Of a stretch of DNA of 50,089 nucleotides, positions 1 to 50,089 are shown piece after piece; position 1 is the stretch's first letter, and each line of letters opens with the position of its first letter. The position numbers and the translations under genes are program-made. Under the pieces are notes generated by a model that was not told where the DNA came from, searched no databases, and saw only the letters and a program-made list of their open reading frames with translations. Source of the stretch: an uncultured beta proteobacterium (lineage in GTDB: Bacteria > Pseudomonadota > Gammaproteobacteria > Burkholderiales > Burkholderiaceae_A); NCBI GenBank assembly GCA_902586195.1, contig CACIGF010000005.1, positions 1-50,089 on the forward strand, read 5' to 3'.

Positions 1-409
1 CAACTGTTGTTTTACCGTCAGTGCCAGTTACTGCGGTTACATTCAACTTATCAGAAGGGTTGTCATAAAAACCTGCAGCAATAAAGCCAATATAATCTTT
101 TAAATTATCCCAGAAAAAAGTCTTGCAGTTCTGTGGAAGATTTTCCAGCAGTCGACGGATTTTTTTGTCCGTAATAATTGCATTTGGACACTTATCCCTA
201 AGTTTATTTATCAAAAAATCAACTCCAAAATTTTCTCCTGGCAACAAGACAAAAACATCCCCTTTTTTTATAAACTTTGTAGTGTCTGTTAAATTTGAAT
301 TAGGGAATAAGTGAGATAATTTTTGACCAAAAATCATCGCATCATCCTTGAATTCAGGATTCCAATCAACCGAAATTCTTTCAGAGTAGTCATAAGTAAG
401 GGTCATCAT
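1..409 (-). CDS. murE: UDP-MurNAc-tripeptide ligase MurE, N-terminal part (cut by window edge)
   Basis: Adds the third peptide residue (meso-DAP in Gram-negatives) to UDP-MurNAc-L-Ala-D-Glu in the cytoplasm. Only the first ~136 codons lie in the window. Translating the minus strand from 409 gives an open frame that ends at the edge with VTGTDGKTTV, the Mur-ligase P-loop, where the usual form is GTNGKT, so an Asp replaces the Asn. The start is ATGATGA: the first ATG (409) overlaps the ftsI stop (406-408) and the second ATG (406) is in the same frame, so translation is probably coupled to ftsI. Its place directly after ftsI is the normal dcw order. Identity rests on the P-loop and context, since the N-terminal uridine-binding domain is poorly conserved. 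Confidence 0.88.
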   Translation of the reverse strand, partial: MMTLTYDYSERISVDWNPEFKDDAMIFGQKLSHLFPNSNLTDTTKFIKKGDVFVLLPGENFGVDFLINKLRDKCPNAIITDKKIRRLLENLPQNCKTFFWDNLKDYIGFIAAGFYDNPSDKLNVTAVTGTDGKTTV

Positions 410-2148
410 CTTTTTCCAAATATTTGTGCAGTTTTTGGAAAAATTTGATCATTTGGATCAGGAGACATTTGAAAATCTCTCAATGCCGATGCTGCTATTT
501 TTGAAAAAATAGGTGCTGCAACTTTTCCTCCAGTTTTCGATTTGGTAGGTTCGTCAACCCTTATCGCAGCGATGAAACGTGGGTTACTACTAGGAGCAAA
601 CCCTACATATGAGGCGATGTATTTATTCGTAGAGTATTTCCCATTCTCAATTTTTCTCGTGGTGCCGGTTTTTCCAGCAACTGAATAACCGTCTACTCTT
701 GCTGCCTTTCCAGTTCCATTGACTCCAGAGGCCTCAACAAGCATTTTCTCCATTTCTGCCACGACATATTCTGAAAATATTGGGGTTTTTTGACCCACGC
801 GATCAAGAAAAGAAATCTTAATTGGAAGAATGTAACCGTTTTGTGTGAAAACAGTATAAGCTCTCGCAAGCTGAATTAAAGTTACATCAACACCATAGCC
901 ATAAGAAATGGTTGCTTGATTTATATCTTCCCATGATTTCCATTTTGGTAAAGTCCCATTTCGCATACCCAACAACGGTAAATCGGGAGATTTCCCAAAT
1001 CCAAGTAAATTCAGGTAGTGATACATTGCATTTGAAGGGATTTTTAAAGCCACTTTCACAGTTCCAACATTGCTTGACTTTGCTAATACTTCCCTTATCG
1101 TCAATTTACCAAAAGAACGTTCATCTTGTAGTTTTTTTCCATTTACTTCAATAAAACCAGGAGCAGTCTGAATTATAGAACCCGCAGTTATAATGCCTTC
1201 TTGTAAAGCCGTAGCTATGGCAAAAGGCTTTAGTGTTGATCCAGGCTCGTATTGATCAGTAACAGCTCTATTTCTTACCTCATCTAAATTTAAATCCTTC
1301 CTGTCACTCGGGTCAGCAGCAGGAACATTTACAATAGACAGAATATCTCCCGTCCTTGCGTCCAACAAAACTATTGATACAGATTTGGCTCCGTAACTTC
1401 TTTTAGCCGCTAATGCCTCTCTATATACGATTGACTGAATACCGGCATCTACTGTTAGCTGAACATCTTGACCAGGTTGTGGTGTTCTCACAATCGTCTC
1501 GTCAAACGCAACGTTACCACTTTCTATTAATAACTTCTTCTGTCCTGGGCTGCCACGCAAATAATGATCAAAAGATTTTTCAATTCCTTCAATGCCCCTG
1601 TCATCATCAACTGAGGTTAGCCCAACAAGAGTTGAAAATGCCTCCTTAAATGGATAATCTCTCTGGTAAAATTTTTCGAACTCGACTCCATTCAACCTTA
1701 GGCGCCTTATTTCTTCAACTGCGTTCTTGTCGATAGAATTTTCTAATCGAAAATACCGAGAGGCCTTTCGTATTTGGGCCAAAAGATCATCCGGGTTGTA
1801 TCCCACCAGAGAGCAGAATAATGTTAGTGCGTCACCTTCATGAGCAAACTTGGCAGGAACAATACCTACTTTATAGTTCAGTACACTTGATGCAAGAATC
1901 TCTCCATTCCTGTCAAAAATCTTACCTCGGATCGCTGGCATCTCAACATACTTCGTATACGTTTTTTCGGCCTTCCTTTGCCACTGTTCTACATTTAAAA
2001 ACTGTAAATAAAATGCCCTGCAAATCACAACAAAAAAAGCAAATAAAAACATTACCAAAGTGATTTTTGAACGCCATGCCGTTGCCCTTCGAATTTCTAG
2101 TGTCGAGAAACCTATTTTGTTCGAGGGTTGTATTGGCTTTAACCTCAT
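406..2148 (-). CDS. ftsI: Peptidoglycan D,D-transpeptidase FtsI (PBP3)
   Basis: Septal cross-linking enzyme of the divisome, anchored in the inner membrane. The 580-residue protein has one N-terminal membrane segment (about 29-46), a PBP-dimer/pedestal domain that begins near residue 68 with GKIFDRNG, and a transpeptidase domain. All three catalytic motifs are visible: SxxK as GSTLKP (Ser304, Lys307), SxN as SSN (358-360) and KTG (493-495). Length fits the family (about 560-610). It overlaps ftsL by 4 bases (2145-2148) and the murE start by 4 bases, so the dcw genes are read as one tightly coupled message from the mraZ promoter. Confidence 0.96.
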   Translation of the reverse strand: MRLKPIQPSNKIGFSTLEIRRATAWRSKITLVMFLFAFFVVICRAFYLQFLNVEQWQRKAEKTYTKYVEMPAIRGKIFDRNGEILASSVLNYKVGIVPAKFAHEGDALTLFCSLVGYNPDDLLAQIRKASRYFRLENSIDKNAVEEIRRLRLNGVEFEKFYQRDYPFKEAFSTLVGLTSVDDDRGIEGIEKSFDHYLRGSPGQKKLLIESGNVAFDETIVRTPQPGQDVQLTVDAGIQSIVYREALAAKRSYGAKSVSIVLLDARTGDILSIVNVPAADPSDRKDLNLDEVRNRAVTDQYEPGSTLKPFAIATALQEGIITAGSIIQTAPGFIEVNGKKLQDERSFGKLTIREVLAKSSNVGTVKVALKIPSNAMYHYLNLLGFGKSPDLPLLGMRNGTLPKWKSWEDINQATISYGYGVDVTLIQLARAYTVFTQNGYILPIKISFLDRVGQKTPIFSEYVVAEMEKMLVEASGVNGTGKAARVDGYSVAGKTGTTRKIENGKYSTNKYIASYVGFAPSSNPRFIAAIRVDEPTKSKTGGKVAAPIFSKIAASALRDFQMSPDPNDQIFPKTAQIFGKR

Positions 2149-2423
2149 TTATTTGTTTCTACTTTCAATGTAATCGTGTTTTTTGAATTAATTGGAACCA
2201 TGTTTAAATCATTCTCTGCAATCAATTCGATTCTTGCCTTATCTCTGAGCTTACTTAACAATTTTTTATAATCAGTAATTTCTCCGTGAAGCTTTTGTTG
2301 ATATTGAATTTGCCTTTGAGATTCTTCATAGAGAACTCTATATGCGTGCCGTGAATCTATTAACGAGATTGACGATGCAGCAATTAAAAAGATCAAAACA
2401 ACATCTTTTATTCCTAAATCCAT
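2145..2423 (-). CDS. ftsL: Cell division protein FtsL
   Basis: Small bitopic divisome protein that pairs with FtsB and FtsQ. The 92-residue product has a short cytoplasmic start, one hydrophobic segment at about residues 8-24 and then a periplasmic stretch rich in Gln, Glu and Lys (about 28-70) that could form the expected coiled coil. Sequence conservation in FtsL is low, so the call rests on size, topology and position between rsmH and ftsI. It overlaps rsmH by 10 bases and ftsI by 4. Confidence 0.88.
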   Translation of the reverse strand: MDLGIKDVVLIFLIAASSISLIDSRHAYRVLYEESQRQIQYQQKLHGEITDYKKLLSKLRDKARIELIAENDLNMVPINSKNTITLKVETNK

Positions 2424-3442
2424 TCTTTACCCTGTTTAGCACAAATTATTTCTCCCACTCGTAATAAAGCACTCCTTGAGCGGGGATTTTCCTGAATACT
2501 TTCTCTAGAAGGTTTTATTTTTTTTATTTCTTTAATCGTGCAATTTGGAAACTTAATCGTATCCTTATCAGAAAAAAAACCTAATCGTTTTGGATGAGCA
2601 CTATAGTTATTGCTTTGTGCTGTTTGGGGCCGCATGGAAAACTTTACCAGCCTGTGTTCCAAGGAGTGAAAACTTATTACAGAAAGGCGCCCACTATGGC
2701 TCACAATCATTGGAATTTGTTCTAAAAGGTCTTTTAAATCCTCTATTTCATTATTAATGAAAATTCTAAGTGCCTGAAATGTTTTCGTGGCAGGGTGAGT
2801 TTTGTAATAATGTCGCTTTCTTTTCCCGTCTATCACACCAAACACAAGATCAGCAAGGTCTGAAGTTGTTTTGGGAAATTGTTTGCTCGCACCACAATCT
2901 TGATCGTCCCTACGCAGAATTAACTCCGAGGCTATAAAAGAAGATAGTTTCTCGTCTCCGAAATCTTTTAAAACTTTTTCAATCTGTAGGAAGGTGGCTC
3001 CCATCAACCATTGGTAAACTGTTTGACCTCTAGAGGTATTCATTCTCATATCCAGCGGGCCTGTCTTTTGAAATGAAAAGCCTCTACCAGCAGAGTCAAT
3101 CTGTGGACTGGAAAGACCAAGGTCCAGTAAAACACCATTTACTTTTTCTATTTTTAAACTTTTTAACAAATTACCTAATTCTGAAAAACTTCCGTGGTGA
3201 AGGAATAGTCGTTTATCGTTCAAAGCTTTGGCATACTCAATAGCCTCAGGATCCTTATCTATCGCAATTAACTTTCCATCAAATCCTAAACGCGATAATA
3301 TTTCAACACTGTGGCCGCCCCTGCCAAAAGTTGCATCAACATAAGTTCCGCCGGAACAAATTTTCAACCCATCAACCGCTTCTTCTAGAAAAACTGGTTG
3401 GTGTAAATAATTCCCTCGCGAATTTGAAGATGTTTCATTCAT
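2414..3442 (-). CDS. rsmH: 16S rRNA (cytosine(1402)-N(4))-methyltransferase RsmH (MraW)
   Basis: Methylates N4 of C1402 in the ribosomal P site using SAM. Family motifs are clear: HQPVFLEEAVDGL at the start, the SAM loop VDATFGRGGHS, DKDP, LDLGLSSPQID and GPLDMRM, and near the end the conserved VISFHSLEHRLVK. A longer frame begins at a TTG (3457), but the ATG at 3442 has a good AGGG ribosome site 6 bases upstream and cuts the overlap with mraZ from 23 to 8 bases, so I chose 3442 (342 residues). Normal position after mraZ. Confidence 0.95.
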   Translation of the reverse strand: MNETSSNSRGNYLHQPVFLEEAVDGLKICSGGTYVDATFGRGGHSVEILSRLGFDGKLIAIDKDPEAIEYAKALNDKRLFLHHGSFSELGNLLKSLKIEKVNGVLLDLGLSSPQIDSAGRGFSFQKTGPLDMRMNTSRGQTVYQWLMGATFLQIEKVLKDFGDEKLSSFIASELILRRDDQDCGASKQFPKTTSDLADLVFGVIDGKRKRHYYKTHPATKTFQALRIFINNEIEDLKDLLEQIPMIVSHSGRLSVISFHSLEHRLVKFSMRPQTAQSNNYSAHPKRLGFFSDKDTIKFPNCTIKEIKKIKPSRESIQENPRSRSALLRVGEIICAKQGKEWI

Positions 3443-3830
3443 TTTTGGCCCTGACAATTTCCTTATGCCGCCCTAATCTCTTTGCATCCCATATTTCTAG
3501 ATGCTCTCCTACCCCCAGCATAATGACCTCTTTGTTAATGCTAGCTCCTGATCTAAGCATAGGAGCAATAAGAACTCTCCCAGATTTATCTAACTCGGGT
3601 GTATCGCTCAAACCTATCCAAAATCTTTTTTCTATTTCGGTACCGGACTTTAAAAGAACTCTTGTCCTTTCTGTCCAAATATTGTGAGGCATCATTACGA
3701 GGCACCCAAAGTTACTTTCAACAATCGCTAAATAAGTCAATCCATTAGAGACGAGAAGAGGCCTATATTTTACCGGAACGGTAATTCGACCTTTAGAATC
3801 TAAGCTGAGGGACGAGATTCCGTGGAACAT
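3435..3830 (-). CDS. mraZ: Transcriptional regulator MraZ
   Basis: DNA-binding AbrB/SpoVT-fold protein that represses its own dcw operon in the bacteria studied. It has the two tandem MraZ half-domains: the first with SLDSKGRITVPVKYR near residue 10, the second with LDKSGRVLIAPMLR near residue 80. At 131 residues it is somewhat short for the family (about 140-152), with a trimmed C-terminus. It is the first gene of the minus-strand cluster. Upstream lie four 10-bp repeats of the type MraZ binds (3890-3929), so autoregulation is likely. Confidence 0.95.
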   Translation of the reverse strand: MFHGISSLSLDSKGRITVPVKYRPLLVSNGLTYLAIVESNFGCLVMMPHNIWTERTRVLLKSGTEIEKRFWIGLSDTPELDKSGRVLIAPMLRSGASINKEVIMLGVGEHLEIWDAKRLGRHKEIVRAKNE

Positions 3831-3889
3831 TTTTTTTAGCGGTGAAGTAATTGGTTAAGTTAAAATAAAAAACATATGAAATTAAAGCT

Positions 3890-3929
3890 ATTTTTCCACA
3901 AAAATGCACAAAAATGCACTTATTCCCAC
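3890..3929 (-). promoter_or_regulatory. Probable MraZ operator: four 10-bp GTG repeats
   Basis: On the minus strand four successive decamers begin with GTG: GTGGGAATAA, GTGCATTTTT, GTGCATTTTT, GTGGAAAAAT. MraZ is known to bind direct TGGG-type repeats at 10-bp spacing upstream of mraZ. The outer copies match that core, while the two inner copies have GTGCA instead. The first copy overlaps the -10 box of the promoter described next. Function is inferred from position and periodicity. Confidence 0.72.
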
Positions 3930-3956
3930 TTTAGAAGAAAGGTAAAAAATGGTCAA
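3928..3956 (-). promoter_or_regulatory. Promoter of the mraZ/dcw operon
   Basis: Reading the minus strand, TTGACC (3951-3956) is followed after exactly 17 bases by TAAAGT (3928-3933), a sigma70-like pair. It points into mraZ with a leader of about 90 bases. The -10 box touches the first MraZ-type repeat, which suits repression by occlusion. This lies in the 251-base gap between mraZ and the M48 protease gene; I see no further gene in that gap. Confidence 0.6.
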
Positions 3957-4081
3957 GTAATTATGTAAAATTAAGGATAATTGGGTAGTTAGAGCTAGAA
4001 TTTTTCAATACAATACTTGTCTGAGCATAAAAAAATACTTATTTCATTTCGTAATTTTCATAGCGGGGGCATTTAGTAAGA

Positions 4082-5371
4082 GTGGCTGATCTAAATATTT
4101 ACAATATCATTATATTTTTCATTATCTTATCTTTTTTATTTCAAGTAATTTTAGATAAAATACAGATTAAATATCTGACTAATAACCTAAATTTTATTCC
4201 TGAAAGATTTAAAAAAAGTATTTCAATAGATGACCATAAGAAATCAATAGAGTACGCCAGGGACAAACTCGACCATCGAATTAAACGAAACATTGTGGAC
4301 ATCTTGTTTTTAGGAGTTTTGACAATTGGAGGGTTATTGGATGGCTTAACTCAATACACTTACATGTTGAGCTTAAGTCTGGAAGTCAACACTGTTTTGG
4401 CGGGTTCGCTACTTGTTTTGTTTTTTTACTGCATCGTATTTTTAGTTGACGTTCCATTTAGCTTGTACAAGCAGTTCGTAATTGAGGAACGCCATGGATT
4501 CAACAAGATGACTTTTCGGTTGTGGTTTACTGACCTTGCAAAAAATATAGCTCTGTCTGGTGTTCTATTTTTTCCAATTATATATCTTGTCCTTTTTCTA
4601 ATAACGAACCGAATGGAAATAGGGGTGCTATGGTGGATCCTACTATGGGCATTAGTTGTTCTTTTGTCTGTATCTTTTATGATTATTTTTCCATTAATCA
4701 TCGCTCCCATTTTCAATAAATTTTCGCCAATCGAAAATGGACTGCTAAAAGAAAGATTAGAAAAGCTTCTTACTCGATGCAAATTTAAGTCAAAAGGACT
4801 TTTTACTATGGACGGAAGTAAACGCAGCGCTCATGGAAACGCTTATTTTGCCGGTATTGGGAGAGCTAAAAGGATCGTCCTTTTTGACACGCTTATAGAA
4901 AAACTAAACGAAAAAGAAATAGAGGCGGTATTAGCTCACGAGGTAGGTCACTATAAATGTGGGCATATACCTTCCCGTTTATTAGTAAGTGCACTTATGT
5001 CTTTTGGTTTTTTCTTCTTTTTAGGTTTATTCATAGATGATCAGTTATTCTTTCTAAGTTTTGGAATATCAATCGAAACAGCGAACGTCATAGAAAACTC
5101 GGGGATTTTGTCCGCCTCATTCTTTATTGTATTTTTTTACATCATGCCTAACGCACTATTTCCTTTGCGTCCTCTTACCTCTATTTTGTCAAGAAAGCAT
5201 GAATTTGAAGCCGACAGCTACGCTGCCGAAAATGCAGAAGCAAATCAATTAATCTCTGCCTTGATAAAACTGTACAAAGAAAATTCTGCCCCCATTATTA
5301 CTAATAAGTGGTTTTCTTTATTTTATGACAGCCATCCAAATGCTTTAGCCAGAATTAATGCACTTGAATAA
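4082..5371 (+). CDS. M48 family metalloprotease, CaaX prenyl protease 1 (Ste24) type
   Basis: Integral-membrane zinc endopeptidase. The 429-residue protein has multiple hydrophobic segments (about 7-24, 72-90, 100-125, 155-175, 182-212, 300-330, 340-360). The zinc motif is HEVGH (His286, Glu287, His290), and the third ligand region is SRKHEFEAD (Glu374). An N-terminal Peptidase_M48_N-like half precedes the catalytic half, so it is the long Ste24 form and not the short HtpX form. Bacterial homologs are thought to act in membrane protein quality control; the substrate is unknown. The start is GTG with a weak ribosome site. Its stop lies about 6 bases from the 3' end of the convergent rnpB. Confidence 0.9.
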   Translation: MADLNIYNIIIFFIILSFLFQVILDKIQIKYLTNNLNFIPERFKKSISIDDHKKSIEYARDKLDHRIKRNIVDILFLGVLTIGGLLDGLTQYTYMLSLSLEVNTVLAGSLLVLFFYCIVFLVDVPFSLYKQFVIEERHGFNKMTFRLWFTDLAKNIALSGVLFFPIIYLVLFLITNRMEIGVLWWILLWALVVLLSVSFMIIFPLIIAPIFNKFSPIENGLLKERLEKLLTRCKFKSKGLFTMDGSKRSAHGNAYFAGIGRAKRIVLFDTLIEKLNEKEIEAVLAHEVGHYKCGHIPSRLLVSALMSFGFFFFLGLFIDDQLFFLSFGISIETANVIENSGILSASFFIVFFYIMPNALFPLRPLTSILSRKHEFEADSYAAENAEANQLISALIKLYKENSAPIITNKWFSLFYDSHPNALARINALE

Positions 5372-5376
5372 TAAAG

Positions 5377-5728
5377 TGCGAAGCAAGTCTATAGGCCGGA
5401 TTCTGTCCAAATCTTTTTCAGATTCTGTGCGATCATCCATCTTGGCTTACCATTACTGATAAACTCTAGCCACCTACCCGCATGCTCAGCCGAACAGACC
5501 TTTCAGTAATTAACCGTGCACATGCCTACTTGGTGTTGCTCCAGGTGGAGGTTACCCGTTTCACATCTGTATTTGCGAACAAATACTTCCTCGTCTCTGT
5601 GGCCCTATTCATCGCCTTCAGACATCTATGATGACCTATTGCGTACGGCCGTTAGCCGTCACCCTTGTTCTAGGAGTCCGGACCTTCCTCTACATAAAAA
5701 TGCAGCGATCGCCCAACTTGCTCCGCGT
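5377..5728 (-). ncRNA. rnpB: RNase P RNA (M1 RNA), bacterial type A
   Basis: Catalytic RNA that removes the 5' leader of precursor tRNAs, together with the RnpA protein. On the minus strand the hallmark GAGGAAGGTCCGGACT (5675-5690) lies near the 5' end and ACAGAATCCGGCCTATAGA (5388-5406) near the 3' end; both match universally conserved RNase P cores. The ends were set by the P1 stem, where CGGAGCAAG (5717-5725) pairs with CTTGCTTCG (5379-5387), so the true ends may differ by a few bases. TATTAT at 5733-5738 is a plausible -10 box; the -35 is unclear. This gene fills the only gap above 300 bases in the window. Confidence 0.95.
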
Positions 5729-5787
5729 CTATATAATACTCAAAAGTCGATTAAAATATCCAAAAAATATAAATTCTGGAGATAATT

Positions 5788-6345
5788 ATTAAAAGATTTC
5801 TTCCCAAAAAAGAGGCTATTTTACAAAATAAATTTGTAAAGTGGATTGGACCTGCTTTAAAAAACCCTCAGTTGTGGCGTTTTAGCAGGCGAGGCGTAGC
5901 CTTAGGTGTTGCAATCGGTATTTTCTTTGGATTTCTTATGCCTTTAGCTCAAATCCCTGCGTCAGCCATTGCTGCCACTGTTTTCAGAGCAAACGTACCC
6001 ACTGCGATTGGAAGTACGCTCGTTACAAACCCAGTTACGTTTGCTCCGATATACGTTATTGCCTATAAAGTTGGTGTAGTTTTACTCGGAAAGACTCCAA
6101 ATAAAGACTCTCTCGAAAAAGTTTCCAAAGGAATTACTCCCACTGATCAGACTAACACTCTCACGGAGAAAAATAATACAAACCTTCTCAACAACTTTCT
6201 GAACGTCAGCAAACCCCTGGTAATTGGTCTAGCGATCTTTGCTCTGGTGGGGGGATTCGTCACTTATGTTGTTATCTTGTGGTCATGGTGGGTCTGGATA
6301 AAAATCAAGAGGAAACGGAGAACGAGCAAACGAAAAATTAATTAA
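5788..6345 (+). CDS. DUF2062 membrane protein
   Basis: Conserved DUF2062 family, molecular role unknown. From about residue 29 the sequence reads WRFSRRGVALGVAIG, followed by a Gly/Pro-rich hydrophobic hairpin and TNPVTFAPIYVIAYKVG, typical of the family, and a C-terminal membrane segment ending in a basic tail. A TTG at 5872 would remove the conserved N-terminus. The open frame continues upstream, and from 5788 it reads KRFLPKKEAI and NPQLWRFSRR, as in family members. The only codon well placed after the GGAG at 5778-5781 is ATT at 5788 (6-base spacer), giving 185 residues, so an ATT start is proposed. Divergent from rnpB; the 3' end overlaps pyrC by 8 bases. Confidence 0.78.
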   Translation: MKRFLPKKEAILQNKFVKWIGPALKNPQLWRFSRRGVALGVAIGIFFGFLMPLAQIPASAIAATVFRANVPTAIGSTLVTNPVTFAPIYVIAYKVGVVLLGKTPNKDSLEKVSKGITPTDQTNTLTEKNNTNLLNNFLNVSKPLVIGLAIFALVGGFVTYVVILWSWWVWIKIKRKRRTSKRKIN

Positions 6346-7414
6346 CTACCTGCCAGTCAAGAGCCTCACCGTGAACAAAGGGGACAATCTTTTCTCCCTT
6401 CTCGGTCATGAAAAAATTATTTGGAATGTTATTCGTTTGTACCAGTTTTAATTTTTCTTTATTAACAGGGAGACCATAAAACTTAGCGCCATTTAAACTT
6501 GCAAAGTTCTCAAGGTTTTCAAGCTTACCCTCTGCATAAAATACTTCTGCATATTTTGCTAGTGCAAATGGAGCAGAAAAGCAACCAGCACAACCACAGC
6601 TAGACTCTTTCTCACCGATTAAATGCGGAGCCGAATCGGTACCAAGAAAGAATTTCTCATTACTGTCTGCTGTAACAGCATGAACCAAAGAACCCCGATC
6701 CGCCTCTTTTTTTAATAATGGAGCACAATACTTATGGGGGCGCAATTTTCCCGCTAAAAGGCTATTTCGATTGTAAGCTAAATGCTGCGGGGTTACACTT
6801 GCAACAACATTTTCATTTTGATCATTTACAAAATTAACAGCATCCGATGTTGATATATGTTCGAAAACAACACGTAAATTTGGGAATCTTCTTGTCATAG
6901 GATCAAAACTCTCTTCGATAAACCTTGCCTCCCTATCAAATACATCTACTTCTGGATTAATACTTTCCCCATGGACACACAATACAATATCTAGTTTTTC
7001 CATATGCTCAAATACTCTGTAATAAGACTCAAATTCGGAAACACCAAAAGTTGAATTGGTGGTGGCCCCTGCCGGATAAAATTTCACAGCTAGAACGTCA
7101 GGAGACTCGGAGACCAGTTTTAATTCTTGATATGATATTTCTGAATTAAGATAGATTGTCATGTAAGGGTTAAAACTCGAAGAGGAATCAATATTTTCTT
7201 CCCTAATTTTCTCCAGAACTTTCCTGTTGGCAACACAAATTCGGTTTTTGTATTCCTCTGCCATCTTTACTGTGGTGATAGGTGGGGATAAGTTTGGCAT
7301 TACTAGAGCCCTTTGAAAATGGTTAGATGTCGAAAAAATAACAGCCTCTAATAAATCACCATCCCGCAAATGAAGATGCCAATCGTCCGGTTTAATAATC
7401 GTTATTGACTTCAT
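6338..7414 (-). CDS. pyrC: Dihydroorotase PyrC (class II)
   Basis: Interconverts carbamoyl-aspartate and dihydroorotate in pyrimidine synthesis; binuclear zinc enzyme of the cytoplasm. The 358-residue length matches the E. coli-type enzyme. Metal ligands are all visible: HLH in DDWHLHLRDGD (His13, His15), the lysine to be carboxylated in AVKFYPAGAT (Lys111), His148 in CVHGE, His186 in FEHIS and Asp260 in GTDSAPH. It is last in a minus-strand run and starts 4 bases after the glycerate kinase stop, so the two are probably cotranscribed. Confidence 0.96.
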   Translation of the reverse strand: MKSITIIKPDDWHLHLRDGDLLEAVIFSTSNHFQRALVMPNLSPPITTVKMAEEYKNRICVANRKVLEKIREENIDSSSSFNPYMTIYLNSEISYQELKLVSESPDVLAVKFYPAGATTNSTFGVSEFESYYRVFEHMEKLDIVLCVHGESINPEVDVFDREARFIEESFDPMTRRFPNLRVVFEHISTSDAVNFVNDQNENVVASVTPQHLAYNRNSLLAGKLRPHKYCAPLLKKEADRGSLVHAVTADSNEKFFLGTDSAPHLIGEKESSCGCAGCFSAPFALAKYAEVFYAEGKLENLENFASLNGAKFYGLPVNKEKLKLVQTNNIPNNFFMTEKGEKIVPFVHGEALDWQVVN

Positions 7415-7418
7415 TAAT

Positions 7419-8717
7419 TTATATTATTAGTATTCCTCGGAAATCATTCACATTAGTTAATGTAGGACCTGTAGTTATTACGTTTTTTAATGGTTCAAAA
7501 ACTCCGAGCGCATCATTATTCTCTAAACATTTTTTGGGATTAATTCCCATGGTAATACTGTCTTGAATAGACGTTGGAGTGAAATATACGCCTGCATGGG
7601 GACTAATCCCATCAATTCCATCTGTATCACCAGCCACACCATAAACATTTATACTACTTTCTGTCAAGGATGAGATTTTTAAAGCAACGCTCAAAAGGAA
7701 TTCGGCACATCTACCTCCTCTACCGTCTCCCGAGACAGTCACAGTGCATTCTCCTCCCGATAGTATAAGCAACGGTTTTTGAATATCCGTAGTATCAGAT
7801 GAAGCGACTGAGAACGCCCAACCACCAATGACTTCTCCGACATCTTTTGCTTCGCCAGTTATGGCATCGCCCATAGAAATACAACTAATTCCCTGGGCTT
7901 CAGCGTATTTTTTTACAGCATTCAGGCTTGTCATAGCGGTAGCAATGACAGCCTCACTAACATGTCGAAGCCTAGTATCACCAGGTTTTGGATTATCTTC
8001 AATTTCTCGACGTTTTCCTTTCTCAAGATGCTCTCTTATCTTAGGAGGCGCATTTACTTGCCATCGATTCAAGACATCTATTGCATCCTGAAACGTACTT
8101 GGATCAGGAGAACATGGTCCCGACGCAATATCACTTGGGTTATCGCCGACCACATCTGAAATTATTAATGCGCAAACAGGAGCCTTGCTTTTCAAGGCTA
8201 GTTTACCTCCCTGAATCTTTGAGATGTGCTTTCTTACTATGTTTATATCTGTTATGGGAGCCCCACACCGAAGTAACTCTTTTGTTACTAGTTTAATATC
8301 CTCATTTTCTAAACCATCAGCAGGAAGACTCAGCAAACTTGACCCACCACCCGAAATTAAACATAACAGTAAGTCGTCCTCACCCAAAGCACCGACACTC
8401 TCATAAATCTCTCTCGCAGCATCCTCTCCAGCATCATCTGGCACAGGATGGCCTGCTTCTATACATTTAATGTTTTTCAACGGAAGGCCGTGTGCATAAC
8501 GGGTTATGACAATTCCAGATAAGCTAACTCCTGAGGCCCATTCGATCTCAACAGCTTTTGCCATACTTGCTGCTGCCTTGCCTGCCCCGACAATAAGTAC
8601 CCGACCAGTGGGAGGTGAAGGCAAAAAGTTTCGCAGAGATTTTATTGGATTAGCCGACTCGATAGCTATGCTAAAACAATTCAGTAGAAAATCTCTAGGG
8701 TCTTTTTTGATATTCAT
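7419..8717 (-). CDS. Glycerate 2-kinase (DUF4147/MOFRL family, GckA/TtuD type)
   Basis: Predicted to phosphorylate D-glycerate to 2-phosphoglycerate, feeding glyoxylate or tartrate breakdown into glycolysis. The N-terminal half (about 1-240) is the DUF4147 glycerate kinase domain with VLIVGAGKAAASMAKA and the Gly/Ser loop CLISGGGSSLLSLP. The C-terminal half carries the MOFRL domain with ILSGGECTVTVSGDGRGGR and GVAGDTDGIDG. The 432 residues fit the family. No glyoxylate carboligase or tartronate semialdehyde reductase is beside it, so the source of glycerate cannot be read from context. Glycerate 2-kinase and hydroxypyruvate reductase annotations are often confused for this family; the domains support the kinase. 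Confidence 0.88.
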   Translation of the reverse strand: MNIKKDPRDFLLNCFSIAIESANPIKSLRNFLPSPPTGRVLIVGAGKAAASMAKAVEIEWASGVSLSGIVITRYAHGLPLKNIKCIEAGHPVPDDAGEDAAREIYESVGALGEDDLLLCLISGGGSSLLSLPADGLENEDIKLVTKELLRCGAPITDINIVRKHISKIQGGKLALKSKAPVCALIISDVVGDNPSDIASGPCSPDPSTFQDAIDVLNRWQVNAPPKIREHLEKGKRREIEDNPKPGDTRLRHVSEAVIATAMTSLNAVKKYAEAQGISCISMGDAITGEAKDVGEVIGGWAFSVASSDTTDIQKPLLILSGGECTVTVSGDGRGGRCAEFLLSVALKISSLTESSINVYGVAGDTDGIDGISPHAGVYFTPTSIQDSITMGINPKKCLENNDALGVFEPLKNVITTGPTLTNVNDFRGILII

Positions 8718-8755
8718 GATTTAGACTAAATAATAAATTTACATTATACCAATAC

Positions 8756-10543
8756 TTAAGGTCTCTCTTCACTTTGGATTCTCCAAAGTTCAGAATATTT
8801 CCCTCCAGTTTTAAGTAAACTCTCATGTGTACCTTTTTGAGTGATAACCCCTTTGTCAAGAACCAGAATCTCATTCGCAGAGATAATAGTTGAAAGGCGA
8901 TGAGCAATAATTAAACATGTTTTTTCAGCGGAGATAGTCAAGATGGCCTCTTGTATAGCCTTTTCAGTTTTCGAATCCAAGGAAGATGTGGCTTCATCAA
9001 ATATCATAATTTTAGGCTGTTTCAATAAAGCTCTAGCAATCGCCACTCTCTGTTTTTCCCCACCGGATAGTTTCAAACCTCTCTCACCAACAACCGTCTG
9101 GATTCCTAAAGGCAAAGATGAAATAAAAACATCTAAGTTGGTTAGTTGGATTACCTTTCTTAGGTCATCTTCCGATACGTTGATATAACCGTATTTCAGG
9201 TTGTACTCGAGTGTTTCATTAAATAAGACTGGATCCTGGGGCACAACCGCAATATTCGATCTTAACTCACTTTGACTCAGATCCCGGATATCAATCCCGC
9301 CGTATGTGATTCGTCCAGACGTAACATCATAAAATCTAAACAACAACTTAGAAATAGTACTTTTCCCACCACCCGAGTAACCTACAATGGCGGTTGTTTT
9401 TCCTGGTTGAAGAGCAAAATTGAGATCTTTCAAAATTAGACGACTACCATAAGAAAATGAAACATTTTCAAAATTAAGCGTAGCTGAATCGGGAATTTTT
9501 TTTAAGTTAACTTTATCTTTTATATCTGGCTCTTCATTAATGAGACCAAACATTTTTTCTATATCAACGAGAGATTGCTTTAACTCTCGGTAGAGCACCC
9601 CTAAAAAATTTAACGGTAGAAAAAGCTGAATCAAAAAAGCGTTTATAAGGACTAGATCTCCTATTGTCATGAACCCTTTTGTAAATTGAGAATATGCCAG
9701 TAACAGGATCAAAACGGCTGAAAAACTAATAATTATGGCCTGTCCTAAATTTAGAACAGAGAGAGAACCTTGACTTTTTTCTGCTGCTTTCTGCCAGATT
9801 AGCAATTTATTTTTATAGCGCTTCTCTTCAAATTTTTCATTATTAAAATATTTAACGGTCTCATAATTCATCAAAGAATCTACCACGGTTGCATTAGCCT
9901 CTGCATCAGACTCATTCATACTCCTCCTCAGCATTATTCTCCAGTTCGTAACATAAATTGTAAAAATCGCATAAAGGAAAATTGTTGAAAGAATGATAAT
10001 TGCAAAAAACAAATCATAATTTATGGCAAGCCAACTAGCAACAAAAATTACTTCAAAGAACGTCGGCAAAACACTATATAAAGTAAAGTTTACAATAGTG
10101 CTGATCCCTCTTATTCCTCTTTCTAACTCTCTTGTTAACGAGCCAGTTTTCTTAGACAAATGGAAACTTAGAGATAACTGATGTAGGTTTTGGAATACTT
10201 TCAGCGCTATTTCGCTGACAGCATTGTAGGTCACTTTTACAAAAACAAACTCTCTAAGCTCGGCAAAGCCAATCGATAAAAATCTCAGAACTCCATAAAT
10301 GATAATAAGGAAAATTGGATAGTAAATTAATTTACCATCAGAGTGAAAGAACCCTCCAATCAATCTGGCTACATTTTGACTATCGGACACGTGATCAACT
10401 AAATATTTAAAAATTATAGGAACTGAAACTAAAGTTGCCTTTGCACCGATTAACGCAAACAACGCCAATATCATTCTTCCTTTGAATTTAAGAAAAAATG
10501 GCAGAAAATCTCGAATTACATTAAGAAAATTTTTTGATTCCAT
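8756..10543 (-). CDS. ABC transporter, Atm1/ABCB7 type (membrane and ATPase domains fused)
   Basis: Predicted half-transporter that exports glutathione-linked sulfur, iron-sulfur or metal species across the inner membrane as a homodimer. Six membrane helices span about residues 20-310, followed by an ATPase domain from about 355. Walker A is GYSGGGKST (388-396), the signature is LSGGEKQRVAIARALL and Walker B is IMIFDEATSSLD. The strongly conserved segment DSLMNYETVKYFNNE (222-236) is the mark of the Atm1 group and separates it from MsbA or HlyB types. It follows DUF429 by 6 bases. The frataxin gene elsewhere in the window fits an iron-sulfur theme, but no direct link is seen. Confidence 0.9.
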   Translation of the reverse strand: MESKNFLNVIRDFLPFFLKFKGRMILALFALIGAKATLVSVPIIFKYLVDHVSDSQNVARLIGGFFHSDGKLIYYPIFLIIIYGVLRFLSIGFAELREFVFVKVTYNAVSEIALKVFQNLHQLSLSFHLSKKTGSLTRELERGIRGISTIVNFTLYSVLPTFFEVIFVASWLAINYDLFFAIIILSTIFLYAIFTIYVTNWRIMLRRSMNESDAEANATVVDSLMNYETVKYFNNEKFEEKRYKNKLLIWQKAAEKSQGSLSVLNLGQAIIISFSAVLILLLAYSQFTKGFMTIGDLVLINAFLIQLFLPLNFLGVLYRELKQSLVDIEKMFGLINEEPDIKDKVNLKKIPDSATLNFENVSFSYGSRLILKDLNFALQPGKTTAIVGYSGGGKSTISKLLFRFYDVTSGRITYGGIDIRDLSQSELRSNIAVVPQDPVLFNETLEYNLKYGYINVSEDDLRKVIQLTNLDVFISSLPLGIQTVVGERGLKLSGGEKQRVAIARALLKQPKIMIFDEATSSLDSKTEKAIQEAILTISAEKTCLIIAHRLSTIISANEILVLDKGVITQKGTHESLLKTGGKYSELWRIQSEERP

Positions 10544-10549
10544 ATGATC

Positions 10550-11431
10550 TCAACTCAGAGCGATCCATCCCTCTAGAGGATCTAAATTTTTTGGGAGCCC
10601 AAAGTTTTTCATTTTGATAACTTCTGCAGCCTGGAGCGCACATATAGCCGCATCAAGATAATCTCCCTTACAATCCATGATCATCCGGTTTTGTAACTCC
10701 AAGCTGCTTTTTAGTTTTGTTGACATTCCTGCCTTACCATATCTTAAATATTTCACAATATTTTTTCGTATCATAACGCGTACTGATGAATCTTTATTTT
10801 TGTCATCGTTTTTGTAAGATTTTGTACTAACAACTCTTGCAGTAAGTGCTGGGTAAACCTCGAATGCGAGTCTGCTGTTAAAATTACAGTCGCCCATCAT
10901 AGATCTATTAATATTCTTTTGTTCCTGCATTGGATTAAAATTTTTTTGGTGTGCTGGAAAGATCAACCCAGCTTTTCTTATCCGTTCAATCCCTGCATGC
11001 GTCATCCATGCAACTGGAGGATTTACCCATCTCATAGCTGGACTAGATTTGGATGCTCTATCGGTACTCCTGTATGCAAATTTTTCTCCATAATTTTTTG
11101 TACTACACCACTTTATAAAAAAGTTCTTGATAACTTCCTTGTCTAAGGAGCAATAAAATCTTGTAAAAATATCCCAACGAGAAGGCCAGCCAAAATACTC
11201 AATAAGATCACGAGGCATGCTAAACGGTAAATCGAAACCACCAATCCAGGGGCCCCTTTGAGACAAGAACTCCTCGAATAGGTCCAGAGACTCTATCGAA
11301 TGGAAACGAGATAAACTGAGTTCATTATTTGAGCAAGACTCCAAGACAGAGCCACGGAGCCAACACTCCGCTACCATGATAGGCTTTTTCTTAGATGGAG
11401 CTGAGCTAAAATCTATTCCGTAAACTTTCAT
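10550..11431 (-). CDS. DUF429 protein, predicted RNase H-fold nuclease
   Basis: No biochemical function is established. The N-terminus GIDFSSAP places an acidic residue at the end of the first strand, as in RNase H-like folds. GGFDLPFSMPRD follows near residue 80, and GDYLDAAICALQAAEV near the C-terminus gives the final acidic helix typical of DUF429. I chose the ATG at 11431; a TTG two codons upstream (11437) is possible. It starts a few bases after the ligase stop and is followed 6 bases later by the Atm1-like gene, so it appears cotranscribed with ligase and exonuclease, which hints at nucleic acid work. Confidence 0.72.
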   Translation of the reverse strand: MKVYGIDFSSAPSKKKPIMVAECWLRGSVLESCSNNELSLSRFHSIESLDLFEEFLSQRGPWIGGFDLPFSMPRDLIEYFGWPSRWDIFTRFYCSLDKEVIKNFFIKWCSTKNYGEKFAYRSTDRASKSSPAMRWVNPPVAWMTHAGIERIRKAGLIFPAHQKNFNPMQEQKNINRSMMGDCNFNSRLAFEVYPALTARVVSTKSYKNDDKNKDSSVRVMIRKNIVKYLRYGKAGMSTKLKSSLELQNRMIMDCKGDYLDAAICALQAAEVIKMKNFGLPKNLDPLEGWIALS

Positions 11432-11438
11432 TTGCAAA

Positions 11439-13184
11439 CTAAATTAATTTTTTTAAAGCCGATAATCGATCTATATCATTTAGCGTCTTGTCGAGACGAA
11501 TTCTTCTCATCCTGGGGAATCTTACCGAAATTCCAGATTTATGCCTTTTGGATTCTGATATAGAATCAAAAAGTAACTCCACTATGATTTCTGGCCGAAC
11601 CTTTTTTACAGGACCATAACTTTCTTCTGTAATCTTTTTAATTTTCCTATCAATCACTTTAATATCTGAATTGGATAGCCCTGAATATGCCTTAGCAAAA
11701 GGTACTAATTCTTCAGTCTCCTTTTCATCATTAAATATGGCAAATGTGTAATCGGAAAAAATACCGCTCCGAATCCCGTGACCCTTTTGTGCATAAATTA
11801 TAACTGCATCTGCACTAAGGGGATTCATTTTCCATTTAAAGCTATCGTAGCCAGTTTTACCCTTTGTTCTTCCAACACTATATTGGCCATTCTTTCTTTT
11901 TAACATCACTCCTTCTGAGTTATTCTGCCGAGCACTGATCCGTTTTTTATCGATTTCTATGGGAGACAGATTGATAAAAATCGGTGAGAGCATAAACTCT
12001 TGCTCTGTCAAGCGCTCTTTAAATAATTTTTCTAAAATTATTTTTCTATTTTTTAAAGTATCAGATCTCAAGTCTTGACCTTTCAGACTTAAAATATCAT
12101 ATGCCATGAAAATTACCTTATCAAAACCATCATCATTCTCTGATTTCAATTTAGGTTTTTTTCTACTCAAAATTCTTTGGATTGACGAAAAGTTTTTAGG
12201 TTTGTTCTTTTTAAAATCCCAAACAAGCAATTCTCCATCTAAGATAACATCTTCATTTAAACATTTATTTGCCGCAGCAATTAACCCGGGGAATTTTTCT
12301 GAGACAAATTCTTCTCCTCTTGTCCAAAGTTGTATATCTTTTTCCTGTGTCTCTATATTAATTTTTACTAGTAATTGTATTCGTATACCATCCCATTTCC
12401 ATTCAACGATCCAGTTCTCTGGTCTGTATAATCGAAGAAAATCATCTTTTATTTGATCCGACAGGTTTTGCGATAAATAGAACGGAAAAGGGATAGCAGT
12501 ATTCATATCCAATTTAAAGGTTCTCTGTTCGCTCGGCAACAGTTCTGAGAAAAGGTACTTAGCAACTTCGACATTCGCATAATTCTGTTTAAAAAATACT
12601 ATCAATCTGGAGGCGATTAGCTCTTTATCAACACCACAAATCTCCGAAATTGCCTGCGTAACCTGCAGCCTTGAAACACCAAGCCTAAAACCACCAGTGA
12701 ACATTTTACAAACGGTGAAAACATAATAGAAACTTTTGTTCTCAAAATCCCGTGTTAAAAAGTTTATTTTTTTTCTTTCATCTGCATTTTTTATCTCCAT
12801 AAAGCTTCGAATCTTTTTGTGCAATGAAACAGAAAAATCATCGTTGATTTCTTTTTTATCACATACCAGGTGAGCTATTGTCTCCGCCAAATCTCCTACT
12901 GATTCATAGCACTCATCAAATAACCATTGCGGCATATTCGTTTTTCTTATGGTACATATTTTCAATAATTTAGAGCTGAAAATTCGATTGAGCTTTTCTC
13001 CTGAAAGAAGGTATATTGCCCAATAAACTGAGGACCATTCATCTTGATTTTTGTTGAGGTTTTTCGCCGTATTTTTGTTTTCTAATGGAAGAGAATATTC
13101 GAAATATTCCTTGATAAGATTTTTTTTTTCAAGAATGCCTAATGCCTGATCAAGGCTTCGTATTAGTTTTACGAATTGAATCAT
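11439..13184 (-). CDS. ATP-dependent DNA ligase (LigB/cisplatin-type, exonuclease-associated)
   Basis: Seals DNA nicks using ATP; an accessory to the NAD-dependent LigA expected elsewhere. The 581 residues comprise an N-terminal helical DNA-binding domain (about 1-215), the nucleotidyltransferase domain with adenylation motif EWKWDGIR (Lys263), motif III near DGELLVWD, motif IV EGVMLKR and motif V FKWKMNPLSADAVIIYAQ, then an OB-fold domain ending in PRMRRIRLDK. This is the bacterial type that occurs beside a beta-CASP exonuclease, as here, separated by a single base. The two other usual partners, an Lhr-type helicase and a metallophosphoesterase, are absent from the window. Confidence 0.92.
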   Translation of the reverse strand: MIQFVKLIRSLDQALGILEKKNLIKEYFEYSLPLENKNTAKNLNKNQDEWSSVYWAIYLLSGEKLNRIFSSKLLKICTIRKTNMPQWLFDECYESVGDLAETIAHLVCDKKEINDDFSVSLHKKIRSFMEIKNADERKKINFLTRDFENKSFYYVFTVCKMFTGGFRLGVSRLQVTQAISEICGVDKELIASRLIVFFKQNYANVEVAKYLFSELLPSEQRTFKLDMNTAIPFPFYLSQNLSDQIKDDFLRLYRPENWIVEWKWDGIRIQLLVKINIETQEKDIQLWTRGEEFVSEKFPGLIAAANKCLNEDVILDGELLVWDFKKNKPKNFSSIQRILSRKKPKLKSENDDGFDKVIFMAYDILSLKGQDLRSDTLKNRKIILEKLFKERLTEQEFMLSPIFINLSPIEIDKKRISARQNNSEGVMLKRKNGQYSVGRTKGKTGYDSFKWKMNPLSADAVIIYAQKGHGIRSGIFSDYTFAIFNDEKETEELVPFAKAYSGLSNSDIKVIDRKIKKITEESYGPVKKVRPEIIVELLFDSISESKRHKSGISVRFPRMRRIRLDKTLNDIDRLSALKKLI

Positions 13185-13185
13185 T

Positions 13186-14184
13186 TTAGTTACTATTTGC
13201 GAGGGTTAGATCACTTGTTCCAACCCCTCTTTCCTCAATATACTTTCGAAAAACATTTGATTTTCCGTGTACAGTGATTACATTTTCTGGTTCTGTTAGT
13301 TCAACTAATCTGTTTAGTTCATTCCAATCTGCATGATCCGATAGAACAAATCCTTTGCAGCCTGTTTCTCTTCGTCTGTTTCCTCTAACTGCCATCCAAC
13401 CAGAAACTACCGCTTCAATACAAGGCTTACAATTACCAATTATTTTTGTAGCCTTCACACTCGGCGGTAATAAAATGAGGGTAGAGTCTTTAACTTCCTT
13501 ATGTGGAGAAAAAGTAGAATGATCTGGAAAATCGATTCCGTGATGTTTATAGATATTATTGATAGCCGAGATACTTGGATGTACCTTTATACTCCCAGGA
13601 AATGTGGATGTTCCGAAATACCTTTTTATCCCATGTAAGATTCTTTGAGATTTCCCTAGGGAATAACAATATAAAACTAAGTTCATTTTTGTTTGTTTGC
13701 AATTCTCCCACAATTGGAAAATTTCTTTGAAAACCTTTAATTCATTTCTCCAACGAAATATGGGTAACCCGAATGTAGATTCCATAACCAATACATCGGT
13801 TTTTATCGGCTCAAAAGCATCACAGGAAGAATCTTCAGCCAATCTGAAATCCCCAGTATATAACCACCTACGACCCTTCGCTTCTAAAAGTATTTGTGCA
13901 GCCCCAAGAACATGACTCGCAGGATACAATGTTAGCTTGATATCACCGATCCTTATACTTTTCCTAAAATTTAATGATTGAATACTCTCAAATTTTACTC
14001 GATGACGAATAATCTTTTCTGACCTATTAGAGCAAAGAATCTTTTTATGTCCGTTTCTCGAATGATCTGCATGACCGTGAGAGATGACTGCATTTTCTAC
14101 CGGCAATATAGGATCTATATAAAATCTGCCCAATGGACAGTACATCCCTTCCCTGCGAAATACAATCAATTCGTCATTTTTCAT
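13186..14184 (-). CDS. Ligase-associated DNA exonuclease (metallo-beta-lactamase/beta-CASP fold)
   Basis: Predicted SNM1/Artemis-like DNA nuclease that would trim ends before ligation. The metal-binding signature is SHGHADHSRNGH (His36, His38, Asp40, His41), with further motifs in YPASHVLGAAQILLE and YTGDF and the beta-CASP part with CYSLGKSQRI; the C-terminal metal-site region reads FVLSDHADW and VHGKS. The 332 residues fit the ligase-associated group. Its ATG overlaps the nudB stop in an ATGA arrangement (14181-14184) and the ligase follows after one base, so translational coupling from nudB is expected. Confidence 0.9.
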   Translation of the reverse strand: MKNDELIVFRREGMYCPLGRFYIDPILPVENAVISHGHADHSRNGHKKILCSNRSEKIIRHRVKFESIQSLNFRKSIRIGDIKLTLYPASHVLGAAQILLEAKGRRWLYTGDFRLAEDSSCDAFEPIKTDVLVMESTFGLPIFRWRNELKVFKEIFQLWENCKQTKMNLVLYCYSLGKSQRILHGIKRYFGTSTFPGSIKVHPSISAINNIYKHHGIDFPDHSTFSPHKEVKDSTLILLPPSVKATKIIGNCKPCIEAVVSGWMAVRGNRRRETGCKGFVLSDHADWNELNRLVELTEPENVITVHGKSNVFRKYIEERGVGTSDLTLANSN

Positions 14185-14636
14185 TTAGAACTAGATGAGT
14201 AGTTTACTAAATCCCGTATTGCCTCTTTGTTGGTCCAAGAAAAACATCGTTTTATAGCCTCTGCCGAATTTAACCAGCAGTACGATGAATGCTCCCTAGG
14301 AGACAATTTTATTTGCAAATCTTTAGGAACAAGTAAAGAAAAAAAATGCTCTCGATTAAACTTAACATCTTCTGGATACCGATGCGCCCAGTGTTGAAAA
14401 ATTTTAAAATGTCTTGCAATTTTCCAGTCTTTTAATTCAAATTTATCCGCATCAATTCCCGTTTCTTCCTTCAATTCCCTCCTTGCCGCATCGAAAAGTG
14501 GTTCGCTGTAACTATCAAGACTTCCGGTGACAGACTGCCAATAACCTTTTTTATCTGATCGTTCCAGCAATAAAATATTTTTATCGACATCATGGACTAC
14601 TATTAAGACTGAAATGGGAATTTTTTTTTTTACCAC
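14181..14636 (-). CDS. nudB: Dihydroneopterin triphosphate diphosphatase NudB
   Basis: Nudix hydrolase that removes pyrophosphate from dihydroneopterin triphosphate in folate synthesis. The Nudix box is intact: a Gly at the start of GSLDSYSEPLFDAARREL and then KEETGI, giving GX5EX7REUXEEXGU. The 151 residues and the position directly after aspS match betaproteobacterial NudB. The start is GTG at 14636, sharing one base with the aspS TAG stop, so the two genes are probably coupled. Confidence 0.87.
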   Translation of the reverse strand: MVKKKIPISVLIVVHDVDKNILLLERSDKKGYWQSVTGSLDSYSEPLFDAARRELKEETGIDADKFELKDWKIARHFKIFQHWAHRYPEDVKFNREHFFSLLVPKDLQIKLSPREHSSYCWLNSAEAIKRCFSWTNKEAIRDLVNYSSSSK

Positions 14637-16444
14637 TAATTTGTTTTCTTGAGTGTGAGGCCTATCTCATCGAGCTGTTGCTTACTGGCATAACCAGGAG
14701 CCTGAGTTAGCAGGCATTGACCTCTTTGAGTTTTTGGAAAGGGAATAACATCTCTGATGGAGGGAGCATTGCAGAGCAGAGCTACGAGTCTGTCTAATCC
14801 AAAAGCTATCCCACCATGCGGAGGAGATCCATAGCTTAGTGCATCAAGCAGAAACCCAAACTTATCTCTAGCTTCTTCTTCCGAAATTCCTATTGCTGTA
14901 AATATTGCTTTCTGAATGTCCATTTTGTGTATCCGTATTGAACCGCCTCCGACCTCGGAGCCATTAATCACCATATCATAAGCCTGAGAAAGACAGGCGC
15001 CAGGATCAGAAGTGAGCATACCTTCATGCTCCTTCTTCGGGGCAGTAAAAGGATGGTGCATTGCAGTCCATCTATTTAACTCGGAATCGTATTCAAACAT
15101 AGGAAAATCAATTACCCACAAAGGCTTCCAACCGACCTCAAAAAGATTGTTTTCTTTAGCAAAATCACTATATCCAATTTTTGTAATTAAAGCGCCCAAA
15201 GAATCATTTACAACTTTCTGACTACCAGCCCCAAAAAATAAAATATCACCGGTCCTTACTTTTGTTTTTTCAAGAATCAGATCTAATGCCTTTTCGTCAA
15301 TATTTTTAACTATAGGTGACTGTAGACCATTTCTACCTTGTGAAAGATCATTGATTTTTATCCACGCTAAGCCCTTTGCTCCAAATATTTTTACATATTC
15401 TGTCAGATCATCTATTTCTTTTCGAGTTAGTTTTTCTCCTCCAGGCACACGCAATACACTAACCTTCCCACCAGACCTTGCAGCATCTGCAAAAATTTTA
15501 AATTCAATATTTTTTACGATTTCAGAAATCTCACATAACGACAGATTAATTCGCAGGTCTGGCTTATCAGTACCAAAATTTTCAATAGCTTCTTTATAGG
15601 TGAGAACTTTAAAAGGTCTCTCTAGCTCAACATTTGAGACTTTTAAGAAGACTGTTGCAATCATTTCTTCGAATACTGCTCTAATTTCAAGTTCGTTAAG
15701 AAACGTGGTCTCACAGTCTATTTGAGTGAACTCTGGTTGTCTGTCGGCTCTCAGATCTTCGTCGCGAAAACATTTTGTTATTTGATAGTAGCGATCAAAT
15801 CCAGCTATCATCAATAGTTGTTTAAAAAGTTGTGGGGATTGAGGAAGGGCAAAAAACTCACCTCTATTTATTCTAGAACCAACTAAAAAGTCTCTCGCTC
15901 CCTCAGGGGTCGACTTAGTCAGCACCGGTGTTTCGATGTCTAAGAAATCTGACCCGTTGAGAAATGTCCTTACTTCTTTGATAAAATTATGACGTAACAA
16001 AATATTTTTTTGCATTTGTTCCGTTCTAAGGTCAATCACTCGATTAGCAAGCCGAGTATTCTCATTAATTGATGAGTCATCAAGAGGAAACGGAGGAGTT
16101 TCGGATGTGTTTAAAATTTCAAGTTTTGAACAGACAATCTCCACAAAGCCACTGGCCAAATTAGCATTTTCACTACCTTTAGGTCTATTACGTACTCGCC
16201 CAACCACTCTTAAACAATACTCGTTTCTAACCTTTTCTGCCAGGGAAAAAACCTCATGGTCTTCGGGATTACACACTATCTGCGCCCTTCCTGATATATC
16301 TCTGAGATCAATAAAAATAACCCCACCATGATCTCTCGTTTTTGCTACCCAACCGCAAAGGGAAACCTGTAAATCACATTGCTTTACCGTTAAGTGACCG
16401 CAATAGTGGCTTCTCATGGAGTTGCTATCTTTTTTCACTTCCAT
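14636..16444 (-). CDS. aspS: Aspartyl-tRNA synthetase AspS
   Basis: Class II synthetase charging tRNA-Asp (possibly also tRNA-Asn in organisms that lack AsnRS). An N-terminal OB-fold anticodon-binding domain (about 10-115) has [21 protein letters not shown]. The catalytic core shows motif 2 around [21 protein letters not shown] and motif 3 [10 protein letters not shown], with the bacterial GAD insertion between. The frame allows two starts: ATG 16444 has AAAGG 6 bases upstream but overlaps fmdB by 20 bases, while ATG 16417 (MRSHYCGHL) matches the usual family N-terminus and leaves a 7-base gap. The first is listed; the second is about equally likely. Confidence 0.95.
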
Positions 16445-16808
16445 GCGTAGCCTTTACCTTATTTTCTTTCACGGGATTTTTTTTCTCTACTGCAACAGAT
16501 TTCTTATCCCCACTGTTCCTAGTGGTAGCAGAATTTTCTCCATGGTTTTCCCCTTTGCCACTACTATCATCGCCACTTTTTTTCTCACCTTGCGCATTTT
16601 GTTTCTTTTCCTGACCTTTTCCTTTTTGATCTTTAAAGTCAGTTACATACCAACCCCCTCCTTTTAATACAAACCCCGCAGCTGTAAGCTGTTTGGCATA
16701 TGAATCTTTTCCGCAAGCTGGGCATATAGTTAAGGGCGCATCAGACATCTTTTGCAGGACATCAGATTGATGCCCGCAAGCATTACACTTGTAAGAATAA
16801 ATGGGCAT
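16425..16808 (-). CDS. FmdB/CxxC-CxxC zinc-ribbon protein
   Basis: FmdB-type putative regulatory protein. Residues 1-50 form a single zinc ribbon with CNAC (Cys8, Cys11) and CPAC (Cys29, Cys32), followed by the family [14 protein letters not shown]. Residues about 60-127 are a low-complexity, charged Lys/Glu/Ser/Asn-rich tail with no predicted fold, which is usual in this family. Function is unknown; binding to RNA or DNA is only inferred. In other Betaproteobacteria I recall a DUF502 membrane gene between fmdB and aspS; here there is none. Confidence 0.85.
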
Positions 16809-16837
16809 AAGTGTCTCTTATTTGTTTATATAAAATT

Positions 16838-17308
16838 CTAAAAAGGTATATCGTCATCCAGATCTTCAAAACCCTTTGCTATTGGGCTATCGCCGGACTT
16901 TGACGTATTTGCTTTTCTGGGAGAACCTGGCTCATCTCTTGTGATGCTATTGGAAGCTTCACTACTTGCACCGGCTCTAGACCCAAGCATTTGCATATTG
17001 TCTCCAACTATTTCAGTAGTATAACGATCTTGGCCATTTTGATCCTGCCACTTCCTGGTCTGTAATCTTCCTTCAACATAAACCGATTGTCCTTTTTTTA
17101 AATACTCTCTAGCAACTTCTGCCAGTCTATTGTAGAGCACTATTTTATGCCACTCTGTTTGTTCTTTTAACTCACCAGAACTTTTATCTTTATATCTTGA
17201 ACTAGTTGCAAGGGAAAGATTCGCAATAGCACGTTCATCAGAGGTATACCGTATCTCAGGATCCCTACCCAAATTACCCAAAACTATTACTCTATTTACT
17301 GAAGCCAT
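16838..17308 (-). CDS. ssb: Single-stranded DNA-binding protein
   Basis: Coats single-stranded DNA in replication and repair and recruits partners through its tail. Residues 1-110 are the OB fold, starting [21 protein letters not shown] and including the WHKIVLY and VYVEGRL segments. A Ser/Asn/Gly-rich linker follows, and the acidic tip is DLDDDIPF, the partner-binding C-terminus. The 156 residues are normal. It follows the MFS gene by 23 bases on the same strand, with divergent uvrA beyond; ssb near uvrA is common in Proteobacteria. Confidence 0.97.
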
Positions 17309-17331
17309 TACGCCGCCTTCTATTTTCCAAT

Positions 17332-18501
17332 TTAGCCGTCTTTTTTTAATCTAAGCGAGATAATTATCCAACAAAACGATGATATCAAACATAAGTAAAT
17401 GATACCATCAAACCCGTATTTTTCGAAAAGCAAACCTCCCATAGTGCCACCAAAAAAAATACCCATTGCTTGAAAGGTATTGTAAATAGCTAGAGAAAAT
17501 CCTCTACTTTCAAGCGCTGATAACATGGATACCCATGAGGGCAATATCGCCTCGAGCAAATTAAAACCCAGAAAATAAAGAACCATGGATAAAAGGAATA
17601 TCTCCTTAATTTCTGAAAATTGACCGAATGACCAAATGGATGAAATTAGAAGAAAAATTGAAAAAATAAAAAAGAACCTTTGCCTTCCATCCCTAGTAAT
17701 TTTCTTTACAGGCCAAATAATCCCTAAAAAGGCAAAACAAAGGACAGGAAAATAAATTTTCCAATGATCTTGAATTTGATAGCCGAAATCAAGAAGATAC
17801 AAGGGAATCATAATGAACAAAGCAGCCTGGATAGTCATCAAAATAAAAATGCTACAAAATAAAATAATAAGCTGAGACGAAAAATTCCTAAGGTTATAGC
17901 TTTCCACAATTTTTGTCCGTTCGAAACTTTTTGTTTCTTTGATTCCAAGAACTACTAACACTGCAAATATACCCAATAGGCCTACAATGAAAAACAATCC
18001 GTTTAATCCAACAAAAAAATATGTTATGGGAGAAATTACGAGAGCTAATATAAAAGCTATACCTATAGAAAGTCCTACAAATGCCATTGCTTTTGTCCGG
18101 ATCTTTGGTCGCGTAAGATCTGCTAAAAAAGCAGTAACGGCCGATGAAATTGCTCCCATACCCTGTACAAGTCTTGCGAGAATTAACTCTGTTGTATTTG
18201 TAGATACTGCAGCAAAAAAGCTTCCCAATGAAAATAAAAGTAATCCTGCGACGATAACCCTCCTGCGACCAAAAAAATCAGATAATATTCCGAAAGGAAT
18301 CTGAAAAATAGCTTGGGTTATTCCGTAGGCACCAATAACAAAACCAGCTTTTAAACCCACATTTAAGGGATCATTTTCCTGCAGGTCATAAACTATTACT
18401 GGCATTATAAAAAACAGACCTAACATTCTCAGACCGTAAACAAAGCTTAAAGCAAAGATGGCTTTTCGTTCGGACTGCAAAAGTGTTTCTGTTTCTCTCA
18501 T
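17332..18501 (-). CDS. MFS transporter
   Basis: Twelve-helix major facilitator in the inner membrane; substrate unknown. The loop between helices 2 and 3 reads [12 protein letters not shown], the MFS signature, and [20 protein letters not shown] continues into helices 4 and 5 like drug/H+ antiporters. At 389 residues it has the usual size of the 12-helix group. It lies between ssb and the divergent uvrA, an arrangement I recall from other Betaproteobacteria, so the gene is probably conserved in this spot and not recently acquired. Export of small molecules is inferred only from the family. Confidence 0.88.
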
Positions 18502-18543
18502 GTCTGGTTATATTAATGCATAATTTAAATTTAAAATAAGGTT

Positions 18544-21327
18544 ATGAAAGAAAATTCCTTTATTCATGTTCGCGGCGCAAGTACCCATAATTTAAAAAAA
18601 ATTGATGTCGATATTAAGCGTAATGCATTAGTAGTGATCACCGGTGTATCTGGCTCCGGTAAATCTTCATTAGCTTTCGACACAATTTATGCTGAAAGCC
18701 AAAGAAGATATGTAGAATCCCTTGCTATAACTGCTAGAAAATTTATTTCTCTGCCCCCCAGACCTGATGTTGACCTCATAGAAGGATTGTCTCCTTCTAT
18801 CGCGCTAGAGCAAAAAAATCTTATTCAAAACCCAAGATCAACTGTCGGAACATTAACAGACATCTTCGATTACCTTCGGGTGCTATTTGCAACTCGGGGA
18901 ACTTCACACTGCCCAGTTCATGGTACACCTCTTTCTCTAAAATCTATTTCAGAAATGTGTTACTTCATTCATCATGAGTTTACCGATCAACTCGTTGGGA
19001 TCTTCTCGAAAATTAAACTAGAAAACTTTGAACATAAAACTATCCAACAAAAATTTGACGAATTGAAATCGCTAGGATATTCGAAAGTCCGAATTCATGA
19101 AAAAGGCGCTCGCCCAAGAATACATGATTTGGACTCAGATCTCAAAAAACTGATCTCAAAAGTTACTGGAGTAGACTTGGTCGTGGACCGAGTAAAGGTC
19201 CATTCTGAAAACTCTACTAGAATTCAGGAATCTTTGGAATTAGCTATGACTGTCGAGAGTGAAATAGTAAAGGTAGGTTACTTAGATGGACAAGGAGAAG
19301 ACTGTATATTTGCCAAAAGCCCTATTTGTACAAAATGCGAATTTAAAGCAGAGGAACTGAATACTAGTCATTTCTCATTTAATAAACCTCAAGGCGCCTG
19401 TAATTCCTGCAGTGGCATCGGGACTGTGTATGACTTTGACCTCAAAAAAATTATCAAATTTCCTGAGGCATCAATTGATGGAGGGGCTATTCCAGGGTGG
19501 GACAAGAGAAATAAGTTTAACTATGCAATCATGAAAGGGTTAGCAAAGAGGTATAACTTTTCAACTACAGAAAAGTTTGGGAGCTTACCAGAACCAATAA
19601 AAAAAATTATTCTCTATGGCGAAAACAAAGCCAGGAGTTCTTTTCCCGGTATAGTGCCTCATCTTGCCAACCTTTGGGAAAAATCACATGATAAGACGTT
19701 AAGGGATAGTTTGAGTGAATATAAAAGTGATTTGGTTTGCCCAAGGTGCAATGGTTGTAGGTTGAATAAATTAGCTCGCTCCGTGACCGTTGCAATTGGT
19801 AAAAAATTTACCGCTATCGAAGACATTCTAAATCTTTCCCTTAAAGACTTAATTGAACATCTATCGGAAGAGAATAATGAAGACCAAATTATATGTGAAA
19901 TAAAAAATAGGATTGAGCTTCTCATCGAATTAGGGTTGCAGTACTTAACATTAAAAAGATCCTCCGGGTCTTTATCTGGAGGAGAAGTGCAGCGTATAAG
20001 ATTGGCGTCACAAATCGGGGCAAAACTATCAGGAATAACCTACGTTTTGGACGAACCATCGAAAGGACTTCACGCCAGAGATAACAAAAAACTAATAAAT
20101 GCACTAGTAAAACTAAAACGACTGGGTAACAGCGTTATCGTGGTTGAACATGACAGAGATATGATGCTAGCTGCAGATCAAATTGTTGATCTAGGACCTG
20201 GAGCTGGTAGTAATGGAGGAAAAGTGCTCTTCTCCGGTAATGTAAGAGATATCTTAAAGATAAGTCAATCGGAAACAGCTTCCTTTCTAAATTGTCCAAA
20301 TGTTAAAAGGAAGAATAAAAAAATTAAAAAAATTAAAGGTTGGTTAAGAATTGAAGGAGCGAACGAGAATAATCTAAAGAATCTTTGCGTCGACTTTCCT
20401 ATCAATACGTTAACTTGTGTTACAGGGGTCTCAGGTTCCGGTAAATCTACTTTGATAAATTATTGTCTAAAAAACGACTTTATGCATAACCAGATAATAT
20501 CTTTGGATTCAAATAAAAAGCAAATTAAATATCCGAACAAAAGCATAGAAAAATTGATTACGATTGATCAGAAAGCTATTGGCAAATCACCGAAAAGTAA
20601 TCCTGCTACATATACAGGGATATACTCACTCATTAGGGATTTGTTCGCCTCCACACTATTAGCGAAAGAAAAAGGTTATGACTCTGGGCGATTCTCGTTT
20701 AATAATGAAAGCGGCAGGTGTCAGAAGTGCAAAGGAGAGGGTGCGCTTCGTATTGACATGCATTTCCTGCCAGACGTTTATTCCATATGTGAGGAATGTG
20801 CCGGAACTCGATTCAATCAGGAAACAAAACTAATTCGCTGGAGAGGGAAAAATATATCTGATGTTCTGGATATGACAGTTGATATTGCTGCAGAGTTTTT
20901 TTCTTTCAGTAATAAAATTTCAAATATTTTGAACATGCTTAAAAGTGTTGGACTAGGTTACATAAAACTCGGTCAAAGTTCCCTGACATTTTCAGGGGGA
21001 GAAGCCCAACGCATTAAGCTTGCGCGAGAACTATCACGCGCCAATGATAAGCAGACTTTGTATCTTTTAGATGAGCCGACTACCGGGCTACACCATTCCG
21101 AAATCTCCTTATTACTTGACGTGCTGGAGAGATTAGTGGAACTAGGTCACTCTGTAATTGCAATAGAACACAACATAGATTTTATTTCCTCCTGCAGCTG
21201 GCTTATAGACATGGGGCCAGAGGGTGGACCCGAGGGTGGCAAAATAATTGCCGAGGGACATCCATTATCAGTTGCTAAAATTAAAACCAATGCAACGGGT
21301 CAGTACTTGCGCCCTTACTTAAACTGA
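18544..21327 (+). CDS. uvrA: Excinuclease ABC subunit UvrA
   Basis: Damage-sensing ATPase of nucleotide excision repair. Two ABC modules are present: Walker A GVSGSGKSS (34-42) and a second GVSGSGKST, signatures LSGGEVQRIRLAS and FSGGEAQRIKLA, and Walker B ends LDEPSKGLH and LDEPTTGLH. Zinc-binding cysteine pairs CTKC with CNSC, and CQKC with CEEC, are intact. The 927 residues are close to the usual 940. It is rather divergent: the first Walker B tail has SKG where most UvrA have SIG. Divergent from MFS-ssb across a 42-base gap; no clear LexA-type palindrome was seen there. Confidence 0.96.
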   Translation: MKENSFIHVRGASTHNLKKIDVDIKRNALVVITGVSGSGKSSLAFDTIYAESQRRYVESLAITARKFISLPPRPDVDLIEGLSPSIALEQKNLIQNPRSTVGTLTDIFDYLRVLFATRGTSHCPVHGTPLSLKSISEMCYFIHHEFTDQLVGIFSKIKLENFEHKTIQQKFDELKSLGYSKVRIHEKGARPRIHDLDSDLKKLISKVTGVDLVVDRVKVHSENSTRIQESLELAMTVESEIVKVGYLDGQGEDCIFAKSPICTKCEFKAEELNTSHFSFNKPQGACNSCSGIGTVYDFDLKKIIKFPEASIDGGAIPGWDKRNKFNYAIMKGLAKRYNFSTTEKFGSLPEPIKKIILYGENKARSSFPGIVPHLANLWEKSHDKTLRDSLSEYKSDLVCPRCNGCRLNKLARSVTVAIGKKFTAIEDILNLSLKDLIEHLSEENNEDQIICEIKNRIELLIELGLQYLTLKRSSGSLSGGEVQRIRLASQIGAKLSGITYVLDEPSKGLHARDNKKLINALVKLKRLGNSVIVVEHDRDMMLAADQIVDLGPGAGSNGGKVLFSGNVRDILKISQSETASFLNCPNVKRKNKKIKKIKGWLRIEGANENNLKNLCVDFPINTLTCVTGVSGSGKSTLINYCLKNDFMHNQIISLDSNKKQIKYPNKSIEKLITIDQKAIGKSPKSNPATYTGIYSLIRDLFASTLLAKEKGYDSGRFSFNNESGRCQKCKGEGALRIDMHFLPDVYSICEECAGTRFNQETKLIRWRGKNISDVLDMTVDIAAEFFSFSNKISNILNMLKSVGLGYIKLGQSSLTFSGGEAQRIKLARELSRANDKQTLYLLDEPTTGLHHSEISLLLDVLERLVELGHSVIAIEHNIDFISSCSWLIDMGPEGGPEGGKIIAEGHPLSVAKIKTNATGQYLRPYLN

Positions 21328-21347
21328 CATAGTTGGAAGGACCGAAA

Positions 21348-22796
21348 TCATGGAGTCGAAAGGAATTTATTTATTGCCTCAGCGGCTTTTCTTCCTTCCC
21401 TAATTGCCCAAACAACCAAAGATTGGCCTCTTCTAACATCCCCAGCTGCAAAAACATTTTTTCTATTTGTTTTGTAAGAATCCAAACCATTGTCACTAGC
21501 CTTAACGTTTCCTCGACTATCCTTTTCCACTTGAAAATCTGCAATAAGGCTTTGGGTTGGCGACACGAATCCCATTGACAACAATACTAAATCTGCTTGA
21601 TAAATCTTCTCAGAACCGTCAACTTCAGAATACTTACCATTTTCCCAGATCAAGCTACAGGTTTTCACTGCCGTGACTTTTCCATTTTCACCCATAAACT
21701 CTTTCGTAGCCAAAGCGAACTGCCTTTCGCATCCCTCTTGATGACTAGATGAAGTCCGCAATTTTTGCGGCCAATATGGCCAAGTTAGACCTTTATTCTC
21801 TTCCTTTGGAGGCTGCGGCATTAACTCAAATTGCGTTACTGATTTTGCTCCCTGCCGGTTTGAAGTCCCAACACAGTCAGAACCAGTATCCCCCCCTCCT
21901 ATAACAACAACGTGTTTGTCTTTTGCAGATAAAGAGTCTTCCAATTTGTCACCGGCACAAATCATATTCTGCAAAGGAAGAAAATCCATAGCAAAGTGGA
22001 CTCCAGATAATTGCCTACCTGGGACAGGAAGGTCCCTTGGTTGCTCAGCGCCACCTGCAATTAAAACGGCATCAAAATCATTCTCTAGGATCTCGGGACT
22101 CATAATTTTACCCGAGAAATTCTTTGCATCTTTTTGACTGATCTTTCCCACTAAAACACTTTTTTCAAAAATAACACCTTCCTTTTCCATCTGATTTATC
22201 CTACGGTCGATGTTGTACTTTTCCATTTTGAAATCCGGGATCCCGTATCTCAAAAGACCTCCGATACGGTTACTTTTTTCAAAAATTACTACAGAATGAC
22301 CAAGTCGAGCTAGTTGTTGACCTGCCGCCAAGCCTGCTGGGCCTGAGCCAACAATTGCAATCCTCTTCCCTGTCTGTAATTTCGGAATTACGGGTTTAAC
22401 CCAACCTTCACTCCAACCTCGATCAATGATTGCTTGCTCAATTGATTTTATTCCTACTGCTTCACTATTAAAGTTTAAGGTGCAAGCTGCTTCACATGGT
22501 GCTGGACAGATTCTTCCTGTGAACTCAGGAAAATTATTAGTGCTATGTAAAACTTCCAACGCCGTTTGCCAATCGGAATCCATAACTAAGCTGTTGAAGT
22601 CTGGAATGACATTGTTAATTGGGCAACCATTATTACAAAAAGGAGTCCCACAATCCATACATCGGCTCGCCTGGAGCCCAGCCTCTTTTTCTGACAAAGT
22701 TTTTACGAATTCTTTATAATGGTTAACTCGCTTTTCCGGATTCTCGGACTTTTGCTCTACTCTTTCTAATTCTAGAAAACCAACAGGATTTGCCAT
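21348..22796 (-). CDS. gltD: Glutamate synthase [NADPH] small subunit GltD
   Basis: Beta subunit that passes electrons from NADPH via FAD to the large subunit. The N-terminal cysteines [14 protein letters not shown] (Cys46, 49, 54, 58) are the expected iron-sulfur ligands. The FAD Rossmann loop is [12 protein letters not shown] and the NADPH loop [12 protein letters not shown]; near the C-terminus [18 protein letters not shown] is conserved. The 482 residues are typical. It begins 16 bases after gltB and ends 20 bases from the convergent uvrA stop. Confidence 0.97.
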
Positions 22797-22812
22797 ACTT
22801 AAACTCCTCTTC

Positions 22813-25800
22813 TCAATGTTTGGCTAGTTTAGAAATTTTTTTGTCATTTCTAGACTCACTTAGTTCAATTAGTGCTCGTTGGTACTCTTTTGGAAAAACT
22901 TTTACAAAGTGATTTAGTTCTGAGCTCCAATTTTTTAGTATTTTTTTTGCCAACTGGCTTCCAGTATTTTTATGGTGTTCTTCTACTAATGTTTTCAAAA
23001 TAATTTCGTCAGGTTCACCTTTGTGCCAAAGGTCTCTACTTAAAGTACTGTCCTGAATATTTTTTGGTTCAACTGATACGAGGTCCACCATTGACTGATT
23101 ACATCTGGCAATAAACTTTTTATCAGTGTTATAAACATAAGCTACACCCCCAGACATTCCAGCTGCAAAATTACGGCCCGTCTCTCCTAAAATAACTACC
23201 GTCCCTCCAGTCATATACTCACAGCCATGATCGCCGACCCCTTCCACAACAGCCTCAGCTCCGGAAAGCCTTACACAAAATCTTTCACCAGCGACACCGG
23301 AGAAAAACGCCTTACCAGAAGTTGCTCCATATAAGACTGTATTTCCTACTATGATATTGTCTTTTGCAGGTCCAACAAATTCCCTAGAAGGCTTGACAAT
23401 TATGGTGCCCCCTGACAACCCTTTTCCTGTGTAGTCGTTAGCTTCTCCAGTGAGGTCCAATGTAACTCCATTAATGAGAAAAGCGCCGAAAGATTGTCCA
23501 CCTGTTCCTTCGCATTTGACATTCAGATTCTTACCTAAATCGAACAAACTTTTCCCAAACTTACGAGCTACATAACCAGAAAGCATTGCTCCGACTGTCC
23601 GGTTTATATTCTTAACTGGCTTTTTAATCTCAATATTTCTAGTCTTGTTATTGATGGCCGATTGCACTTCTGAAATTAGATCATTGTCGAGAGCTTTCGA
23701 GAGCGCATGGTCCTGAGCAGTAGTGTGTTTTCTATTCTCCTGATCTATATTTTCTGGGACATAAAAGAGTTTTGAAAAATCGAGGCCTTTCGCCTTCCAT
23801 GTAAGGATGGCATCATTGGTTCGTAATAAATCAGCTCTTCCTATCAATTCATCCAGTGTCTTTGCGCCGAGCTGGGCCATGATTTGCCTTACTTCTTCCG
23901 CGACAAAGAAGAAGTAATTTACAACGTGATCTGGAGTGCCTGCATATCTCTTTCTGAGTTCCGGATCCTGAGTTGCTATTCCAACAGGACAGGTATTTAA
24001 ATGACATTTTCTCATCATAATACATCCTTCAGCAACAAGAGGAGCAGTTGCAAAACCCATTTCGTCGGCTCCGAGTAATGCAGCAATAACAACATCGCGT
24101 CCAGTTTTCATTTGACCATCCACTTGAACCTTTATGCGACTTCTTAAACCATTAAGAACGAGGGTTTGTTGCGTCTCTGCCAAACCGATCTCCCACGGCG
24201 ACCCTGCATGCTTGATGGAAGATAATGGTGATGCACCGGTTCCTCCATCATGGCCTGCAATCACAACATGATCAGCTTTCGCTTTGGAAACACCAGCTGC
24301 AACGGTTCCAACTCCAATTTCCGAAACAAGTTTAACGGAAATATCTGCTTTGGGAGAGACGTTTTTAAGATCATGGATAAGCTGGGCCAGATCTTCAATT
24401 GAGTAAATATCGTGATGAGGAGGAGGCGAAATTAAGCCTACTCCGGGAACAGAGTATCGTAAAGACCCAATATACTCTGATACTTTCCCCCCAGGCAATT
24501 GCCCGCCTTCCCCTGGCTTTGCACCTTGTGCCATTTTGATCTGTATTTGATCAGCAGAGGAAAGATACTCGGTTGTAACCCCAAATCGACCCGAAGCGAC
24601 CTGTTTTATTTTAGAACGTAAGCTATCATTTTTTTTAAGAGGAAAGTCCGATTTAATATCAGCGTTTTTGAGTCTAAACGAGAGCGTTTCTTTGTCACCA
24701 GAGACTTTCTTATCGTATTCACCACCAAACATATAACGATCTCTATCTTCACCGCCCTCGCCAGTATTTGACTTTCCTCCTAGCCTGTTCATGGCGACAG
24801 CAAGAGTTGTATGAGCCTCAGTTGAAATAGAACCCAATGACATAGCCCCAGTGGAAAACCTTTTTACAATCTTCTCTACAGGCTCAACTTTATCAATTGA
24901 GATAGCCTTTGATGGATCTACTTTAAAAGAAAATAAACCCCTTAACGTCATATTCCTCTCGCTCTGATCATTAATAATCTGAGCATATTGCTTATAAGAC
25001 TCCCACTGATTGCCTCTGACTGCATGCTGAAGATTGGCTATTGCATCTGGCGTCCACATGTGATTTTCCCCGCCTATCCGCCATTCATATTCTCCGCCTG
25101 AGGATAAGACTGAATGAGCATTACTTTCTCGATCCTTAAAAGTGTCATGATGGAGCTTAATCATCTCTTCGGCCAGTTCAAAGATTCCTACTCCTCCTAC
25201 AGCACTCGACGTACCCCTAAAATATGTCCCAACAATCTCTTCTGATAGCCCAACTGCTTCGAAAATTTGTGCGCCACAATAGGACATATAAGTTGAGATA
25301 CCCATTTTTGACATGATCTTCATTAAACCCTTTCCAACTGCCTTTATATAATTTTCTACAGCACGATCTTCACCAACCTGGGATGCAACGAGATTTGAAT
25401 TGTGCGAAATGGTTTCCAACGCTAAGTACGGATGAATAGCCTCTGCCCCGTAACCCGCTAGAACAGCGAAATGATGAACCTCTCTTGCTAAGCCTGTTTC
25501 AACCACTAATCCAGTTGAAGTACGCAAACCCTCCTGAACCAAATGTTGGTGAATCGCCGATAAGGCCAATAAAGAGGGAACAGCAACATTTTCTCTCGAC
25601 ACTCCCTTATCGCTGATTATTAAAATATTATAACCGTCCTTTACGGCATCAGCTGCGTCAGCACACAAACTGGATAGTTTTGCCTCAACACCAGCGCTCC
25701 CCCACGAGACTGGATAACAAATATCTAAGGTATGAGATTTGAATTTTCCATTAGAGTGAACAACAATATTATTAATTTTGTTCATATCTTTGAAATTCAA

Positions 25801-27522
25801 TATCGGCTGTGCAACCTCAATTCTCAAGGGAGGATTTGTTTGATTGATATCGAGGAGATTTGGTCTTGGTCCTATAAAATTTACTAGCGACATTACTATT
25901 GCTTCCCTGATCGGATCTATCGGAGGGTTAGTCACTTGCGCAAATAGTTGCTTAAAATAATTGAATATTGGCTTACTGCGACTAGATAAGACTGCTAAAG
26001 GCGTATCGTTACCCATTGACCCTATTCCTTCCTGGCCAGTGGAACACATCGGAGTAAACAAATACTTAATGTCCTCTTTAGTGTAACCGAATACCTGTTG
26101 CTTTTCGGATGTTGAAATACCAACATTCCTTTTTTGTGTTTTCTCCTCAGAGGCCTTTATGTCACCCAATTTTAAAGTCAGATTTTCTATCCAATTTCTA
26201 TAGGGTTTCTGTTTAGAGATACTCTCTTTTATCTCGTCATCGTCAATTAATCTTTTTTCCTCAAGATCAATAAGAAACATTTTACCTGGCTGCAACCTCC
26301 ATTTTCTGACAACCCTATTTTCGTTTACTGGCAAAACTCCTGTTTCGGAGGCCATGATAACTAGACCATCATCTGTAATACAATAACGCGAAGGCCTCAG
26401 CCCATTCCTATCGAGAGTGGCTCCTATTTGTTTTCCGTCAGTAAATACGATCGAAGCTGGACCGTCCCATGGTTCCATCATCGGAGCATGATATTCATAA
26501 AACGCTCTTCTAGTCTCTGGCATCGACTCATTTTGTTCCCAGGGCTCAGGAATCATCATCATCACAGCCTGCGCAAGAGAGTATCCTGATGCAACGAGAA
26601 GTTCTAAACAGTTGTCAAAGACAGCGGTATCAGACTGGCCGAAGTCGCAGACCGGGTAGAGCTTTTTTAGATCATCACCAAAATAGGGAGACGCCATAGA
26701 GCCTTCTCTTGCCTTTAGCCAGTTAAAGTTTCCCTTAACTGTGTTTATCTCGCCATTGTGGGCAATTAATCGGAACGGCTGAGCGAGGCTCCATTCAGGA
26801 AAGGTGTTTGTTGAGAATCTTTGATGGACTAAAGCCAGTGCTGACGTGACATTTTTGTCCGTTAAGTCAGAAAAATATGCTCCTACTTGATTAGACAGGA
26901 GGAGGCCCTTATAGAGAACTACTCTGCTTGATAAGGAGCAAAAGTAAAATTCTCTTCCATGTTTCAAATCCAACTTGTTTACATCATTACTTGCGATCTT
27001 TCGAATTACCATGAGTTTACGTTCGAAAGCATCTTGAACAAAAATATCCGAACCCCTGCCAATGAAAACTTGCCTTATAACTGGTTCTTTTTCTTTCACT
27101 CTTGGCGACATAGGAATAGTGCTATTAACCGGCACGGTTCTCCATCCCAATAAAATTTGTCTTTCCTCTATGATCGCTCGTTCTATAGCCCTTTCACAGG
27201 CCAATCGCGCACCCTGCTCTTTAGGCAAGAAAACCATACCAATACCGTACTCTCCCTCTGCAGGGAGAGTAACCCCATCGAATGAAAGCTTCTCGCGAAA
27301 AAACTTGTCGGGGATTTGTAACATAATGCCAGCACCGTCTCCCATAAGAGGGTCTGCTCCAACGGCTCCTCGATGTTCTAGATTTTCAAGAATTTTCAAA
27401 CCGTCAAGAACAATTTGGTGTGTTTTTTCACCCTTAATGCTCGCTATAAAGCCAACTCCACAGGAATCATGTTCGTATTGGGGATTATATAGTCCAGCAT
27501 TTTTTTTTCTTGAAAAATTCAT
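22813..27522 (-). CDS. gltB: Glutamate synthase [NADPH] large subunit GltB
   Basis: Makes two glutamates from glutamine and 2-oxoglutarate, the ammonium-assimilation partner of glutamine synthetase. The N-terminal class II amidotransferase exposes Cys21 (HDSCGVGF) after removal of a short propeptide. The central and FMN-binding synthase domains follow, with [11 protein letters not shown], the loop [13 protein letters not shown] and the 3Fe-4S cysteines in [14 protein letters not shown]. The C-terminal beta-helix domain has repeated Gly-rich turns (about 1270-1500). I chose ATG 27522; a GTG two codons upstream (27528) is also open. No strong ribosome site is visible at either. Confidence 0.97.
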
Positions 27523-27555
27523 AATCACACTAAGTCATTCAATTTTTGGCCTTTT

Positions 27556-27584
27556 ACTATAAACTATTTTTAAAAAGGGGTCAG
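27556..27584 (-). promoter_or_regulatory. Possible gltB promoter
   Basis: On the minus strand CTGACC (27579-27584) and TATAGT (27556-27561) are 17 bases apart, giving a leader of about 25 bases before gltB. The -35 hexamer lies within the GGGGTCAGA-type element noted at 27577-27585. Matches are moderate (4 and 5 of 6), so this is a prediction from sequence only. Confidence 0.45.
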
Positions 27585-27599
27585 AACAATCTTGCTTTT

Positions 27600-27626
27600 T
27601 AGGTGCAATATAATTAATCGCACCTA
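27600..27626. repeat. Small inverted repeat between the transposase-like gene and gltB
   Basis: TAGGTGC (27600-27606) and GCACCTA (27620-27626) form a perfect 7-bp stem around a 13-base AT-rich loop. It lies 6 bases past the stop of the transposase-like gene. On the minus strand it is followed by A-rich sequence, not a T run, so a normal intrinsic terminator for that strand is not supported. It could be a remnant REP-like end of the transposase-like element, or a binding site. Confidence 0.5.
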
Positions 27627-27631
27627 TTTTA

Positions 27632-28291
27632 TTAGGGGATTTTCGTACCGCTTTTTAACCATGGCAACCCTCTATTTATACATCGGGTAATTTCTTTTAC
27701 CACCATTTGCGCCTGCGGTTCAGATAAAAATTTTTTATATTTGAACTGCCGTTCAAACGGAGTATTACCCAAACCCCAATAAGATGGTATTGGTGAAATA
27801 AAGTTTCTGAACTTTTTCTTATTAATTATGTGATTAGTTCCCGAAAATACTCCACAGTAATGAGCACAAGTGGACCAACCCCACTCGATTTCATTATTGG
27901 TTAAGCCACTCGTTTTTGATAATTGATCTAAATATTTCTGTGCGTTTAACTCTAAAACAGGATTTCTGTCCATCCAATAAGATTTGTATCGACCATCCCA
28001 GAGTGTCCCAGTCCTTCCCCAACGTTGGTTGAAATAACGGACATATTCCCTTCCCACTGACTGGACTGTTAATGCAATAGAGTTTTCTTCATGTGGTGTA
28101 AATAGCCAATGTGCCTCATGTTGTAACAGTTGAAATGCGTGTATTGCCGCTTTGTACCTTACTCCTCCTTCAAAAACTACCATAAGGTATGTTTCTCTAT
28201 CTTTATCATCAAAAAATATATCAGAACCATTATGTCCTCGCTGTACTACATAGTGAACCTTACCTTTAGATATTGTTCGATTTAGTCTCAC
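27632..28291 (-). CDS. Transposase-like protein of the Y1/REP-associated tyrosine transposase family, HUH motif damaged
   Basis: 219 residues related to RAYT proteins. Family features are VHYVVQRGHNGSDIFF near the start, FNQRWGRTGTLWDGRYKS (87-104), the helix with the nucleophile KYLDQL (Tyr120) and LGNTPFERQ (174-182). The expected HUH pair reads HEAH (58-61), so by alignment the first catalytic His is Glu59 and only His61 remains. The GTG start lies inside dgt, overlapping its end by 26 bases, so the gene is embedded in the aroK-aroB-dgt transcript. This looks like a settled, probably domesticated gene, perhaps without transposition activity. An alternative is a slowly decaying element. Confidence 0.8.
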   Translation of the reverse strand: MRLNRTISKGKVHYVVQRGHNGSDIFFDDKDRETYLMVVFEGGVRYKAAIHAFQLLQHEAHWLFTPHEENSIALTVQSVGREYVRYFNQRWGRTGTLWDGRYKSYWMDRNPVLELNAQKYLDQLSKTSGLTNNEIEWGWSTCAHYCGVFSGTNHIINKKKFRNFISPIPSYWGLGNTPFERQFKYKKFLSEPQAQMVVKEITRCINRGLPWLKSGTKIP

Positions 28292-29459
28292 GCCATTTGC
28301 CCCAAAATAAAGGGTCTTGCCACAAATCTTTATCAGGAAAAAACTGCTTGTGTAGCTTAACTGCTGAACTGTCAGTAAGGCCAGCTATTTTGTCAGCTAC
28401 AGATCTCAAATGCTTTATAGGATCTTTATCTTCGGAATTCTCCTCGTTGAAAAATAAAGAAAATAAGTCTTCAATCACTATTTCAGCAGCATCAGTCAAT
28501 GCCTTGACTTTTGGATTTTTATATAACCTGCGCATTAAAAAAGTTTTTAATTCTCGAACATTCTCTTTCGTTTTTGGTGAAAACGAAACAATTTGACTAG
28601 CACTACTCCTTACGTCTGTTAATGAAGTCACTGCAAAAGATAAAACATTTTTTTTTGTTTGGTAAACCAAATCTTCAATTTGAGAATTAATCATTCTTCG
28701 AATAATTTCAGAATTTACTCTCGATTTATCCAATAATTTAGGACTACTTAGTGAAAGTACCTCTTTAGCTGCATTCTCAGCTGCTTTTAAGGCGAGAATT
28801 TCTTCAATAGTTATCAGACCTGACCTCAGCCCATCATCTAGGTCGTGATGATTATAAGCAATTTCATCGGCGATATTTGATATTTGAGCCTCTAAACTAG
28901 GCTGTCCACCAAAAACAAATCTGTCTGCCACAGCTCCAAATTTAGGAGCTATTTTTCTTGAGCAACGTTTCAATACACCTTCTCTTGTCTCAAAGCACAA
29001 ATTGAGGCCATCGTATCCAAGATACTTTTTTTCAAGCTTATCAATTATCCTAAGACTTTGGATGTTGTGTTCAAATCCGTTTGACTTTGGGTTCATTTCT
29101 TTCAAACAACGATTTAATGCTGTCTGCCCTGCATGGCCGAAAGGAGTATGTCCCAGGTCATGAGCGAGACAAAGTGCCTCTGTTAAATCTTCGTTCAAAG
29201 ACAATCGTCTCGAAGAAGCTCGTGCGATCTGAGCAACTTCTATACTGTGTGTTAGTCTTGTTCGAAAAAGATCTCCCTCATGACCAATAAAGACCTGTGT
29301 TTTATACATTAACTTTCGGAAAGCTCCACTATGAATTATACGATCGCGATCTCGTTGAAACTCGGAGCGCCCATGTGTTTTTTCTCCCTCAAAAAGCCGC
29401 CCTTTCGTTTCTGAAGATTTACATGCGTATGGTGCTAGATTGCCCTCTGTATCAAACAT
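28266..29459 (-). CDS. dgt: Deoxyguanosinetriphosphate triphosphohydrolase-like protein
   Basis: HD-domain enzyme that cleaves dNTPs to nucleosides and triphosphate, tuning dNTP pools. The metal-binding residues are in RTRLTHSIEVAQIAR (His71), CLAHDLGHTPFGHAG (His100, Asp101) and the later ADEIAYNHHDLDDG. The N-terminal KGRLFEGEKTHGRSEFQRDRDR region is typical of the dGTPase type 2 group. The 397 residues fit that group rather than the longer E. coli Dgt. It overlaps aroB by 8 bases and the transposase-like gene by 26. Confidence 0.93.
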   Translation of the reverse strand: MFDTEGNLAPYACKSSETKGRLFEGEKTHGRSEFQRDRDRIIHSGAFRKLMYKTQVFIGHEGDLFRTRLTHSIEVAQIARASSRRLSLNEDLTEALCLAHDLGHTPFGHAGQTALNRCLKEMNPKSNGFEHNIQSLRIIDKLEKKYLGYDGLNLCFETREGVLKRCSRKIAPKFGAVADRFVFGGQPSLEAQISNIADEIAYNHHDLDDGLRSGLITIEEILALKAAENAAKEVLSLSSPKLLDKSRVNSEIIRRMINSQIEDLVYQTKKNVLSFAVTSLTDVRSSASQIVSFSPKTKENVRELKTFLMRRLYKNPKVKALTDAAEIVIEDLFSLFFNEENSEDKDPIKHLRSVADKIAGLTDSSAVKLHKQFFPDKDLWQDPLFWGKWRETKSNNI

Positions 29460-30540
29460 AAGTTAAAAATTCCGAAATCTCCTCCGGCACAAAACCTTTG
29501 ACCAACGAATTGCCAATACCATCCAACAATATATAATTTATTCGATTATTTTTATTCTTTTTGTCCTTCTTCATTAAATTTACGAATGTCGAAATATCAA
29601 GTTTTGGTGATTCTATCGGCAAATCCATAGACTCCAGAAGATTTTTAATTCTGACAACATCGTCTTCCTTGAGCAAATCCAATTTCTGTGAAAGCAGAGA
29701 TGCTAACACCATACCAAATGATACTGCCTCTCCGTGCAACCAATTTCCATAACCACAGCCACTTTCTATCGCGTGCCCGAACGTGTGTCCAAAATTTAAT
29801 ATCGCACGAATTCCTGATTCTCTTTCATCTTGTTCAACAATACTGCTTTTTATCTCGCAAGATCTTCTTATTGCATACGCTAAATGTTCTAGAGACTTAG
29901 ACATTATCGACATCGAATTCTGTTCCAACCACTCAAAAAATCTTATGTCTCTTATACATCCATATTTTATGATTTCTGCAGCACCTGCAGAAAATTCTCT
30001 TTCATTCAACGTATCTAAAGTCTTGATGTCGATAACAACTGCTTTGGGTTGATAAAAAGACCCTATCATATTTTTACCGAGAAAATGGTTCACCCCTGTT
30101 TTGCCACCAACACTCGAATCAACCTGTGACAATAAAGTAGTTGGGACTTGAATAAAATCAATTCCTCTTTGATAGACGGAAGCCACAAAACCAGCTATAT
30201 CTCCAATAACCCCACCCCCTAACGCAATTATTACAGTGGAGCGATCTAAATTTTTCTCGAGCATTTTGGACACGATCAACTCAACATTACTCAATTTCTT
30301 CTCTTGTTCACCCTCAGGAAGATTTATTACGATATAGTTTGAATTGGTTTTATCTAAGGAACTAGTAACTAAAGAAAGATATAAATCGGAAACAGTGCTG
30401 TTTGAGATAATCACTGCATTTCTACCGGCAATAAACGGACAAACTTCATTTAAGGAGCCTAAAAAATTATAGCCGATCGTTATAGGATAACTTCTTCCGG
30501 ACAATCCTAATACTAATTCGTGAATAAATGGGGGCTTCAA
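29452..30540 (-). CDS. aroB: 3-Dehydroquinate synthase AroB
   Basis: Second step of the shikimate pathway: converts DAHP to 3-dehydroquinate, using NAD and zinc. The NAD-binding loop is ALGGGVIGDIAGFVASVYQRG, followed by QVPTTLLSQVDSSVGGKTGVNH and the zinc-ligand region ILNFGHTFGHAIE. The 362 residues are normal. The start is TTG at 30540, supported by AGGA 7 bases upstream. It follows aroK by 14 bases and overlaps dgt by 8. Confidence 0.97.
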   Translation of the reverse strand: MKPPFIHELVLGLSGRSYPITIGYNFLGSLNEVCPFIAGRNAVIISNSTVSDLYLSLVTSSLDKTNSNYIVINLPEGEQEKKLSNVELIVSKMLEKNLDRSTVIIALGGGVIGDIAGFVASVYQRGIDFIQVPTTLLSQVDSSVGGKTGVNHFLGKNMIGSFYQPKAVVIDIKTLDTLNEREFSAGAAEIIKYGCIRDIRFFEWLEQNSMSIMSKSLEHLAYAIRRSCEIKSSIVEQDERESGIRAILNFGHTFGHAIESGCGYGNWLHGEAVSFGMVLASLLSQKLDLLKEDDVVRIKNLLESMDLPIESPKLDISTFVNLMKKDKKNKNNRINYILLDGIGNSLVKGFVPEEISEFLTYV

Positions 30541-30554
30541 ATTATATTCCTTTC

Positions 30555-31073
30555 TTAAATGTATCTTTCTACCCTCAAAACATTAACAATTTTTGATGTC
30601 AGGGCGCGCAAGGTTAAATTCTCTCCAGATACTACAAAATCAGCAAGATCTCGATATATAGGATCGCGCTCTTCAAATAAGACTTCTAACTTTTCCCTAA
30701 CATCAGTTGAGGCTTGCAAAAGCGGTCTAGAATCATCATGTTGCAGTCGAGCCCATAAAGATTGAGGCCGTACATAAAGATATATCACAAATCCCTTACT
30801 CAAATATTTCCGGTTCTTTTCTAAAGTAGGTGCTCCCCCTCCTGTCGCGATGATCTGTTCACCCCGATTCATAACCATCTCAATTACTTTTTTTTCCCTC
30901 AAACGAAATCCTTTTTCTCCTTCAACCTCAAAAATGACGTTTACAGACGTCCCGCAATTTTTTTCTACCAGACTATCAGTATCAACAAACTCCCAACCAA
31001 TTTTTTGAGAAAGTCTTCGTCCAACAGTCGTTTTGCCTGCCCCCATTAATCCAACAAGTATTATGTTTTTCAT
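30555..31073 (-). CDS. aroK: Shikimate kinase AroK
   Basis: Phosphorylates shikimate at O3. Walker A is GLMGAGKTT (8-16), the shikimate-binding acidic pair is in FVDTDSLVE, and the glycine triplet appears in IATGGGAP. The 172 residues match the family. It is the first gene of the minus-strand run aroK-aroB-dgt-transposase-like-gltB-gltD and is divergent from mrcA across 55 bases. In related genomes pilMNOPQ lies between; here it is absent. Confidence 0.96.
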   Translation of the reverse strand: MKNIILVGLMGAGKTTVGRRLSQKIGWEFVDTDSLVEKNCGTSVNVIFEVEGEKGFRLREKKVIEMVMNRGEQIIATGGGAPTLEKNRKYLSKGFVIYLYVRPQSLWARLQHDDSRPLLQASTDVREKLEVLFEERDPIYRDLADFVVSGENLTLRALTSKIVNVLRVERYI

Positions 31074-31128
31074 TTGAAAAATTCTTTAAACTAGCCTGAA
31101 TAATCTACACACTATAGAATACACCCAT

Positions 31129-33417
31129 ATGATAAAAATAATTACCGTGTTGTGTTCCGCGATTGGTCTCACCATAATAAGTCTCATTTGTATTACGGGT
31201 TTGATAGTTGCTCTGGCTAGCCCAAAACTTCCTCAAGTGAACGAACTTTTAGACTACACTCCAAAATTACCATTAAGAATCATGACAGCTGATGGGATTC
31301 TGATCGGAGAATTTGGGGAGGAAAAAAGAAAAGTAGTAGAGTACAAAAATACTCCTAAAGTGCTAATCGACGCTATTTTGGCCGCGGAAGACGATAAATT
31401 TTTTGAACACCGAGGAATTGACCTTACAGGAATGGCGAGATCTGTGATTAATAATGTCTTAAAGGGAGCTAAGGCACAAGGAGGAAGTACAATAACAATG
31501 CAGGTGGCAAGAAATTTCTATCTTTCATCCGAAAAAACCTTTACCAGAAAAATTTACGAGATTTTACTTGCCATGGAGATTGAAAGGAATTTAACTAAGG
31601 AACAAATTTTAGAGTTGTATCTGAACAAAATTTACCTCGGAAAAAGGGCATACGGATTTGGGTCAGCGGCTTTCGTTTATTTTGGCAAAAGGTTAGATAG
31701 GATAAACATCGCAGAGGCGGCTATGCTTGCAGGACTGCCAAAAGCCCCTTCCAAATTTAATCCTTACTCGAACTATCGAAGGTCCATTATCCGTCAAAGA
31801 TATGTTCTAAATAGAATGTACAAGCTTGGTATGATTACTCTTTCAGAGTATCAAAAAAATTATGAACTCAAGTTAGTTTTAAACAAAGGAAAAGGAAAAG
31901 AAAAAAGCAATCAAATCAAATTGAGTGTTCCTGCTAAACATGTTGCGGAAATGGTAAGGCAAAAGCTATTTTCAGAATTCAAAGAGAAAACTTATGAATT
32001 AGGTCTGACTGTTTTTACGACCATAAGGTCGAAAGAACAAATAGCAGCTAAAGCTGCTGTCGATAAAGCAGTAACGAATTACACTTCTAAAAGTACTTTT
32101 GAAGGCCCTGATGGTTTCATAAAGTTATCAGAAAAAAAAATACCCCTTAATCAAGAAATCGATAATTATTTAGATAAACAGACTAAGATCGGAAGCTTTT
32201 ACCCAGGGGTTGTGAAAAAAATAAAAAGTAGTACCTTACAAATTACCGTTAAAGAAATAGGTGAAGTCAATATTAAAATAAATGAAGAAGTCCGTGATTA
32301 CATAAACCAGACATTAGCTTCTTCTGAAAGAAATAAGCTAAAGGTCGGCTCCATTGTTTGGGTGATTAAGCGCACTGATGGTAAAAACAAATATAAAATA
32401 ACCAACAAACCAAAAGTTGAAGGTGCAATAGTTGCGATTCAAACAAATAACGGAGCAATAAAAGCTCTAGTAGGGGGATACGATTTCTACTCAAACAAAT
32501 ACAATAGGGCAATACAGGCATACCGACAACCTGGAAGCGCTATAAAGCCCTTTATTTTTGGTGCAGCACTCGAAAAAGGAATTTCTACAAGTACTATCGT
32601 AAATGATTTACCAGTGAACTTTGATGCTGAATCAACCGGAGGAGTTTTATGGGAGCCTAGCAACTTTAATGATGTCTATCTCGGGCCGATTTCAATTAAA
32701 GAAGCTCTTACGAAGTCACAAAACATGGTGTCCATTAGGCTCATTAAGCGAATAGGTCCATCATTTGCACAAGGTTACATACGAAGATTCGGTTTTGAAT
32801 CTTCTAGGAACCCACCATACTTCACATTAGCCTTAGGAGCAGGAGCAGTTACGCCGCTGCAATTAGCGGTTGGTTATAGCATTATCGCTAACGGAGGGTT
32901 CTATATAAAACCCTATTTTATCGACAGGATCGTCGATAGTGAGGGACGACTGGTAAGAAAATACGAACCGATAAAAACTGGAGACGAGAACCTTCGTGTA
33001 ATTGATGCTCGACATGCTTTTATTATCAACAATATACTGTCTGAGGTTATTAAAACGGGGACAGGTAAAAAAGCGCGTTCCATAGGTAGGCCGGACCTGG
33101 CTGGAAAAACTGGCACCACAAATGATGCATTCGACGCCTGGTTTGCTGGCTATCAACCTACGTTAGCAGCAATAACATGGTTCGGTTTTGACTCTCCTAA
33201 AAGTTTAGGGAAAAATCAAACAGGTAGTGCGGTAGCTCTACCAATATGGATTGATTTCATGAAGCATGCTTTAAAAAATGTACCTGTAACCTTCCCCATC
33301 GAACCTCGAGGTATCGTTAGAATAAACGATGACTTATTTACTGAGGACACAACTCCACCTAACGGAATACTATCAATAGATGTTAAGACTCTCGATGACA
33401 AAATCGATCCCACTTAA
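31129..33417 (+). CDS. mrcA: Penicillin-binding protein 1A (bifunctional glycosyltransferase/transpeptidase)
   Basis: Polymerises glycan strands and cross-links them; anchored by one N-terminal membrane helix (about 7-30). The glycosyltransferase domain has AAEDDKFFEHRGID with catalytic Glu87 and QGGSTITMQVARN. The transpeptidase motifs are PGSAIKP (Ser470, Lys473), SQN (530-532) and KTG (660-662). The OB-like insert between domains (about 320-430) is typical of PBP1A. The 762 residues are close to normal for Betaproteobacteria. Its last 45 bases overlap the convergent cyaY. Confidence 0.96.
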   Translation: MIKIITVLCSAIGLTIISLICITGLIVALASPKLPQVNELLDYTPKLPLRIMTADGILIGEFGEEKRKVVEYKNTPKVLIDAILAAEDDKFFEHRGIDLTGMARSVINNVLKGAKAQGGSTITMQVARNFYLSSEKTFTRKIYEILLAMEIERNLTKEQILELYLNKIYLGKRAYGFGSAAFVYFGKRLDRINIAEAAMLAGLPKAPSKFNPYSNYRRSIIRQRYVLNRMYKLGMITLSEYQKNYELKLVLNKGKGKEKSNQIKLSVPAKHVAEMVRQKLFSEFKEKTYELGLTVFTTIRSKEQIAAKAAVDKAVTNYTSKSTFEGPDGFIKLSEKKIPLNQEIDNYLDKQTKIGSFYPGVVKKIKSSTLQITVKEIGEVNIKINEEVRDYINQTLASSERNKLKVGSIVWVIKRTDGKNKYKITNKPKVEGAIVAIQTNNGAIKALVGGYDFYSNKYNRAIQAYRQPGSAIKPFIFGAALEKGISTSTIVNDLPVNFDAESTGGVLWEPSNFNDVYLGPISIKEALTKSQNMVSIRLIKRIGPSFAQGYIRRFGFESSRNPPYFTLALGAGAVTPLQLAVGYSIIANGGFYIKPYFIDRIVDSEGRLVRKYEPIKTGDENLRVIDARHAFIINNILSEVIKTGTGKKARSIGRPDLAGKTGTTNDAFDAWFAGYQPTLAAITWFGFDSPKSLGKNQTGSAVALPIWIDFMKHALKNVPVTFPIEPRGIVRINDDLFTEDTTPPNGILSIDVKTLDDKIDPT

Positions 33418-33720
33418 CCTTACGGAATCCCGAAAAAATATATCCTCGAAAGACCCATTTCCCCTGGTGTCTTGCCAAATATTCCTCTCTAGATCGTATG
33501 AAAAATGATACGCTCCAAGCTCAGAAGCCATCCATAATTCATGCATTGGAGGCTGGGAGTTTAGAATTATTTTTTTTAAATTCTCAAACTCTATTTCAAA
33601 AACGTTGGCTTCAGTATTGATGTCAATAACCAAATCGTGTTTAATATTCCATTGGTCAATGCAATGTTCTAATGCAGCAAATGTTTTACGAATTATTATA
33701 AAAAATTGTTTATCGTCCAT
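33373..33720 (-). CDS. cyaY: Frataxin-like iron-binding protein CyaY
   Basis: Small protein that modulates iron-sulfur cluster assembly at IscS/IscU. The core FEIEFENLKKIILNSQPPMHELWMAS followed by GAYHFSYD and WQDTRG matches CyaY. A longer frame begins at 33768, but a perfect TATAAT on this strand (33767-33772) covers that start, and ATG 33720 gives MDDKQFFII, the usual family N-terminus, so 115 residues are reported. The C-terminus runs 45 bases into the 3' end of mrcA on the other strand. Confidence 0.9.
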   Translation of the reverse strand: MDDKQFFIIIRKTFAALEHCIDQWNIKHDLVIDINTEANVFEIEFENLKKIILNSQPPMHELWMASELGAYHFSYDLERNIWQDTRGNGSFEDIFFRDSVRLSGIDFVIESLNIY

Positions 33721-33772
33721 TAAGAATTGCGCAAAATTAAAGTGGTAATTTGTAACGGGAACCACCATTATA

Positions 33773-33910
33773 GTGAAGAAAATTAAGATATTTGTGTTTT
33801 TTTTTTCAATCTTGCTAGCAACTTATTCTTGCGGACAGAAAGGGCCTTTAATTATGCCTGAAAAAAAATATCCATCCTCAAGCGAAGGCTCTAAAGATAG
33901 TAACGAATAA
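33773..33910 (+). CDS. lptM: LPS-assembly lipoprotein LptM (YifL-like)
   Basis: Small lipoprotein of 45 residues that in E. coli assists LptD maturation at the outer membrane. It starts at GTG 33773 with MKKIKIF, a phenylalanine-rich hydrophobic stretch and a lipobox-like ATYSC at residue 20, followed immediately by GQKGPL, the hallmark CGQKGPL of this family. The rest is a Lys/Ser-rich tail. It sits 4 bases before lysA, divergent from cyaY, as expected for the cyaY/lptM-lysA arrangement. No strong ribosome site precedes the GTG. Confidence 0.88.
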   Translation: MKKIKIFVFFFSILLATYSCGQKGPLIMPEKKYPSSSEGSKDSNE

Positions 33911-33914
33911 ACTA

Positions 33915-35198
33915 ATGCTCGGTAAAAATTTTTATTATCAAGGAGGCGACCTTTTATGCGATGGCATAAAGATTGAAAATATAGTTCAAAAATATTCCAC
34001 ACCCGTTTTTATCTATTCTGAGCCGCACATAAAAGAAAACCTAAATCGAATCAATAAAGCTATAAATGGAAAACAGATAACGGTTTGCTATGCCGTGAAA
34101 GCAAATCCGGCATTGAGCATTCTCAAACTAGCTGGGACCAAAAACCTTGGTTTTGATGTGGTATCAGAGGGAGAAATGAGAAGAGTTTTAAAAAGTTCTC
34201 CTGAACCAAAAATCGTCTTCTCAGGAGTTGGTAAAACTGACGAAGAAATAAGATTTGCCCTGCAAAATGAAATTTTTTCTTTAAATGTAGAAAGCCTACC
34301 TGAATTAAATCGCGTGAATATGGTCGCTAACGGTTTAAACATCAGAGCTCCAGTATCAATTAGGATTAATCCAGATGTTAATCCAGATACTCATCCCTAC
34401 ATTGCGACAGGATTACGTGAAAATAAATTCGGACTGTCAATGGAAGACGGGATGAATGCCTACAAAACAGCGCAATCCTTACCTTTTATAGATATAAAGG
34501 GTATTGACTGCCATATTGGATCACAAATTTTATCCCTTGAACCGTTTGAGCAGGCTACGGAGAAAGTTTTAAGTTTTATAGATCAACTCATGAAAGAAAC
34601 TGGTATTGTCCTATCCCATATTAATCTAGGTGGGGGATTGGGTATTCCATATTCAGATAACGAAAATCCTCCTAGTTTGGAACACTTTTTAAATGTTACT
34701 TCGGATGTTGTTATTAATTGGTATAGAAAAAGGGGATTAAATCCACCACACCTCGTTTATGAGCTAGGTAGATCTGTCGTAGGCAACTCAGGAATTTTGG
34801 TAGCTAAAGTTTTATACCTAAAAAATACAATGGAAAGTAATGGAAAAAACTTTGCAGTTATTGACGCAGCAATGAATGACCTAATTAGGCCCACTCTTTA
34901 TAACGCCCATCATGAGGTCGTCCCTGTGACTATGAAAAAAAAAACTTGCAGCAATAAATGGGAAATCGTTGGTCCAATCTGTGAGTCGGGGGATTGGCTT
35001 GCAAAGAATAGAGAATTGAGTCTTTCAGAAGGTGATTTGATTTGTTTTTTTTCTGCGGGAGCCTATTGTAGCTCTATGGCGTCGAATTATAACAGTAGAC
35101 GTAAGCCAGCCGAAGTGATTGTGAGTTGTGACAACACCGTTAGGGAGATTGTTAGGCGAGAAAGCTACGACGAAATTTTGAATAGAGAGATTACTTGA
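33915..35198 (+). CDS. lysA: Diaminopimelate decarboxylase LysA
   Basis: Last step of lysine synthesis: decarboxylates meso-DAP, PLP-dependent. The PLP lysine is in CYAVKANP (Lys62), the glycine loop is HINLGGGLGIPY, and the C-terminal active-site loop is CESGDWLAKNR with GAYCSSMASNYN. The 427 residues are normal. It begins 4 bases after lptM and ends 6 bases from the convergent msrP stop. Confidence 0.97.
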   Translation: MLGKNFYYQGGDLLCDGIKIENIVQKYSTPVFIYSEPHIKENLNRINKAINGKQITVCYAVKANPALSILKLAGTKNLGFDVVSEGEMRRVLKSSPEPKIVFSGVGKTDEEIRFALQNEIFSLNVESLPELNRVNMVANGLNIRAPVSIRINPDVNPDTHPYIATGLRENKFGLSMEDGMNAYKTAQSLPFIDIKGIDCHIGSQILSLEPFEQATEKVLSFIDQLMKETGIVLSHINLGGGLGIPYSDNENPPSLEHFLNVTSDVVINWYRKRGLNPPHLVYELGRSVVGNSGILVAKVLYLKNTMESNGKNFAVIDAAMNDLIRPTLYNAHHEVVPVTMKKKTCSNKWEIVGPICESGDWLAKNRELSLSEGDLICFFSAGAYCSSMASNYNSRRKPAEVIVSCDNTVREIVRRESYDEILNREIT

Positions 35199-35204
35199 GT
35201 AAAG

Positions 35205-36209
35205 CTAGAAAAACTTTCTCAAATCCATACCCGTGTAAAGGTTTCCTACTAATTTTTCATAACCGTTAAATAACAGCGTAGGGATTTTACTGGAGAATAA
35301 CCCTCCCATACCAATCCTACGCTCCTTGTCCTGAGCCCATCGGGGGTGAGAAACCGATGGATTAACATTCGAATAAAACCCATACTCCCTCGGGCTAACT
35401 TTGACCCAGGTTGTTTGGGGTTGCTTTTCCAAAAAACTTATCCTGACGATAGATTTGGCACCTTTAAAACCGTATTTCCAAGGAATCACCAGTCTTATTG
35501 GGGCCCCATTTTGCTCCAAAAGCTTCTTTCCATAAAAACCAAAAGTCAAAAGAGTTAATGAGTTCATAGCCTCATCCATTCGTAATCCTTCGATATAAGG
35601 CCATGGAAGAACCGGCCTTAAAGATCCTACTGCTGGCATCATTGCCGTATCTGCAAGTGTTGTAAAAGAAATGAATTTTGCGGAACCCAAGGGCTGAACA
35701 TGATTAATCAACTTACTTAAGGAATAACCAATCCAAGGTATAACCATAGACCAACCCTCTACACATCGCATTCTGTATACTCTTTCTTCCAGGGGGGTAA
35801 GCGACAATAAATCTTCTAGTCCGAAAACTCTTTTTCGTTTAACTAAGCCATCTACTTCAACAGTCCACGGTAAAACCCGCAACATTGATGGTGCGAGTTT
35901 GCTGGGATCCCCTTTACCAGTGCCGAACTCGTAAAAATTATTATAAGTGCTGACGTCCTTATAACTTGTGACTTCTTCGAGTTGCTTAAATTGCTTGGTT
36001 CTGGTGTAATCCAGTTTCCCATGGTAGTCAGTATTGTTGTTTCCAACCGACCCAAAAACATTGCTGGAAAATGGAACTCCGATTAGGCCAAGACTAGCCA
36101 TAGATTTAGTGATAAATTTCCGTCGCATAAAAGCGGATTCGGTTGTTATCTGACTAGTTAGCTTATCTCCAAATAGGAGCCTTTTACTTTCAAATGATCT
36201 GATGATCAC
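35205..36209 (-). CDS. msrP: Periplasmic protein-methionine-sulfoxide reductase, catalytic subunit MsrP (YedY)
   Basis: Molybdopterin enzyme that repairs oxidised methionines in periplasmic proteins. A Tat-type signal follows a 27-residue leader: MRRKFITKSMASLG. The molybdenum-ligating cysteine is in RMRCVEGWSMVIPW (Cys149). EFGTGKGDPSKLA and the C-terminal NPSVSHPRW match the family. The 334 residues are typical. Its start overlaps the cytochrome c4 stop by 4 bases (ATGA). The usual membrane partner MsrQ is not next to it or elsewhere in the window. Confidence 0.94.
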   Translation of the reverse strand: MIIRSFESKRLLFGDKLTSQITTESAFMRRKFITKSMASLGLIGVPFSSNVFGSVGNNNTDYHGKLDYTRTKQFKQLEEVTSYKDVSTYNNFYEFGTGKGDPSKLAPSMLRVLPWTVEVDGLVKRKRVFGLEDLLSLTPLEERVYRMRCVEGWSMVIPWIGYSLSKLINHVQPLGSAKFISFTTLADTAMMPAVGSLRPVLPWPYIEGLRMDEAMNSLTLLTFGFYGKKLLEQNGAPIRLVIPWKYGFKGAKSIVRISFLEKQPQTTWVKVSPREYGFYSNVNPSVSHPRWAQDKERRIGMGGLFSSKIPTLLFNGYEKLVGNLYTGMDLRKFF

Positions 36210-36856
36210 TCGAGCCCAGCCAAATATTCAGCTAAAGCGTTAATCTGGCCTTCTGTAAGCCGACTTGAAATTGCCATCATTTGACTATTATTTGCGCGAG
36301 AGCCATTTTTGTAAGAAGTCAATGTGCTGGCCGTGTATGTGGCATGCTGCCCACTAATCCTAGGAAATTGTCCGGGTATCCCCAAACCTCGTGGACCATG
36401 ACATGATGAGCAGGATGGTATCCCTCTACTGGCATCCCCAGCTCGGTAAACTACTTCCCCTGCCTTTGCAAGTTCAATATTTGAGGCATATGAAGGCTTA
36501 ATTTTTTGCTGGCTGTAATATACCGATAGATTATTAATATCATCACTCGATAAACCGGAGGCAATACCTAGCATAACTGCGTTCTCCCGTTTCGCTCTAT
36601 CCTCTCCCTCCTTCACCTGAAAATAATTCAGTTGGTTTTTTAGGTAACTATAATGTTGCCCAGCCAGGATTGGATTACTTGGAATCACACTATTACCGTC
36701 GGATGCATGGCAAGCAGCACAAAGTCCTTTTGCTAGGGCCTCTCCCTTTTTTGCATCTGAGGCATGAGCATTAGACACCATCAATATGATGGGAATAAAG
36801 CTTGAAACTAGGGGGGACAAAATCCCACAAACACCAGCATTATTTCTTCTAATCAC
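36206..36856 (-). CDS. Diheme cytochrome c4-like protein
   Basis: Periplasmic diheme electron carrier. A signal-like N-terminus (about 1-33, ending SNAHA) precedes two c-type heme sites: CAACH (46-50) and CSSCH (149-153), with distal methionines likely in the MLGIASGL and MMAISSRL segments. The two-domain 216-residue layout is that of cytochrome c4. The start is GTG 36856 with GGAG 8 bases upstream. It is divergent from engB and overlaps msrP, so it may donate electrons to MsrP or simply be cotranscribed. Confidence 0.91.
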   Translation of the reverse strand: MIRRNNAGVCGILSPLVSSFIPIILMVSNAHASDAKKGEALAKGLCAACHASDGNSVIPSNPILAGQHYSYLKNQLNYFQVKEGEDRAKRENAVMLGIASGLSSDDINNLSVYYSQQKIKPSYASNIELAKAGEVVYRAGDASRGIPSCSSCHGPRGLGIPGQFPRISGQHATYTASTLTSYKNGSRANNSQMMAISSRLTEGQINALAEYLAGLE

Positions 36857-36923
36857 AAAAAAATCTCCATCAGCAATCCAAATTACACCAAACTACGCAA
36901 ATGTGTTCACATCCTCTTCTCGA

Positions 36924-36932
36924 TGATACTAT
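36924..36932 (+). promoter_or_regulatory. Possible extended -10 promoter for engB-hemB
   Basis: TGATACTAT fits the extended -10 pattern TGN-TATAAT with two mismatches and lies 38 bases before the engB ATG. A TTCACA hexamer 18 bases upstream is off-register for a normal -35, so the extended -10 would have to do most of the work. It lies in the ~114-base divergent gap between cytochrome c4 and engB. Confidence 0.35.
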
Positions 36933-36970
36933 GGCAATGGACTTAAAGCAAAGTTCAAAGGAAAATATTG

Positions 36971-37618
36971 ATGAAAACCTCTGTAAAAAATAATGTTAAT
37001 CGTTACCTTTTTAATGATGTGCAATTTGAGACTAGTGCTGCACATTTTTCCCAGTTTCCGACAATTGACTTGCCTGAAATTGCCATAGTTGGACGCTCTA
37101 ACGCAGGAAAGAGCTCTGTTTTAAACTGTATTTTCAACAGAAAAAAATTGGCCTTTACGGCGAAAGAACCAGGTAAAACACGATTACTAAACTTTTTTTC
37201 AGTTAGATGTAATGGGAAAGCCACAGCGCGAATGGTTGATCTGCCAGGATATGGCTACGCGAAAGTAGACAAATGCTTAAAAAAAAATTGGGAGCGAACA
37301 CTTCTTGATTTCATATTAACGCGGAAAATGTTAGTTGCGTCATTGATGATAACTGATTGTAGAAGACCACTGACAGAAACCGATGGAATTATGCTTGATA
37401 TTTTGCTTGAAAAAAAAATCCCATATCATGTACTTCTAAATAAATCAGATAAGCTTAATAACAGTGAAAAAATTGCTACTTTGGAAGAATGTAAAAAGGC
37501 TCTTGAGAAAATAGACGCGAAGTTTAAAATTAATGGAAGCTGTTCACTTTTTTCAGCTTCAAAAAAAGTGGGTTTAAAAGAACTTCAATTTAAACTTATG
37601 GAATGGCTAACTAGATAA
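36971..37618 (+). CDS. engB: Ribosome biogenesis GTPase EngB (YsxC/YihA)
   Basis: Essential GTPase needed for 50S assembly and division. The G1 loop is GRSNAGKSS (41-49), G2/G3 are KTRLLNF and DLPGYGYAKV, G4 is LNKSDKL and G5 is SASKKVG. The ATG at 36971 with AGGA 8 bases upstream is preferred to a TTG one codon earlier. The 215 residues are normal. hemB follows after 13 bases. Confidence 0.95.
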   Translation: MKTSVKNNVNRYLFNDVQFETSAAHFSQFPTIDLPEIAIVGRSNAGKSSVLNCIFNRKKLAFTAKEPGKTRLLNFFSVRCNGKATARMVDLPGYGYAKVDKCLKKNWERTLLDFILTRKMLVASLMITDCRRPLTETDGIMLDILLEKKIPYHVLLNKSDKLNNSEKIATLEECKKALEKIDAKFKINGSCSLFSASKKVGLKELQFKLMEWLTR

Positions 37619-37631
37619 GAGGACAATACAA

Positions 37632-38630
37632 ATGCAAGCGTACCCCTTTTACAGGCCGAGAAGATCTAGGCGGTGGAAATGGTCGAGAGAATTATTTGCG
37701 GAATCCAAATTGTGCACTAATGATTTGATTCAACCTTTCTTTTTATTAGACGGGAAGAAAAAGGAGGTAAATATTGAAAAGATGCCTGGGATCCAAAGAT
37801 ATTCAATCGATCGGCTATTTTATAAGTTAGAAGAAATCGAGGAGCTCAAGATTCCATTGGTTGCTATATTTCCCTGCCTCGAAGATCATTTGAAAACTAG
37901 TAATGGTGAAGAAGCGCTAAATGAGGACGGTTTGGTCTGCTCGACAATTAGGGAAATAAAAAAGCGGTTTCCTGGCATTGGAGTTATGGCAGATGTCGCT
38001 CTTGACCCTTACACTAATCATGGACAGGATGGTTTGATAGATGAAGCAGGAAATGTAATCAATGACGAGACCGTTCGTGTTTTGTGTAAACAGGCTCAAA
38101 TTCAGGCGGAGGCAGGAGCAGATGTGATTGCCCCATCCGATATGATGGATGGAAGAATCTTAGCAATAAGAAAGACTCTTGAGGATTTAAATAGAACAGA
38201 CACTCTTATTATGTCTTACGCTGCAAAATATGCATCAGCGTTTTATGGACCATTCAGAGATGCTGTATCATCAAAATTAGGAAAAACAGCATCAAAAAAA
38301 ACTTATCAAATGGATCCAAGAAATACTGACGAAGCATTGCGAGAAGCAACTCTGGATATTTTTGAAGGCGCCGATATGTTGCTTGTGAAGCCTGGCTTAC
38401 CATACTTAGATATCGTTTATCGGTTAAATGCAAAACTCGATATGCCGATATTTTCTTATCAAGTGAGCGGAGAATACGCAATGCTTAAGACGGCTGTAAT
38501 GCAATCCATGCTAGACGAGAAGGATGCTGTTTTAGAGTCCTTGATCTGCTTCAAGCGAGCAGGCTCTAGCGGGATAATTAGTTATTTTTCAATGCAGGCG
38601 GCCAAATGGATATTGAATTTAGAAAAATAA
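37632..38630 (+). CDS. hemB: Delta-aminolevulinic acid dehydratase HemB (porphobilinogen synthase)
   Basis: Joins two ALA molecules into porphobilinogen for heme synthesis. The two Schiff-base lysines lie in SYAAKYASAFYGPFRDAV and LLVKPGLPYLDIVYRL. The metal region DVALDPYTNHGQDGL has no cysteine cluster, so it is of the magnesium-type (non-zinc) group, as is common in Betaproteobacteria. The 332 residues are typical. A GAGGA ribosome site precedes the ATG. It is convergent with rplQ, 15 bases away. Confidence 0.96.
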   Translation: MQAYPFYRPRRSRRWKWSRELFAESKLCTNDLIQPFFLLDGKKKEVNIEKMPGIQRYSIDRLFYKLEEIEELKIPLVAIFPCLEDHLKTSNGEEALNEDGLVCSTIREIKKRFPGIGVMADVALDPYTNHGQDGLIDEAGNVINDETVRVLCKQAQIQAEAGADVIAPSDMMDGRILAIRKTLEDLNRTDTLIMSYAAKYASAFYGPFRDAVSSKLGKTASKKTYQMDPRNTDEALREATLDIFEGADMLLVKPGLPYLDIVYRLNAKLDMPIFSYQVSGEYAMLKTAVMQSMLDEKDAVLESLICFKRAGSSGIISYFSMQAAKWILNLEK

Positions 38631-38645
38631 ACCAATGTATTTACA

Positions 38646-39035
38646 TCAACTATCAGATTCTTTATCACCCTGAACTGAGCCCTTCTCCACAAATTCCATG
38701 AGCGCCATTGGTGCTTTGTCGCCAGACCTAAATCCATTTTTATAAATTCTCGTATAACCCCCCGGCCTATTTCCAAACCTTGGGCCAAGTTCCGAGAAAA
38801 GCTTTACCACATTGTTTCGGTCGCGAAGCCTGGAAAACGCTAATCTTTTATTTGCTAATGTTGGATTTTTACCCATTGTAATTAATGGTTCCAGTACTTT
38901 TCTTAGCTCCTTAGCCTTAGGTAAGGTAGTTCTAATACTCTCATGCTGAATTAAGGCATTAGCAAGGTTTCTAAACATCGCCAGTCTATGGCTAGAAGTC
39001 CTATTTAATTTACGCAACCCATGTCTATGTCTCAT
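38646..39035 (-). CDS. rplQ: 50S ribosomal protein L17
   Basis: Last gene of the alpha operon, 27 bases after rpo[21 protein letters not shown] is the standard L17 start, followed by [21 protein letters not shown]. The 129 residues include the usual GGYTRIYK loop and a short acidic tail. It converges on hemB with only 15 bases between, and no hairpin terminator was seen in that gap. Confidence 0.97.
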
Positions 39036-39062
39036 CTCTTCTCCGCAATTACAATCTAAATG

Positions 39063-40037
39063 TCAATGATCAAACCCTGCTGGTGGCCAATTCTCTAACT
39101 TCATGCCTAAAGTAAGTCCTTTGGTCGCGAGCACTTCTTTGATTTCATTAAGCGATTTTCTTCCAAGATTGGGCGTTTTAAGTAATTCGTTTTCCGTTCT
39201 CTGAATTAAATCTCCAATATAATATATGCTCTCAGCCTTTAAACAATTTGCTGATCTAACCGTCAATTCCAAATCATCCACTGGCCTCAGAAGCGTCGGA
39301 TCAAATTGCTGTCCTTGCGGCGGCTCATCTTCAGCCTCTGCCTGATCAAGAGCCGCAAAAACAGATAATTGCTCGACAAGTATTCTTGCTGCGTGCCTCA
39401 CTGCGTCCTCTGGGGTCAAAACGCCGTTTGTTTCAACCTCCATAACGAGTTTATCTAAATCCGTTCTCTGTTCAACCCTAGCATTTTCTACCATATAACT
39501 TACTCTTTTCACTGGAGAAAAAGTTGCATCTAGAACAACCTTACCGATTGTTTTTCCCTCCTCCTCCAATTGTTGTCTCAACGACCCCGGAACATAACCT
39601 CTACCTTTTTGCACTCTAATCTGTATGTCCAGTTCAGCATTATCCGACAGCCTTGCTAAAACGAGGTCCGGATTACAAACTTCTACGTCATGAGGTAATT
39701 CAAAATCACTAAGGACAAGATTTCCTGGCCCTGCTTTTTTGACCGATAAAGTTACGTCGCCTCTTCCTTCGAGCACAAAAACAGCCTCTTTAAGATTTAG
39801 AAGAATATCAACAACATCCTCCTGCACTCCTTCGATAGTACTATACTCATGTAAGACTCCTCCAATTTGTACTTCAGTGACGGCAAACCCTTCCATTGAG
39901 GATAAAAGAACTCTTCTTAAAGCATTACCAAGCGTATGACCGAACCCTCTTTCGAATGGCTCTAGCACGACTTTTGCATAGTTATCACTATGGAAATCAA
40001 CATCAATTATTTTTGGTTTTAAAAGGTGGTTCAACAT
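39063..40037 (-). CDS. rpoA: RNA polymerase alpha subunit
   Basis: Assembly platform of RNA polymerase. The N-terminal dimerisation domain (about 1-235) has [24 protein letters not shown] linker with EDEPPQGQQ leads to the C-terminal domain (about 250-324), containing [21 protein letters not shown] and [17 protein letters not shown], which contacts UP elements and activators. The 324 residues are normal. It lies between rpsD and rplQ in the alpha operon. Confidence 0.98.
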
Positions 40038-40072
40038 TAATTTTCCTAACTATTATTTTACTATCTTCAAAA

Positions 40073-40696
40073 TTACCTAGAGTACAACTCGACAATCAGA
40101 CTCTCATTAATATCGGGAGGCAAGTCGCCTCTATCTGGCACTCTCTTGTAAATTCCTTCCATTTTTTTCGCATCCACCGAAACCCAATCTGGTATACCAA
40201 TTTGTTCTGCCAGTTCAAGTGAAGACTTTACGCGCAGTTGGGCTTTAGCCTTTTCCACCAAACTTACGGTGTCATTAGGTTTGACCCTAGCTGAGGGTAT
40301 ATTATTTTTTTTACCGTTTAATAAAACGCCAGCATGACTAACGAGTTGTCGGGCTTCAGCTCTGGTAGAACCAAATCCCATTCTAAACACAACGTTGTCC
40401 AATCTCGATTCTAAGAGTTGTAGTAAAGTTTCTCCTGTATTTCCTCTCATTGAAGAAGCTTTCGCAAAATAATTTCTAAATTGTCTCTCTAGAGTTCCAT
40501 AAATTCGCTTTACCTTCTGCTTTTCCCTAAGTTGCTTACCATAATCCGAGGATCGTGCACCGGAAATCCTCCCATGTTGGCCTGGCTTACTATCTAACTT
40601 ACACTTAGACTCAAGGCCCCGACGAGCACTTTTGAGGTACAGGTCTGAAGCCTCCCGTCGAGATAACTTACATTTAGGTCCTAAATAACGTGCCAC
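40073..40696 (-). CDS. rpsD: 30S ribosomal protein S4
   Basis: Primary 16S rRNA-binding protein and, in E. coli, the translational repressor of the alpha operon. [22 protein letters not shown] opens the protein. The S4 RNA-binding domain is seen in [27 protein letters not shown]. The 207 residues are normal, and it retains Cys9 and Cys31 only, so no full zinc site. Confidence 0.98.
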
Positions 40697-40715
40697 AGAT
40701 AAACTCCTTTCAAAA

Positions 40716-41111
40716 TTATATACGACGCTTTTTTGGAGGACGACAACCGTTGTGTGGAACAGGCGTCACATCTGAAATCTGGGTGATTCTAATCCCTAGG
40801 GCATTAAGGGCTCGAACGGTCGACTCTCTACCAGGACCAGGTCCCTTAATTCGGACCTCGATATTCTTAACACCACATTCAACAGCCACCTTGCCCGCTG
40901 ACTCCGCCGCTACTTGAGCCGCAAAAGGAGTACTTTTCCGGCTACCCTTAAATCCCGCACCACCACTCGTAGCCCAGCACAGAGCATTGCCTTGTCTATC
41001 TGTGATCGTAATTATTGTATTATTGAATGACGCATGAATGTGCGCGATTGCATCAGTAACATTTTTTCTTATCTTTTTCTTGCCTCTAGAGGATACCTGG
41101 TTTCGTGCCAT
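40716..41111 (-). CDS. rpsK: 30S ribosomal protein S11
   Basis: Platform protein of the 30S subunit. [21 protein letters not shown] and the ending [13 protein letters not shown]-type tail (here [13 protein letters not shown]) identify it. 131 residues, between rpsM (17 bases) and rpsD (19 bases). Confidence 0.98.
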
Positions 41112-41128
41112 TTCCTTTTACTCCATAT

Positions 41129-41494
41129 TTATTTTTTAAGAGTTATACTGCCTTTTCTAGGACCTTTTCTGGTTCTAGCATTAGTCCTAGTTCTTTGCCC
41201 TCTAACTGGCAAACCCCTTCTATGTCTAAGACCCCGGTAACAACCAAGATCCATCAGCCGCTTTACATTCATTGAAACTTCTCTTCTCAAGTCTCCCTCC
41301 GTGGGAGTCCTGGTTACCTCTGCCCTCAAATTTTCAAGCTCATCATCATTTAAATCTTTGACCTTTTTACTACAAGGTATATTTAAAGCCTTACATATCT
41401 CTCTTGCCCTAGATCGGCCGACTCCAAAAATCGACGTAAGGCCAATTTCTAAATGTTGATTACTAGGAATATTAATACCAGCTATTCGTGCCAT
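41129..41494 (-). CDS. rpsM: 30S ribosomal protein S13
   Basis: Head protein that contacts the P-site tRNA and bridges to the 50S subunit. [20 protein letters not shown] and the C-terminal [20 protein letters not shown] are canonical. 121 residues; first gene of the alpha part of the cluster, 21 bases after rpmJ. Confidence 0.98.
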
Positions 41495-41515
41495 AAGTTT
41501 TCCTTGTCTCTGATT

Positions 41516-41629
41516 TTATCCTTGTCTTTGTTTGTGCCGTGGATCCTTGCAGATAATTCTCACGACTCTTTTTCTTTTTATAACTTTGCAGTTCCTACAA
41601 ATTTTTCTGACAGAAGCCATCACTTTCAT
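41516..41629 (-). CDS. rpmJ: 50S ribosomal protein L36
   Basis: Very short gene of 37 residues found by translating the gap between infA and rpsM. It reads [20 protein letters not shown] and ends [11 protein letters not shown]. The zinc ligands Cys11, Cys14, Cys27 and His33 are intact, so it is the zinc-containing form. It follows infA by 13 bases. Confidence 0.96.
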
Positions 41630-41642
41630 TTTTTTTCCTTTT

Positions 41643-41861
41643 TTACTTAACCCTGAATATAATCCTTGCTTTAGTTAAATCGTAAGGTGTCATCTCTACG
41701 GTCACTTTGTCGCCTGGTAAAATCCTAATATAATTCATTCTCATCTTTCCTGAAATGTGCCCTAATACTACGTGATCATTTTCCAACTTAACCCTAAAGG
41801 TAGCATTTGGAAGAGTCTCAATAATTTCTCCCTGCATTTGTATTGCATCATCTTTTGCCAT
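41643..41861 (-). CDS. infA: Translation initiation factor IF-1
   Basis: Occupies the 30S A site during initiation. The OB-fold protein starts [20 protein letters not shown] and is exactly 72 residues, the family length. A longer frame starts at 41882 inside secY, but ATG 41861 has AGGTGA just upstream and the correct N-terminus. Its location between secY and rpmJ is a betaproteobacterial trait; in enteric bacteria infA lies elsewhere. Confidence 0.97.
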
Positions 41862-41865
41862 CAAT

Positions 41866-43200
41866 TCACCTAAGAGCTCCACCCGTTTTGAAGCTTGATT
41901 TTTTCATCAAACTTTCATACTGCTGAGACATAATATAAGACTGCAACTGCGCCATAAAATCCATGGTAACTACAACGATAATTAGCAACGATGTGCCTCC
42001 AAAATAGAAAGGTATGTTATATCCAAACACAAGAAATTCCGGAAGCAAACAAACCCCAGTGATATATATTGCACCTATTAAAGTTAGTCTAACAAGCACC
42101 TTGTCGATGTACTTTGCTGTTTGGTCACCGGGTCTAATACCAGGAAGAAATGCACCACTTCTCTTCAGATTATCTGCCGTTTCTTTACTATTAAAGACAA
42201 GAGCCGTATAAAAAAAACAGAAAAATATAATCGCACAGGCATAAAGAGCTATGTAGAGCGGTTGGCCTGGTGACAATGAAGCAGCGAAATCAGCAAGCAA
42301 TGTTGCAACGCTAAAACTTTCCTCTTCAACACTAGCAGTAGAAGGCGAACCAAACCAAGAGGCTAGGGTGGCTGGAAACAAAATTATGCTCGAAGCGAAA
42401 ATTGGAGGAATCACACCCGCCATATTTAATTTTAATGGCAAATGTGATGACTGTCCTGCATACAACTTATTCCCCACTTGCTTTTTAGCGTAATTCACAG
42501 TGATTCTTCTTTGTCCACGTTCGACAAAACACACAAGGCTTGTAACCGCAATGACTAAAGCAACGACAAAAAGGGCAACTATAGGCAACATTGAACCGGT
42601 TCTTACTAGCTCAAATAATCCCCCCAATGAACTAGGCAACCCAGCTACTATCCCAGCAAATATAATTAGTGATATTCCGTTCCCCAACCCTCTCTCGGTA
42701 ATTTGCTCGCCCAACCACATCAAAAACATTGTTCCTGTAACTAAAGTAACAACAGTCGTAAATCTAAAGATAATCCCCGGGTCAATCACCAAACCGGGCT
42801 GCGACTCCAAAGCAACGGAGATACCCACTCCCTGCACGAGTGCCAAGCCAAGGGTCCCAATTCTCGTGTACTGAGAGATTTTTCTCCGCCCGGACTCTCC
42901 CTCTTTTTTGAGTGCTTCTAATGTCGGGGAGACTGCAGTCATTAATTGCATAATTATGGAAGCAGATATGTAAGGCATAATTCCAAGCGCAAAAATCGTA
43001 AATCTCGATAAAGCGCCTCCCGAAAACATATTAAATAAGCCAAGAATTCCACCTTCTTGTGATTTGAACAATGAACTAAGTTGATCTGGGTCAATCCCTG
43101 GAACGGGAATATGGGCTCCTAGACGATATACTAGGATTGCAAGAACCAAAAAAGCGATTCTGCGTCGAAGGTCACTAAATTTGTCTGAGCCAGAAGCCAT
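41866..43200 (-). CDS. secY: Preprotein translocase subunit SecY
   Basis: Channel subunit of the Sec translocon with ten membrane helices. [15 protein letters not shown] opens helix 1 and [22 protein letters not shown] follows; the cytoplasmic loop [13 protein letters not shown] and [16 protein letters not shown] are conserved. 444 residues. It lies 5 bases after rplO and 4 bases before infA. Confidence 0.98.
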
Positions 43201-43205
43201 AAATC

Positions 43206-43661
43206 TTATTTACTCTCTTTTTCTTTAGTGCTTTCGATAGAACCACCAGCCTTTTCAATAGCTACCTTCACACCGCTTGAAACCGGTATATCTTGGACTT
43301 TTATAGGTTTTTTTATCGATCCAGATAGAAAAATTTTTACATTACGTGTCAAAGAAGACACCGCTCCACATTTTTTTAGCTCCGTTAAATTAACGGTACT
43401 AATTCCCAACCGATCGATATCTCCTAACCTAATTTGTTGAGTAAAGAAAGATTTAATCGACTTAAAGCCTCTCTTAGGAAGCCTTCTGTGTAAAGGCATC
43501 TGACCCCCTTCAAAGCCAACTTTATGGAAACCACCTGCCCTAGACTTTTGACCCTTATGACCACGTCCACAGGTTTTTCCCAAACCGGAACCAATACCCC
43601 GGCCTACCCTTTTTCTATTTTTGGTAGCCCCAGCTGAGGGCTTTATAGAATTTAACCTCAT
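43206..43661 (-). CDS. rplO: 50S ribosomal protein L15
   Basis: [20 protein letters not shown] is followed by [19 protein letters not shown] and [21 protein letters not shown], the canonical L15 N-terminal extension that reaches into the 23S core. 151 residues, 24 bases after rpmD. Confidence 0.98.
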
Positions 43662-43685
43662 TAACTTGATCCTCGCATTTTAATT

Positions 43686-43883
43686 TCAACTATCCCCAGA
43701 GACAACTTCCACCATGTATGAAACTTTATCTATCATGCCCCGCACACACGGGGTGTCTTCCAAGGTTCTCTGACTATTAATTTTTTTGAGACCAAGTCCC
43801 AAAAGGGTAGCTCTATGACTCTTATGTTTTCCGATAGAACTTTTAATTTGTTTAACAGTGATTGTATTTTTTTTTGGACCCAT
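43686..43883 (-). CDS. rpmD: 50S ribosomal protein L30
   Basis: 65-residue protein with [20 protein letters not shown] and [20 protein letters not shown], matching L30. It sits between rpsE and rplO as expected. Confidence 0.96.
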
Positions 43884-43895
43884 AGACTTTACCTT

Positions 43896-44414
43896 CTAAT
43901 TAACGATCTGTTCGACGGTCATTCCTCGTTTTTTCGCTATTTCTGATGGAGCATACATCATCCCTAACCCATTGAGAGTAGCTCGAACCAAATTGTAAGG
44001 GTTCGTTGATCCAAAACTCTTTGCAACAACGTCTGACACACCCATAACCTCAAATATTGCTCTCATGGGACCTCCAGCGATAATGCCTGTACCCTTCTCA
44101 GCCGGTGATATTAGAACCGAAGAGGCACCGTGTTTCCCTATAACACTATGATAAAAGGTACCTCCCTTCATCCTGATAAATATCATATTTTTTCTAGCTT
44201 CATCCATAGCCTTTTGCACAGCAAGAGGAACTTCCCGGGATTTACCCTTACCCATACCAACTTTTCCGTCACCATCACCAACCACGGTAAGTGCAGCAAA
44301 ACCCAATACTCTTCCACCTTTAACAACTTTTGTAACGCGATTGACCGCTATCATTTTTTCTCTTAAGCCATCATCTCTTTCTTCAGTGGCGACTTTAGCC
44401 TGCATTTTTGCCAT
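43896..44414 (-). CDS. rpsE: 30S ribosomal protein S5
   Basis: Body protein important for decoding accuracy. [19 protein letters not shown] and [20 protein letters not shown] are the diagnostic double-stranded RNA-binding segments. 172 residues, 16 bases after rplR. Confidence 0.98.
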
Positions 44415-44430
44415 TAACTATTCCCTTTTT

Positions 44431-44796
44431 CTAAAATTCTAAGCCTGACTGTCTTGCCGCATCGGCCAATGCTTTGACCCTACCATGGAACATAAATCCA
44501 GACCGATCAAATGCAACTTTCTTAATGCCTTTTTCCTGAGCTTTTTTTCCCACCATCTCCCCAACTAAACTCGCTGCCTCCTTATTACCCCCACGCCCAG
44601 GTTTTCCTGTCAACTTATCCCTCATCTGGCTATCTAATGTAGAGACAGATACAATGATCTTACTTTTGTCGGAGCTTATTACTGAAGCATAAATATGCAA
44701 ATTTGTTCTATGCACCGTAAGCCTAGGTAACTCACTGTGCTCTATTCTAGCCCTAGTGGATTTCGATCGTCGGATTCGTGCTAATTTCTTTCTCAT
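44431..44796 (-). CDS. rplR: 50S ribosomal protein L18
   Basis: 5S rRNA-binding protein. [16 protein letters not shown] and the ending [21 protein letters not shown]-type tail are diagnostic. 121 residues; starts 2 bases after the rplF stop. Confidence 0.98.
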
Positions 44797-44798
44797 AG

Positions 44799-45335
44799 TT
44801 ATTTCTTTTTAGTTTCCTTGATTAAAACTATTTCATCCGAGTAACGAACCCCTTTACCTTTGTAGGGTTCAGGAGGACGGTAAGATCTAATCTCCGCTGC
44901 AACTTGACCAACTTTCTGTTTATCTGCACCAGAAATTATGATTTCGGTGGGGGAAGGAGTTGTTGCTTTTAATTCTTTAGGGATTTCATAATTGACCGGA
45001 TGAGAGAACCCTAATGCTAAATTTAAAACTGAACCTTTAGCCTGCGCCTTGTAGCCGACCCCTACTAAAGAAAGCTTTTTTTCAAAACCATTAGTGACAC
45101 CATGCACCATGTTGGAAACAAGAGAACGCATAGTTCCACTCATTGCTCTGCAATGGGAGCTCGAACCCAAGGGAGAAACATTGATCTCATTATTGTCTAT
45201 TTTTACTGCTAAGTCTGATTCGTTGTAAGACTGCAAAAGTATACCGTTTGGTCCTGAAACCTTAATAGTAGTTTTCTGGACCTCGACTTGCACCCCGGTT
45301 GGAATAGGTATCGGCATTTTGGCGATTCTTGACAT
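44799..45335 (-). CDS. rplF: 50S ribosomal protein L6
   Basis: Two-domain protein near the factor-binding site. MSRIAKMPIPIPTGVQVEVQ and the C-terminal RPPEPYKGKGVRYSDEIV are canonical. 178 residues, 15 bases after rpsH. Confidence 0.98.
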   Translation of the reverse strand: MSRIAKMPIPIPTGVQVEVQKTTIKVSGPNGILLQSYNESDLAVKIDNNEINVSPLGSSSHCRAMSGTMRSLVSNMVHGVTNGFEKKLSLVGVGYKAQAKGSVLNLALGFSHPVNYEIPKELKATTPSPTEIIISGADKQKVGQVAAEIRSYRPPEPYKGKGVRYSDEIVLIKETKKK

Positions 45336-45350
45336 ATTATTTACCTTTTT

Positions 45351-45746
45351 TTAGGAGACCATTCCGATAACTTCGCCACCCAAACCATCAGCCCGTGCTT
45401 TCCGGTCTGTCATGAGCCCTTTTGAGGTTGAGATAAGTGCAACTCCCAAACCATTCATAACCCTAGGGAGTGCATCTTTTCTTTTATAGACACGAAGACC
45501 AGGTTTGGAAACTCGCTCTATTCTTTCTATGACAGGTTGGCCCGCATAGTACTTAAGATCTATTTCTAGATTGAACTTTCCTTCTCCTTCAACAACTTTG
45601 TAATCATCAATGTATCCCTCTTGTTTCAAAAGAGAAGCAATTGAAACTTTTAATTTTGACGACGGCATTCTTACTTGAGCCTGATCAACCGCCTGTGCAT
45701 TTCTAATGCGGGTAAACATATCTGCTATTGGGTCACTCATACTCAT
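45351..45746 (-). CDS. rpsH: 30S ribosomal protein S8
   Basis: Binds helix 21 of 16S rRNA and, in E. coli, represses the spc operon by binding its mRNA near rpl[19 protein letters not shown] and the C-terminal [17 protein letters not shown] identify it. 131 residues. Another in-frame ATG lies two codons downstream, but the first matches betaproteobacterial S8. Confidence 0.98.
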
Positions 45747-45768
45747 ATTTAGAATTTTTCTCCTTTTT

Positions 45769-46074
45769 TTACCAACTTGCCTTCGTCAGGCCAGGAATTT
45801 CACCCTTAAATGCTATTTCTCTAAGCTTCCCTCTTCCTAAACCGAAAAGTTTGTATGTACCTCTGGGCCTGCCAGTTATCTCACATCTGTTACGTAGTCT
45901 AGTGGGGCTTGAATTTCTAGGAAGCAGTTGAAGGGCCAGCCTGGCTTCATATCTTTCTTCCTCAGACTTAGACATATCATTTATGATACTTTGCAAACTT
46001 AGTCGCTTCGACTTGTACTTTTCAACCAGTTTTTGACGCTTCTTCTCACGGTTGATTAATGATAATTTGGCCAT
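45769..46074 (-). CDS. rpsN: 30S ribosomal protein S14
   Basis: [20 protein letters not shown] gives the standard 101-residue start; a longer frame up to 46143 runs into rplE and is rejected. There is no CxxC pair, so it is the zinc-free long form. The end [20 protein letters not shown] is canonical, and AGGA is visible before the ATG. Confidence 0.97.
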
Positions 46075-46084
46075 AGGAGTCCTC

Positions 46085-46630
46085 CTAGGATTTTTTAAAA
46101 GGAAATCTAAATGACTCGAGAAGGGCCTTAGCTTCTCCATCATTACGGGCTGAAGTGGTGAAACAAATATCTAAGCCTCTCACTTTGTCAATTTTGTCAT
46201 ACTCAACCTCAGGAAAAATAATTTGCTCTTTAATTCCAAAACTAAAATTTCCCCTGCCATCAAAAGACTTTCCAGGAATACCTCTAAAATCTCTAACTCT
46301 AGGCAAAGCAACAGTGATAAGCCGATCTAAAAATTCGTACATCCTAATCCCTCTCAATGTTACTTTAGCGCCAATCGGCATTCCCTCTCGCAATTTAAAA
46401 CCAGCAATGGCTTTCCTGGCTTTTGTAACGATAGGCTTTTGGCCCGCAATATTGGCCAAATCACCAACCGCAGATTCAACCAACTTTTTATCTGTAACGC
46501 CTTCCCCTAAACCCATGTTAAGAGTAATTTTTTCAAATCTCGGAACCTGCATAGGACTTTTGTAACCAAACTTTGTCATTAATTCAGGTACAACATTTTC
46601 ATGGAATTGTTTTCTGAATCTAGCCATCAT
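46085..46630 (-). CDS. rplE: 50S ribosomal protein L5
   Basis: 5S rRNA-binding protein of the central protuberance. [36 protein letters not shown] and [16 protein letters not shown] are diagnostic. The ATG overlaps the rplX TGA (ATGATGA), so one of two adjacent ATG codons (46630 or 46627) is used. 181 residues. Confidence 0.98.
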
Positions 46631-46959
46631 TTTTTGCCCACAGTATGTTGGACCTCACTCCCCGAGGAACGAAAAACTCTTACCTTATTACCGTCATCTT
46701 TAATTTTAATACTCACCTTGTCCTTCTTTCCTGTATCAGGATTAATTATCGCTAAGTTAGATATATGAATAGGCATTGTCTTACTGGTAATACCTCCCGG
46801 TTCGTTTTTATTAGGGTTAGGCTTCTGATGTTTTTTTACAATATTGACCCCTTCCACAACTACCCTATTTGTACCTGCCATGGCAGAAACTATACCCTTT
46901 TTACCTTTATCCTTCCCCGCAAGGACTAACACTTCATCGCCAGTTCTCAACTTATTCAT
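46627..46959 (-). CDS. rplX: 50S ribosomal protein L24
   Basis: Assembly initiator of the 50S subunit. [19 protein letters not shown] carries the KOW motif, with [10 protein letters not shown] further on. ATG 46959 is chosen because the upstream extension to 47001 runs into rplN and lacks similarity. 110 residues, slightly longer than the usual 104-105 at the C-terminus. Confidence 0.96.
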
Positions 46960-46972
46960 AGACTTAGATACC

Positions 46973-47341
46973 TTAAATAACCTCGGGAGCCAACGAAACA
47001 ATCTTCATAAAGCGCTCTGTCCTGAGTTCTCGTGTAACAGGACCAAAAATTCTCGTGCCTAGGGGCTCCAGCTTTGCGTTTAGCAAAACAGCCGCATTGT
47101 TATCAAACTTAATTAAGGACCCATCATTACGCCTAACGCCCTTAGATGTCCTAACCACGATTGCATTATAAACTTCTCCTTTTTTTACCCTACCCTTAGG
47201 TGAAGCCTCTTTTATCGCGACCTTAATAATATCCCCTATCGATGCATATCTTCGCTTGGACCCTCCCAACACCTTAATACACATGACATCCTTCGCTCCC
47301 GAATTATCGGCAACGTTAAGTCTTGATTGCATCTGAATCAT
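46973..47341 (-). CDS. rplN: 50S ribosomal protein L14
   Basis: First gene of the spc part. [20 protein letters not shown] starts at ATG 47341 with an AGGA ribosome site, giving exactly 122 residues, the standard length; a longer frame from 47368 is rejected. [20 protein letters not shown] is canonical. Confidence 0.98.
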
Positions 47342-47404
47342 CTTTAGTTCCTGTAAATATCTACCCAACTTATATCGTCAAATATAGTTTTGGGGCTCGC
47401 CTGA

Positions 47405-47426
47405 GCAACGTAATACACTACATTGC
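47405..47426. repeat. Imperfect 22-bp palindrome over the spc promoter -10
   Basis: GCAACGTA (47405-47412) and TACATTGC (47419-47426) are inverted copies with one mismatch around a 6-base centre. The element covers the -10 box of the promoter at 47415-47443, so it could be an operator or form a hairpin at the start of the message. No known regulator is assigned. Confidence 0.5.
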
Positions 47427-47443
47427 TTTTTTTTTGTTGTCAA
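47415..47443 (-). promoter_or_regulatory. Promoter of the spc/alpha part of the ribosomal cluster
   Basis: On the minus strand a perfect TTGACA (47438-47443) is followed after 17 bases by TAGTGT (47415-47420). It lies in the 105-base gap between the rpsQ stop and the rplN start, the widest gap in the ribosomal cluster and the place where the spc promoter lies in E. coli. The predicted start near 47408 leaves a leader of about 65 bases containing GCTCAGGCGAGC, a short hairpin. Confidence 0.68.
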
Positions 47444-47446
47444 TGA

Positions 47447-47683
47447 CTATTCGACTAAGATCCAACTCTTTCTTTTTGAAAATGGCCGACACTCTCGTAT
47501 CTTTACCTCATCCCCAATACTAACTGTCCCGCTCTCATTATGAACCTGGTACTTTTTAGACTTAGAAATAAACTTCCCTAACACTGGATGTTTTACCTTC
47601 CTCTCAACTAAAACACTTATTGTCTTATTTTGAGTATTTTGTATGACGCGTCCAGTTACAAACTTTTTTTCCTTAATTGTCAA
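47447..47683 (-). CDS. rpsQ: 30S ribosomal protein S17
   Basis: Last gene of the S10 part. VTGRVIQNTQNKTISVLVERKVKHP and GDEVKIRECRPFSKRKSW are diagnostic OB-fold segments. 78 residues, a little shorter than the usual 84-90. The spc promoter starts 4 bases from its stop. Confidence 0.97.
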   Translation of the reverse strand: MTIKEKKFVTGRVIQNTQNKTISVLVERKVKHPVLGKFISKSKKYQVHNESGTVSIGDEVKIRECRPFSKRKSWILVE

Positions 47684-47709
47684 AATATTTTCCTATTTTA
47701 AATTTCCTT

Positions 47710-47913
47710 TTAAGTTGTCTCTTTATTTGAGGCCTGCTCACCTATAATTGTCCTTACTCTTGCGATATTCCGTTTAAGCTGCTTTAGTTTGGCCGTGTTG
47801 TTAGATTGTTGCATTGAAATCTGCATTTTGTGAGAAAAAAAGGCTTTGCATGCCGATTCTAACTGTTTTTTTAAGTCGCTTGAGGACTTTTTCCGTAACT
47901 CTATCGCATCCAT
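47710..47913 (-). CDS. rpmC: 50S ribosomal protein L29
   Basis: 67-residue two-helix protein at the tunnel exit. MDAIELRKKSSSDLKKQLES and LKQLKRNIARVRTIIGE match L29. It starts 4 bases after the rplP stop. Confidence 0.96.
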   Translation of the reverse strand: MDAIELRKKSSSDLKKQLESACKAFFSHKMQISMQQSNNTAKLKQLKRNIARVRTIIGEQASNKETT

Positions 47914-47917
47914 ACTA

Positions 47918-48334
47918 CTACCTTCCTATTTGCCTAGTGACAAACTTGACGGACAGAGGCAACTTAGCAGCAGCGAGTTTAAAAGCTTGTCTGGCTAAAC
48001 TTTCCTCAACTCCATCCATTTCATACAAAACTTTTCCGGGCTTAATTTCAGCAACGTAAAATTCAACGTTACCTTTCCCATTTCCCATTCGAACCTCCGC
48101 GGGCTTTTTGGATATAGGTTTATCTGGAAAAATACGGATCCAAATCCTTCCGCCGCGCTTAATATGTCGAGTCATTGCACGCCTCGCAGATTCAATTTGT
48201 CTAGAAGTCAATCTCCCTCGGGTTGTTGCTTTAAGTCCAAAGGATCCGAAAGCCACGGAGGAGCCGCGAACGGCAAGGCCCGTGTTCCTACCTTTATGCT
48301 CTTTTCTATATTTTCTACGAGCCGGTTGCAACAT
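47918..48334 (-). CDS. rplP: 50S ribosomal protein L16
   Basis: Organises the A-site region of the 50S subunit. [20 protein letters not shown] and [21 protein letters not shown] are canonical, with [19 protein letters not shown] following. 138 residues; 2 bases after rpsC. Confidence 0.98.
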
Positions 48335-48336
48335 AA

Positions 48337-49272
48337 CTATTTAGACTCCCCTGTCTCGGATTGATCTTTTTTTAACTTTTTAGTAGGAGACTTTTCTTTT
48401 TTCTCAGCTTTCGCACCGCTGTTTTTATCATCGCCTGCAGGGGATTTTTTAGATGCGACCCTTCTGACTTTCTTTCTTGTAGCTTTTTCAGCTGATTCTT
48501 TTTCATTTGAATCCGTTTTGCCAGTAGTAGCAATCTCTCCAGATTCACTCTTTTTCTTTCTCGATCTTACCTTTTTTACGGTTTTCTTCTCCTGCTCTTC
48601 ACTAGGTAAATCAGCATCTTGTGACACGCTAATAATATCTGATTTAGTTAACATTTCCCCTTTATAAATCCAAACTTTGACTCCGATGATTCCATAGGTG
48701 GTGTTTGCCTCTGAGAACCCATAATCAATATCTGCTTTAATCGTGTGCAAAGGAACCCTTCCCTCACGATACCACTCGCATCTGGCGATTTCAGCACCAT
48801 TCAACCTTCCGGAGCTCATGATTTTAATTCCTTGAGCGCCAAGCCTCATAGCATTTTGAATAGCCCTCTTCATAGCTCTTCTAAACATAATTCGTTTTTC
48901 CAGTTGCTGGGTGATGCTAGCAGATACGAGCTGAGCATCCAGCTCAGGCTTCCTTACTTCCTCAATATTCACGTGAACGGAAACACCCAACATCTTTGCT
49001 AAAACGCTCTTTAAAGCTTCTATGTCTTCACCTTTTTTCCCAATTACAACCCCTGGTCGAGCCGAGTGGATTGTTATCTTGGCATTTTTTGCAGGACGTT
49101 CTATTAAAATTTTGCTGACCGCAGCTGACTTTAACCTCTCCTTCAGATATTTTCGCACCTTAATATCTTCATTAAGCATTTTGGAAAAATCCTTGTGGCT
49201 GGCGTACCATTTTGAGGTCCAATTTCTAGCTACGGGAAGCCTAAAGCCGGTTGGTTGTATTTTTTGTCCCAT
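48337..49272 (-). CDS. rpsC: 30S ribosomal protein S3 with a long charged C-terminal tail
   Basis: Forms the mRNA entry site. [18 protein letters not shown] is standard. The KH domain carries [11 protein letters not shown] (GKKG loop 78-81) and the C-domain [21 protein letters not shown]. The core ends near residue 215, where most S3 proteins stop at about 210-235. Residues 221-311 are a low-complexity tail rich in Lys, Glu and Ser, with [20 protein letters not shown] and SPTKKLKK. The frame is open without a break and the tail overlaps nothing, so it appears genuine. Disorder is predicted from composition. Confidence 0.97.
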
Positions 49273-49279
49273 AATTGTC

Positions 49280-49624
49280 TTAACCCTTTGTTTCCTTTGT
49301 CGCCACAGAAATGAATATGTGACAAGTAGGCTTTTCGATTCTCACTCCTCTGCCCTTTGCACGAGCAGCAAATCTTTTTAATTTAGTTCCTCTCTCCACA
49401 AATATTTTCTCGACAAAGAGTTCGTCTATATCAACCCCGTCATTATGCTCCGCATTAGCGATAGCAGACTCTAAAAGATTTTTAACAATTCCAGAGCCCT
49501 TATTAGTTTGGAAACGTAACGTATCTAAAGCCTTTTCAACAGGTAGGCCCCTAATAGCATCCGCTACCAACCGCCCCTTTTGGGGAGACAACCTAACTCC
49601 TCTTACTGATGCTAATGTTGACAA
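49280..49624 (-). CDS. rplV: 50S ribosomal protein L22
   Basis: Lines the exit tunnel with its long hairpin. [26 protein letters not shown] and the hairpin [13 protein letters not shown] are canonical, though the N-terminus is shorter than some. The start is TTG 49624 with a strong AGGGGA 7 bases upstream. 114 residues. Confidence 0.96.
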
Positions 49625-49647
49625 ATTAATTTCCCCTTTTCGCTTAA

Positions 49648-49923
49648 TTAACGTTTTGCTTTTTTATCCGCAGCGTGCCCCTTAAAAGTTCGCGTTAATG
49701 CAAACTCTCCGAGCTTGTGTCCAACCATATTATCCGTAATGTAGACAGGCAGATGCTGTTTTCCATTATGAATGGCTATAGTTAACCCAACAAATTCAGG
49801 CAAAACGGTTGAGCGTCGAGACCATGTTTTTATCGGTCTCTTATCTCTATTTGCTGTTGCAGCTTCAACTTTTTTAACTAAATGCTGATCAACAAAAGGT
49901 CCTTTTTTTGATGAACGTGACAA
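49648..49923 (-). CDS. rpsS: 30S ribosomal protein S19
   Basis: Head protein that pairs with S13. [20 protein letters not shown] and [19 protein letters not shown] are canonical. The start is TTG 49923, with AAGGG 7 bases upstream, located in the last codons of rplB. 91 residues. Confidence 0.96.
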
Positions 49924-49926
49924 TTC

Positions 49927-50089
49927 CTAACCCTTTCTCTTCCTTCTATCTACAATAATCATTCCCGAGGTACGCTTGTTTCTGCGCGTTTTGTAACCTT
50001 TCGTAGGCGTTCCCCATGGACTTACAGGAGCCTGTGCGGCAGCCGTTTTACCTTCCCCCCCTCCATGAGGGTGATCGATCGGATTCATT
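49927..50089 (-). CDS. rplB: 50S ribosomal protein L2, C-terminal end (cut by window edge)
   Basis: The last 54 codons lie in the window. They begin [14 protein letters not shown], the highly conserved peptidyl-transferase-proximal motif with its essential histidine, continue with [20 protein letters not shown] and end in DRRKRKG before TAG (49927-49929). The rpsS TTG start follows after 3 bases. Confidence 0.95.

Follow-up and report, generated by a model that had tools for sequence, protein, structure and literature searches.

A gene of transposase origin that is kept upstream of gltB in part of the Burkholderiales quite probably encodes a regulator of gltB(D). The gene lies in the window, the whole stretch of 50,089 nucleotides analyzed here, and comparison of the locus across related genomes points to a domesticated HUH transposase, most copies of which are catalytically dead, with a candidate recognition site at the predicted gltB promoter. 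The former transposase kept beside gltB probably acts as a gene switch. The features of the window that bear on this reading are as follows.

21348–22796, minus strand: gltD, following gltB in the same orientation (ORF; also follows gltB in L032, which is MED-G174 and contains L004, and in L033, which is AH-736-P17 and contains L003).
22813–27528, minus strand: gltB, the proposed target gene (ORF; matches in relatives).
27556–27561, minus strand: predicted gltB -10 element, TATAGT (promoter scoring).
27572–27584, minus strand: conserved site CTGACCCCTTTTT, the terminal-repeat motif GGGGTCAG read on the opposite strand (comparison of relatives).
27601–27625, no strand assigned: hairpin AGGTGC...GCACCT of the earlier note on this DNA, stem 27601–27606/27620–27625 (not seen in L003 or L004).
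27632–28291, minus strand: RAYT-derived protein, 219 amino acids, GTG start, HUH lost, Tyr120 kept, NP motif lost (ORF, Pfam, alignments).
27932–27934, minus strand: Tyr120 codon, aligned with the catalytic Tyr (alignment; coordinates derived from the ORF).
28109–28117, minus strand: E59-A60-H61 codons, where the HUH pair is altered (alignments; coordinates derived from the ORF).
28266–29459, minus strand: dgt (dGTP triphosphohydrolase), overlapping the RAYT gene by 26 bases (ORF, NCBIfam).
29452–30540, minus strand: aroB, overlapping dgt by 8 bases (ORF; neighbors in relatives).
30555–31073, minus strand: aroK (ORF; neighbors in relatives).

The names gltB, aroB and aroK follow the usual naming of these families. 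The gltB start lies 103 bases downstream of the RAYT gene, and no RNA element in Rfam matched 27400–28400. Elsewhere in the window, two adjacent ORFs at 11439–14184 on the minus strand look like genes for a DNA ligase of the ATP-dependent type and for a ligase-associated exonuclease.

The ORF is full length and starts inside the end of dgt, as the earlier note had described. Single-sequence models recognize its product only faintly: Pfam Y1_Tnp gives 18.5 bits (cut-off 23) and NCBIfam REP_Tyr_transpos gives 18.2 (cut-off 80). Y1_Tnp is matched at E 0.01 by 15 of 22 aligned sequences, the window protein included. The profile built from these 22 sequences retrieves the E. coli RAYT/TnpA_REP structure 4ER8 (E 2.4e-5), the closest solved structure, and the first HUH His in this alignment is occupied by the Glu of E59-A60-H61, which bears out the previous reading of the pair as Glu-Ala-His. 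A PDB search with the window protein alone returned weak, unrelated matches only, and PHROGs returned no match. The AlphaFold2 model has a mean pLDDT of 58.1, with residues 11–110 at about 65–90, and was used for the core only, the C-terminal half being disregarded. Foldseek aligned the core of this low-confidence model with IS608/ISDra2 TnpA and 4er8 (TM to query 0.38–0.45). By these comparisons the window protein is a RAYT/TnpA_REP (Y1 HUH) protein by descent with a homologous Y1 core fold.

The protein departs from the enzyme it descends from. The tyrosine helix and other family blocks had been thought intact, which holds for Tyr120 in its alignment with the catalytic Tyr; the N-P that follows the Tyr in the class 2 enzyme pattern Y---NP is gone (KYLDQLS) and the C-terminal GRP motif is missing. 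IS200/IS605 elements are mobile and multicopy; the window gene holds the same place across families and is the sole PF01797 match in its own assembly (1.13 Mb, 70.7% complete), which does not agree with many near-identical copies in this genome. The association of RAYT genes with REPs or terminal repeats is present here in the second form, a GGGGTCAG-type terminal-repeat motif adjoining the gene. Going by shared features, not by the profiles of PMC6006769, the window protein is probably a subclass 2.1 RAYT. It shares with this subclass a homologous core in a protein of about 240 amino acids with a C-terminal extension, and the subclass is common in betaproteobacteria and not tied to REPs (PMC6006769). 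It differs from the subclass as described there in that the window family lacks HUH, NP and often Tyr, occupies a fixed place before gltB and has its site tied to a predicted promoter.

Relatives carry the same gene beside gltB, the place where the earlier note suggested looking for it. In f1, the family of the window, an orthologue is found in 21 of 26 genomes, in every case flanked by gltB and, on the opposite side, by aroB or dgt. In two congeners, G004 and G007, dgt abuts gltB with no RAYT gene between them, and the gene is therefore dispensable there. The other f1 genomes without it are G003, which shows no gltB, and G005 and G025, whose contigs end at gltB. Outside f1, 27 of 100 Burkholderiales loci, from eight families, have a RAYT gene less than 5 kb upstream of gltB and oriented like it (f3 3/3, f4 4/5, f8 5/5, f10 3/6, f31 5/5, f32 1/1, f49 5/5 and f50 1/1). 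The remaining families among these 100 loci had no RAYT gene within about 5 kb upstream of gltB, and f19 was added as a RAYT-bearing family by later matches. The 100 loci are the best-scoring of 176 non-f1 genomes with a gltB match, the 76 outside the survey include many with gltB about 40% identical, and counts over related genomes are non-independent. The distance from gene to gltB is within 600 bp in 25 of the 27 loci. In the other two, L068 (G080) and L078 (G077), the RAYT gene lies about 3.8 kb and 1.5 kb away from gltB, respectively, and the intervening DNA contains no exact site. Beyond the RAYT gene, aroB/dgt is not a constant neighbor in non-f1 loci; L052 and L060, for example, have mrcA. 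In the protein tree f1 is monophyletic (100/99), and inside it g1, g2 and g3 are each recovered as a group. Judged from its conserved placement, the window gene is no stray insert.

Catalytic residues are lost in most copies of the protein. Among 48 copies (21 from f1 and 27 from outside it), the HUH pair is present in 14, the catalytic Tyr in 20 and both in 12, and these 12 may still be able to cut DNA. None of the 21 f1 copies has HUH and 4 have Tyr, the other 17 having lost it as well. The Glu whose conservation the earlier note had asked about occupies the first HUH position in 20 of the 21 f1 members, the second His is retained in 20, and the catalytic Tyr position is Tyr, Phe, Ala or Trp. 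The HUH replacements in other families differ (RIL, QAL, RVQ, AVH and others), and the tree requires at least eight switches between both-intact and not, counted without assigning direction. Other parts of the protein are held. The C-terminal W-x-x-G-N-T-P-F-x-R block hardly varies across the alignment. The GRP motif at the C-terminus, a tail we take to be AT-hook-like, is found in 44 of 48 copies; the window, L003, L004 and L078 lack it.

Purifying selection on the gene was gauged by dN/dS on stop-to-stop frames, which include some non-coding codons; at most six pairs were listed per group, saturated pairs carry no value and gltB and aroB were partial. In the pairs listed, RAYT values in f1 overall are 0.03–0.14, similar to dgt and aroB. 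Within g1, the clade of the window, the pairs listed give 0.086–0.137 for RAYT against 0.091–0.114 for dgt, with aroB above (0.162–0.192) and gltB below (0.036–0.044). RAYT values are 0.081–0.138 in the g2 pairs listed and 0.027–0.082 in five of the six pairs listed for g3, the sixth being saturated. All 21 f1 genomes with the gene have a RAYT match free of internal stops. Lost catalytic residues, weak family scores and absence from two congeners are what a decaying pseudogene or an annotation artifact would give, but open frames throughout f1 and constraint like that on dgt and aroB make such an account barely credible.

The region between the RAYT gene and gltB holds the sequence TCTGACCC(C/T)(A/T)(A/T)TTTA, the terminal-repeat motif of the family. 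The copy in the window is the sole CTGWCCCYWWTTW match in its assembly, and its CTGACCC core (27578–27584, minus strand) recurs in relatives. CTG(A/T)CCC on either strand occurs in 41 of 46 gene-gltB regions shorter than 700 bp (the 48 loci minus L068 and L078) against 1.39 expected from dinucleotide shuffles, and in 21 of 21 f1 loci. The five regions without the exact core comprise four with variants (L049, L065, L070 and L075) and one with none (L064). The L075 variant is weak by the scored pattern. By eye, L075 (G119, f4) contains several GCGTCCC copies, some in each orientation, next to a RAYT that is catalytically dead, as though site and protein had changed jointly. Across f1, the seven core columns of the site are invariant, the next nine are AT-rich at 0.8–1.7 bits and those further out are mostly below 1 bit. 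The site was found upstream of 1 of 73 gltB genes without a RAYT gene (none in the fetched upstream stretch) against 3.18 expected, and the lone match lacks the AT-rich flank; these controls span 200 bp, and 4 of the 41 positives (L017, L020, L076 and L079) have the site beyond 200 bp. The site is also absent upstream of gltB in G004 and G007. Upstream of gltB these loci (L040 and L041) still have a CAAAAATAGT stretch and a TATATT resembling the -10 region in the clade of the window, with the gene and CTGACCC missing, a natural case of loss.

Spacing between the site and the predicted gltB promoter is fixed within clades. Promoters were predicted by scoring against a matrix of approximate E. 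coli frequencies, and the spacing windows, which differ between clades, were chosen after inspecting the promoter scores. Outside f1, the best predicted -10 lies 42–43 bp from CTGACCC in 14 of 14 loci (0.32 expected), these being the 14 that contain exact CTGACCC among 25 non-f1 regions. The predicted -35 starts 18–20 bp from the site, and the distance from site to gltB in the same 14 loci ranges from 62 to 365 bp. In g2 and g3 of f1, the best predicted -10 is at 73–75 bp in 14 of 17 loci (0.54 expected), the exceptions being L017, L018 and L024. The four g1 loci have the predicted -10 at 23 bp, which places the site over the -35, and in the window CTGACC occupies the -35 position with a 17-nt spacer to the predicted -10. 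The shift from 42–43 to 73–75 bp corresponds to about three helical turns and that from 42 to 23 bp to roughly two. The arrangement is the one expected of a site-specific transcription regulator, a conserved site at fixed spacing from a target promoter, with the promoters being predicted. Several loci have a second site 46–49 bp further upstream.

The pattern CTGTCCC N40-44 CTGACCC N11-13 TTG N20 TA was searched at any position in 399 Burkholderiales genomes. It gave 13 matches, and the reversed control gave 0. All 13 are directly upstream of gltB, and 8 of the 13 genomes had not been used in deriving the pattern, which is strict and recovers only 5 of the 27 known non-f1 RAYT-gltB loci. A RAYT gene is adjacent in 10 of the 13, and HUH is intact in 8 of those 10. 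The strict layout is therefore no mark of dead copies and came with catalytically intact ones.

Selection for a function other than transposition, as the earlier note proposed, is supported by the conserved place, the low dN/dS, the catalytic loss in several families and a site that has been retained along with the gene at a set distance from the predicted gltB promoter. The nucleic acid-binding role it suggested fits the co-retained site; the part that did not stand is the target, which appears to be a terminal-repeat motif and not a REP hairpin. The hairpin in 27571–27627 was rejected as the target because neither sister genome, L003 or L004, shows it.

In some lineages the motif has copies besides the gltB-side one. 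The gltB-side copy is present in 41 of 48 loci and 21 of 21 in f1, and an opposite copy upstream of the gene, counted as an exact heptamer within 250 bp, in 11 of 48 and 4 of 21, respectively. Both sides are occupied in 9 of 48 loci, and the window has the gltB-side copy only, unlike a TIRYT with terminal inverted repeats on both sides. G032 (f8), in which the RAYT is intact, contains 47 matches to the extended motif CTGWCCCYWWTTW, the reversed control giving 7. Inverted pairs about 35–45 bp apart are frequent among the matches listed (for example C1:168460–168518 and 231642–231690) and look like a REPIN-like population of terminal-repeat dimers. Among the genomes with intact copies, dispersal is clear in G032 only; it is hinted at in G212 (11 motif/4 control), G076 (8/3) and G027 (5/0), and no dispersal was seen in G055 (3/2), G073 (2/0), G098 (0/1), G171 (3/2), G186 (1/3), G201 (1/0), G210 (2/1) or G215 (1/4). 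Dispersed copies as an f1 regulon were considered and are unsupported, matches away from gltB numbering 22 against 20 for the reversed control in 21 genomes.

The dispersed inverted pairs of G032, the 12 copies with HUH and Tyr and the intact HUH in adjacent strict-pattern copies are what would be expected of a RAYT still useful in nucleic acid processing, which would act on single-stranded terminal-repeat DNA with the gltB-side repeat as the element end. This is an unlikely explanation, since in f1 HUH is gone from every copy and Tyr from most, the upstream end is mostly missing, the gltB-side end is invariant and matches away from gltB stay at control level.

Three genomes of one f19 genus, g114, separate the sites from the gene. 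In G237, G294 and G322 (L191–L193), a two-site gltB promoter lies beside an argJ-like gene, with no adjacent RAYT. The RAYT gene follows aroB-dgt elsewhere, about 730 kb from gltB in G237 and on different contigs in G294 and G322. Its HUH and Tyr are intact by eye and NP is changed to EP. No CTG(A/T)CCC occurs within 400 bp downstream of this RAYT gene; two of the three genomes have bare heptamers further on, at +437 and +1214. The sites therefore travel with the moved gltB and not with the RAYT gene, so that any use of them by the protein is in trans. That the sites follow gltB also argues against the processing of an element end.

This unlinking is also what would be seen if the sites belonged to an unrelated gltB regulator and the RAYT gene were a neutral or differently used neighbor. 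Such an account is improbable. TIRYT genes associate with terminal repeats holding GGGGWSAS, and the repeat motif here, GGGGTCAG or GGGGACAG, fits this consensus (PMC3733652). The motif also flanks the gene in some loci and is dispersed in G032; at gltB it is nearly confined to loci with a RAYT gene, and G004 and G007 lack both motif and gene. The spacing between site and predicted promoter is fixed whatever the distance to gltB, as it would be if gltB needed promoter DNA carried by the element, with the protein kept by linkage only. Linkage leaves the dN/dS of the HUH-less protein unexplained and the RAYT gene is retained where gltB has moved away, and an outward promoter is a very unlikely explanation.

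Control of gltB by the RAYT-derived protein could have arisen as follows. At an early stage, in some of the Burkholderiales, a RAYT/TIRYT-type HUH transposase would have taken up its place upstream of gltB, and its gltB-side terminal repeat would have become part of the gltB control region. This region often has two CTG(A/T)CCC sites 46–49 bp apart, the near one 42–43 bp before the predicted -10 in most non-f1 loci. The protein would still recognize its old terminal repeat and so control the glutamate-synthase genes gltB(D). The arrangement is also found with catalytically intact copies and therefore predates catalytic loss. Once recognition and not cutting mattered, HUH and Tyr could go while the protein, the site and the spacing stayed, because selection would act on recognition alone. 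We infer that the protein binds the site and that in vivo this happens on the promoter DNA. For the sign of control we lean toward activation because most lineages have the site upstream of the -35 and several f1 loci have a poor -35; in the window, where the site is over the -35, repression would be as likely. Characterized RAYTs act on single-stranded, strand-specific hairpins (PMC8266576), and duplex binding is therefore an assumption. Either duplex binding would have been gained or the protein would act on transiently open DNA. The GRP tail would suit duplex binding, as would the AT-rich sequence flanking the site; the window's own clade lacks the tail. In its broader form, the proposal is that a class of transcription regulators arose from HUH (Y1) transposases, in which the terminal repeat became the gltBD operator, catalysis was lost in several lineages and the product is a one-target regulator of ammonia assimilation that also works in trans. 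This seems to us somewhat more plausible than its contrary.

We know of no homology between TldR proteins and the RAYT-derived protein at gltB. TldR proteins are RNA-guided, originate from TnpB and have lost nuclease activity. They offer a likeness, a mobile-element enzyme that lost catalysis and turned regulator, whereas the gltB protein descends from Y1 HUH enzymes and would recognize a fixed DNA sequence. PMC13418256 describes TldR proteins as transposon-derived regulators. Repeats that fit the TIRYT consensus can disperse, as in G032, and the gltB locus shares this with TIRYT/TIRtrons; the TIRYTs aligned in PMC3733652 keep HUH and Tyr, whereas the gltB copies are often catalytically dead and have one repeat at the promoter. 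REPIN-RAYT systems (PMC3116915, PMC8049555) likewise have low-copy RAYT genes kept over long times and are tied to dispersed REPIN populations, in contrast to the f1 site, which is at gltB and elsewhere at control level only. Among the top-ranked open-access results, no description was found of a RAYT gene at gltB or of such a gltB regulator in Burkholderiales.

Quentin et al. 2018 dropped sequences without HuH or Y as likely non-functional, reducing 924 to 722, and regarded class 2 as patchy with transfer favored (PMC6006769). The gltB locus looks like an exception to both views on present comparisons, and the sequences lacking HuH or Y that the survey set aside may include selected genes. 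RAYTs have been called domesticated transposases, and the gltB locus makes a host function directly testable. One locus presents a natural series from catalytically intact to dead copies with a candidate recognized sequence at one predicted promoter, and the Burkholderiales that carry it would have a gltB regulator of transposase origin.
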